Below are positions 1-33,718 of a DNA stretch of 33,718 bases, in pieces. A program made the position numbers and the translations under genes. Each line of letters opens with the position of its first letter. Position 1 is the first letter of the stretch. The DNA comes from a virus: positions 1 to 33,718 of IMG/VR virus record IMGVR_UViG_3300030085_000821; one strand, given 5' to 3'. Below the pieces are notes generated by a model. It searched no databases and was not told where the DNA came from. It saw nothing but the letters and a program-made list of their open reading frames with translations.

Positions 1-99
1 AGCGGCAAAAAGCTAAGATCAAAAAGGTGGCGAAGAAGCTACGCGGTGCCTCAAAAGCGCACGCCGGTCAGGCCAAAACGCTTGAGTCCATGATACGCA
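1..99. repeat. Left copy of 99-bp terminal direct repeat (circular overlap)
   Basis: Bases 1-99 are identical to bases 33620-33718. A perfect overlap of exactly 99 bases with an open reading frame running through it is what an assembler leaves when a circular or circularly permuted genome closes on itself. It shows that the genome is complete (33,619 unique bases). It could instead be a genuine short terminal repeat, but its position inside a small late gene argues against a packaging end. Confidence 0.93.
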
Positions 100-131
100 A
101 GAGTAACGGAAAGAAGAAGCGCAGGGCATGA
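1..131 (+). CDS. Small Lys/Arg-rich protein, 3' part (5' part at 33610-33718)
   Basis: This is the C-terminal part of a 46-residue protein that starts at ATG 33610 and crosses the circular junction; codons here start at positions divisible by 3 and the stop is TGA 129-131. The whole protein starts MIGKRQKAKIKK and ends GKKKRRA. About 40% of residues are Lys or Arg, with no acidic patch or membrane segment. The stop overlaps the lysozyme start (ATGA, 128-131), so the two are translationally coupled. It is one of six consecutive or near-consecutive tiny basic proteins around the lysozyme. Function is unknown; nucleic-acid binding or DNA compaction is only an inference from charge. Confidence 0.75.
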   Translation, partial: RQKAKIKKVAKKLRGASKAHAGQAKTLESMIRKSNGKKKRRA

Positions 132-577
132 ACAAGGATAAGCTACGCGAAGAGCTTGCTGACGACGAGGGATGCAAGCTAGAAATCTATCTTGATCACC
201 TCGGCTTACCCACGTTTGGGATCGGCCATCTCGTGCGTGAAGATGACCCAGAACACGGTCAGGCTGTCGGCACGCCCGTTTCTGATGAGCGTGTGCGGCA
301 AGTGTTTGCCCTGGATATCGCCTCGACGCTGGACGAGTGCCAGGTTTTATACCCGGACTTCAACGATCTGCCGGAGGAATGCCAGCTAATCATAGCTAAC
401 ATGATGTTTAATATGGGTAGACCGCGTTTGTCGAAATTTAAGGGCATGAAAGCTGGTGTTGATTCTAAGGATTGGAACAGGGCGGCAGACGAAATGGTGG
501 ACAGCCGCTGGCACGATCAGGTTCCCAACAGGGCCAAGAGGCTCGTCAAGCGCATGAGGGCTTTGTCTGATGGCTAA
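128..577 (+). CDS. T4-type lysozyme (endolysin, GH24)
   Basis: This 149-aa protein is a soluble muramidase that cuts the peptidoglycan MurNAc-GlcNAc bond at the end of infection. The catalytic triad of the T4 lysozyme family is visible with the right spacing: Glu14 (in DDEGCKLEIY), Asp23 and Thr29 (LPTFGIGHL), matching T4 E11-D20-T26. The C-terminal family motif is present as SRWHDQVPNRAKR (about residues 127-139). No signal peptide or N-terminal membrane anchor is seen, so export needs a holin; holin candidates lie upstream at 32418 and 32797. It starts in an ATGA overlap with the preceding small basic gene and ends overlapping the next gene by 8 bases. Confidence 0.93.
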   Translation: MNKDKLREELADDEGCKLEIYLDHLGLPTFGIGHLVREDDPEHGQAVGTPVSDERVRQVFALDIASTLDECQVLYPDFNDLPEECQLIIANMMFNMGRPRLSKFKGMKAGVDSKDWNRAADEMVDSRWHDQVPNRAKRLVKRMRALSDG

Positions 578-878
578 GACGCCGGCATGGCAACGCAAAG
601 AAGGCAAAAACCCCAAAGGCGGTTTGAACCGGAAGGGCAGGGCATCTGCCAAGCGGCAGGGCATGAACCTGAAGGCACCTGTAAAGAGTGGGGATAACCC
701 GCGCAGAGCTAGTTTTCTTGCACGCATGGGCAACATGAGGGGGCCAGAGCGAAAGAATGGCAAACCAACGCGCTTACTACTTTCACTCCGCGCATGGGGT
801 GCAAGCAGCAAGGCTGACGCAAGGAAGAAGGCGGCAGCTATCTCCAAACGTAACAAAGCCAAGAAGGGGAAGAAATAA
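570..878 (+). CDS. DUF6321-like small basic protein
   Basis: A 102-aa, strongly basic protein. The N-terminal half (AWQRKEGKNPKGGLNRKGR, about residues 6-24, then LKAPV) and the later NGKPTRLLLSLRAWG stretch match, from memory, the DUF6321 pattern common in marine phages and in some eukaryotic algal viruses; its function is not known. The C-terminus ends in a Lys/Ala tail (KRNKAKKGKK). It starts inside the end of the lysozyme gene (ATG 570, lysozyme stop 575-577), and its stop overlaps the next start as TAATG. It belongs to the block of small basic proteins of the late operon. Confidence 0.8.
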   Translation: MAKTPAWQRKEGKNPKGGLNRKGRASAKRQGMNLKAPVKSGDNPRRASFLARMGNMRGPERKNGKPTRLLLSLRAWGASSKADARKKAAAISKRNKAKKGKK

Positions 879-1000
879 TGCCGGGAAAAATGAAGAAGGC
901 CGCGAAGAAGAATGGCAACGGTATGCTGACGGCCAAGCAAAAGACACTGCCGCCAGCACTTAAAAAGAAGATCATAGCGTCTAAAAAGAGGAGATCATAA
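878..1000 (+). CDS. 40-aa lysine-rich peptide
   Basis: Reads MPGKMKKAAKKNGNGM, then a central LPPALKKKI motif, and ends SKKRRS. The start ATG 878 overlaps the previous stop (TAATG) and the stop TAA 998-1000 overlaps the next start in the same way, which supports translation by coupling. Fourteen of 40 residues are Lys or Arg. Function is unknown. It is too short for most gene finders. Confidence 0.7.
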   Translation: MPGKMKKAAKKNGNGMLTAKQKTLPPALKKKIIASKKRRS

Positions 1001-1131
1001 TGCCAATGGGTAAAGGCACTTACGGCTCAACCAGAGGCCGTCCACCAAAGTCTGCTAAGATGAAGAAACAAGCAGCAACAGCTATTGCGATGAAGAAGGC
1101 AAAGAAAAAGCCTAAAAAGCGCATGAAATAA
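1000..1131 (+). CDS. 43-aa 'MPMGKGTYG' basic peptide
   Basis: Starts MPMGKGTYGSTRGRPP, a glycine/basic pattern I recognise from short hypothetical proteins of marine phages, with an AT-hook-like RGRPP core; it ends in KKAKKKPKKRMK. ATG 1000 overlaps the previous stop (TAATG). It is the last gene of the late operon: a GC hairpin follows directly at 1135-1151. Minor-groove DNA binding through RGRPP is plausible but is an inference. Confidence 0.72.
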   Translation: MPMGKGTYGSTRGRPPKSAKMKKQAATAIAMKKAKKKPKKRMK

Positions 1132-1158
1132 AAAGGGGGGCATAACCCCCCTAGTTTC
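1132..1158. terminator. Bidirectional intrinsic terminator between convergent operons
   Basis: Six G (1135-1140), loop CATAA, six C (1146-1151). On the minus strand the hairpin is followed by CTTTTTATTT, a good U-tract, and it lies directly after the stop of the last minus gene. On the plus strand it is followed by TAGTTTCT. It therefore closes both the late plus operon (ending 1131) and the minus operon (ending 1151). Confidence 0.75.
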
Positions 1159-1279
1159 TCCCCCTTGTGTAGCAATCCCAGCAGATATCCTCGCCTGTTG
1201 CAAGAGACACCCAATCATGCTGGGTATAATCACAGACCTTCTGACATCTCGCGCAATGAAATGAGCGATTGATCCTCAC
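1151..1279 (-). CDS. 42-aa zinc-ribbon-like peptide
   Basis: Read from GTG 1277-1279 to TAG 1151-1153, the peptide contains FHCARCQKVC near the N-terminus and EDICWDCYTRG near the C-terminus. The two CxxC pairs are 21 residues apart, a typical small zinc-ribbon arrangement. It overlaps the end of the upstream gene (stop 1230) and is the last gene of the minus operon before the terminator. The GTG start is the only reasonable one in frame and its Shine-Dalgarno (GCAAGAG) is weak. Function is unknown; nucleic-acid binding or a protein contact are possible roles. Confidence 0.6.
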   Translation of the reverse strand: MRINRSFHCARCQKVCDYTQHDWVSLATGEDICWDCYTRGRN

Positions 1280-1451
1280 AGTCTCTTGCTGCTTTTTCTT
1301 CTTCACGCTTCATCTCCAATCCGGCATTGAGGCAACGCAGAGCGAGATCTAGCATCTGCGTTGAGTCCATTTGTTTGACATGGCACACGCCATCTAAGCT
1401 CACAACCACCCCATCATTTCTGGGTATGATCAAGAAGTTCGGCTCCACCAT
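1230..1451 (-). CDS. Hypothetical 73-aa protein
   Basis: I start it at ATG 1449-1451 (MVEPNFLIIPRND), because AAAGGATCACAG directly upstream is a good ribosome-binding site and matches the leader used repeatedly in the 7.5-9.9 kb operon. The longer open frame extends into an upstream gene and is not needed. The protein has a beta-rich first half (VVVSLDGVCHV) and a helical, charged second half (LEMKREEEKAARDCED). I recognise no family. It overlaps the upstream HTH-like gene by 38 bases. Confidence 0.65.
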   Translation of the reverse strand: MVEPNFLIIPRNDGVVVSLDGVCHVKQMDSTQMLDLALRCLNAGLEMKREEEKAARDCEDQSLISLREMSEGL

Positions 1452-1635
1452 CTGTGATCCTTTCGATTTCACGCATCGTGATGTACCAGCGGCCCCCCAA
1501 ACGCTTGCCTTTGATAATGCCCCTGTGGAGCATCGTGCGCAGCATGTTGACCTGAGACTTACTATCGGTGCCAAACAGCACCAAAGACGCCTCACGGGGG
1601 CTTAGAAGCGCCTTAGAAGGGGATGTCTGGGTCAT
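1414..1635 (-). CDS. Putative HTH (excisionase/MerR-like) DNA-binding protein
   Basis: A 73-aa protein whose middle reads LSPREASLVLF...MLRTMLHRGIIKGKRLGGRWYI. This resembles helix-turn-helix 'excisionase family' proteins, in which a helix pair is followed by a wing ending in GGRWYI. The start ATG 1635 lies inside the 3' end of the SSB-like gene (stop 1613), with GAGGA upstream. It may regulate this operon or the late genes; no integrase is present, so a true excisionase role is unlikely. Family assignment is by pattern only. Confidence 0.6.
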   Translation of the reverse strand: MTQTSPSKALLSPREASLVLFGTDSKSQVNMLRTMLHRGIIKGKRLGGRWYITMREIERITDGGAELLDHTQK

Positions 1636-1960
1636 CGTCCTCGGCCTTTGGTTGTGGAGCGGAATACTTGTGGCTAATCGCGTTGCCGATAGGCTTCATG
1701 GCTGGCTGCGATATGCCGTCAGAGATACTGTCCTCACCCTCGTATTCGGTAACTCGTGAGATACGAATAGAGATAGTACCGTCCTCGTTGGGGAACAGGC
1801 TAACTTGATGGCGTTGGCCTTCTCGCAGGGTGATATCCGCAGGAGTTTTTTGCTCCGCTGAATAAGGCTGCCAGTTGCCGTTGCTATACTGTGCCTTGCC
1901 CTTTCCCTCCACGTTGGGGAACAGCTTCATGTAGGTGATTGTGTCATAGCGTCTAGCCAT
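1613..1960 (-). CDS. SSB-like protein with acidic C-terminal tip
   Basis: 115 aa from ATG 1958-1960 (MARRYDTITYMKLFP), chosen because GAAGGAGC lies at proper distance and the ATG overlaps the upstream stop (TAG 1953-1955). The body looks beta-rich (HQVSLFPNEDGTISIRISRV), followed by a disordered linker and the terminal DDDPDIPF. That tip is the classic tail of bacterial and phage single-strand DNA-binding proteins, used to recruit repair and replication partners. It lies next to the putative annealing protein and in the same operon as an exonuclease, which fits ssDNA handling in recombination-dependent replication. The OB-fold itself is not obvious by eye. Confidence 0.65.
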   Translation of the reverse strand: MARRYDTITYMKLFPNVEGKGKAQYSNGNWQPYSAEQKTPADITLREGQRHQVSLFPNEDGTISIRISRVTEYEGEDSISDGISQPAMKPIGNAISHKYSAPQPKAEDDDPDIPF

Positions 1961-2588
1961 TACTTTTAGCTCCTTCACTCTTTAAAGTTTTCATGCGTGC
2001 TTGGCATTTTCCTTTGATGTCTTGGAAAATCTCAGGAAACTCTTTGTTGGCGATGTCCATGTACTTTTTGGTGAACTCAGCGTTCATCCAATCGTCTATC
2101 TGTTTCCTGTTAAACTCTGGCAGGAAAGCGTCCGCTTGCTGTTGCAGTTCCAACAGACTGCTTGGCGGCTCCTTTGCCGGCGGTAGGCTGGCGATAGCTT
2201 CTTCCTTTCTCCCTACGCCATCCATCTCATTTGCTGACGCATACTCACCGCCAGCTAGGCCTAGCGATGCCAAGGCACGGCCAATGGCAGATGTCTCACA
2301 GTTCTCCAAGGCGCTAGTCTTGTTGACGTTGCCTTGCCCCCTGATCTCTTCTGCCATGCCGGCACCAATCACCGCGCCGTCCATGTTGAGTATCTTGGCT
2401 TTGACCACGACACGCTGGCCGTCATCCACCAAGATGTGTGTGTCCACCCCAAAGTCGGTGCCGTGCATCTGCCGGAACGCTTCCATTCGATGCACCACCT
2501 GGGTGTACTTCTTGCCGCCGCGCTGAGTTACGCCATGACTATGGTTCAACTCAGACACAAGGGTCATAGTTTTTTTCAAGTCTGCCAT
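1953..2588 (-). CDS. Putative single-strand annealing/recombination protein
   Basis: 211 aa, started at ATG 2586-2588 (MADLKKTMTLVSEL), which has GGGAGA upstream. The segment NKTSALENCETSAIGRALAS (near residues 88-107) followed by GGEYASANEM is a signature I associate with a phage family found beside exonucleases and SSBs and often labelled ERF-like or ssDNA-binding. A Pro/Ser linker and a helical C-terminus follow. Operon context (PD-(D/E)XK exonuclease upstream, SSB-like protein immediately downstream) supports a Redβ/Erf-type role in annealing ssDNA. The exact family is uncertain. It overlaps the upstream DpdA-like gene's stop. Confidence 0.62.
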   Translation of the reverse strand: MADLKKTMTLVSELNHSHGVTQRGGKKYTQVVHRMEAFRQMHGTDFGVDTHILVDDGQRVVVKAKILNMDGAVIGAGMAEEIRGQGNVNKTSALENCETSAIGRALASLGLAGGEYASANEMDGVGRKEEAIASLPPAKEPPSSLLELQQQADAFLPEFNRKQIDDWMNAEFTKKYMDIANKEFPEIFQDIKGKCQARMKTLKSEGAKSNG

Positions 2589-3274
2589 GCTGTTCTCCCG
2601 AACATTGATTGTTGCACAGGATGCGGCTCCCAAAACAATGGTGTTTGGATGCCATCAATTTTTCGAGCCATCTTTTCTGGACACCTGTCGTAATCTTTGA
2701 AGTTGCGTGCCACATTCACACTGTCGGCGCTGGCAAACGGCCACCGTTCACCACCAAGTGACAAGCCTCTAAGCATGTGTATCCACGGCATCCTGCGGTG
2801 TTTTTGTGCCAGCTTGTTAAAAGCCGCGTCGGCTCTTGAACACCAAGCGTCTGATCCGACATTCCAGTATTCACCGCTGGAGCCAAAGCACACCTTGCCA
2901 TAGTGGTCTGTCAGATACATGAGGTAGTCAAACGACATAGCCATGTGCCAGACAGGTGCGCCAAACTCAGGCCCAAACGGCCACTCAGAAAGCAAATCTC
3001 TCTGCTGTTCTTCATCACCGCCAATCACATCAGGGATCACAGCCCAATGCGGGTGTGCCACCTTGTCCTCCAGCCAAGCGTACAGTTTAGTGCGATCAAG
3101 CTGCTTGCCCTGTGTGTAGGTTGTGAAAGCGCCGTTGTCCCACATGATTGACTGCCCTATCTCCATGCAAGTTTGGGCCTGTAAAGGGTTCGCAAAACTT
3201 ACACAGAAGTGCTTGCCAGCCATGCGATACAGCATTGCTTTCGGGGTCAGCGGTGTGCCGTGGTAGTGGATCAT
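2576..3274 (-). CDS. dpdA: DpdA-like (TGT superfamily) 7-deazaguanine DNA transglycosylase
   Basis: 232 aa from ATG 3272-3274 (MIHYHGTPLTPKAM), in a TAATG overlap with the upstream stop; a GTG at 3286 is an alternative. The tRNA-guanine-transglycosylase superfamily core appears as WDNGAFTTY (Asp46, comparable to the TGT D-S/T-G-G-F/Y base-binding motif), HWAVIPDVIGG (Asp82, a candidate nucleophile or second active-site Asp), a CFGSSGEYW strand and LRGLSLGGERWPFASADS near the C-terminus. The last is typical of phage DpdA-type proteins. No zinc-binding CxCxxC cluster of tRNA TGTs is seen, and the protein is shorter than a tRNA TGT (about 370 aa). Known DpdA enzymes exchange guanine in DNA for preQ0 or related bases. 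The YhhQ-type transporter two genes upstream supports this reading. Confidence 0.72.
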   Translation of the reverse strand: MIHYHGTPLTPKAMLYRMAGKHFCVSFANPLQAQTCMEIGQSIMWDNGAFTTYTQGKQLDRTKLYAWLEDKVAHPHWAVIPDVIGGDEEQQRDLLSEWPFGPEFGAPVWHMAMSFDYLMYLTDHYGKVCFGSSGEYWNVGSDAWCSRADAAFNKLAQKHRRMPWIHMLRGLSLGGERWPFASADSVNVARNFKDYDRCPEKMARKIDGIQTPLFWEPHPVQQSMFGRTAWQT

Positions 3275-3528
3275 TACGGATGCCACTCTGATACTATTTG
3301 CACCGTGTTGTGAGTCGCTGTCAGTTGCCCACTCTCAAACATGAATGTCTCAGAGAGAAAAGCCGCTAAGTCCTCTTGGAAGATTGGCTGATGATCGCCA
3401 ACACAAGCTGCTTGGATGTCTTCAACTAAGACTTTGCGATGTGAACGCAACTCCAACAGATAACGAATGGTGCTGCCATCGACAGGACACAAACGCGCGA
3501 AACTTACGTTATATGTATGACGCATCAC
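3274..3528 (-). CDS. Unknown 84-aa protein between dpdA-like and yhhQ-like genes
   Basis: Starts ATGATG (3523-3528); either codon may be used. It is overlapped at both ends by its neighbours (yhhQ-like stop 3509, dpdA-like start 3274), so it is firmly within the putative 7-deazaguanine operon. The sequence has FARLCPVDGSTIRYLLEL, then VLVEDIQAAC, QEDLAAFLSETF and GQLTATHNTVQI. The strand-strand-helix-strand pattern faintly recalls tunnelling-fold enzymes (QueD, QueF), but the length is short and the usual His/Cys/Glu active-site sets are not clear. A role in handling the modified base is inferred from position only. Confidence 0.75.
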   Translation of the reverse strand: MMRHTYNVSFARLCPVDGSTIRYLLELRSHRKVLVEDIQAACVGDHQPIFQEDLAAFLSETFMFESGQLTATHNTVQIVSEWHP

Positions 3529-4000
3529 TTTTCCTTTTCAGCATGTAGTAAACAGCTAACGCGCCAAGCATTTTGCTGACGACCATGACAAAGAACCCAT
3601 ACCAGCTAAAAAAGCCAAGCATGAGCATGAACACAGCACTGTCTGCCGGTGTACTTACGGCTGATGAGATCAGGATACGCTCCTTGATCGGCTTGCCGCT
3701 GTAGGTATAGACAGCCCAATCAACCAGTTCGCTGATGGCAAAGGCTACCGCACTGGCAAAGGCGACGAATGGATCTGCAAGCAGGTAACTCAGAACCAAA
3801 CCTATCGTCATCGGGATGAATACTTTGTGTCCCAAGTCACGCTGTGCAAAGTCTCTCAAGACAAACACAAAGCCAACAAGCAAGCTCATCGGTGCGAACA
3901 TCTCGCCGCCTGGTAATGGGATCATGGGGATGTAGGTGAAACCTACGTTTGCCACCACGATTGCGCCAACATAATAGGCGCTTGTCATGTAGCTATTCAT
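3509..4000 (-). CDS. yhhQ: YhhQ/VUT family queuosine-precursor (preQ0/preQ1) transporter
   Basis: 163 aa, an integral membrane protein with about five or six hydrophobic segments. Family features are the start segment YYVGAIVVANVGFTYIP, the VFVLRDFAQRDLGHKVF loop, the helix AFAISELVDWAVYTY, the PADSAVFMLML motif and VVSKMLGALAVYYMLKRK at the end. E. coli YhhQ imports preQ0 and preQ1, and phage copies are known beside 7-deazaguanine DNA-modification genes. No queCDE genes are seen in this genome, so the phage would scavenge the base rather than make it. ATG 3998-4000 overlaps the upstream stop (ATGAATAG), and the 3' end overlaps the next gene by 20 bases. Confidence 0.87.
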   Translation of the reverse strand: MNSYMTSAYYVGAIVVANVGFTYIPMIPLPGGEMFAPMSLLVGFVFVLRDFAQRDLGHKVFIPMTIGLVLSYLLADPFVAFASAVAFAISELVDWAVYTYSGKPIKERILISSAVSTPADSAVFMLMLGFFSWYGFFVMVVSKMLGALAVYYMLKRKSDASYI

Positions 4001-4205
4001 TCGTGCCTCCTTGGGAAACTCCTAGCTTATCAGAGATTAAATGGACAAACAGTGCCAAACTCTTCTCCATGTCAGCCAGCTTTTCGTCATTGCGATCAAC
4101 GGTGCGTTGCAGGTGATCGACACGCACATACAACTCGTTGATGCTGTCTTGCATGTCCTCGCGGGTCACATACGGTGTGCCGATATCAACTGGTTCAGTT
4201 TGCAT
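3993..4205 (-). CDS. 70-aa coiled-coil protein
   Basis: Started at ATG 4203-4205 (MQTEPVDIGTPYVTRED), just inside the end of the upstream winged-helix gene; the longer frame to 4271 duplicates that gene's coding region. From about residue 17 the protein is a continuous amphipathic helix (INELYVRVDHLQRTVDRNDE and onward), a likely coiled coil, ending SQGGTNE. No membrane span. Function is unknown. It is translationally coupled to yhhQ by a short overlap. Confidence 0.72.
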   Translation of the reverse strand: MQTEPVDIGTPYVTREDMQDSINELYVRVDHLQRTVDRNDEKLADMEKSLALFVHLISDKLGVSQGGTNE

Positions 4206-4509
4206 CGTAAAACTCCTTGTGCCACATGACCATCTGGCTGCGGCCTGACGCACCCTTTCTCTTTGTGCCATCGGTGATGATGATGCCCTTCTCTTTTAGG
4301 GCTTTGAAACGCGGCGTCACTGAGTTATATCGGTGATGCGGCAGGGCATTGCAGACTTGATCAGCAATCGCGCCTGCTGCACCAAACTCCCAGATTGCAT
4401 CGGCTACTACGCTTTCCATCGCTGTCGCGTCGATGCTTTCTGCGGCGTCGTGGCTAGTGGCAGGGTCATCCCTGCGCACCAGCTTGTAGGCTGGGGTTGG
4501 TTCAATCAT
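4195..4509 (-). CDS. Winged-helix DNA-binding protein
   Basis: 104 aa. After an ATSHDAA segment (near residues 17-23), it has a helical stretch, VCNALPHHRYNSVTPRFKAL as the likely recognition region, a KEKGIIITDG wing, and KRKGASGRSQMVMW. This is a common small winged-helix protein of proteobacterial phages, usually of unassigned regulatory role. ATG 4507-4509 is in an ATGA overlap with the preceding gene and has GGAGA upstream. It may regulate the operon, but no operator can be assigned. Confidence 0.75.
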   Translation of the reverse strand: MIEPTPAYKLVRRDDPATSHDAAESIDATAMESVVADAIWEFGAAGAIADQVCNALPHHRYNSVTPRFKALKEKGIIITDGTKRKGASGRSQMVMWHKEFYDAN

Positions 4510-4724
4510 TTGGCATCTCCAAACTTTTTCTCCCTTATGTCACGCAACTTTGCTAACAAAAGTACGTCCTCACCAAACATCTGCATGCCCAGCACACTTA
4601 ATTGATTGAAATTATCAACCCCAGTATGGGTTGAGGTGTGAACAGCAGCGATAATGGTTTTCAACTCCTGCTCAGAAAACGTGATGCTTACTTTCGCCTT
4701 GGGGCGTCCTGCTTTATTAGCCAT
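4506..4724 (-). CDS. 72-aa protein with AT-hook-like N-terminus
   Basis: Starts MANKAGRPKAKVSITF from ATG 4722-4724, which overlaps the exonuclease stop (TAATG) and has a perfect GGAGG five bases upstream. The AGRPKAKV segment resembles an AT hook; the rest is helical (SEQELKTIIAAV and LLLAKLRDIREKK). No family recognised. It lies between the exonuclease and the winged-helix gene and is likely co-translated with both. Confidence 0.7.
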   Translation of the reverse strand: MANKAGRPKAKVSITFSEQELKTIIAAVHTSTHTGVDNFNQLSVLGMQMFGEDVLLLAKLRDIREKKFGDAK

Positions 4725-5617
4725 TAGAACCTCCATAACTGGTTGGCTACGTCTACGATACCTGGGCCATGACGCCTTGCAATTTCGTTAAAATCAGGCT
4801 GTACGAGGCCAGCCAAGGTGCGCCATGATCCGTTTGCGGCTTTGAGCAAATTCTGACTGATCTGCCATGACCGCACTGCTTCAGCGTATGCCTTCTCCAA
4901 AGCCTCTGGCTTCAGCAAGTCACAGTTGTCGGCGTCGGCTATGTAGTAACCTGACGCGCTGACATACAGCAGTGACGGTGGCTCACCAGTTGCTTTGTTA
5001 TAGACAGCTTGCTGAATTTGTTGCTGCGCTGTGGGCGTGATGCCTTCCACCTTGGGTACGCGCCACGAGCGGGTGCCGTCCTTCTTAGGTGGGTTGCGCA
5101 GGGGCGGCTTGGCTTTCAGATCACACTGTATGCCGCCGCCGGAATAGTCTTGGTAAAGCATGATAGGCACATCAAGGCGCGGCTCTTCTAGCCAGCGTTG
5201 ATACTCGCCTTCTATCATATTGGCGGTCTTGAACCGCTCACGCACACCTTCAACAGCGTGCAGTATCATGTCAGGGATATAGTCTTTGAACGCCTCAAAC
5301 TCCTCGGCGTCCTTGCCGTCGTCCCATTGACGCGGCTGATAGCTGTTATACCGCTCCATCGTTTGCGCGATAGCCTTGGCCTGATCCATGCCATCCTGCT
5401 GGCCGATCATAGGTTGATACTTGTCGAGCCCAAGTATGAGGTTGGCACCATCCTGCACCACGATCCCGCACATGGGACGCGCTGCCATTGGCAGCTTCAC
5501 TCCAAGGTGGCGACAGTAGAGCTTGAGAACAAACTCCCACTTGTCCTGTGTGGCACCAGATGCACTGTCGTGCGCTGCGCCAAACTCTTGCCGGTAGGCT
5601 GGTGTTTCATGAGGCAT
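4724..5617 (-). CDS. PD-(D/E)XK exonuclease (phage recombination type)
   Basis: 297 aa from ATG 5615-5617 (MPHETPAYRQEFGAAH), with AAGGAAG upstream; the longer frame runs through the promoter and is rejected. The central part has MIEGEYQRWLEE, then GGGIQCDLKAKPPLR, with a D-x-K catalytic motif, and a helix with VEGITPTAQQQIQQAVYNKA. This pattern (E, D, D-x-K, Q-rich helix) fits Cas4/RecB-like PD-(D/E)XK nucleases used with annealing proteins. It is the first gene of the minus operon, right after the divergent promoter. A 5'-3' resection role with the annealing protein at 1953-2588 is inferred from context. Confidence 0.7.
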   Translation of the reverse strand: MPHETPAYRQEFGAAHDSASGATQDKWEFVLKLYCRHLGVKLPMAARPMCGIVVQDGANLILGLDKYQPMIGQQDGMDQAKAIAQTMERYNSYQPRQWDDGKDAEEFEAFKDYIPDMILHAVEGVRERFKTANMIEGEYQRWLEEPRLDVPIMLYQDYSGGGIQCDLKAKPPLRNPPKKDGTRSWRVPKVEGITPTAQQQIQQAVYNKATGEPPSLLYVSASGYYIADADNCDLLKPEALEKAYAEAVRSWQISQNLLKAANGSWRTLAGLVQPDFNEIARRHGPGIVDVANQLWRF

Positions 5618-5657
5618 TGTGTGCTTCCTTGTGCTTTTCTTTGTGTTACTATCCCCT

Positions 5658-5686
5658 CTATTGCATACCGGTTGACCCGCTGTCAA
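5658..5686 (-). promoter_or_regulatory. Putative promoter of the exonuclease operon
   Basis: On the minus strand a consensus TTGACA (5686-5681) is followed 17 bases on by CAATAG (5663-5658), a poor -10. The -35 is convincing and overlaps the palindrome; the -10 is weak or shifted. The same TGTTGACAG context recurs upstream of the other minus operon at 9930-9937. Confidence 0.4.
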
Positions 5687-5687
5687 C
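5671..5687. promoter_or_regulatory. Palindromic operator GTTGAC-N5-GTCAAC in divergent promoter
   Basis: Perfect inverted repeat GTTGAC (5671-5676) and GTCAAC (5682-5687) midway between the exonuclease (start 5617, minus) and the repressor (start 5706, plus). Each half contains a -35-like box: TTGACC for the plus promoter and TTGACA for the minus promoter. It is the natural binding site for the XRE protein encoded next to it, which would then control both directions. Binding is inferred. Confidence 0.6.
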
Positions 5688-5700
5688 AGTGTAGTAGAAA
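5672..5700 (+). promoter_or_regulatory. Putative promoter of the repressor gene; leaderless mRNA likely
   Basis: TTGACC (5672-5677), 17-base spacer, TAGAAA (5695-5700). Transcription would start near 5706-5708, exactly the ATG of the repressor gene, and no Shine-Dalgarno sequence precedes that ATG (only an A-rich tract). This is the arrangement of a leaderless repressor transcript, as for lambda cI from PRM. Confidence 0.5.
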
Positions 5701-5705
5701 AAAAT

Positions 5706-5909
5706 ATGACCTTATCTGAGTATTTAAAAACCAAGAAGATCAGTCAGGCCAAGTTTGCACGGCGCTGCAACATGAGCCGCGCTGCTATCTGCCGGATTGT
5801 AGATGGCAACCGTTATCCATCGGCAGAAACGATGCGCCGTATCTTTCTCGCCACAGAAGGGCAGGTAAAACCCAATGACTTCTTCACCGAAAAAATGTCA
5901 AGACTGTAA
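5706..5909 (+). CDS. XRE/Cro-CI family repressor
   Basis: 67 aa, essentially a single helix-turn-helix domain: MTLSEYLKTKKISQAKFARR (helices 1-2), then NMSRAAICRIVDGNRYPSAE (recognition helix and the usual N-x-x-P turn), ending VKPNDFFTEKMSRL. It is Cro-sized and lacks a LexA/CI cleavage domain. Divergent position from the exonuclease operon and the palindrome between them suggest it controls both. No Shine-Dalgarno precedes the ATG, consistent with leaderless translation. Confidence 0.88.
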   Translation: MTLSEYLKTKKISQAKFARRCNMSRAAICRIVDGNRYPSAETMRRIFLATEGQVKPNDFFTEKMSRL

Positions 5910-6057
5910 CGGCTCTGGCTGGGTGCGTGTAGCGTCTAGCTGGGACGAGGGTGATGTGGTGCCCGACCTTTGCTGGGAGTGTAACGGTAGCGGCAAGCAT
6001 CAAGAGCCCGAAGCGTTTGATGAATGTGATATCGACAAGCAGGGTGCGTTGAAGTGA
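5875..6057 (+). CDS. DnaJ-like zinc-finger peptide
   Basis: 60 aa with two CxxCxGxG-type modules, CQDCNGSGW (about residues 8-16) and CWECNGSGK (about 33-41), the zinc-binding unit of DnaJ central domains. It binds one zinc by inference. It starts inside the end of the repressor gene (overlap 35 bases) and ends in a GTGA overlap with the methyltransferase, so it is coupled to both. Single-repeat DnaJ-like peptides occur widely in phages with no assigned function. Confidence 0.78.
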   Translation: MTSSPKKCQDCNGSGWVRVASSWDEGDVVPDLCWECNGSGKHQEPEAFDECDIDKQGALK

Positions 6058-6965
6058 AACCACTGCGGTTGCTAGACCTTTTTTCTGGCATAGGTGGCTT
6101 TAGCTATGCTGCTGAAAAGCTGGTTGGCGGCTATGAAACAGTTGCCTTTTGCGAGTGTGACGAACACGCACAGAAGGTTTTGCGAAAGCATTGGCCGCGT
6201 ACAGAGATCATTGGGGATATCAGGGAACTTGCAGATGACGCAGATCGATTTAGAGGAATGGTTGACATCATCACAGGTGGATACCCCTGCCAGCCCTTCT
6301 CGCTTGCCGGGGTCAGACGAGGCGATCAAGATGACCGACATCTCTGGCCGGAGATGCTTAGGGTTATCAAAGCTGTGCGGCCCCGCTGGGTCATTGGAGA
6401 AAATGTTGCTGGGCACATCACTTTGGGCCTCGACACGGTGCTATCTGACCTGGAAGCCGCAGGCTACGACAGCCGGTGCTACGTTATACCGGCTGTTGCC
6501 GCAGATGCCCCGCACAGACGAGATCGATGTTGGGTTGTTGGGTACTCCGACAGCAGCTGCGAATCAGATGTCACCTTCAATGAGGAAATGCGGGTGGCAG
6601 GGGCCAAAGATGTGGGCAACACCAGCCGCAGCAGATTGCCAAGGCACAACAGACGGCAGTCAGGGCAAAAGTTTGCGCACAGATGTAAAGATGTGGCCGA
6701 CGCCGGCAGCCAGCGACAACAGAGACAGGGGCCACATGGGCATGCCGTCAATCCAGCGCAGGATGGAGAAGGGCAAGCAACTGAACCTTTCAATGGTGAT
6801 CTCTCAAAAGTCTGGCAGCCTGAACCCGAATTGGGTCGAGTGGCTCATGGGATACCCGGTCGGGTACACCGACTTAAACAACTAGGAAACAGCATTGTGC
6901 CGCAAGTAGCGGCGCGTATTCTTTACGCCATAAGGGAAGCAGATTGTGGGCAAGATGCAGCGTAG
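6054..6965 (+). CDS. DNA (cytosine-5) methyltransferase
   Basis: 303 aa from GTG 6054 (GTGA overlap with the upstream stop). C5-MTase motifs in order: DLFSGIGGF (motif I, residues 8-16), GGYPCQPFS (motif IV, catalytic Cys79), GENVAGH (motif VI, 115-121), PHRRDR (motif VIII, 153-158) and LGNSIVPQ (motif X, 277-284). The region between motifs VIII and X is the target-recognition domain and is low in recognisable structure (QRQQRQGPHGHA). It transfers a methyl group from AdoMet to C5 of cytosine and probably protects phage DNA. The target sequence is unknown. The 3' half is also open in frame +1 with a methyltransferase-like protein sequence (see 6094-6885). It overlaps the next gene by 20 bases. 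Confidence 0.93.
   Translation: MKPLRLLDLFSGIGGFSYAAEKLVGGYETVAFCECDEHAQKVLRKHWPRTEIIGDIRELADDADRFRGMVDIITGGYPCQPFSLAGVRRGDQDDRHLWPEMLRVIKAVRPRWVIGENVAGHITLGLDTVLSDLEAAGYDSRCYVIPAVAADAPHRRDRCWVVGYSDSSCESDVTFNEEMRVAGAKDVGNTSRSRLPRHNRRQSGQKFAHRCKDVADAGSQRQQRQGPHGHAVNPAQDGEGQATEPFNGDLSKVWQPEPELGRVAHGIPGRVHRLKQLGNSIVPQVAARILYAIREADCGQDAA
6094..6885 (+). other. Overlapping +1-frame ORF resembling a second MTase C-terminus
   Basis: This 263-codon open frame (GTG start at 6094) lies entirely within the methyltransferase gene. Its last half reads LTWKPQATTAGATLYRLLP, GLLGTPTAAANQMSPSM, KMWATPAAAD, KMWPTPAASDNRDRG and LNPNWVEWLMGYPVGYTDL. These segments are, from memory, typical of the C-terminal region of many phage cytosine methyltransferases. 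The same DNA in frame 0 gives GRVAHGIPGRVHRLKQLGN, also a typical MTase ending. Possible readings are an overprinted second protein, a frameshift-fused product, or a homology relic left by an ancient frameshift between two MTase classes. I do not call it an established gene. Confidence 0.35.
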
Positions 6966-7332
6966 CAAAGGCTCTGCCTTTGAAAGATGGTGTGTCAACG
7001 AGATCAAGGACCACCTGGGCTATGAGAATGTGCGCAGGAACCTTTCTCAATATCAGGAGAAGGGCGGCGCTGATATCCTGATCCCGCACTGGTCCATCGA
7101 ATGTAAAAGATACGCCACAGGGCCACATGGCGGGGCTGACGCATGGTGGCACCAAGCTGTGAACGCTGCTGGCGACCTTTCTCCGCTACTGATTTACAAG
7201 TATGACCGCCACGATCCGGTGTGCAAGCTGTACCTGCGCCATGTAAACCCTGAGTTTACCGGCACCGATGCAACGGTTCTCGTTTCTCTGCCGACATGGT
7301 TCTACATAGCACGCGAGGCGATCCCATTCTGA
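6946..7332 (+). CDS. Holliday-junction-resolvase-like PD-(D/E)XK nuclease
   Basis: 128 aa; GTG 6946 is chosen because AGGGAAG lies five bases upstream (ATG 6955 is the alternative). The fold markers are KGSAFERWCVNEI (catalytic Glu in the first helix), NLSQYQEKGGADILIP (Asp) and WSIECKRYA (E-x-K), the order seen in Hjc-type and related resolvases and in phage nucleases of this size. A WWHQAVNAAG helix and a core strand PLLIYKYDR follow. It would cut branched DNA during recombination or before packaging. It is the last gene of the repressor operon. Confidence 0.72.
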   Translation: MGKMQRSKGSAFERWCVNEIKDHLGYENVRRNLSQYQEKGGADILIPHWSIECKRYATGPHGGADAWWHQAVNAAGDLSPLLIYKYDRHDPVCKLYLRHVNPEFTGTDATVLVSLPTWFYIAREAIPF

Positions 7333-7508
7333 GGGGCTTGCGCGTCAACGCGATCCATGATATTTCAGGAAATATCTTCTTAGCATTGCTGCGCAGCATC
7401 CGGCGCATTGCCTAGCAAGCGGGGCAATGCAACATGCTTTCCCTTTTATATATATAAAAAAAGGCATTGCTTAGTGCATTGCATAGCATGCTTTGCCGCG
7501 CGGCATTG
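7333..7508. other. Convergent non-coding region with GCATTGC repeats and AT-rich tract
   Basis: No gene is seen in these 176 bases between the resolvase-like gene (plus) and the last minus gene. The region contains five GCATTGC copies and one inverted copy, an inverted repeat at 7405-7430, and a 20-base run of only A and T at 7443-7462. Either transcription termination or an iteron-type replication origin could explain it; both may apply. Confidence 0.6.
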
Positions 7509-7509
7509 C
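7383..7509. repeat. Six GCATTGC repeats (iteron-like)
   Basis: Copies at 7383-7389, 7405-7411, 7464-7470, 7476-7482 and 7503-7509, with an inverted copy GCAATGC at 7424-7430. Further direct copies lie at 7742-7748 and 10102-10108. The copy at 7405 and the one at 7742 share a longer GCATTGCCTAGC. The copies flank the A/T tract at 7443-7462. Confidence 0.65.
7405..7442 (+). terminator. Possible terminator of the repressor/MTase operon
   Basis: Inverted repeat GCATTGCC (7405-7412) and GGCAATGC (7423-7430) with a 10-base loop, followed after a short gap by CTTTCCCTTTTAT. The stem is made of two of the GCATTGC repeats, so its primary role may instead be protein binding. The U-tract is imperfect. 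Confidence 0.4.
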
Positions 7510-7724
7510 TAGAGACGTTGCCAAGAGTTTCGTGCTTGGCCTAGCGCCTCTTTTCTCTGCACCTCTTTGCGGATGATCTTGCCTTCAAGGCTTGTACCCG
7601 GCTGCGGCTTGGCTTGGTATGGTTCTTCCCTGTAAGACCAATCAATTTCGTATCGTGCCATATTGTCAAAGTCACGATCCAGAATGTTTACCCAATCCAT
7701 CCACCTAACGTGATAGCTATTCAT
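7509..7724 (-). CDS. Hypothetical 71-aa protein
   Basis: Started at ATG 7722-7724 (MNSYHVRWMDWVNIL), which overlaps the upstream stop (ATGAATAG) and has AAAGGATCAGAGG in front. It is rich in Trp, Tyr and charged residues (MARYEIDWSYREEPYQ) with a basic helical C-terminal half (GKIIRKEVQRKEALG). No family recognised. It is the last gene of the minus operon; its stop touches the last GCATTGC repeat. Confidence 0.65.
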   Translation of the reverse strand: MNSYHVRWMDWVNILDRDFDNMARYEIDWSYREEPYQAKPQPGTSLEGKIIRKEVQRKEALGQARNSWQRL

Positions 7725-7914
7725 CCTCTGATCCTTTCTCTGCATTGCCTAGCTGCTGCGCTAGGAACATCACACAGGCATCGTGAATAAAGCATAGCCT
7801 GTCCATCTCTTGCTGGTCGATGCTGCCTAGCTCCTTCTCTGCTAATAGATGGCCCAGCTTTAATTCTAGGCCATCCATCAGATAATAAAACATGTCAGGC
7901 CGGTGCTGATCCAT
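7717..7914 (-). CDS. Hypothetical 65-aa helical protein
   Basis: Started at ATG 7912-7914 (MDQHRPDMFYYLMDGLEL) with GGTGG nearby; an in-frame ATG at 7932 would add six residues. Mostly alpha-helical and acidic, with a GHLLAEKELGSIDQQEMDRL segment and a C-terminal helix. Overlaps the 3' end of the upstream gene. No family recognised; a small early protein that may interact with a host factor is only a guess from its position. Confidence 0.6.
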   Translation of the reverse strand: MDQHRPDMFYYLMDGLELKLGHLLAEKELGSIDQQEMDRLCFIHDACVMFLAQQLGNAEKGSEDE

Positions 7915-8104
7915 CGTCCACCACCGAAACATGCGTTTCCTGATCGTATGTGTATTTGTTCAGATACTCGTCGAACACATCGTCGGGTGCCTCCGCGTAG
8001 ATGTACTCCAGCGCTTCGTCGTCGGTCATGTGCGCTGGCACATCGTATTCTGGAAACCATACCTCTTCGCGTGTCACCATCAGCTTCACGGTTCTAGTTT
8101 GCAT
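7895..8104 (-). CDS. Hypothetical 69-aa acidic protein
   Basis: Starts MQTRTVKLMVTREEVWFPEY at ATG 8102-8104, preceded by the shared leader CAGAGAAAGGATCA. Contains HMTDDEALEYIYAEAPDDVF, strongly acidic, giving a low predicted pI. Acidic DNA-mimic proteins of this size are often anti-restriction or anti-repressor proteins, but nothing specific is seen. Overlaps the XRE gene upstream by 11 bases. Confidence 0.65.
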   Translation of the reverse strand: MQTRTVKLMVTREEVWFPEYDVPAHMTDDEALEYIYAEAPDDVFDEYLNKYTYDQETHVSVVDDGSAPA

Positions 8105-8276
8105 TGTCCTGATCCTTTCTCTGACATGCTATTAACAAGGCCACAGGCTGCGGCACCTTGCGCCGTCCTGTCTCGTAGTAATAGACGGCCTGTAGACTAA
8201 CGCCGAGGCGCTTTGCCATTGCCGCCTGTGATATTCCCTGGCGTCGCCTTTCGGCTTTGAACTCTTCCGCTGTCAT
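8094..8276 (-). CDS. Small XRE/Cro-like HTH protein
   Basis: 60 aa: MTAEEFKAERRRQGISQAAM opens a canonical XRE helix-turn-helix (AKRLGVSLQAVYYYETGRRK), followed by a short LLIACQRKDQD tail. Preceded by AAAGGGAAC as ribosome-binding site. It lies within the minus operon rather than divergent to its promoter and may act as an anti-repressor or Cro-type regulator. It is a second DNA-binding regulator besides the one at 5706. Confidence 0.82.
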   Translation of the reverse strand: MTAEEFKAERRRQGISQAAMAKRLGVSLQAVYYYETGRRKVPQPVALLIACQRKDQDNAN

Positions 8277-8297
8277 GTTATGTTCCCTTTGCTAGTG

Positions 8298-8333
8298 AAG
8301 GCAGGGGGTTTGCTGATCCTTTCCCCCTGCCTT
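8298..8333. promoter_or_regulatory. 11-bp perfect hairpin with RBS-like loop
   Basis: Plus-strand arms AAGGCAGGGGG (8298-8308) and CCCCCTGCCTT (8323-8333) are perfectly complementary, with a 14-base loop. On the minus transcript the loop carries AAAGGATCAGC, the same sequence used as leader/RBS elsewhere in this operon. It lies between the stop at 8341 and the XRE gene start at 8276. It may be an intra-operon attenuator or processing site, or a protein-binding hairpin. On the plus strand it is followed by TTCTCT. Confidence 0.5.
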
Positions 8334-8340
8334 TTCTCTG

Positions 8341-8529
8341 TCATGTGCTGCACGCTTTGCGCATCTCTGGCAGTTCGTCCAGAATGAAATCCAAACACAT
8401 GGCGTAGACCTTTTCATGCTCTTGCATGTCCTCGTCTGAGACCATCCCGCAACTGTGGTCGCTCTGGTATCCCTCAAGGTAAACGTCAAGCGCGTCTAAG
8501 ATGTGGCTTGTGATCGTGTAGCTTTTCAT
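8341..8529 (-). CDS. Hypothetical 62-aa acidic protein
   Basis: Started at ATG 8527-8529 (MKSYTITSHILDALDVYLEG) because a strong TTGGAGGTGATA precedes it; the longer frame covers the upstream membrane-peptide gene. It is helical and acidic (SDEDMQEHEKVYAMCLDF) and ends PEMRKACST. No family recognised. It begins two bases downstream of the stop of the membrane peptide at 8532. Confidence 0.68.
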   Translation of the reverse strand: MKSYTITSHILDALDVYLEGYQSDHSCGMVSDEDMQEHEKVYAMCLDFILDELPEMRKACST

Positions 8530-8531
8530 TA

Positions 8532-8651
8532 TCACCTCCAAAGTGTCGGTTCTGGGAAAACCAGAACCATCAGGACGCACACAAGCGCCATTGCCAGAAA
8601 AAAGAGAATGGTGGCGAATATCTCGCGCACCCAGAACCACAGGTCGTTCAT
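8532..8651 (-). CDS. 39-aa single-span membrane peptide
   Basis: ATG 8649-8651 with AGGAGGTGCAGCC directly upstream. The sequence is MNDLWFWVREIFAT then a hydrophobic helix (ILFFLAMALVCVLMVLVF) and PEPTLWR. The stop TGA 8532-8534 lies in the ribosome-binding region of the next gene. One transmembrane helix, short cytoplasmic N-terminus. It lies far from the lysis genes, in the early minus operon, so a superinfection-exclusion or host-membrane role is more natural than lysis, but that is inference. Confidence 0.68.
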   Translation of the reverse strand: MNDLWFWVREIFATILFFLAMALVCVLMVLVFPEPTLWR

Positions 8652-8662
8652 GGCTGCACCTC

Positions 8663-9085
8663 CTATGAATGTGCTTCGTGAATGTAAAACTTGCGTTTGC
8701 CTGTCAGCATCCGGCCAACAGCTAAGGCGGCATCCCGCATCGCGGTCTCACCTCTGCCGCCGATGTTCTCTGACAGATCGACACCGGCCAGTTTTATAGC
8801 CACCTCCATTGCCGCAGATGCTTTGCAATATCCATAGCCACCGGCGCTGCCGTGGCCGCTGCCGTACTCGTCAGGGCCGCTGAGCCACGCAAGGCAATAG
8901 ACCTTGCTGCTGCCGCAATAGAAGCGGAACCGCGCCACGCATCCGTGGTCAGGGTGAATAACTGCCATCTCCTTATAGAAGTTATGCTGCACCCGATCCC
9001 GAACCTTGCCGATGCCGTCAGACGGTGACAGGTTCACGTTCTTTGCTTTCAGTGTCGGGAAGTCTCCGGTTTGTTTTGTAAACAT
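8663..9085 (-). CDS. Hypothetical 140-aa protein
   Basis: Starts MFTKQTGDFPTLKAKNVNLS with AAAAGGATCAATC upstream. A beta-rich first half (GCVARFRFYCGSSKVYCLAW) is followed by a glycine/tyrosine segment (GSGHGSAGGYGYCKASAAM) and a helical part (DLSENIGGRGETAMRDAAL), ending GKRKFYIHEAHS. I have an impression of similar proteins in alphaproteobacterial phages but cannot name a family. Its 5' leader is a run of three hairpins (9112-9168). Confidence 0.75.
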   Translation of the reverse strand: MFTKQTGDFPTLKAKNVNLSPSDGIGKVRDRVQHNFYKEMAVIHPDHGCVARFRFYCGSSKVYCLAWLSGPDEYGSGHGSAGGYGYCKASAAMEVAIKLAGVDLSENIGGRGETAMRDAALAVGRMLTGKRKFYIHEAHS

Positions 9086-9111
9086 GATTGATCCTTTTTT
9101 CTCATGGGTTG

Positions 9112-9168
9112 CTGACGGGCCTCGTCAGTAGCGGTCCAACCGCTAGACATAGCGCGACAATGTCGCGC
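9112..9168. repeat. Three consecutive perfect inverted repeats
   Basis: CTGACG/CGTCAG (9112-9128), AGCGGT/ACCGCT (9130-9144) and GCGCGACA/TGTCGCGC (9152-9168) follow each other within 57 bases of non-coding DNA between two minus-strand genes. Loops are 5, 3 and 1 (or 5) bases. In RNA they would form three stacked stem-loops. There is no acceptor stem, so it is not a tRNA. It could be a processing or regulatory structure, or a set of protein sites. Confidence 0.6.
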
Positions 9169-9179
9169 CATGTTTCGGC

Positions 9180-9521
9180 CTACAAGTCAGAGTTAACTCC
9201 AACATATGCAATCGGCATCGCGCCCTCGTCCAGGTCGAGCCACAACTTGTCTAATGCCTCTAAGCATTTTGCAACTCTGCGATAGACAGGCGTGCGGTTC
9301 TGTCCACCGCAAACACAAGGCAGGTCACGAATGTCCGGCACAAGCAGCGGCATCGGACCATGTAGCGACCATCCGTAGTCACTGTTTGCGACGCGGAAAA
9401 CCCATTTGCCTTTGCGTTCACCGTTTTCTACGGCGCTTCGTTGTAGGTCTTTTCGCTGCGGTGTTGATTGAATAACGATCTCAATCCAATCAGCATCTAC
9501 TTCAATTTGATAATTCAGCAC
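9180..9521 (-). CDS. Hypothetical 113-aa protein
   Basis: GTG 9519-9521 is used as start (MLNYQIEVDADWIEIVIQST) because the shared leader CAGAGAAAGGATCA lies at correct spacing. It is a mixed alpha/beta protein; a middle segment GKWVFRVANSDYGWSLHGP and a single CVCGG are visible, and the C-terminus is ALDKLWLDLDEGAMPIAYV. No family recognised. Confidence 0.7.
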   Translation of the reverse strand: MLNYQIEVDADWIEIVIQSTPQRKDLQRSAVENGERKGKWVFRVANSDYGWSLHGPMPLLVPDIRDLPCVCGGQNRTPVYRRVAKCLEALDKLWLDLDEGAMPIAYVGVNSDL

Positions 9522-9541
9522 TGGCTTGATCCTTTCTCTGC

Positions 9542-9871
9542 TTAGTAACTACGCTCTGCGCCGCCTTCTGCACGCCATGTAGCACACTCATCGTAAAACG
9601 CGCGGTCGTCGTGGTATTGCTCATAAGCAATAATAAATTGATCCTCTGCCGCTGTGTGAAGCGATAGAACAAGCGGGAAGGCGGTGGCGGACTCAATGTC
9701 CGAGATGATCACCTCAATGTCTTCCTGAATACAGTTATAGGCCGACACGCGGATTTCCTGGTCCTCACCAAACATCGGGTTGTGCATGTCATGGTAATTG
9801 TCGGCCATGCCGTGCAATGCTTCGATGATGCCTTGCGCTTCGGCTTTGGTTTGAATGGCTGGGATGTTCAT
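9542..9871 (-). CDS. Hypothetical 109-aa acidic protein, first of the minus operon
   Basis: Starts MNIPAIQTKAEAQGIIEALH at ATG 9869-9871 with AAAGGATCAAGGCA upstream. Helical and acidic, with ADNYHDMHNPMFGEDQ and EDIEVIISDIESATAF, ending AEGGAERSY. As the first gene after the control region it should be expressed early. No family recognised. Confidence 0.72.
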   Translation of the reverse strand: MNIPAIQTKAEAQGIIEALHGMADNYHDMHNPMFGEDQEIRVSAYNCIQEDIEVIISDIESATAFPLVLSLHTAAEDQFIIAYEQYHDDRAFYDECATWRAEGGAERSY

Positions 9872-9970
9872 TGCCTTGATCCTTTGTTATTGCTAGTGAT
9901 AAACAACCCTAACATTGGCAGGGGATAGACTGTCAACAAGAAAAATGATATTCGTTGAATATTCTTTGCA

Positions 9971-10090
9971 CAGCACGGCACAGCACATGCGCAGACGCCT
10001 ATATATAGGACAGCACAGACCGGCGCAGCGGATCGGAACACGACGGCAGCGGACGGCTTGGGAGTGTGCCAGCACACGCACAGCACAGAC
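9971..10090. repeat. CAGCAC direct repeats in control region
   Basis: CAGCAC occurs at 9971-9976, 9981-9986, 10011-10016, 10070-10075 and 10081-10086. An 11-base copy ACAGCACAGAC is exact at 10010-10020 and 10080-10090. Spacing is about 10, 30, 59 and 11 bases, so several copies could lie on one face of the helix. They may be activator or repressor sites. Confidence 0.55.
9998..10009. promoter_or_regulatory. 12-bp perfect palindrome CCTATATATAGG
   Basis: Symmetric A/T-core palindrome between CAGCAC repeats. Its TATATA core could serve as a -10-like element on either strand or as a dimeric protein site. No matching -35 is evident. Confidence 0.4.
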
Positions 10091-10239
10091 AGTGACGCGC
10101 AGCATTGCCGGTGCAGCATTGTCAGCGCCGCACGGCAGCGACCCGGCGGGGGGCCAAAACAAAGGCATCGCCCCCGCGACGCGCGGCCACGGTTTATGTG
10201 TGTTAATTGCCCCATACCCACACACAGCCAGGAGGAAAC

Positions 10240-10629
10240 ATGGCTAGGCTAACGCAGAGCAAGGCAGAGAGCGTTGCTGATTTAGTGATGCAAGGTCATA
10301 GCCTTGTCAGTGCATGCAAAGAGGCGCGGATCAGTAGGTCAGTGCTGTATAAGAAGATGGGGGAGGATGCTGAGTTAAGTAATCTTATTCGCACGGCGCA
10401 GCAGCAGAGTGCGGAGAAGGCATTGGAGGATGTCGAGGTTATGTATCAGGCTCAGCTAGAAGGTAAGAAGAAGTATGATCCTAATGTTTTGAGAGACTAT
10501 GCCCTTCATGTGCGGTGGAAGGTGGGCAAGGTGATGCCGGATCAGTACGGTGATGTGAAGAACCGTGCTGGTGTAGAGGTAAGTGACGGCACGGTGCGTA
10601 TCGTTTGGGAGAGCGATAGTGCAAGTTAA
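10240..10629 (+). CDS. terS: Terminase small subunit
   Basis: 129 aa from ATG 10240 (MARLTQSKAESVADLVMQGH), preceded by CAGGAGGAAAC. The N-terminal helix-turn-helix (VSACKEARISRSVLYKKMG) is typical of DNA-recognising small terminases, followed by a helical oligomerisation region and a C-terminal VSDGTVRIVWESDS strand. It recognises the packaging site, which in many phages lies in or near this gene. It overlaps the large subunit by 11 bases. Confidence 0.82.
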   Translation: MARLTQSKAESVADLVMQGHSLVSACKEARISRSVLYKKMGEDAELSNLIRTAQQQSAEKALEDVEVMYQAQLEGKKKYDPNVLRDYALHVRWKVGKVMPDQYGDVKNRAGVEVSDGTVRIVWESDSAS

Positions 10630-11905
10630 GATCCCTTACAAGCCTAGAGAGCTACAGGCAGAGATGCACAGCAACGTGCGTCGTTGGAACGTGCTTGTGA
10701 TGCACCGCAGGTTTGGCAAGACGGTCTGGGCTGTTAATCATCTTATAAAGCACGCCCTTACTTGTGAACTTCCGAGGCCCAGAGTTGCGTTTGTTGCACC
10801 CACTTTTACGCAAGCCAAGCGTATTGCGTGGGATTATGTGAAGTATTATGCGTCTGTGATCCCTGGCGTGAACTTTAATGAAACTGAACTGCGTGTAGAC
10901 TTCCCTAATGGCGGCAGGTTAATGCTGTTGTCTGCTGAAAACCCTGACAGCTTGCGTGGTATCTATCTGGATCTGTGCGTGTTCGATGAGTTTGGGATGC
11001 AGAACCCAAGGGTATGGGGGGAGGTTGTAAGGCCGGCACTGTCCGACAGAGAGGGTGCGGCTGTATTTCTAGGCACCCCAGCCGGTCATAATCATTTTTT
11101 TGATCTATTGGAGCAAGCCAAGTCTGAAACGGCCAATGGCTCTGATCAGTGGTTTCACAAGACCGTCAAAGCCTCTGAGAGCGGTTTGGTGAAGGCAGAA
11201 GAGCTTGAGGCGGCAAAGGCACAGATGACGCCTGAGCAATACGAGCAAGAGTATGAATGTTCGTTCACTGCTGCTATCATTGGTGCATATTATGGAAAAC
11301 TGCTGGCTGATGCCGATGATGCTGGAAGGATTACAAGGGTTCCGTATGATCCTGCTTATCCTGTGCATACAGCCTGGGATCTGGGTATAAATGACTCAAC
11401 GGCTATATGGTTTGCTCAAGTCTTCCGTGGCGGCTCTGTTAACATCATTGATTACTATGAGAATGGTGGTGTTGGGCTGGATCACTACGCTGAAGTCTTA
11501 CGGCAAAAAGATTATCACTACGGCGATCACCTCGCTCCGCACGATATCGAAGTAAGAGAGCTAGGTAGCGGCAAGTCACGGCTTGAGACTGCGTTTAGTC
11601 TCGGCATCCGCTTTCGTGTGATCCCTAAAATGAAAGTAGCTGACGGCATCAATGCAGCACGCATGATGATGCCAAAATGCTTTTTCGACAGAGATAAGTG
11701 TAATGATGGCGTAGAGATGCTTAGGCAGTACAGGCAGGAATGGGATGAACGCAAAAAAGTTTTCAGAGATCACCCGCGCCATGACTTTACGAGCCATGCT
11801 GCGGATGCGTTTAGGTATTTGGCTGTTGGGCTGGAGAATAAACAAAATTTTACAAAGCCTCCGCAACAGATTGCAATGAACGACTACAATCCGTTTACGT
11901 TATGA
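10619..11905 (+). CDS. terL: Terminase large subunit
   Basis: 428 aa, started at GTG 10619 (MQVKIPYKPRELQ) with GGGAGA upstream. ATPase motifs: Walker A-like HRRFGKT (residues 29-35), Walker B LCVFDEF (Asp123, Glu124) and a coupling motif near FLGTPAGHNH. Nuclease domain: TAWDLGINDSTAIW (Asp254) and the C-terminal HDFTSHAADAFRYLA. It pumps DNA into the prohead and cuts the concatemer. Its short size and sequence suit podovirus/T7-like or P22-like packaging motors. The stop overlaps the next start (ATGATAG). Confidence 0.95.
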   Translation: MQVKIPYKPRELQAEMHSNVRRWNVLVMHRRFGKTVWAVNHLIKHALTCELPRPRVAFVAPTFTQAKRIAWDYVKYYASVIPGVNFNETELRVDFPNGGRLMLLSAENPDSLRGIYLDLCVFDEFGMQNPRVWGEVVRPALSDREGAAVFLGTPAGHNHFFDLLEQAKSETANGSDQWFHKTVKASESGLVKAEELEAAKAQMTPEQYEQEYECSFTAAIIGAYYGKLLADADDAGRITRVPYDPAYPVHTAWDLGINDSTAIWFAQVFRGGSVNIIDYYENGGVGLDHYAEVLRQKDYHYGDHLAPHDIEVRELGSGKSRLETAFSLGIRFRVIPKMKVADGINAARMMMPKCFFDRDKCNDGVEMLRQYRQEWDERKKVFRDHPRHDFTSHAADAFRYLAVGLENKQNFTKPPQQIAMNDYNPFTL

Positions 11906-12318
11906 TAGTTGACTTGCATCACTTCAAAAAAGCCACGGCCATGATGGCGGTAAGCCATTACCACCAAGACTATAGTGATCAGGACATGAAAGAGTTTATT
12001 GAGCCGCCATTGGCTTTGGGCAACTATCTTTTTGTTGAAGATGAAACAGGCTTTCCATGTGTGTTTGCGACATGGGCTTTTCCTGAGATGCACCACATCG
12101 ACACCTATGTGCGCACCGGCAAGTTCCCGCCGTCCGGCTTCCGCGGTTGTGGTGACAGTCCTTGGGTTGTGGACTTTATTGCTTTTGGTGGCTTTCAAAG
12201 CGTAAAAGCTGGTTGCAGGTATTTGAAAGACACATTTGTCGAAATGGGATATAGTGACTGCTATTGGTTGCGTACTGAAACAGGCAAAATTGGTTTTCAC
12301 GCCTTGAAGGAGCATTGA
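11902..12318 (+). CDS. HlyC-like (toxin-activating lysine acyltransferase) family protein
   Basis: 138 aa. The core LGNYLFVEDETGFPCVFATW, followed by WVVDFIAFGG and a C-terminal TETGKIGFHALKEH, resembles the RTX-toxin acyltransferase (HlyC/GNAT-fold) pattern 'GQY..RD..G.P.GFATWA...W..DF.APFG'. A His (HLHH or AVSHYH) and the DF Asp would be the catalytic candidates. It lies in the packaging module between large terminase and the portal-proximal genes; similar proteins occur at this place in marine podoviruses. Phage function is unknown; acyl- or acetyl-transfer to a lysine is inferred from the family. Confidence 0.65.
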   Translation: MIVDLHHFKKATAMMAVSHYHQDYSDQDMKEFIEPPLALGNYLFVEDETGFPCVFATWAFPEMHHIDTYVRTGKFPPSGFRGCGDSPWVVDFIAFGGFQSVKAGCRYLKDTFVEMGYSDCYWLRTETGKIGFHALKEH

Positions 12319-12319
12319 T

Positions 12320-12898
12320 ATGGGATCAGGTGGTGGCCCTGACGAGCGTGGCGCACGCGCACAAGACTTTCGTTTACAAGAGCAACGTCGTGCAGCGGCA
12401 AAAAGCCAAGCAGGTGGCGCATTCATAGGCGATACGCAACGCGCATTTCGTAGAAATATTGAGGCTGCGCAAGAGCTTGAGGCGCGAGAGGCACAGAAAA
12501 CACGCATACCAGGCTTCACCGGCATGGCATTAGATGCCATAGGGCAGGCTTCTATTAAGAGGCAGGCAAACATTTTACGAGGACAATCCACCACTGCGGA
12601 GCCAGTGCGCGATGAGCGTGGACAAGTTGTTGGAGTTATGTCGCGTGGCCTTTTTGGCGGCAGAGTTTATTCTGGGCGTCCAGAGTTTGACCCCTCAAGA
12701 ACAGGAATGCAGTCAGATAGAGATGACGTAACCCCAGAAGTTACACCAGAAGTCACACCGGAAATCGTGCCTGATGACACGACGCTGATGGGTGGTGGTG
12801 GCGGCGGTGGTAGCAATCGGCGTCGGACGCGTGGAACACGTTTAGGTGGCGCAGGAGACGTTGAAGAAGGTTATGGCGTTTTGTTGCGCACTAATTAA
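12320..12898 (+). CDS. Low-complexity protein of the head-assembly region
   Basis: 192 aa with AAGGAG upstream. Gln/Arg/Ala-rich helical N-terminal part (LQEQRRAAAKSQAGGAF), then RGLFGGRVYSGRPEF, three tandem V-T-P-E units (12728-12763), a run of eight glycines and a basic RRRTRG segment. It is largely disordered. Proteins of this type sit between terminase and portal in many marine podoviruses; the role is unknown, possibly a minor head component. Confidence 0.72.
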   Translation: MGSGGGPDERGARAQDFRLQEQRRAAAKSQAGGAFIGDTQRAFRRNIEAAQELEAREAQKTRIPGFTGMALDAIGQASIKRQANILRGQSTTAEPVRDERGQVVGVMSRGLFGGRVYSGRPEFDPSRTGMQSDRDDVTPEVTPEVTPEIVPDDTTLMGGGGGGGSNRRRTRGTRLGGAGDVEEGYGVLLRTN

Positions 12899-12910
12899 CA
12901 GGAGTAGCTG

Positions 12911-13120
12911 ATGTCTATGTTCACCCCTAGAGTTACTATGCCCCCGCCCCCGCCGCCGCCAGAGCCGCCAGCACAGACTGACTTTGCGCGTGCAGAGGCA
13001 TTGGCTTCTGAGTCCCTACGTCAAGCCACAGGCAAGCGTAAGGGGCGTGGCGCTACCATAGTTGCTGGTGCTTTGGGGGAAGAAACGGCGACAGGACAAA
13101 CTCCGACACTACTAGGCTAG
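12911..13120 (+). CDS. Proline-rich small protein upstream of portal
   Basis: 69 aa with ACAGGAGT upstream. Starts MSMFTPRVTM followed by seven prolines and EPPAQTDFARAEALAS, then a basic helix and a Gly/Thr tail. Short Pro-run proteins at this position are common in T7-like marine phages. Function unknown. Confidence 0.75.
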   Translation: MSMFTPRVTMPPPPPPPEPPAQTDFARAEALASESLRQATGKRKGRGATIVAGALGEETATGQTPTLLG

Positions 13121-13129
13121 GTGGCTGAT

Positions 13130-14728
13130 ATGGACCCCATCAAAGAACTCGTCGCGCGTTTTGACGCTCTTGAAACTAGCCGTGATAATTGGAACACGCA
13201 CTATCAAGAACTGTCAGACTTCATGTTGCCACGCAAAGCCGACATTGTGCGCAAGCGTAGTCGTGGCGAAAAACGTACAGAAAATATCTTTGATGGCACG
13301 GCATTACAGGCTGTAGACCTTCTTTCCGCTTCATTGCATGGCATGTTGACCAGCGGTGCTACGCCTTGGTTCCATCTTGCGATGAAAGATCCTGAAGTTG
13401 GGCGTGATGATCTGGTGCAACGCTGGCTGGAAGACAGCAGCAAGCGCATGATTAGAGCGTTTAATCATTCAAACTTTGAGACTGAGGTACACGAACTGTA
13501 TGTGGATCTCGTTGTTTTTGGCACCGGCTGTATGTTTGTTGAGATGGATGGCGAAAGTTTACGCTTTAGCACGCGCCACATCTCCGAGTTTTACGTTGCG
13601 GAAGACCAGTTTGGCTTGGTTGATACTGTGTTCCGTAAGTACAAAATCCCTGCACGGCAAGCTGTGCAACGCTTTGGGCTGGAGAACGTAGGCAAGTTTA
13701 TCCAGCGCACATTTGAAAAGAAGCCTGATGAAGAGGTAACGCTGCTGCACGCTGTTCTGCCGCGCGATGATCGTGATCCCACGAAGCGCGACAACAAGAA
13801 CATGCCGTTTGCGTCAGTTTATATTTGTATGGAAACGAAAATGCCGTTAGCGATCAGCGGCTTCCAAGAGTTTCCGTACATTGTCCCGCGCTTCCTCAAG
13901 GCAACTGGTGAAGTAATGGGACGGTCACCTGCGATGGTGGCGTTGCCTGACGTTAAGATGCTTAACTTGATGTCAAAAACCATCATCCAAGCTGCCCAGA
14001 AACAAATAGACCCTCCACTACTTGTTCCTGATGACGGGTTCCTTCTGCCCATCCGCACGCAGCCAGGTGGCCTTAACTTCTTCAGGAGTGGCACAAGGGA
14101 TACGATTACGCCACTTAACACTGGCGCAAACATTCCTATTGGTTTGCAAATGGAAGAACAGCGCCGTGGCGCTATTCGCTCTGCGTTCTATGTAGACCAG
14201 CTATTATCTGCACAAACGCCTAACATGACGGCTACTGAGGTAGTGCAGCGTCAGGAAGAGCGTATGCGCGTTATAGGGCCGGTTCTGGGGCGGTTGATGA
14301 ATGAGATGTTGCGTCCCATGATTGACCGTGTGTTTGCGTTAATGTTGCGCAACGACATGCTTGCAGTGCCGCCAGAGATACTGCAAGGCAAAGATGTAGA
14401 CATCGAATATGTATCGCCACTGGCACGCGCACAGAAGTCCAGCAGTCTGAATGGCACGATGAAGGCTCTGGAGATACTTCTGCCTCTTGCACAATCGCTG
14501 CCAGTTGGCGACCACCTCAACCCAGATGGGCTGGTCAATCATATCGTGGACTCTCTGGGTGTGCCGAAAGACGTACTGTTGCCACAGGCACAGGTGGATC
14601 AGCAGCGCCAAGAGCGTGCTGCGGCACAGGCAGAACAGATGCAGCGCCAACAGGACACAGAGGACGTTTATACGGCTGCACAAGCCGCACAAGCAGTAAG
14701 GATGGTAGGCGATGGCGGTGGAAGTTAA
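13130..14728 (+). CDS. Portal (head-tail connector) protein, T7 gp8-like
   Basis: 532 aa from ATG 13130 (AGGTGG just upstream; GTG 13121 adds three residues). Recognisable segments are NIFDGTALQAVDLLSASLHG near the N-terminus, the TPWFHLAM and VFGTGCMFVE region, SPAMVALPDVKMLNLMSKT in the middle, and TATEVVQRQEER with MRPMIDRVFALM-type helices toward the end, as in the podovirus head-tail connector family. The C-terminus is Gln/Ala-rich. It forms the dodecameric ring for DNA passage and docks the tail. Confidence 0.94.
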   Translation: MDPIKELVARFDALETSRDNWNTHYQELSDFMLPRKADIVRKRSRGEKRTENIFDGTALQAVDLLSASLHGMLTSGATPWFHLAMKDPEVGRDDLVQRWLEDSSKRMIRAFNHSNFETEVHELYVDLVVFGTGCMFVEMDGESLRFSTRHISEFYVAEDQFGLVDTVFRKYKIPARQAVQRFGLENVGKFIQRTFEKKPDEEVTLLHAVLPRDDRDPTKRDNKNMPFASVYICMETKMPLAISGFQEFPYIVPRFLKATGEVMGRSPAMVALPDVKMLNLMSKTIIQAAQKQIDPPLLVPDDGFLLPIRTQPGGLNFFRSGTRDTITPLNTGANIPIGLQMEEQRRGAIRSAFYVDQLLSAQTPNMTATEVVQRQEERMRVIGPVLGRLMNEMLRPMIDRVFALMLRNDMLAVPPEILQGKDVDIEYVSPLARAQKSSSLNGTMKALEILLPLAQSLPVGDHLNPDGLVNHIVDSLGVPKDVLLPQAQVDQQRQERAAAQAEQMQRQQDTEDVYTAAQAAQAVRMVGDGGGS

Positions 14729-14915
14729 GAAGCTGCGAGAGATGTACAAGGGCGTGTTTAGCGATCACGCTGGAGAGCAGGTACTACGAGATCTTGAGGC
14801 ACGCTGTAACTGGCGTGCTTCAAGCTATGTGGCGGGAGATGCAAATGCCACAGCGTTTGAGGAAGGAAAACGTGCAGTAATCCTTCATATCCACAACATG
14901 ATGAGTGAGGACTAA
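14712..14915 (+). CDS. Bbp19-like small protein
   Basis: 67 aa: MAVEVKKLREMYKGVFSDHA, then EQVLRDLEARC, and FEEGKRAVILHIHNMM. The pattern 'F....G..VL.DL..R....AF.EG.R.V..HI' matches, as I recall, the Bbp19-type proteins found beside portal genes in T7-like phages. It overlaps the end of the portal gene by 17 bases and stops immediately before the scaffold start. Function not established. Confidence 0.72.
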   Translation: MAVEVKKLREMYKGVFSDHAGEQVLRDLEARCNWRASSYVAGDANATAFEEGKRAVILHIHNMMSED

Positions 14916-15761
14916 ATGTCAGAACAAGTGGCTGAACAGGTAGCCCAGCCTGATGCTGCGCCGATTGAAACACCGGCAGAGGTAGCGCAAGGCGGGTCTG
15001 GTAACGACTTCTTGACCATGATACCGGAGGACATCCGCGAACACCCCAGCTTTGGGCCTATTAAGGATGTGGAAAACCTAGCGCGTTCATACGTCAACGC
15101 ACAGAGATTGATCGGCTCGGAGAAGATACCGTTGCCCATCAACCCAACAGACGAAGATCTCGACAACATCTATGGCCGACTTGGTCGCCCAGAGGCACCA
15201 GATGGTTACGAGATTAAGGCAGACGGCAACGTAATTACAGAAGATGTTGCAAGTCAATACGCTGATATTGCTCACAAATTACGACTCACGCCGGATCAGG
15301 CGCAGGGTGTGTTGGAGTATTATCGCTCTACTGTGTCGAACTCTGCGGAACAAATGCAGCAGATGGTGGCAGATCAGGCATCTAATACTGAAGCGGAACT
15401 GCGCCGTGAGTGGGGCAACAACTACGATGCCAAGCTGAATGCTGCATCGGGTGCAGCGCGTGAGTTTGCTGGTGATGGTATCCTTGATATGCAGTTATCA
15501 GATGGCACTTTGGTTGGCAATCACCCTGCTTTCATCAAGGCTTTCGCAGCTATGGCAGACTTCAAGTCTACCGTGACTAGCGAGGATAGCATTGACGGTG
15601 CGTCTGCAAATTACAGCATGACACCCAAGCAAGCGCAGGCTGAGATCGACGCAATCATGAACGATAAAAGCCATGCGTACTGGGACAGCAAGAATGTAAC
15701 GGCGCGGCAGAATGCTATCAATCATGTTCAAGAACTGATGAGCATGATCCATGACGTATGA
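14916..15761 (+). CDS. Scaffold (capsid assembly) protein
   Basis: 281 aa, acidic, located directly upstream of the capsid gene. The N-terminus is disordered (EQVAEQVAQPDAAPIETPAE), followed by a family segment FLTMIPEDIREHPSFGPIKD, then NLARSYVNAQRLIGSEKIPL and GRPEAPDGYEI, the pattern of podovirus scaffolding proteins. The C-terminal part is helical. It templates prohead assembly and is then lost. The start directly abuts the preceding stop, with GATGAGTGAGG upstream. Confidence 0.88.
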   Translation: MSEQVAEQVAQPDAAPIETPAEVAQGGSGNDFLTMIPEDIREHPSFGPIKDVENLARSYVNAQRLIGSEKIPLPINPTDEDLDNIYGRLGRPEAPDGYEIKADGNVITEDVASQYADIAHKLRLTPDQAQGVLEYYRSTVSNSAEQMQQMVADQASNTEAELRREWGNNYDAKLNAASGAAREFAGDGILDMQLSDGTLVGNHPAFIKAFAAMADFKSTVTSEDSIDGASANYSMTPKQAQAEIDAIMNDKSHAYWDSKNVTARQNAINHVQELMSMIHDV

Positions 15762-15987
15762 GGAGCGAATTGAACTGCGTTTAGAGTGTCTTAGGATAGC
15801 CATTGAGTTTGGCACTCAACGTGATATCATGAATCCAGCCCACATGGCACAGATGTACTATGATTGGGTGGTGCAGGGTAGCGACGAAAGTCGTCCTGCT
15901 GACAGCCGGAAAGACGGAGGCCCGACGCCGGCCAAAAAGGCCAGGAGTGTCCGCAAGGGTAGCACACCGCAAATCGCCAAAATGTAA
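15751..15987 (+). CDS. Hypothetical 78-aa protein between scaffold and capsid
   Basis: Starts MTYEERIELRLECLRIAIEF inside the end of the scaffold gene. A helical acidic N-terminal half is followed by a Lys/Arg/Ser/Pro-rich tail (GGPTPAKKARSVRKGSTPQI). The position is conserved for small proteins of unknown role in marine podoviruses. The ribosome-binding site is weak, so translation probably depends on coupling to the scaffold. Confidence 0.65.
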   Translation: MTYEERIELRLECLRIAIEFGTQRDIMNPAHMAQMYYDWVVQGSDESRPADSRKDGGPTPAKKARSVRKGSTPQIAKM

Positions 15988-16008
15988 CTGTAGTTAGGAG
16001 GTAGGCTA

Positions 16009-16887
16009 ATGTCTACACAAGTCACTACGGCATTTGTGCAACAGTATTCTGCAAACGTGCAGATGCTTTCACAGCAGATGGGCTCTCGTCTGCGTGATGC
16101 GGTTCGCGTTGAGAATGTTGTTGGTAAAAATGCCTTCATCGACCAGATCGGTTCGGCTACTGCTGCCCTGCGCACCAGCCGCCATGCCGATACCCCCCAG
16201 ATGGACACACCCCATGACCGGCGTCGTCTGAGCCTTGCGGACTATGAGTACGCAGATCTCGTAGACGATCAGGACAAGGTGCGTATGCTCATTGACCCGA
16301 CTTCTTCCTATGCACGCGCTGCTGCCGCAGCAATGGGTCGTGCTATGGATGATGTCATCATTACTGCCGCAACCGGCACCGCCAACACTGGCGAAACTGG
16401 TTCTGGTAGCGCAGACCTTGACGCAACAGCAAACTCGGTAGGTTCGTCCTCGTCTAACGATGGACTGACTCTTGCCAAGTTGCGTGAAGCAAAGCGCAAG
16501 ATGGATCTCAACGATGTTGATCCGTCAATCCCGCGTTATATCGCGGTAGGCCCAAAGCAGATTGAAGACCTACTTGGCGACACTACTGTCACCAGCAGTG
16601 ACTTCAACACTGTGAAGGCTCTCGTCCAAGGTGAACTGGATACCTTTATGGGCTTCCAATTCATCATGTCCAACCGTCTGTCCGTGGATACTAACGATAT
16701 TCGTAAGTGTTTCGCTTGGGCAGAGGACGGTCTGACTCTCGGCATCGGCAAAGACATCAGCGCACGCATTGATGAACGCGCCGACAAGGGATATGCAACT
16801 CAGGTCTACTATTGCATGAGCATCGGATCGGTGCGCATGGAAGAGGACAAAGTTGTTCAGATCTTCTGTGATGAAACCCCTGACTAA
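16009..16887 (+). CDS. Major capsid protein
   Basis: 292 aa with a strong TAGGAGGTAGG upstream. N-terminal arm MSTQVTTAFVQQYSANVQML, then the RLRDAVRVENVVGKNAFIDQ, MDTPHDRRRLSLADYEYADL and MLIDPTSSYARAAAAAMGRA segments typical of the podovirus capsid family (HK97 fold, Phage_capsid_2 type). Middle segment is low-complexity (GTANTGETGSGS). It ends VRMEEDKVVQIFCDETPD. Gene order (scaffold, capsid, tail tubular A) agrees. Confidence 0.92.
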   Translation: MSTQVTTAFVQQYSANVQMLSQQMGSRLRDAVRVENVVGKNAFIDQIGSATAALRTSRHADTPQMDTPHDRRRLSLADYEYADLVDDQDKVRMLIDPTSSYARAAAAAMGRAMDDVIITAATGTANTGETGSGSADLDATANSVGSSSSNDGLTLAKLREAKRKMDLNDVDPSIPRYIAVGPKQIEDLLGDTTVTSSDFNTVKALVQGELDTFMGFQFIMSNRLSVDTNDIRKCFAWAEDGLTLGIGKDISARIDERADKGYATQVYYCMSIGSVRMEEDKVVQIFCDETPD

Positions 16888-16902
16888 GAGGAGAGGTAAG
16901 CT

Positions 16903-17385
16903 ATGACGACGAAAAACTCGACTCTGGTTGCTAACTTTGAAGCATCCCCGCAGGTATCCAGTGACGCACATGAGCTTCACGGTGTACTGCGCGTTGCACA
17001 GGGTACAATCGCCTTGGCGGCTGGTGACAGCACTGACGATGATATCGTAATGCTGGCACCGCTGCCTTCCAATGCGTCTATCACTGCACTGCAAGTTGCA
17101 GCCGATGGCCTTGGTGGAAGCTGTACCTTCAACGTGGGCCTGTATCAGACTGACGGAACTGTCGTAGATGAAGATTTCTACGCCACCTCTGTTGCTGACG
17201 GTACAACGGCGGTTGCAGATCTGCGCACCGAAGCTGCTGATATTAATACTATCGGCGCACAGCTTTGGGAAAACGCAGGGGCATCGTCTGACCCAGGCGG
17301 TTACTACTATGTAGCGGCAACCTTCAATGCAACTGGTGGAACTGGCGGCGATATGTCGTTCATCATTCACTACGTTGTGAACTAA
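16903..17385 (+). CDS. Head decoration/minor capsid-like protein
   Basis: 160 aa, preceded by AGAGGAGAGG. It is rich in Thr, Ala, Gly and Asp with beta-strand patterns (ASITALQVAADGLGGSCTFN and YYVAATFNATGGTGGDMSFI). Proteins with this look and position follow the capsid gene in several marine podoviruses and are probably virion proteins decorating the head. A terminator hairpin follows, so it is grouped with the capsid gene for high expression. Confidence 0.7.
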   Translation: MTTKNSTLVANFEASPQVSSDAHELHGVLRVAQGTIALAAGDSTDDDIVMLAPLPSNASITALQVAADGLGGSCTFNVGLYQTDGTVVDEDFYATSVADGTTAVADLRTEAADINTIGAQLWENAGASSDPGGYYYVAATFNATGGTGGDMSFIIHYVVN

Positions 17386-17392
17386 CATTGAG

Positions 17393-17416
17393 GGGGCGGT
17401 GCGCCGCCCCTTCTTT
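17393..17416 (+). terminator. Intrinsic terminator after capsid genes
   Basis: GGGGCGG (17393-17399), loop TGCG, CCGCCCC (17404-17410), followed by TTCTTT. It lies inside the late operon directly after the capsid and decoration genes. Partial termination here would raise the expression of the capsid genes relative to tail genes. Confidence 0.7.
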
Positions 17417-17433
17417 CCATTGAGAGGTGTGCG

Positions 17434-18030
17434 ATGCCGTCTGTCGTTGATATCTGTAACGAAGCTATGGATTTGCTGGGTGCAGCAACCATTACATCAC
17501 TCACCGAAAACTCAAAAGAAGCGCGGCTGTGTAACAGGCGCTTTGATACAGTAAGAGATACTGTCCTACGCTCCCACAATTGGAATTGTGCTATTACAAG
17601 GGCAACCCTTGCACAAGATGCTGTTGCGCCATCTTTTGGATTTACACATCAATATGCGTTGCCAACTGATCCTTTCTGTTTGCGTGTCATTTCCTTTTGG
17701 AATGCAGAGGTAAACAATGAGGTGGCGGCTTATAACAGTAATAAAATGTTTAAGATTGAAGGTCGCAAAGTGCTTTCTAATGAAAGCTCATGCAGCATTA
17801 TTTACATATCTAGGGTCACTGATACAGAGACTTTGGATAGTCTTTGTTCAAGCGTCATAGCGCATAGATTAGCCAGTGAAACTGCGTATGCGATTACTGG
17901 CAGCAATAGTGTTGCTCAAGTTACATTTCAATTATACCAGCAACGCCTCAATGAAGCGCGTGGTATGGATGCCGTGGAAGGTTACCCAGAGAGAATTGAA
18001 GCTGACGAGTTCATAGATGTAAGGCTCTAA
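17434..18030 (+). CDS. Tail tubular protein A, T7 gp11-like
   Basis: 198 aa, GAGAGGTG upstream. Family pattern: VVDICNEAMDLLGAATITSL at the N-terminus, EARLCNRRFDTVRDTVLRSH and WNCAITRATL, then the FGFTHQYALPTDPFCLRVIS segment, as in phage T7 gp11 (tail adaptor). It forms the ring that joins the portal to the nozzle. Confidence 0.93.
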   Translation: MPSVVDICNEAMDLLGAATITSLTENSKEARLCNRRFDTVRDTVLRSHNWNCAITRATLAQDAVAPSFGFTHQYALPTDPFCLRVISFWNAEVNNEVAAYNSNKMFKIEGRKVLSNESSCSIIYISRVTDTETLDSLCSSVIAHRLASETAYAITGSNSVAQVTFQLYQQRLNEARGMDAVEGYPERIEADEFIDVRL

Positions 18031-18031
18031 C

Positions 18032-20434
18032 ATGGCGCGTGTTTCCACTATTATAACCAACTTTCGCGCTGGAGAGTTTTCGCCCCGCCTAGAAGGTCGA
18101 ATTGATCTACAGAAATACAACGAGGCGGCAAAAGAACTAACCAACATGGTGAGTTTTCCGCAGGGTGGCATCACACGCCGCCCTGGTTCGTATTACGCGG
18201 GTGCCTCAAAAGATGGCGGCAAAATCAGGCTAATCAACTTTGAGTTCAGTGACGAGCAAGCGTATGTGCTTGAGTTTGGTGCCAACTACATTCGTTTTTA
18301 CAAAGATGGCGGCATCCTCACAGAAGCTACTACGGCAATCACAGCGGCGACCAAGGCCAATCCTGTGGTCGTAACAGCGGCATCACATGGTCTAAGCAAC
18401 GGTGACAGAGTGTTTATTGGCAGTGTCACTGGCATGACGCAGCTAAACAATCGTGAGTTTACGGTGGCTAACAAGACCACCAACACCTTTGAGTTGTCCG
18501 GCATCGACGGCACAGGCTTTGATACATACAGTAGCGGCGGCACTGTAGGTAAGATTGTTGAAGTAACTACCACCTATTCAGTCGCAGAAATCTTTGAGTT
18601 GAACCATGTGCAGTCTGCGGATGTTTTGTTCATTGCTCACAAAGACCATGAGCCAGCCAAGCTGACGCGCACAACAGCTACTAGCTTCACGCTGGCCGAT
18701 ATAGATTTCATCGACGGCCCATATCTAGACGAAAACACGACGACAACTACTATCTATGCGTCAGCTAACACTGGTAGTGGGATCACTTTAACGGCATCTG
18801 CAAGTGTATTTGCATCTGCTGATGTGGGACGTTTGGTTAGATTGCGTGAGGTTATTGAGGTTCAACACGATGCATGGACGGCAAGCACCAGTTATGCGCA
18901 AAATGATTTAGTTCGGTTTGGCGATAATGTTTATAAAAAAACAGATAGTGGCTCAGATACTTCTGGGGCTACACCGCCGGTTCACCTTTCTGGCTCTGAA
19001 ACATACGGTGCTATCACTTGGGAATTTCAGCATAGCGGCTCTGGTTTTTTAGAAATCACAGGCTTTACTAGCGCGACACAAGTCACAGCCACTTTCAAAA
19101 ATTCAACTGGAGTTTTGCCGGCTAGTGTTGTTGGCAGTGGCACGCCGACAACTCGTTGGTCTTTGGGTGCTTTTGGGGGAGATCAAAAGTTTCCCAAGGC
19201 TGTAGCATTCTATGAAGAGCGTCTGTACTTTGCTGGCACTACAGGCCAGCCACAGACTATCTTTGGCTCCAAAAGTGCTGACTTTGAGAACCACACACCA
19301 GGCACTGCCGATGACGACGCAATCAACATCACTATTGCGTCAGATCGCGTCAACGTCATCAAGCATTTGCTTCCTGGAAGATTCCTGCAAATTTTGACTA
19401 CAAGCTCTGAGTTTACGCTGTCAGGCGGTACAGGGGCGCAACCCGTCACTCCTACAAACGTCAACGTCTTGCGTGAAACCACTTTTGGCTCGTCTGATGT
19501 GCGGCCCTTGCGTGCTGGGAACAGTACCATCCTAATCCAGAAGGGCAGTGAGCGTGTTAAAGAGATTACGTTTGATTTGGATACAGACGGTTTGCTCGGC
19601 GTGGATCTGACCATTTTAGCCGAGCATGTGGCTAATGGTGGTCTTACAGATATGGTTTGGCAGCAAGAGCCAGAACTTATCCTCTGGTTTGTCCACAGTG
19701 ACGGCACTCTCGTAGGGCTTACCTATGACCGCGCTAATGGCGCTGTAGGCTGGCACCAGCACCCATTAGGCGATAGTGGCGTGGTAGAGAGCATCACAGC
19801 TATTCCCAGCGGTGCAGAAGATCAGGTGTATGTATCTGTGAAGAGAACAATCAACAGTTCTACCGTGCGCCACATTTGCTATCTCAAGCCGATTGATTTT
19901 GGGTCTGATATTGAGGATGCGTTTTTTGTTGACAGTGGGCTGACTTATACAGGCTCTGACACAACTAGCATTACAGGTCTAAATCATCTGGAAGGCGAAA
20001 CTGTGCAGATTTTGGCAGATGGCTCAACACATCCAGACAAAACTGTTTCTGGGGGGAAGATCACTTTAGAGCGTTCCGCTGGTAAGGTGCATGTAGGATA
20101 TAACTACAACTCATTTGTTGAAACACTGCGTTTGGAAGCGGGTGCCGACGACGGCATTTCACAGGGCAAGATAAAGCGCATTCATGGCGTGACTGCACGT
20201 TTTTTAAATAGCGTAGGTGCAGAGGTCGGGCCCGACACCAGCAGTCTTGATCGAATACCGTTTCGTGATAGTAGCATGGCAATGGATACAGCCGTGCCTA
20301 TGTTTACAGGCGACAAAGAGATTTCTTTTCCATCAGGTTACGATAATGATGCGCGGGTGGTGGTGCAACAGTCTCAGCCACTGCCCATGACTATTCTTGC
20401 AATCATGAGAAGGTCTAACACGTTTGATGCTTAG
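18032..20434 (+). CDS. Tail tubular protein B (nozzle), T7 gp12-like
   Basis: 800 aa. Conserved start: ITNFRAGEFSPRLEGRIDLQ, then ELTNMVSFPQGGITRRPGSY and the LINFEFSDEQAYVLEFG segment typical of podovirus nozzle proteins. A later FYEERLYFAGTTGQPQTIFG and a beta-rich remainder fit too. Length is near T7 gp12 (794 aa). It forms the distal tail tube. Starts two bases after the stop of gp11-like gene and overlaps the next gene. Confidence 0.95.
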   Translation: MARVSTIITNFRAGEFSPRLEGRIDLQKYNEAAKELTNMVSFPQGGITRRPGSYYAGASKDGGKIRLINFEFSDEQAYVLEFGANYIRFYKDGGILTEATTAITAATKANPVVVTAASHGLSNGDRVFIGSVTGMTQLNNREFTVANKTTNTFELSGIDGTGFDTYSSGGTVGKIVEVTTTYSVAEIFELNHVQSADVLFIAHKDHEPAKLTRTTATSFTLADIDFIDGPYLDENTTTTTIYASANTGSGITLTASASVFASADVGRLVRLREVIEVQHDAWTASTSYAQNDLVRFGDNVYKKTDSGSDTSGATPPVHLSGSETYGAITWEFQHSGSGFLEITGFTSATQVTATFKNSTGVLPASVVGSGTPTTRWSLGAFGGDQKFPKAVAFYEERLYFAGTTGQPQTIFGSKSADFENHTPGTADDDAINITIASDRVNVIKHLLPGRFLQILTTSSEFTLSGGTGAQPVTPTNVNVLRETTFGSSDVRPLRAGNSTILIQKGSERVKEITFDLDTDGLLGVDLTILAEHVANGGLTDMVWQQEPELILWFVHSDGTLVGLTYDRANGAVGWHQHPLGDSGVVESITAIPSGAEDQVYVSVKRTINSSTVRHICYLKPIDFGSDIEDAFFVDSGLTYTGSDTTSITGLNHLEGETVQILADGSTHPDKTVSGGKITLERSAGKVHVGYNYNSFVETLRLEAGADDGISQGKIKRIHGVTARFLNSVGAEVGPDTSSLDRIPFRDSSMAMDTAVPMFTGDKEISFPSGYDNDARVVVQQSQPLPMTILAIMRRSNTFDA

Positions 20435-20849
20435 ATTTTTGCCATTTGCGCGAGAGCATGTGCAACATATTAAATTGATGTTCGACCTTTCTGAAGAAGG
20501 GCGACAAGCATTAGTTGAGCATAAAGATATTAGAGGCTACACACTTTTTGAGGAAGATGTTGTGCTTGGCATAGGCGGTGTACACAACATATGGAAGGGC
20601 GTAGGTGAAGCGTGGTTGCTTTTAGGCAAGGAAGCGTTTGCGCGGCCCAGAACTGTAGCGCGGCACACAGTCAATATGTTTGATCACATGCAGGAAGAGT
20701 ACAAGTACCAACGTATCCAGGCCAGCATTGCAGTGAAGGATGCAAAGGCTAAGAGGTTCGCAGAATGGCTTGGTTTTAAAAATGAGGGTATAATGAGGAA
20801 ATATGGGCCTGATGGCTCAGATTACTATCGTTATGCAAGGGTGATGTAA
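20427..20849 (+). CDS. GNAT-like protein (T7 gp13/DUF2833-like)
   Basis: 140 aa from ATG 20427 (MLRFLPFAREHVQHI), overlapping the nozzle gene stop by 8 bases. Segments VVLGIGGVHNIWKGVGEAWL and the C-terminal AKRFAEWLGFKNEGIMRKYG, then YYRYARVM, are the typical acetyltransferase-fold pattern with the 'A..F....GF...G....' end. The position after the nozzle and before internal virion proteins is that of T7 gp13, whose family has this fold. Enzyme activity is not proven. Confidence 0.78.
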   Translation: MLRFLPFAREHVQHIKLMFDLSEEGRQALVEHKDIRGYTLFEEDVVLGIGGVHNIWKGVGEAWLLLGKEAFARPRTVARHTVNMFDHMQEEYKYQRIQASIAVKDAKAKRFAEWLGFKNEGIMRKYGPDGSDYYRYARVM

Positions 20850-21367
20850 TGCCAAATCCAATGGCGATTGCAGCAGGGGCTTCAGCGGCCAGCGCATTTC
20901 TTGGGTTCAAGGGCAACCAAGCATCTGCGCGTGCAGCACGGCAGACCGCAGAATACAATGCCCAGGTGCGTGAAAACGAAGCTGTTTTGTTGCAACGTGC
21001 CAAGACTGCGGAAGAAGCAAACCTGCGTCGTGCAAATGATCGTCTGACTGCTTCTCAGACTGTGGCAACCGCCAAGTCTGGCATTGAAATGTCTGGTAGC
21101 CCATACCTCGCTTTGGCCGACAGCTACTTTGCTATGGAGCGTGATGCGTTAAAAATCCAGTATGCCGCTGACATTGAGCAAGCCAATGCTTTGGCAGAAG
21201 CAGCCATGACCCGCGCTGTTGGTAACGCACGCGCATCCGGCTTCAGAACTGCGTCTTATGTGAGTTTGTTGAACGGGGCAAGCTCTTATGCCGGCATTCA
21301 ACAACAGCAAGATTTCTTTGAGTTGCAGCAGCAATATAGAGAAAAGACTTTGACGCAGACAGCTTAG
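20849..21367 (+). CDS. Internal virion protein B-like (T7 gp14)
   Basis: 172 aa. N-terminal hydrophobic Ala/Gly segment (MAIAAGASAASAFLGFKG) followed by helices with REN and RANDRL, and the SGIEMSGSPYLALADSYFAM motif that is characteristic of podovirus gp14-type proteins. It ends Gln-rich. Such proteins are ejected into the host envelope during DNA entry. Start is a TAATG overlap. Confidence 0.87.
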   Translation: MPNPMAIAAGASAASAFLGFKGNQASARAARQTAEYNAQVRENEAVLLQRAKTAEEANLRRANDRLTASQTVATAKSGIEMSGSPYLALADSYFAMERDALKIQYAADIEQANALAEAAMTRAVGNARASGFRTASYVSLLNGASSYAGIQQQQDFFELQQQYREKTLTQTA

Positions 21368-21380
21368 AAACGAGTTAGCG

Positions 21381-24104
21381 ATGCCAAAAATCCCATTGTA
21401 CGCAGAAGGCCGAGGCACCACCGTTGATTTGGCGACAGGTCGTCTGGGGCCGCAAGCGCCATCTGGGGCTTTTGAAGCGCCAGGGCAAGCGTTGGCGCGT
21501 GCTGGCGAGGCTGTGGGAAGGGCTGGCACAGATTATGCCAAGAACGCTATGCAGTTTGAAAATGCGCGTCAAAAGATGGAGTTTGATTTCCAAGTACAGC
21601 GCAAAAAGGAAGCGACCAATCGTTTGATTGACGAATATGCCACGCGGATTGTGAATGAGTCCACCACCTACTCGCTGAATACCACTGAAAGCGACATGGA
21701 ACTGGCGGCGCAGGGACTAATTGGCAGCGTACAGAACCCAATCATCAACGAGATTAAAACCCGCACTGACATCGATGAGGCGCAAAAAAACAAGCTGACA
21801 GTTGCCGTGCAGAAGAACATGGCTCCGCAGGTTGCCAACATCAAAAAGTCTGCGTTTGGCAGGGAACAAGTGAACGGCGGTCTTGCCAAAGATGGCATGA
21901 TTGATGGTTACTTCAACCTTGCCGGTCAGGTCGGCACGATTGAGGAATTGAACGCCTATATTGCAGAAGGTGAGGGCAAATATGATGAGGCCAGACGCCT
22001 TGGTCAGCCCATAACTGGCAACAAAGGTTCATTCCGCCAAGAGATGCGTCGCAGGTTCTACATTGGCGGCATCACCAACGCTGACAGCTTTGCCGCACTA
22101 GATGCGCAAGAAAGGGCTCTTGCCGCAGATGTAGGGTTAAACGCCAGCACTCGCGCCACGCTAGAGAACAGCATCTTGGGTCGGCGCAAAGAAATCACAC
22201 AAAATGTTGAAGACGCTGTGCTTGATGAATTGCGTGTTCTGAACCCGACAGCGGAAGAAATCACAGACATTGCTGCGCAACTGCGCACCCGCGATGTGCA
22301 GTCCATTATTGTTGAGCGTGATAATGAGACAATCACCATCCCGTTTGCTGGTGCCGACGCCAACTTTGTGTCGGCTCTCGCCGATAGGTTTGATGCGTTT
22401 GTTGAGAATGAGGAGCGTGAGCTTCTTGATACTGTCCTGACTACAGCCAAGGGCATGGTGCAGGACAAGTCCCTCGCAGAACTGCAAAACATGAAGCAGG
22501 ACATGACCAAGCAGGAGAACGGTCAATTTACCCTGTTTTCCAGCATTGATACGTTTGCCGGCAGAGAGGCGCTGGAGTCAGTCATCGACACAGAGATCCG
22601 TGAGCGTAAGCCGCGTGTGTTGAACGAGGCGCAAGTCTTAGAGTCTAATCTGTTTGCTAAAGTACGCTCTCAAGATGGTGTGATGGAGCCTGAAGATCTA
22701 ATAACACAAAGCAAAATTGACATTTTATATACAAGTGCTGATGCGTTTACTGAACGCGCTGCATTTCGCATGGTTTTGGGTGCAACCGTTGAAGCGTCCA
22801 CCATCTTTAAAAAAATTGAGTTTGCATCGCCAGAAGATCAGACAAAGGCTCTGGCTACTGCCCTTGCTGACGCTACAGATGCGAAGGGTGCCAAGGCTTA
22901 CGAAATACTCACCAAGCGTTTGGCAGAGTCTCGCAAGGAACGCGACGCAGATTTTGTCGGATACTACATGCGCCGCAACAAGATCACTGATGTGTCACAG
23001 GTAAGCCCCGCAGAAATGATTGCACTGCAACGTAAGATGGGTGTGCCAGAGGCTGACATTCGGATTACTGATAACAACACCATCACTGCGTTCCGTAATA
23101 GCTATGACCAAGCTGAGACATACGATCAGAAAGCGTCAACGCTTGATAATTTCTTTGCAGGGTTTGGAGAGAATGCAAACCGTGTGTTGCGGCACATGAC
23201 TACTACTAAGCAAATTACACTGGCAGAGAATGTCATCGCAAAATTAGGCGGCGATAACATCTACTCCAGAGCCATTTATCTTGGCAGTCAGGAAGAGTTC
23301 ATCAACAAAACCAAGCAATCTGTTGAGAATGGCGGTCTTGGCTCTGAGGTGCGGGCAGAACTGCGTCAAGAAGTTGATGCTGTGATGGAGCCATACCTTA
23401 GCAGTGTGATCGGTGCCGTCACGGTTGATGGCGTTATTGGTGGCGGTGTTACTAACAAACGCGCGTCGCATGGCATTGAGATGTCTGAGTTGGTGTTCAA
23501 CACGGCATCTTTCCTGCGTATGTCTGACAAGAACATCAGCGCAGAAGATGCAGTTGCCGTCGCGTATGAAGCGGTTATCGGAAATCAATATCGGTTTGAC
23601 ACCGTAAATGACAGTCAGGTGCGGTTTGATGCGTCTTATGATGTCATTTATTCCGACATGACTGACATGTTGTCATATTCAATTAGTGAAAGCTCAGAGT
23701 ATCTGCGGTCTATCGTTGCTGCGCCGCCGCAGTTTGAGGGTGAGCCTGACTTTGAATACGAAAACCGTGTAGACGAATACTTTAGTGACCTTGCGCAAAG
23801 AGGCACTTGGCGCACTACCGTGGACAACCAAGGCGTATTCATGGTGGATCAGCTTGGCAACCTTGTGCAGTTGAAAGACCAAGAGGACGTTGAAGGTGCG
23901 TTTGGTGGGTTTGTATTCACTACAATGGACACCTTGTCAGATGTTGCTACCAGGTTTCAATCATTCAAAGCTCTCGACATGGACGCCAAAAGACGCAGAT
24001 TGGTAGCGATGGGCTTTGACTCAAACAAGACTTTTTCGTTAGTTGATTCTAGCGCCAACGAGGCTTGGAAGAGACTTACGTTTGCTGAAGGGCCGCTGTT
24101 TTAA
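21381..24104 (+). CDS. Internal virion protein C-like (T7 gp15)
   Basis: 907 aa, mostly helical and charged, starting MPKIPLYAEGRGTTVDLATG. It resembles gp15-type internal core proteins in length, location and composition; no catalytic motif is visible. Between gp14-like and gp16-like genes. It should be part of the ejected trans-envelope channel. Detailed homology cannot be judged by eye. Stop overlaps the next start (TTTTAATGG). Confidence 0.82.
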   Translation: MPKIPLYAEGRGTTVDLATGRLGPQAPSGAFEAPGQALARAGEAVGRAGTDYAKNAMQFENARQKMEFDFQVQRKKEATNRLIDEYATRIVNESTTYSLNTTESDMELAAQGLIGSVQNPIINEIKTRTDIDEAQKNKLTVAVQKNMAPQVANIKKSAFGREQVNGGLAKDGMIDGYFNLAGQVGTIEELNAYIAEGEGKYDEARRLGQPITGNKGSFRQEMRRRFYIGGITNADSFAALDAQERALAADVGLNASTRATLENSILGRRKEITQNVEDAVLDELRVLNPTAEEITDIAAQLRTRDVQSIIVERDNETITIPFAGADANFVSALADRFDAFVENEERELLDTVLTTAKGMVQDKSLAELQNMKQDMTKQENGQFTLFSSIDTFAGREALESVIDTEIRERKPRVLNEAQVLESNLFAKVRSQDGVMEPEDLITQSKIDILYTSADAFTERAAFRMVLGATVEASTIFKKIEFASPEDQTKALATALADATDAKGAKAYEILTKRLAESRKERDADFVGYYMRRNKITDVSQVSPAEMIALQRKMGVPEADIRITDNNTITAFRNSYDQAETYDQKASTLDNFFAGFGENANRVLRHMTTTKQITLAENVIAKLGGDNIYSRAIYLGSQEEFINKTKQSVENGGLGSEVRAELRQEVDAVMEPYLSSVIGAVTVDGVIGGGVTNKRASHGIEMSELVFNTASFLRMSDKNISAEDAVAVAYEAVIGNQYRFDTVNDSQVRFDASYDVIYSDMTDMLSYSISESSEYLRSIVAAPPQFEGEPDFEYENRVDEYFSDLAQRGTWRTTVDNQGVFMVDQLGNLVQLKDQEDVEGAFGGFVFTTMDTLSDVATRFQSFKALDMDAKRRRLVAMGFDSNKTFSLVDSSANEAWKRLTFAEGPLF

Positions 24105-25864
24105 TGGTTGATATCTACTATCAAGAGCAACAGGACGACCCTAACCTGCGTAACCAGTATCATGACTTTGCAAAGGCTGGCACACTAGATGTTCTGGGTG
24201 CCACACTTGAAGAGACACTGTACTATAACCCTCTGAATGCTTTGGATCGTCTGGCTGAACAGAAGCTAGGATTTGGGCGTGAAGGACGTACTATCAGCCA
24301 AGATGAGTGGCGGCGCAGTGATTTCTATAGGCCAGGCATTGAGGTCGGAGATGAGGGCATCACCACAGGTTTGGCTACGTTGTTGGCTGACCGATATGAT
24401 GAACGCGCAGACTTTCAATCCACACTTAGCCGCTCTAAGGGCGGCATTGGTTTAGGTGCAGCGCAGTTTGGTGTGGCGATTGCCGGTAGTTTTGCTGATC
24501 CCCTAAACATAGCGTCTGTGTTCATCCCATCTGTGGGTGCCGCACGTTTTGCCAGCCTGTCCGCACGCTACGGCGCTGGTCGTTCTAAAATTGCTACTGG
24601 TGTGATTGACGGCGCTATCGGTGCCGCAGTCATTGAGCCTGTTGTCATTGGCGCGGCTGTTGCAGAACAAGACCGTGACTACAATCTGATGGACAGTTTT
24701 CTAAATGTGGCTGTGGGTGCTGGCCTCGGTGGCAGCATCAACGCTTTGACAGGCGGCATATCCTCATTTGGTCGTTACACACGGCAGAGGCGTTTGGCAC
24801 GCCTAAAGGCTGTAGAAGCAGATCAAGCGCAGCGCATCTCTATCAAGCAGGTTATGAACGACGAAGAGGTCAACCTGTCTCCGATAGAAGAGAGCGTGCA
24901 GTCTCGTACTGAGGCGGCTGACGCGGCTATCAGCGAGAAGAAGATTGTGTATCAAACAGACGGCACCCCTGTAGAGGTAGAGGTGCTGGATGTAGATGAT
25001 AATGGTGATATCACTGTGCGCACGGCAGATGGTCAGGAAAAGACCATCGACGCCAGTGATCTGCGCAGCAAGTCGCCGTTTGACGAAGACTACAAGTATG
25101 TCGATGCGTCTAGTGGCCGTGAGGAGTTTGAGATTTCCACGCTTGAGGACGCGGCTCTTGACAGCATTTTGGAATCTACAGAGCGATTGATAGCCGACAT
25201 CGAAGCGGGGGATGCGGACACCGCAAGGTTGGGTTCTTTGGAGGCGCATCAAAGCAACTTGACCGCTCTCAAGATTGAAAAGCGCCGCAGGGCTGGTGAA
25301 ACTGTAGAAAAACCTGCGGAGCCAGACATTAGTGGTGCAGACGCAAGTGAGATAGCTGCATTGCGCAAGGAGGCCGCTAACATACAGAAGAAGGTGTTGG
25401 AACGCGCAGAGAAAGAAGGTCTTGCCAAACCTCGCGTCAAAGCGGCAGAGGCAACAAGACTTGGTGAGATCACTGCACGCATCAACGAACTAGAGTCTGC
25501 TACACAAGAAGCCGGCGATATGGTCGATGTGCAGGATGGCCGCGTAACTACACAGCAAGCTCAAAATGAAGCTGATGCAGCCACCATGCAGGGTGATGGT
25601 CTAGGGCGTTTGGGTGAGCATCGTGAGGCTGTGCAAGAGATCAAGCAGGAAACAACAGAGCTTGATGAGCCTGACCCCGCTGAGATTGAAGCAGAGAACG
25701 AAATACTAATGGAAGACTTGGCATCTGACGATGTGCAAGCAATCCTGCCAGCGGACATCAAGAGATCTTTGGCAGAGGTTGATGAACTGCAAACCAAGGC
25801 AGATGGTTACGAAGAAGTCAGCAGGGCTGGCGCTAACTGTCTTATAGGAGATCCAGGCAGATGA
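24104..25864 (+). CDS. Internal virion protein D-like, N-terminal part (T7 gp16-like)
   Basis: 586 aa, starting MVDIYYQEQQDDPNLRNQYH. The segment about residues 115-205 (ADPLNIASVFIPSVGAARFA, IGAAVIEPVVIGAAVAEQ and AVGAGLGGSINALTGGI) is hydrophobic and Gly/Ala-rich, as in membrane-active regions of ejection proteins. The rest is acidic and helical. It ends GANCLIGDPGR. The next ORF, in another frame with an ATGA overlap, continues the same kind of protein; in related phages the two may be one protein of about 1,400 aa. No lysozyme or transglycosylase motif is seen. Confidence 0.78.
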   Translation: MVDIYYQEQQDDPNLRNQYHDFAKAGTLDVLGATLEETLYYNPLNALDRLAEQKLGFGREGRTISQDEWRRSDFYRPGIEVGDEGITTGLATLLADRYDERADFQSTLSRSKGGIGLGAAQFGVAIAGSFADPLNIASVFIPSVGAARFASLSARYGAGRSKIATGVIDGAIGAAVIEPVVIGAAVAEQDRDYNLMDSFLNVAVGAGLGGSINALTGGISSFGRYTRQRRLARLKAVEADQAQRISIKQVMNDEEVNLSPIEESVQSRTEAADAAISEKKIVYQTDGTPVEVEVLDVDDNGDITVRTADGQEKTIDASDLRSKSPFDEDYKYVDASSGREEFEISTLEDAALDSILESTERLIADIEAGDADTARLGSLEAHQSNLTALKIEKRRRAGETVEKPAEPDISGADASEIAALRKEAANIQKKVLERAEKEGLAKPRVKAAEATRLGEITARINELESATQEAGDMVDVQDGRVTTQQAQNEADAATMQGDGLGRLGEHREAVQEIKQETTELDEPDPAEIEAENEILMEDLASDDVQAILPADIKRSLAEVDELQTKADGYEEVSRAGANCLIGDPGR

Positions 25865-28527
25865 GTTGTGTAGATGCAGTCATGGAAGCAGCCAAAAGGG
25901 CTGGCATCAACCTGCTGGATGAAGAAGCAGAAGAGATCATTGAGGTTCTTAATGAACGCCTGTTTAAGCGTGTAGAGAACGCAGAGGCTGGCGAAGAACT
26001 AGATATCTTTAATCTGGCGGCACAGATCGCAAAGCAAGCGCGTATCAACGCTGTCATGCAGAAGCGCAATCGCATCCTCAACGCCAAGGCATACGCAGAT
26101 CTCATGCGTTTTATAAACTCTGCGCCTGATGACCCAACTACTGCGCTATCTGCCATCATGGTTGGCGACTATCGTTACGCACAGGCTGGCTTGGACAGCG
26201 TAGACGCACGCCAGCAAGGCATCATGCTGCAATATGCTGGTGAGCTTGCCGCTGCTTTGCGTGAGCAAAAGTTGGACAAGTCGTTTCAGAGCAAAGAACT
26301 TGAGCCAATGATTTATGAGGCCATGTTCGACACTGACAGTTTCCGTCAAAACAGAATAGGCAACAATGAGGCTGGTGCAGAAGAGGCGCTGGCAATCGCA
26401 GAGATCGTGCAGAAGGTGCAGAAACGCCTACTCAAGCGCAAAAACCGCATGGGTGCCATGATCGGAGAGTTGAAAAACTACGTTGTGCGTCAGGCGCATG
26501 ACCCCATTTTGATGCGTGCCGGCGCTAAAACAGAGGCAGAAATCGCAGCAGCCAAGAATGATTGGGTGCAGTTTATGATGGAGCCAGGTCGTCTGTCCCG
26601 CCGCACGTTTGAGAACAAGCCAGCGACTACAGAGCGTTTGATCGACGGCAAGATGCAAAAGGTGCAGTACACCGAGGAGATGTTCCTTGGTGATATCTAC
26701 GACAATCTTGTGTCTGGGCAGCATCAGAAGGTTGATGCAGTCAGAGGCGACGATGGCGCTATTGATCCGCTGACATCTTTTACAGGGCCAGCAAACCTTG
26801 CCAAGAAACTCAGCCAAGGCAGGGTTCTGCACTTTGAGACAGGCAAGGCAGCGTTTGAGTATGCCAAGAAATATAGCCGTCAGAGCTTTGCAGAGGCTGT
26901 GATCAACGGCATATCGCATGATGCACAGGCTATCGGGCTTATGGAGCGGTTCGGCACCAATCCAGAGTCTATGTTCAAGCGTGTCGTTGACGACATGAAG
27001 AAGGCAGCTAAGGGCGACCCTACTAAGCTGGACAAGATCAATCGTCGTGAGAAGGCGCTACAGCGGCAGTTTGCAGAACTTGATGGCACTACCCGCGCTA
27101 GAGGCGCAGGACGGCCTGTGATGTTTGGTGCAGACTTTGCCGGCATTGCTGCTGGCTGGCGCATGATCCAGAACATGTCCAAGCTGGGCATGGCAACGAT
27201 TTCGTCGTTTGGTGATATCGCAACCAAGGCGCACTTCATCAATACGCGCACAGATCGCGGCATCTTTGGCTCCTATGCCGTCGCCTTCCGCGACATTTTT
27301 GGACGTTACGGCAAGGATGAGCAACGCCAGTTGGCGTATCTGCTGAGTGTTGGCGTTGAAAATATGCTGGGCGACGTACACGCTAGGTTTGGCGCTAATG
27401 ACAGTGGCCCAGGTATGATTGCCAAGGCGCATCAGACCTACTTTCGATTGAACGGCATGGTGTGGTGGAACAATGCGCAGAAGGTCGGCCTTGCACGCAT
27501 GATCTCTGCGGATCTTGCTAACTACTCGTCCAGAGCCTTTGAAGAGGTGCCGGAGCGTACCCGCCTCAATCTTGAGCGGTATGGCTTTGACGCAACTGAT
27601 TGGGCTTTGATGCGCCACATGGAGCAAAAGTCTGTTGATGGCGTGAATTACCTAACGCCTAAAGCAGTCGAAACCATCCCTGATCAATTTATTGAGCAAG
27701 CTGCACTGACTCGCGCAAACGCAACGCGCAAGAGAAAGCTAAAAAAAGCCACAGAGGCTATGAAAGAAAAGTACCGTGACGACTTGTCAACGCGACTTTC
27801 TACCTACCTGACCGACGCCGCAGACAGCGCAATCCCGACACCAGGCGCTAAAGAACGTGCGATTATGAACTTGGGTACAGAGCGTGGCACCATTCTGGGT
27901 GAGGCGCTACGTGCCATTATGCAGTTAAAAGGTTTCCCAATTACCTATATCTCCAAAGGTCTTACCGGCGCTTACTATGTGGGCAAGCAACGCGGCGGCA
28001 GCAGCAGGAGCGGTGTCTTTGGTATTGCGCAAATGATGGTCGGCACCACGATGATGGGCTACTTGTCGGTATCCCTTAAAGAGATTCTCAAGGGCAAAGA
28101 GCCTATGGAGGTATTCAGTGAGGACTACTACCTCAATCCCAAGCTGCTGAGTAAGGCGTTTGTGCAAGGTGGCGGCGCTGGCATCTATGGAGATTTCCTG
28201 TTTGGCGAGTACAACAAGTATGGTCAAAGCCTGACACAGACTGCGCTTGGCCCTACGTTTGGCTCTATCGACGATATTGCGCGGATATATTCTAATGTTT
28301 TGGCCGGAGATACGGACGCTATAACAAAGAACGCCACACGCTTCATAACCAGCCACACTCCAGGTCTTAACCTGTTTTATACAAAGGCGGCAGTTGATTA
28401 CCTGTTTATTTACGGCCTGATGGAGAAGACAAACCCAGGTTTTTTGCGTCGGATGGAAAGTCGTATGCGTAAAGAAAATGATCAAGAGTTTTACTACTCA
28501 CCAAGCAGATTTGCGCTTGGTGCCTGA
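25861..28527 (+). CDS. Internal virion protein D-like, C-terminal part
   Basis: 888 aa, starting MSCVDAVMEAAKRAGINLLD in an ATGA overlap with the previous stop, with ATAGGAGAT about ten bases upstream. Mostly helical and basic, with hydrophobic stretches (FGADFAGIAAGWRMIQNMSK and MVGTTMMGYLSVSLKEIL) that fit membrane-active ejection proteins. It ends YYSPSRFALGA. Placed between internal virion genes and tail fibre. Whether it is naturally separate from 24104-25864 or the result of a recent split cannot be decided here. Confidence 0.8.
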   Translation: MSCVDAVMEAAKRAGINLLDEEAEEIIEVLNERLFKRVENAEAGEELDIFNLAAQIAKQARINAVMQKRNRILNAKAYADLMRFINSAPDDPTTALSAIMVGDYRYAQAGLDSVDARQQGIMLQYAGELAAALREQKLDKSFQSKELEPMIYEAMFDTDSFRQNRIGNNEAGAEEALAIAEIVQKVQKRLLKRKNRMGAMIGELKNYVVRQAHDPILMRAGAKTEAEIAAAKNDWVQFMMEPGRLSRRTFENKPATTERLIDGKMQKVQYTEEMFLGDIYDNLVSGQHQKVDAVRGDDGAIDPLTSFTGPANLAKKLSQGRVLHFETGKAAFEYAKKYSRQSFAEAVINGISHDAQAIGLMERFGTNPESMFKRVVDDMKKAAKGDPTKLDKINRREKALQRQFAELDGTTRARGAGRPVMFGADFAGIAAGWRMIQNMSKLGMATISSFGDIATKAHFINTRTDRGIFGSYAVAFRDIFGRYGKDEQRQLAYLLSVGVENMLGDVHARFGANDSGPGMIAKAHQTYFRLNGMVWWNNAQKVGLARMISADLANYSSRAFEEVPERTRLNLERYGFDATDWALMRHMEQKSVDGVNYLTPKAVETIPDQFIEQAALTRANATRKRKLKKATEAMKEKYRDDLSTRLSTYLTDAADSAIPTPGAKERAIMNLGTERGTILGEALRAIMQLKGFPITYISKGLTGAYYVGKQRGGSSRSGVFGIAQMMVGTTMMGYLSVSLKEILKGKEPMEVFSEDYYLNPKLLSKAFVQGGGAGIYGDFLFGEYNKYGQSLTQTALGPTFGSIDDIARIYSNVLAGDTDAITKNATRFITSHTPGLNLFYTKAAVDYLFIYGLMEKTNPGFLRRMESRMRKENDQEFYYSPSRFALGA

Positions 28528-28581
28528 CGACTTCCGCAAAACTGTGTTTTCTGTTACATTTAGGCAGATTGGAGCAAAGAC

Positions 28582-30351
28582 ATGACGGTTAGCAGCACCA
28601 CCACAAAAAGTTCGCATTCGGGCGATGGTTCTCTCGACACCTTTGCCTATGCCTTCAGGATCTTTGCAGACGATGATTTGGTCGTCATCATTCGCACCAA
28701 CTCAACCGGTGCTGAAACTACCAAAACTAAGACAACTCATTATACTGTCACAGGTGTTGGCAGTGCGTCGGGCGGCAACGTCGTGTTTACTAGCGGCAAT
28801 ATTCCGACATCAGGCGAAACTGTTGTTATCAAGAGAAGTTTAACTCTCACACAAGCCACCGATTATGTGGCTAATGACCCTTTCCCTGCCGATAGTCACG
28901 AGGATGCGCTTGATCGTTTGACCATGATTGCGCAACAGCAACAAGAGGTTTTTGACCGTGCTGTTGTTTTGCCGGAAACTGACACAGCATCTACAACAAT
29001 TCCAAACTCTGTAGATCGTGCAAGCAAATATTTAGCTTTCAACTCAAGCGGAGATTTTATAGCGACAGCAGGCACGGCTGATGTAACTCCTATTAGCTCT
29101 GCTATGACACCTGTAGTTGGTGGCTCTACTCTCGCAAATGCTCGTACTGAATTTTTTAGCGGCACCAACTTATCGTTTGATGGCTCTGGTAACGTTAAAA
29201 GCACTAATGTAGTTGCAGACGTACTTCAGCTTGATGACGACGATGATAGCAACTCTATCAAGCTCCAAGCGCCTTCAGCAGTTACTACGACTACAACCTT
29301 CACCCTGCCAAATGGTGATGGTGATAGTGGTCAAACGTTAATTACAAACGGCAGTGGCGTACTTTCTTTTGCAGAGCCATACGGTAACCGCAATCTAATT
29401 ATTAATGGCGCAATGAAAGTTGCTCAACGCGGCACAACCAGCACTGCTACTGGTTATAAAAGCGTAGATCGTTTTACTCTAAGCATGACCAATTTTGATA
29501 ACGCCGCTATTACGCAAGCTCAATCAAGCCTTGCGCCAACTGGCTTTTCTAAGTCATATCGCATTGATTGCACAACTATCGAAACCGCATTAGCGGCAGA
29601 TGAATTTGCAAATGTATCACAGGTAATTGAAGCGCAAAATCTACAGCATATTCAAAATGGAAGTTCCGGTGCAAAATCTCTGACATTGTCTTTTTATGTT
29701 AAAAGCAACAAAACAGGCACTTATGGTGTAAATCTTTATAAACCAGATAGTACAGCAAGGCAGATTACGGCTACTTATGCAATTAGCTCTGCTGATACTT
29801 GGGAGTTTAAAACAATTACATTCGCTGGTGATACTGCTGGCGGCGGTATTACTGATGATACTGGCGCTGGCATTCATGTGTATTGGCATTTAGCGGCTGG
29901 ATCAAACTTTACAAGCTCAGATAGTACATCATGGGGCAACTATGCAGATGCTGGATTTGCATTTGGTCATGCCGTAAACATCTTTGACAACACTGCAAAT
30001 GATTGGGCTGTAACAGGCGTCCAGCTTGAGGTTGGTACGGTTGCCACGCCGTTTGAGCATCGTTCGTTTGGCGATGAGTTGGCTAGATGCCAGAGATACT
30101 TTGAATCAGTCCGAGCCTATTTTGAAGGTGGAACAGATGCAGGTGGCAGAGATCAGGCTGTTGGCGTTAAATTTTCCGTTGAAAAAAGAGCGGCACCGAC
30201 TGTAACAAGAACAAGCATAGGGGCTACTAATATTGCTTCTCATCAAACCGCTGCTGCATTAGACATTGCCGGCGCATTCACGAGAAACCGCACTACTAGT
30301 TCAGGCGCAACATTTTTCCACGACCAGTTAGACTGCGAATCGGAGTTGTAG
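28582..30351 (+). CDS. Tail fibre protein, T7 gp17-type N-terminus
   Basis: 589 aa, ATTGGAGC upstream. The first about 150 residues contain FAYAFRIFADDDLVVIIRT, the VVFTSGNIPTSGETVVIKRS strand, DPFPADSHEDALDRLTMIAQ and QQQQEVFDRAV, the classic N-terminal attachment domain of T7-like tail fibres. A linker is followed by GNRNLIINGAMKVAQRGTT, a common start of a receptor-binding domain in marine phage fibres, and a beta-rich C-terminus with FEHRSFGDELARCQRYF. It binds the host receptor. The C-terminus is the part expected to vary between strains. Confidence 0.9.
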   Translation: MTVSSTTTKSSHSGDGSLDTFAYAFRIFADDDLVVIIRTNSTGAETTKTKTTHYTVTGVGSASGGNVVFTSGNIPTSGETVVIKRSLTLTQATDYVANDPFPADSHEDALDRLTMIAQQQQEVFDRAVVLPETDTASTTIPNSVDRASKYLAFNSSGDFIATAGTADVTPISSAMTPVVGGSTLANARTEFFSGTNLSFDGSGNVKSTNVVADVLQLDDDDDSNSIKLQAPSAVTTTTTFTLPNGDGDSGQTLITNGSGVLSFAEPYGNRNLIINGAMKVAQRGTTSTATGYKSVDRFTLSMTNFDNAAITQAQSSLAPTGFSKSYRIDCTTIETALAADEFANVSQVIEAQNLQHIQNGSSGAKSLTLSFYVKSNKTGTYGVNLYKPDSTARQITATYAISSADTWEFKTITFAGDTAGGGITDDTGAGIHVYWHLAAGSNFTSSDSTSWGNYADAGFAFGHAVNIFDNTANDWAVTGVQLEVGTVATPFEHRSFGDELARCQRYFESVRAYFEGGTDAGGRDQAVGVKFSVEKRAAPTVTRTSIGATNIASHQTAAALDIAGAFTRNRTTSSGATFFHDQLDCESEL

Positions 30352-30353
30352 TT

Positions 30354-30533
30354 ATGAACATTACAAACGCCAAGTACATCGACGACATCACTGGCAAAGG
30401 CCAGCATGAGTTTATCAAAGCAACCATTGACGGCGAACAGATGGTTGTCCCATTAGACGACAACAATCGCCACTATGAAGAAATCATGCGGCAAGTTGCT
30501 GCGGGTACACTAACCATTGCAGACGCAGACTAA
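30354..30533 (+). CDS. 59-aa protein downstream of tail fibre
   Basis: ATG 30354 with CGGAGTTG upstream: MNITNAKYIDDITGKGQHEF, then IKATIDGEQMVVPLDDNNRH and MRQVAAGTLTIADAD. This short form with 'GEQM.VPLD..NRHY' and the final TIADAD is common after marine phage tail fibres or in tail modules; it may be a fibre-assembly or structural accessory protein. Function not established. It is followed by AAGGAGC for the next gene. Confidence 0.78.
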   Translation: MNITNAKYIDDITGKGQHEFIKATIDGEQMVVPLDDNNRHYEEIMRQVAAGTLTIADAD

Positions 30534-30544
30534 GGAGCTTTTAA

Positions 30545-30859
30545 ATGGCTACATCACTTGCAAAAGATCAAACCAACTTTCACCCAATTCAAGCTCTTGC
30601 CCCTGGTACAACACAGACCATCACTACCAGCGGATCAAGTGCCGCAATCAGCAGTGCCTTTGCTGTTGGGACTACTGTAGTGCGAATTGTGGCAACTAAA
30701 GATTGTCACATCACGTTTGGTGCATCGCCGACAGCTACGACATCCTTGCCATTCATGCCTGCTAATCAGGTTGAATATTTCAAAGTTACTGCCGGCCAGA
30801 AGTGTGCAGCCATTCAAAACGCAGAGGCTGGCACAGTCTTTGTGACCGAGATGTCATAA
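30545..30859 (+). CDS. Small beta-rich structural-type protein
   Basis: 104 aa with AAGGAGC upstream. Thr/Ala/Ser-rich beta pattern (TQTITTSGSSAAISSAFAVG and VVRIVATKDCHITFGASPTA, then MPANQVEYFKVTAGQKCAAI). It resembles small virion-associated beta-sandwich proteins of marine phages. Unknown role; possibly a fibre-tip or decoration protein. The stop overlaps the next start (ATAATG). Confidence 0.72.
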   Translation: MATSLAKDQTNFHPIQALAPGTTQTITTSGSSAAISSAFAVGTTVVRIVATKDCHITFGASPTATTSLPFMPANQVEYFKVTAGQKCAAIQNAEAGTVFVTEMS

Positions 30860-31632
30860 TGCTTGGCGGCGTTGGCAACATAGGCACATTGAGTGCCAGA
30901 CGGCGTGTCATTGCTGCTGCCGGTGGTGGCGGTGGCGGTGATGGACGATCTGGGTCTGCCGATAGCGATCATGTCCACACCATAAGTGGCCTCAACACGC
31001 TGTATATGATTCCAGATATACATTATATAAATCAAAGTGCTAACGATAATACAGAAAACTATTCGGTAAAGGATATTTCATTTACAAGCGGTAGCTCTGC
31101 TTCTCATACCTTTTATCTTGCATGTAAATTAAAAAGCAATACTTCTAGCTTTCATAATGATGTTTGTGTTGGGGCCATACAAGTTTTTAGAGGTGATACT
31201 TGCGTCTTTGCTGGAGGCGCAGAAGACACAAGTATTTTCACAACATCAGAGGATGTAAATGATACTGATCCTACAGGGTCTATTACTTTCGGCGCTATAC
31301 CGCCATCTGTGCAAAATGGCAAATGGAACGTAGCTAGTGCAACTGGTAGCGGCAATACTGGTGCAGCAGATTCGATATCCACAGATTTTCAAAGCACTAG
31401 CAACCCTTTGCCAAACGCAGGCGAAGAGATTATTGCCCAAGCCGCATCAACAAATTTTCTTTTTACTGAGGCAACAAGCTCAAGCGCGGGCTTTAAAATT
31501 TATTTGAGGTTTACGGTAAGTTTAACAACAAGCACAGCACACAAGTTTGTATTTGCTTATAACTTTGGTGTTAACACTTCAGACACTGGCGATGACAAAG
31601 ACGACAATATAGGCCTCTACATAGAAAACTAA
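30859..31632 (+). CDS. Putative virion/tail-associated protein
   Basis: 257 aa from ATG 30859 (MLGGVGNIGTLSARRRVIAA), in a TAATG overlap; the longer frame is a shadow. A glycine run and a short HVHTIS segment are followed by a Ser/Thr-rich beta region (DISFTSGSSASHTFYLACKL and LRFTVSLTTSTAHKFVFAYN). Likely a virion protein of the fibre/tail-tip module. Its composition is more AT-rich than the surrounding genes, which fits a variable, exchangeable surface gene. No family recognised. Confidence 0.72.
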   Translation: MLGGVGNIGTLSARRRVIAAAGGGGGGDGRSGSADSDHVHTISGLNTLYMIPDIHYINQSANDNTENYSVKDISFTSGSSASHTFYLACKLKSNTSSFHNDVCVGAIQVFRGDTCVFAGGAEDTSIFTTSEDVNDTDPTGSITFGAIPPSVQNGKWNVASATGSGNTGAADSISTDFQSTSNPLPNAGEEIIAQAASTNFLFTEATSSSAGFKIYLRFTVSLTTSTAHKFVFAYNFGVNTSDTGDDKDDNIGLYIEN

Positions 31633-31802
31633 TGAGTAAGCCAACAGCCGCATCTGTACAGGCACAGATAGACACACATGAGGCGGTCTGTGCTGAACGC
31701 TGGAAGGAAACTATCCTGCGTATTAAACGAATTGAACACATTATGATTGGCACTGCTGGCACAACAATCCTGTTGCTTATTGGGATTATTGTTAATGGAT
31801 GA
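31632..31802 (+). CDS. 56-aa membrane protein (XhlA-like/holin accessory)
   Basis: ATG 31632 (TAATG overlap): MSKPTAASVQAQIDTHEAVC, a charged helix (AERWKETILRIKRIEHIMIG) and a C-terminal transmembrane helix (TTILLLIGIIVNG). N-terminal helix plus C-terminal single span is the form of XhlA-type hemolysin/lysis accessory proteins. A lysis role is plausible given position at the start of the lysis region, but unproven. Confidence 0.68.
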   Translation: MSKPTAASVQAQIDTHEAVCAERWKETILRIKRIEHIMIGTAGTTILLLIGIIVNG

Positions 31803-31987
31803 TCCATGTGTTCTTACTGTTTGTATATGTAGGTGTAGGTGAGGATAAGCGGCTCACTAGCAATGATATGTATTTCCGCAGCGTTGATGACTGCGTGTAC
31901 TTTGCCCAGAGACTGCACAAACAAGGCAACAACATCACTGCTTATTGTTTGCCAAAATTGGTAGACGACAAGGTTAGGGTCTACTAA
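31799..31987 (+). CDS. Small exported-type protein with Cys pair
   Basis: 62 aa, ATG 31799 overlapping the preceding stop. Short N-terminal hydrophobic stretch (MIHVFLLFVYVGVG) like a signal anchor, then RSVDDCVYFAQRLHKQGNNI and AYCLPKLV with two cysteines (29 and 50) that could form a disulphide in the periplasm. A second protein of the same build is encoded at 32621-32800. Function unknown; a spanin-like or exclusion role is possible. Confidence 0.68.
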   Translation: MIHVFLLFVYVGVGEDKRLTSNDMYFRSVDDCVYFAQRLHKQGNNITAYCLPKLVDDKVRVY

Positions 31988-32418
31988 TGCTTGCGGAACT
32001 TGCAGCGGCCAACGCAGCGTTTGCAGTTATCAAGCAAGCTGTATCCAATGGAAAAGAAATTGCTGCCGCAGGTAATGCTATTGCTGAGTTCGTCGGGGCG
32101 AAAGAAAAACTACAGCAAAAAGCACAAAGAAAAGGTGGGGGCTCTGATCTACAAGAGTTTATGGCGCTTGAGCAAATTCGTCAGCAAGAAGAAGAACTAA
32201 AGCAGATTATGATTTATTTGGGCAGACCTGGCTTGTGGCATGATTGGCAGAAGTTTCAAGCGAAGGCCAGAATAGCTAGGCGAGAAGCAGAGCAAGATAG
32301 GATTAAAAGGCGCAAGCATCACTTTGAGGTAGCTGCCATCACGTTCATGCTTATTGTTATTGCGTGTGTTTTAGCTGCTATCGTTCTTTTAATTCTGCAC
32401 CATCAAGGGAGATTATGA
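31987..32418 (+). CDS. Coiled-coil protein with C-terminal TM segment
   Basis: 143 aa. Starts MLAELAAANAAFAVIKQAVS, then a Lys/Gln-rich region, GGGSDLQEFMALEQIRQQEE, and a family-like MIYLGRPGLWHDWQKFQAKA. Long basic helix (RRKHHFEVA) leads to a single C-terminal TM helix (FMLIVIACVLAAIVLLIL). I recognise this form from marine phages but know no function. It is in the lysis region; a tail-anchored membrane role is likely. TAATG overlap at start. Confidence 0.75.
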   Translation: MLAELAAANAAFAVIKQAVSNGKEIAAAGNAIAEFVGAKEKLQQKAQRKGGGSDLQEFMALEQIRQQEEELKQIMIYLGRPGLWHDWQKFQAKARIARREAEQDRIKRRKHHFEVAAITFMLIVIACVLAAIVLLILHHQGRL

Positions 32419-32624
32419 TGGAAGTGACTATGGAACGCTTTCTGGCGTGGAAGATCCTGCCGCGCGTTATGATGTTTGTAATGACGTTCATGTATATCCG
32501 CGTCATTGAATGGTTCATTTCTTTGCCGCCTGAGGCGATGACCTCACAGGCCACCGCCCTGACAGCCACGGTCACTGGCGCAATGACCGGCGCTTTCGCT
32601 GTCTGGCTAGGATCTGAAAAGTGA
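32418..32624 (+). CDS. Putative holin (two TM, marine type)
   Basis: 68 aa from ATG 32418 (alternative ATG 32415), with GGGAGA upstream: MEVTMERFLAWKILPRVMMF, two hydrophobic helices (VMMFVMTFMYIRVIEWFISL and TATVTGAMTGAFAVWLG) and a GSEK end. The WFISLP...GAMTGAFAVW pattern matches small holin-like proteins of marine phages. It would form membrane lesions for the lysozyme at 128-577. Coupled to both neighbours (overlaps at each end). Confidence 0.75.
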   Translation: MEVTMERFLAWKILPRVMMFVMTFMYIRVIEWFISLPPEAMTSQATALTATVTGAMTGAFAVWLGSEK

Positions 32625-32800
32625 AAACGGTCTGGGTGGTCATACTGGTGACTGCCGTGTCGCCGTTCCAATACAACGTCGCGCCGCTGATCGATGCAGA
32701 CACTCTTGAGCAATGCCATCAGAAGGCAGTCAAGATTGATCGTGACATACATCGCGAGGACAACCAGCAGATGGTCTGCATAAGGGTGGATTTCGAATGA
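32621..32800 (+). CDS. Second small exported-type protein with Cys pair
   Basis: 59 aa from GTG 32621 (GTGA overlap with the holin stop; AGGA upstream). MKTVWVVILVTAVSPF is a short signal-like hydrophobic N-terminus, followed by LIDADTLEQCHQKAVKIDRD and QQMVCIRVDFE with two cysteines. It parallels the protein at 31799. It lies between the two holin candidates. No Rz/Rz1 similarity is visible, yet a spanin-like or periplasmic lysis role is possible. Confidence 0.62.
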   Translation: MKTVWVVILVTAVSPFQYNVAPLIDADTLEQCHQKAVKIDRDIHREDNQQMVCIRVDFE

Positions 32801-33174
32801 TACAGGCACTGATACCCGCAATCACAGAGCTTGCCGGTGGTTGGTTAAAGGGCAAGGCAGAAGAGAAAGCAGCGCAGGCTAGGGTCAAAGTCGCCAAGGC
32901 AGAAGCTGAAGCAGAGGTGATGAAGGTCGCCGCCACGCATGAAGCTGGCTGGGAAAAGATCATGGCCGAGGCCAGCAAGGATAGCTGGAAGGACGAAGCC
33001 TGGACGATTTTGTTCATCGTGATCATCGCTATGTGCTTCATCCCGCCACTACAGCCCTATGTAGAACGTGGGTTTGCAGCGTTGGAAACCACCCCAGATT
33101 GGTTTCAATGGGCAATGTATGCTAGTATTGCTGCATCATTCGGTCTTAGAGGCATCAAGGGGCTGAAGAAATGA
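32797..33174 (+). CDS. Putative holin (helical N-terminus, two C-terminal TM)
   Basis: 125 aa. Starts MIQALIPAITELAGGWLKGK, then a long Ala/Lys/Glu helix (VKVAKAEAEAEVMKVAA), the motif WEKIMAEASKDSWKDEAWT, TM1 (ILFIVIIAMCFIPPLQPYVE) and TM2 (WAMYASIAASFGLRGI). The form 'SWKDE.WT...MCF.P......G...L..TP.W' matches phage holin-family proteins annotated in many marine podoviruses. Likely partner of the lysozyme. ATGA overlap at its start. Confidence 0.8.
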   Translation: MIQALIPAITELAGGWLKGKAEEKAAQARVKVAKAEAEAEVMKVAATHEAGWEKIMAEASKDSWKDEAWTILFIVIIAMCFIPPLQPYVERGFAALETTPDWFQWAMYASIAASFGLRGIKGLKK

Positions 33175-33353
33175 AGCGCAAATTCAAGTCTGTTCCCAAG
33201 ACTAAGGGCGGTGTGCCTAAGAAGTATGTGCGCGGTGCCAAGAACCCCAAGAAACGTGAGGCAGAAATCAAGCGCACGCGCCGCCTCTACAAGCAAGGCA
33301 AACTGACGCCTGCCATGATGGACAAGATTAGCAAGCAGAGGAGCCGAGGATGA
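33171..33353 (+). CDS. 60-aa Lys/Arg-rich protein
   Basis: MKRKFKSVPKTKGGVPKKYV, then GAKNPKKREAEIKRTRRLYK and GKLTPAMMDKISKQRSRG. About one third Lys/Arg. The 'VPKKYV.GAK.P.KRE.EI..T...Y..GK' pattern resembles small marine phage and algal-virus proteins of unknown role. First of the run of small basic proteins. ATGA overlap at both ends. Confidence 0.75.
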   Translation: MKRKFKSVPKTKGGVPKKYVRGAKNPKKREAEIKRTRRLYKQGKLTPAMMDKISKQRSRG

Positions 33354-33613
33354 GCAAAGCCGCGACCATTGCGAAATACTCGAAGTCGTCGGGCATATCT
33401 AAGTCTACACTCAGCAAGGTTTATCAGAGAGGGCTGGGTGCCTACTACAGCAGCGGCAGTAGACCAAAGGTTTCTGCGCATCAGTGGGCTGCTGGCAGGG
33501 TGCGCAGTTTTGCTACCGGCAAGGGCGGCGCACGCAAGGCAGACGCTGACCTGATCCGTAAGAAGAAAAAGCCTACAGCCAAAAAAGCAGCTAAAAAAAG
33601 GAGTAGGGCATGA
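33350..33613 (+). CDS. DUF5824-like basic protein
   Basis: 87 aa. Core SKSTLSKVYQRGLGAYYSSG, then SRPKVSAHQWAAGRVRSFAT, and KGGARKADADLIRKKKKPTA, with the 'VY.RG.GAYYSSGSRP..S.HQWA..RV.SF..G...ARKAD.DL' pattern I associate with DUF5824, seen in marine phages and large algal viruses. It ends with a lysine-rich tail. Function unknown. Stop overlaps the next start. Confidence 0.82.
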   Translation: MSKAATIAKYSKSSGISKSTLSKVYQRGLGAYYSSGSRPKVSAHQWAAGRVRSFATGKGGARKADADLIRKKKKPTAKKAAKKRSRA

Positions 33614-33718
33614 TTGGCAAGCGGCAAAAAGCTAAGATCAAAAAGGTGGCGAAGAAGCTACGCGGTGCCTCAAAAGCGCACGCCGGTCAGGCCAAAACGC
33701 TTGAGTCCATGATACGCA
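33610..33718 (+). CDS. Small Lys/Arg-rich protein, 5' part (continues at 1-131)
   Basis: ATG 33610, in an ATGA overlap with the previous stop, begins MIGKRQKAKIKKVAKKLRGA and continues across the circular junction to the stop at 129-131 (46 aa in all). It shows that the window ends are artificial breaks inside the late operon. Confidence 0.75.
   Translation, partial: MIGKRQKAKIKKVAKKLRGASKAHAGQAKTLESMIR
33620..33718. repeat. Right copy of 99-bp terminal direct repeat
   Basis: Identical to bases 1-99. See the left copy. Confidence 0.93.

Follow-up and report, generated by a model that had tools for sequence, protein, structure and literature searches.

A nested gene pair in a phage contig that probably encodes a two-subunit DNA cytosine-5 methyltransferase in two reading frames

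The Methyltransferase Locus

The window, i.e., the whole stretch of DNA analysed here (33,718 nucleotides), is the IMG/VR virus contig IMGVR_UViG_3300030085_000821, whose other genes include those for a terminase, a head-tail adaptor and major head and tail proteins. It contains a gene, alpha, in frame 0 and a second gene, beta, nested within it in the +1 frame (Table 1). Alpha matches PF00145 (Pfam) over residues 5-173 (E 9e-40) and also TIGR00675 (NCBIfam), and the phage "DNA methyltransferase" family phrog_363 covers its residues 2-297, almost the whole length (E 6e-77). The confident parts of its AlphaFold model are residues 1-170, the catalytic domain, and residues 270-302, the motif X helix, and Foldseek relates the model to the large catalytic domain of M.HhaI (E 2.9e-12) and M.HaeIII. 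Judged from the model, only the small domain, comprising the recognition region and motif IX, appears to be missing. The layout of a monomeric C5 methyltransferase (PF00145) is not found here: the Pfam match stops at residue 173, and residues 171-268 are predicted to be disordered and are without motif IX.

Table 1. Features of the alpha/beta locus, with positions in the window.
Feature	Positions	Strand	Remarks
Putative alpha subunit gene	6054..6965	+	303 aa, GTG start, frame 0; C5-cytosine methyltransferase catalytic domain with motifs I-VIII and X, without motif IX
Alpha motif I (LDLFSGIGGF)	6072..6101	+	sequence reading; alpha alignment A2
Upstream part of the +1 open reading frame, not part of beta	6094..6234	+	open by chance; relatives have +1 stops there; no excess +1 similarity in codons 1-60
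Shine-Dalgarno-like AGGGA	6221..6225	+	inside alpha codons, ahead of the beta ATG
Putative beta subunit gene	6235..6885	+	216 aa, ATG start, nested in alpha in the +1 frame; phrog_1008 match, stop and similarity tests
Alpha motif IV with catalytic Cys79 (GGYPCQPFS)	6276..6302	+	P78, C79 and Q80 invariant in A2
Alpha motif VI (ENVAGH)	6399..6416	+	E116, N117 and V118 invariant in A2
Alpha motif VIII region (HRRDRCWVV)	6513..6539	+	A2 and sequence reading
Beta cassette 1 (GTPTAAANQMSPSMRKCGWQGPKM)	6541..6612	+	cassette parsing, sequence reading
Alpha residues 171-268, weakly conserved, predicted disordered	6564..6857	+	reads through the putative recognition region and motif IX of beta; pLDDT about 35-46
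Beta cassette 2 (WATPAAADCQGTTDGSQGKSLRTDVKM)	6613..6693	+	frame 0 gives DVGNTS across its start
Beta cassette 3 (WPTPAASDNRDRG...QKSGS)	6694..6819	+	frame 0 gives DVADAG across its start
Beta motif IX (LNPNWVEWLMGYPVGYTDL)	6820..6876	+	G194, L196, N197, P198, L204, M205 and G206 invariant in beta alignment A1
Alpha pre-X element and motif X (GRVAHGIPGRVHRLKQLGNSIVPQVA)	6834..6911	+	first part overprinted on motif IX; A2, sequence reading

A first-pass annotation of this DNA had claimed that a methyltransferase can be read here in two frames. Every peptide that it quoted is present, and the two frames match separate phage methyltransferase families: the +1 translation has a methyltransferase match of its own, to phrog_1008 (E 3.5e-34), a phage "DNA methyltransferase" family distinct from phrog_363. 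Beta has no model in Pfam or NCBIfam and no sequence match among the solved structures of the PDB; modelled alone it reached a mean pLDDT of 57, a poor model of which the fold is uninformative.

The end of alpha is overlapped by 20 bases by a PDDEXK_15 / RusA-like nuclease gene (window 6946-7332, + strand), a homologue of which lies inside the fetched flank in 31 of 90 relatives. Elsewhere in the window, a queuine tRNA-ribosyltransferase-like gene (2576-3286, - strand; phrog_887, E 1.5e-38) lies near a gene (3509-4000, - strand) with a sub-threshold match to Vut_1/YhhQ, a family of queuosine-precursor transporters. These two genes may form a 7-deazaguanine DNA-modification pair, with which the phage would modify its DNA in a second way.

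The Start of the Nested Gene

The +1 frame contains an open run of 263 codons, between 6094 and 6885, that ends in LNPNWVEWLMGYPVGYTDLNN. The first-pass annotation had reported this open run and its openness stands, but not its extent as a gene, which we place from ATG 6235 onward. We gathered 90 distinct relatives of full length from IMG/VR and from annotated phages. Most of them carry +1 stops at alpha codons 52-59, and the first 47 of the 263 codons must, therefore, be open in the window by luck. The open reading frame from GTG 6094 was consequently rejected as the true gene, since these 47 codons precede a conserved start and most relatives have stops in this stretch.

This start, an ATG at alpha codon 57-70, occurs in 82 of the 90 relatives; of the eight without the expected ATG, five have GTG or TTG there and three have no candidate start. 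A Shine-Dalgarno match of at least four bases precedes the beta ATG in 90% of the 82 relatives, vs. 43% after recoding of alpha and 37% at other out-of-frame ATGs. The combination of ATG and Shine-Dalgarno match is conserved at codon 60-65, though its exact position varies between clades. In the annotation of Paenibacillus phage Shelly this nested gene is listed as "g55 internal gene", 184 bases downstream of the alpha start (181 in the window), and in phage Bloom both genes are annotated as cytosine methyltransferases.

Selection on Both Reading Frames

When the synonymous codons of alpha were permuted in the window alone, none of 3000 permutations left the 263-codon +1 run open; from codon 64 on, 6.75 stops in the +1 frame are expected and there are none. 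All 90 relatives keep the +1 frame open between alpha codon 64 and the last codon of beta, with no stops where 540 are expected by the same permutation, whereas the third frame (+2), used as control, contains 1176 stops vs. 1224 expected. In a second test, in which pairs of relatives were recoded synonymously in alpha and their +1 translations compared, the +1 similarity lay far above the recoded value wherever beta is encoded: the median z was 4.6 over the catalytic part of alpha, 2.2 over the variable part and 5.0 over the part with motif IX. No excess was found upstream (z 0.0) or downstream (z 0.2) of beta. The first-pass annotation had proposed looking for frame-specific constraint across relatives, and by the stop counts as well as by recoding the +1 frame is indeed under selection within the limits of beta.

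One could suppose that the +1 similarity is a by-product of alpha conservation and codon bias and that the database matches of beta are mis-framed predictions, a supposition to which the frequent lack of annotation of beta homologues and the absence of a beta model from Pfam and NCBIfam would lend themselves. However, synonymous recoding of alpha destroys the +1 similarity and adds stops, and it has no effect outside the beta limits. The two recoding tests thus rule out a by-product of alpha codons, and we attach practically no likelihood to it.

The reverse test, in which beta was recoded and the constraint on alpha measured, revealed that alpha is constrained beyond what beta imposes in its catalytic part (z 11.9) and its C-terminal part (z 3.9) and only weakly so in its variable part (z 1.8; identity 0.19 vs. 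0.16 expected from beta alone). Alpha stops are absent vs. 158, 220 and 45 expected, the 220 belonging to the variable part. From the stop counts and the forward and reverse recoding tests it follows, therefore, that both frames are under selection. The dual coding appears to be uneven, with the variable region of alpha hardly constrained as a protein; the amino acids of this part would be chosen mainly for beta, so that alpha would merely have to stay open.

Distribution of the Nested Pair

The 80 best matches of beta in bacterial genomes, which by their titles represent about 13 phyla (including Bacillota, Pseudomonadota, Bacteroidota, Actinomycetota, Acidobacteriota, Chloroflexota, Nitrospirota, Desulfobacterota, and Patescibacteria), all overlap an alpha in another frame; 79 were scored as +1, and the remaining one (L215) is +1 except for a local frame break. 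In an even sample of Pseudomonadota, searched with a beta profile of our own, beta was found in 24 of 398 genomes including the seed genome, and all fetched beta loci were nested, even those of very weak relatives. For the Bacillota the sample yielded beta in 4 of 299 genomes, again including the seed genome (phrog_1008). A DNA survey of viral contigs for WVEWLMG gave 118 matches, 99 of them +1 to alpha and 115 with motif X in the alpha frame. A stand-alone beta gene was not seen among the best bacterial-genome matches, in the viral contigs or in the Pseudomonadota sample. One chromosome, that of a Roseovarius MAG (OX638333.1), carries five identical copies of the nested pair (L178-L182), which probably represent repeated prophages or an assembly duplication.

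The first-pass annotation had offered overprinting with both products in use as one of two explanations, and this is strongly supported by the selection in two frames, the conserved internal start and the universal co-occurrence of alpha and beta.

Division of the Motifs between the Two Frames

Within LNPNWVEWLMGYPVGYTDL the residues L-N-P...L-M-G are invariant across 61 sequences. We identify this segment as motif IX from its place before motif X, from its LxP...L(M/Q)G(F/Y)P pattern, which marks motif IX in the methyltransferase family, and from the arrangement in one relative (L269), in which the segment stands in frame in a single chain with motifs I-VIII and X. Alpha carries motifs I-VIII and X, and beta the putative recognition region and motif IX. 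The partition differs among relatives, yet the set of motifs is always complete. In L199 (2281-3580) and L327 (3280-4153, reverse strand) beta carries both IX and X, a split like that of M.AquI, with the genes overlapping; in L269 (734-1787, reverse strand) alpha carries IX and X and beta consists of cassettes only. L199 and L269 are single contigs, and for each of them, taken alone, an assembly error is possible. In another relative (L235, 3063-3215) the motif IX and X frames are scrambled at a GA-rich tract encoding RERERER, which may reflect either slippage-driven phase variation or an assembly error.

The endings of the two chains, GRVAHGIPGRVHRLKQLGN of alpha (preceding motif X) and LNPNWVEWLMGYPVGYTDL of beta, are superimposed on the same bases in 223 distinct genes and not superimposed in about 28 relatives (three further relatives scored as lacking the overlap are overlaps missed by the motif pattern). 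Where non-overlapping genes were read through (L192, L199, and L327), both endings are present, the pre-X element following motif IX, and in L334 and others they likewise follow one another on separate DNA. Because both occur in series in relatives, the endings are different parts of the protein and not frameshifted copies of one part. The alternative put forward in the first-pass annotation was that an ancient frameshift links two widespread C-terminal classes of methyltransferases and that the gene in the window preserves an intermediate state. The coincidence of both endings on the same bases in the window would fit this suggestion, as would the switching of motif IX between frames in L199, L269, and L327. 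However, the side-by-side endings in about 28 relatives refute such a homology, and an arrangement that spans about 13 phyla is not transitional. We consider it highly improbable; the endings are better seen as different elements of one enzyme.

The overlap leaves a trace in alpha. In 223 of 223 overlapped genes RVA is followed by H, N, D or Y, and in non-overlapped ones usually by T, since Met-Gly in beta (ATG G) forces a NAT codon in alpha. The "AHGVP" signature of alpha is thus an imprint of the Met-Gly codons of beta, and because the imprint tracks the overlap of motif IX and the pre-X element, "RVAHGVP" endings can serve as a fingerprint of a hidden beta.

A programmed +1 frameshift out of alpha, resulting in a fused catalytic-recognition chain, could in principle also deliver beta, the +1 frame being continuous with alpha on the mRNA and L269 showing that motif IX can sit in the alpha chain. 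However, beta is under selection for about 100 codons over the catalytic domain of alpha, which a downstream frameshift would not need, and its ATG and Shine-Dalgarno match are kept despite the shifts in exact position between clades. We regard frameshifting as improbable, and independent initiation of beta as the better explanation.

Cassettes in Beta

The part of beta that follows its N-terminal 100 residues and precedes motif IX consists of one to eight segments that start with W(P/A)TPxAxD and often end with LxxxVxM; the beta of the window has three. From 129 genes we parsed 366 of these cassettes, which represent about 158 types in 115 distinct orders, and one cassette type occurs at differing ordinal positions with differing neighbours. 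Pairs of the same type are more similar in beta than in the alpha frame in 99% of cases (mean 0.81 vs. 0.52). Some same-type cassettes have a DNA identity of 0.80-1.00 between genes that are only 0.39-0.64 identical in the preceding region. The mean DNA identity overall is equal for cassettes and preceding region (0.76 each) and, therefore, only some of the pairs demonstrate recent exchange.

From their position between motifs VIII and IX, the cassettes are probably the recognition region, and by analogy with the multispecific enzymes of Bacillus phages each of them may confer one specificity. Beta could then be a shuffling array of interchangeable DNA-recognition cassettes, swapped by phages in both frames at once, through which one catalytic subunit would methylate several sequences; we give this idea slightly less than an even chance. 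If true, the locus would be a combinatorial, overprinted specificity locus that annotation pipelines have largely overlooked.

Proposed Mechanism and Significance

Our results indicate that the locus is very probably an overprinted gene pair for a two-subunit DNA cytosine-5 methyltransferase. Translation of alpha would begin at GTG 6054, and ribosomes would initiate beta independently of it at ATG 6235, in the +1 frame, with the help of the Shine-Dalgarno site embedded in the alpha codons. Alpha would contribute the AdoMet-binding and catalytic domain (motifs I-VIII, with Cys79) and the motif X helix, while its residues from about 171 to 268 would mostly be a tether that must stay open for motif X to be reached. 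Beta would contribute the DNA-recognition region, here of three cassettes, and motif IX, and the two chains would assemble into one working enzyme, which most likely marks the DNA of the phage itself against host restriction.

Extended overlaps between genes on one strand of bacterial or phage DNA are often put down to annotation noise. The present pair has about 200 codons that are read in two frames, each of them under selection, and it spans about 13 phyla; the precedent enzyme, M.EcoHK31I, has been shown to need both chains. The nested pair is ancient, occurs widely and is composed of swappable cassettes for which a role in DNA recognition is probable. Pfam and NCBIfam have no model for beta, and its genes often go unannotated. 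Many entries named "DNA cytosine methyltransferase" may, therefore, represent only half of an enzyme, the specificity of which resides in an unannotated frame; cloning or specificity prediction that failed for such genes could be explained in this way. Genes with a nested beta can be found simply by the [H/N/D/Y]-G-[V/I]-P signature of alpha.

Comparison with Known Methyltransferases

The beta polypeptide of M.EcoHK31I (176 aa) is encoded inside the alpha gene but in a different frame, an arrangement reportedly described in 1995 and shared by the beta of the window. Two polypeptides are needed for M.EcoHK31I, the larger subunit having motifs I-VIII and X and the smaller one motif IX (PMC3404938). 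Alpha and beta of the window have the same motif split, a likeness in layout to M.EcoHK31I and its isospecific relative M.EaeI, and by this motif content we place the locus in the M.EcoHK31I kind of split C5 methyltransferase. However, M.EcoHK31I is part of a restriction-modification system and recognises YGGCCR, whereas the locus in the window is that of a phage; its recognition domain has been predicted in the larger subunit, whereas our evidence points to recognition cassettes in beta. The literature that we searched seems to contain no report of how widely the pair is distributed, of its obligate nesting, of the imprint that beta leaves in alpha or of cassette arrays in beta.

M.AquI is also a C5 methyltransferase of two polypeptides that assemble, as alpha and beta presumably do, but its small subunit contains motif X as well as motif IX (PMC3404938). 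Motif X of the window is in alpha, and an AquI-like split was found only in L199 and L327, there with overlapping genes. M.HhaI and M.HaeIII, of which the large catalytic domain matches alpha, differ in having the recognition domain and motif IX in the same single chain. The multispecific C5 methyltransferases of Bacillus phages contain arrays of several variable recognition modules (PMC12707154). Beta contains tandem, shuffling cassettes, for which a role in recognition seems probable; the Bacillus phage enzymes, however, are single polypeptides, and the array in the window is located in a second subunit in the +1 frame and not in the catalytic chain.
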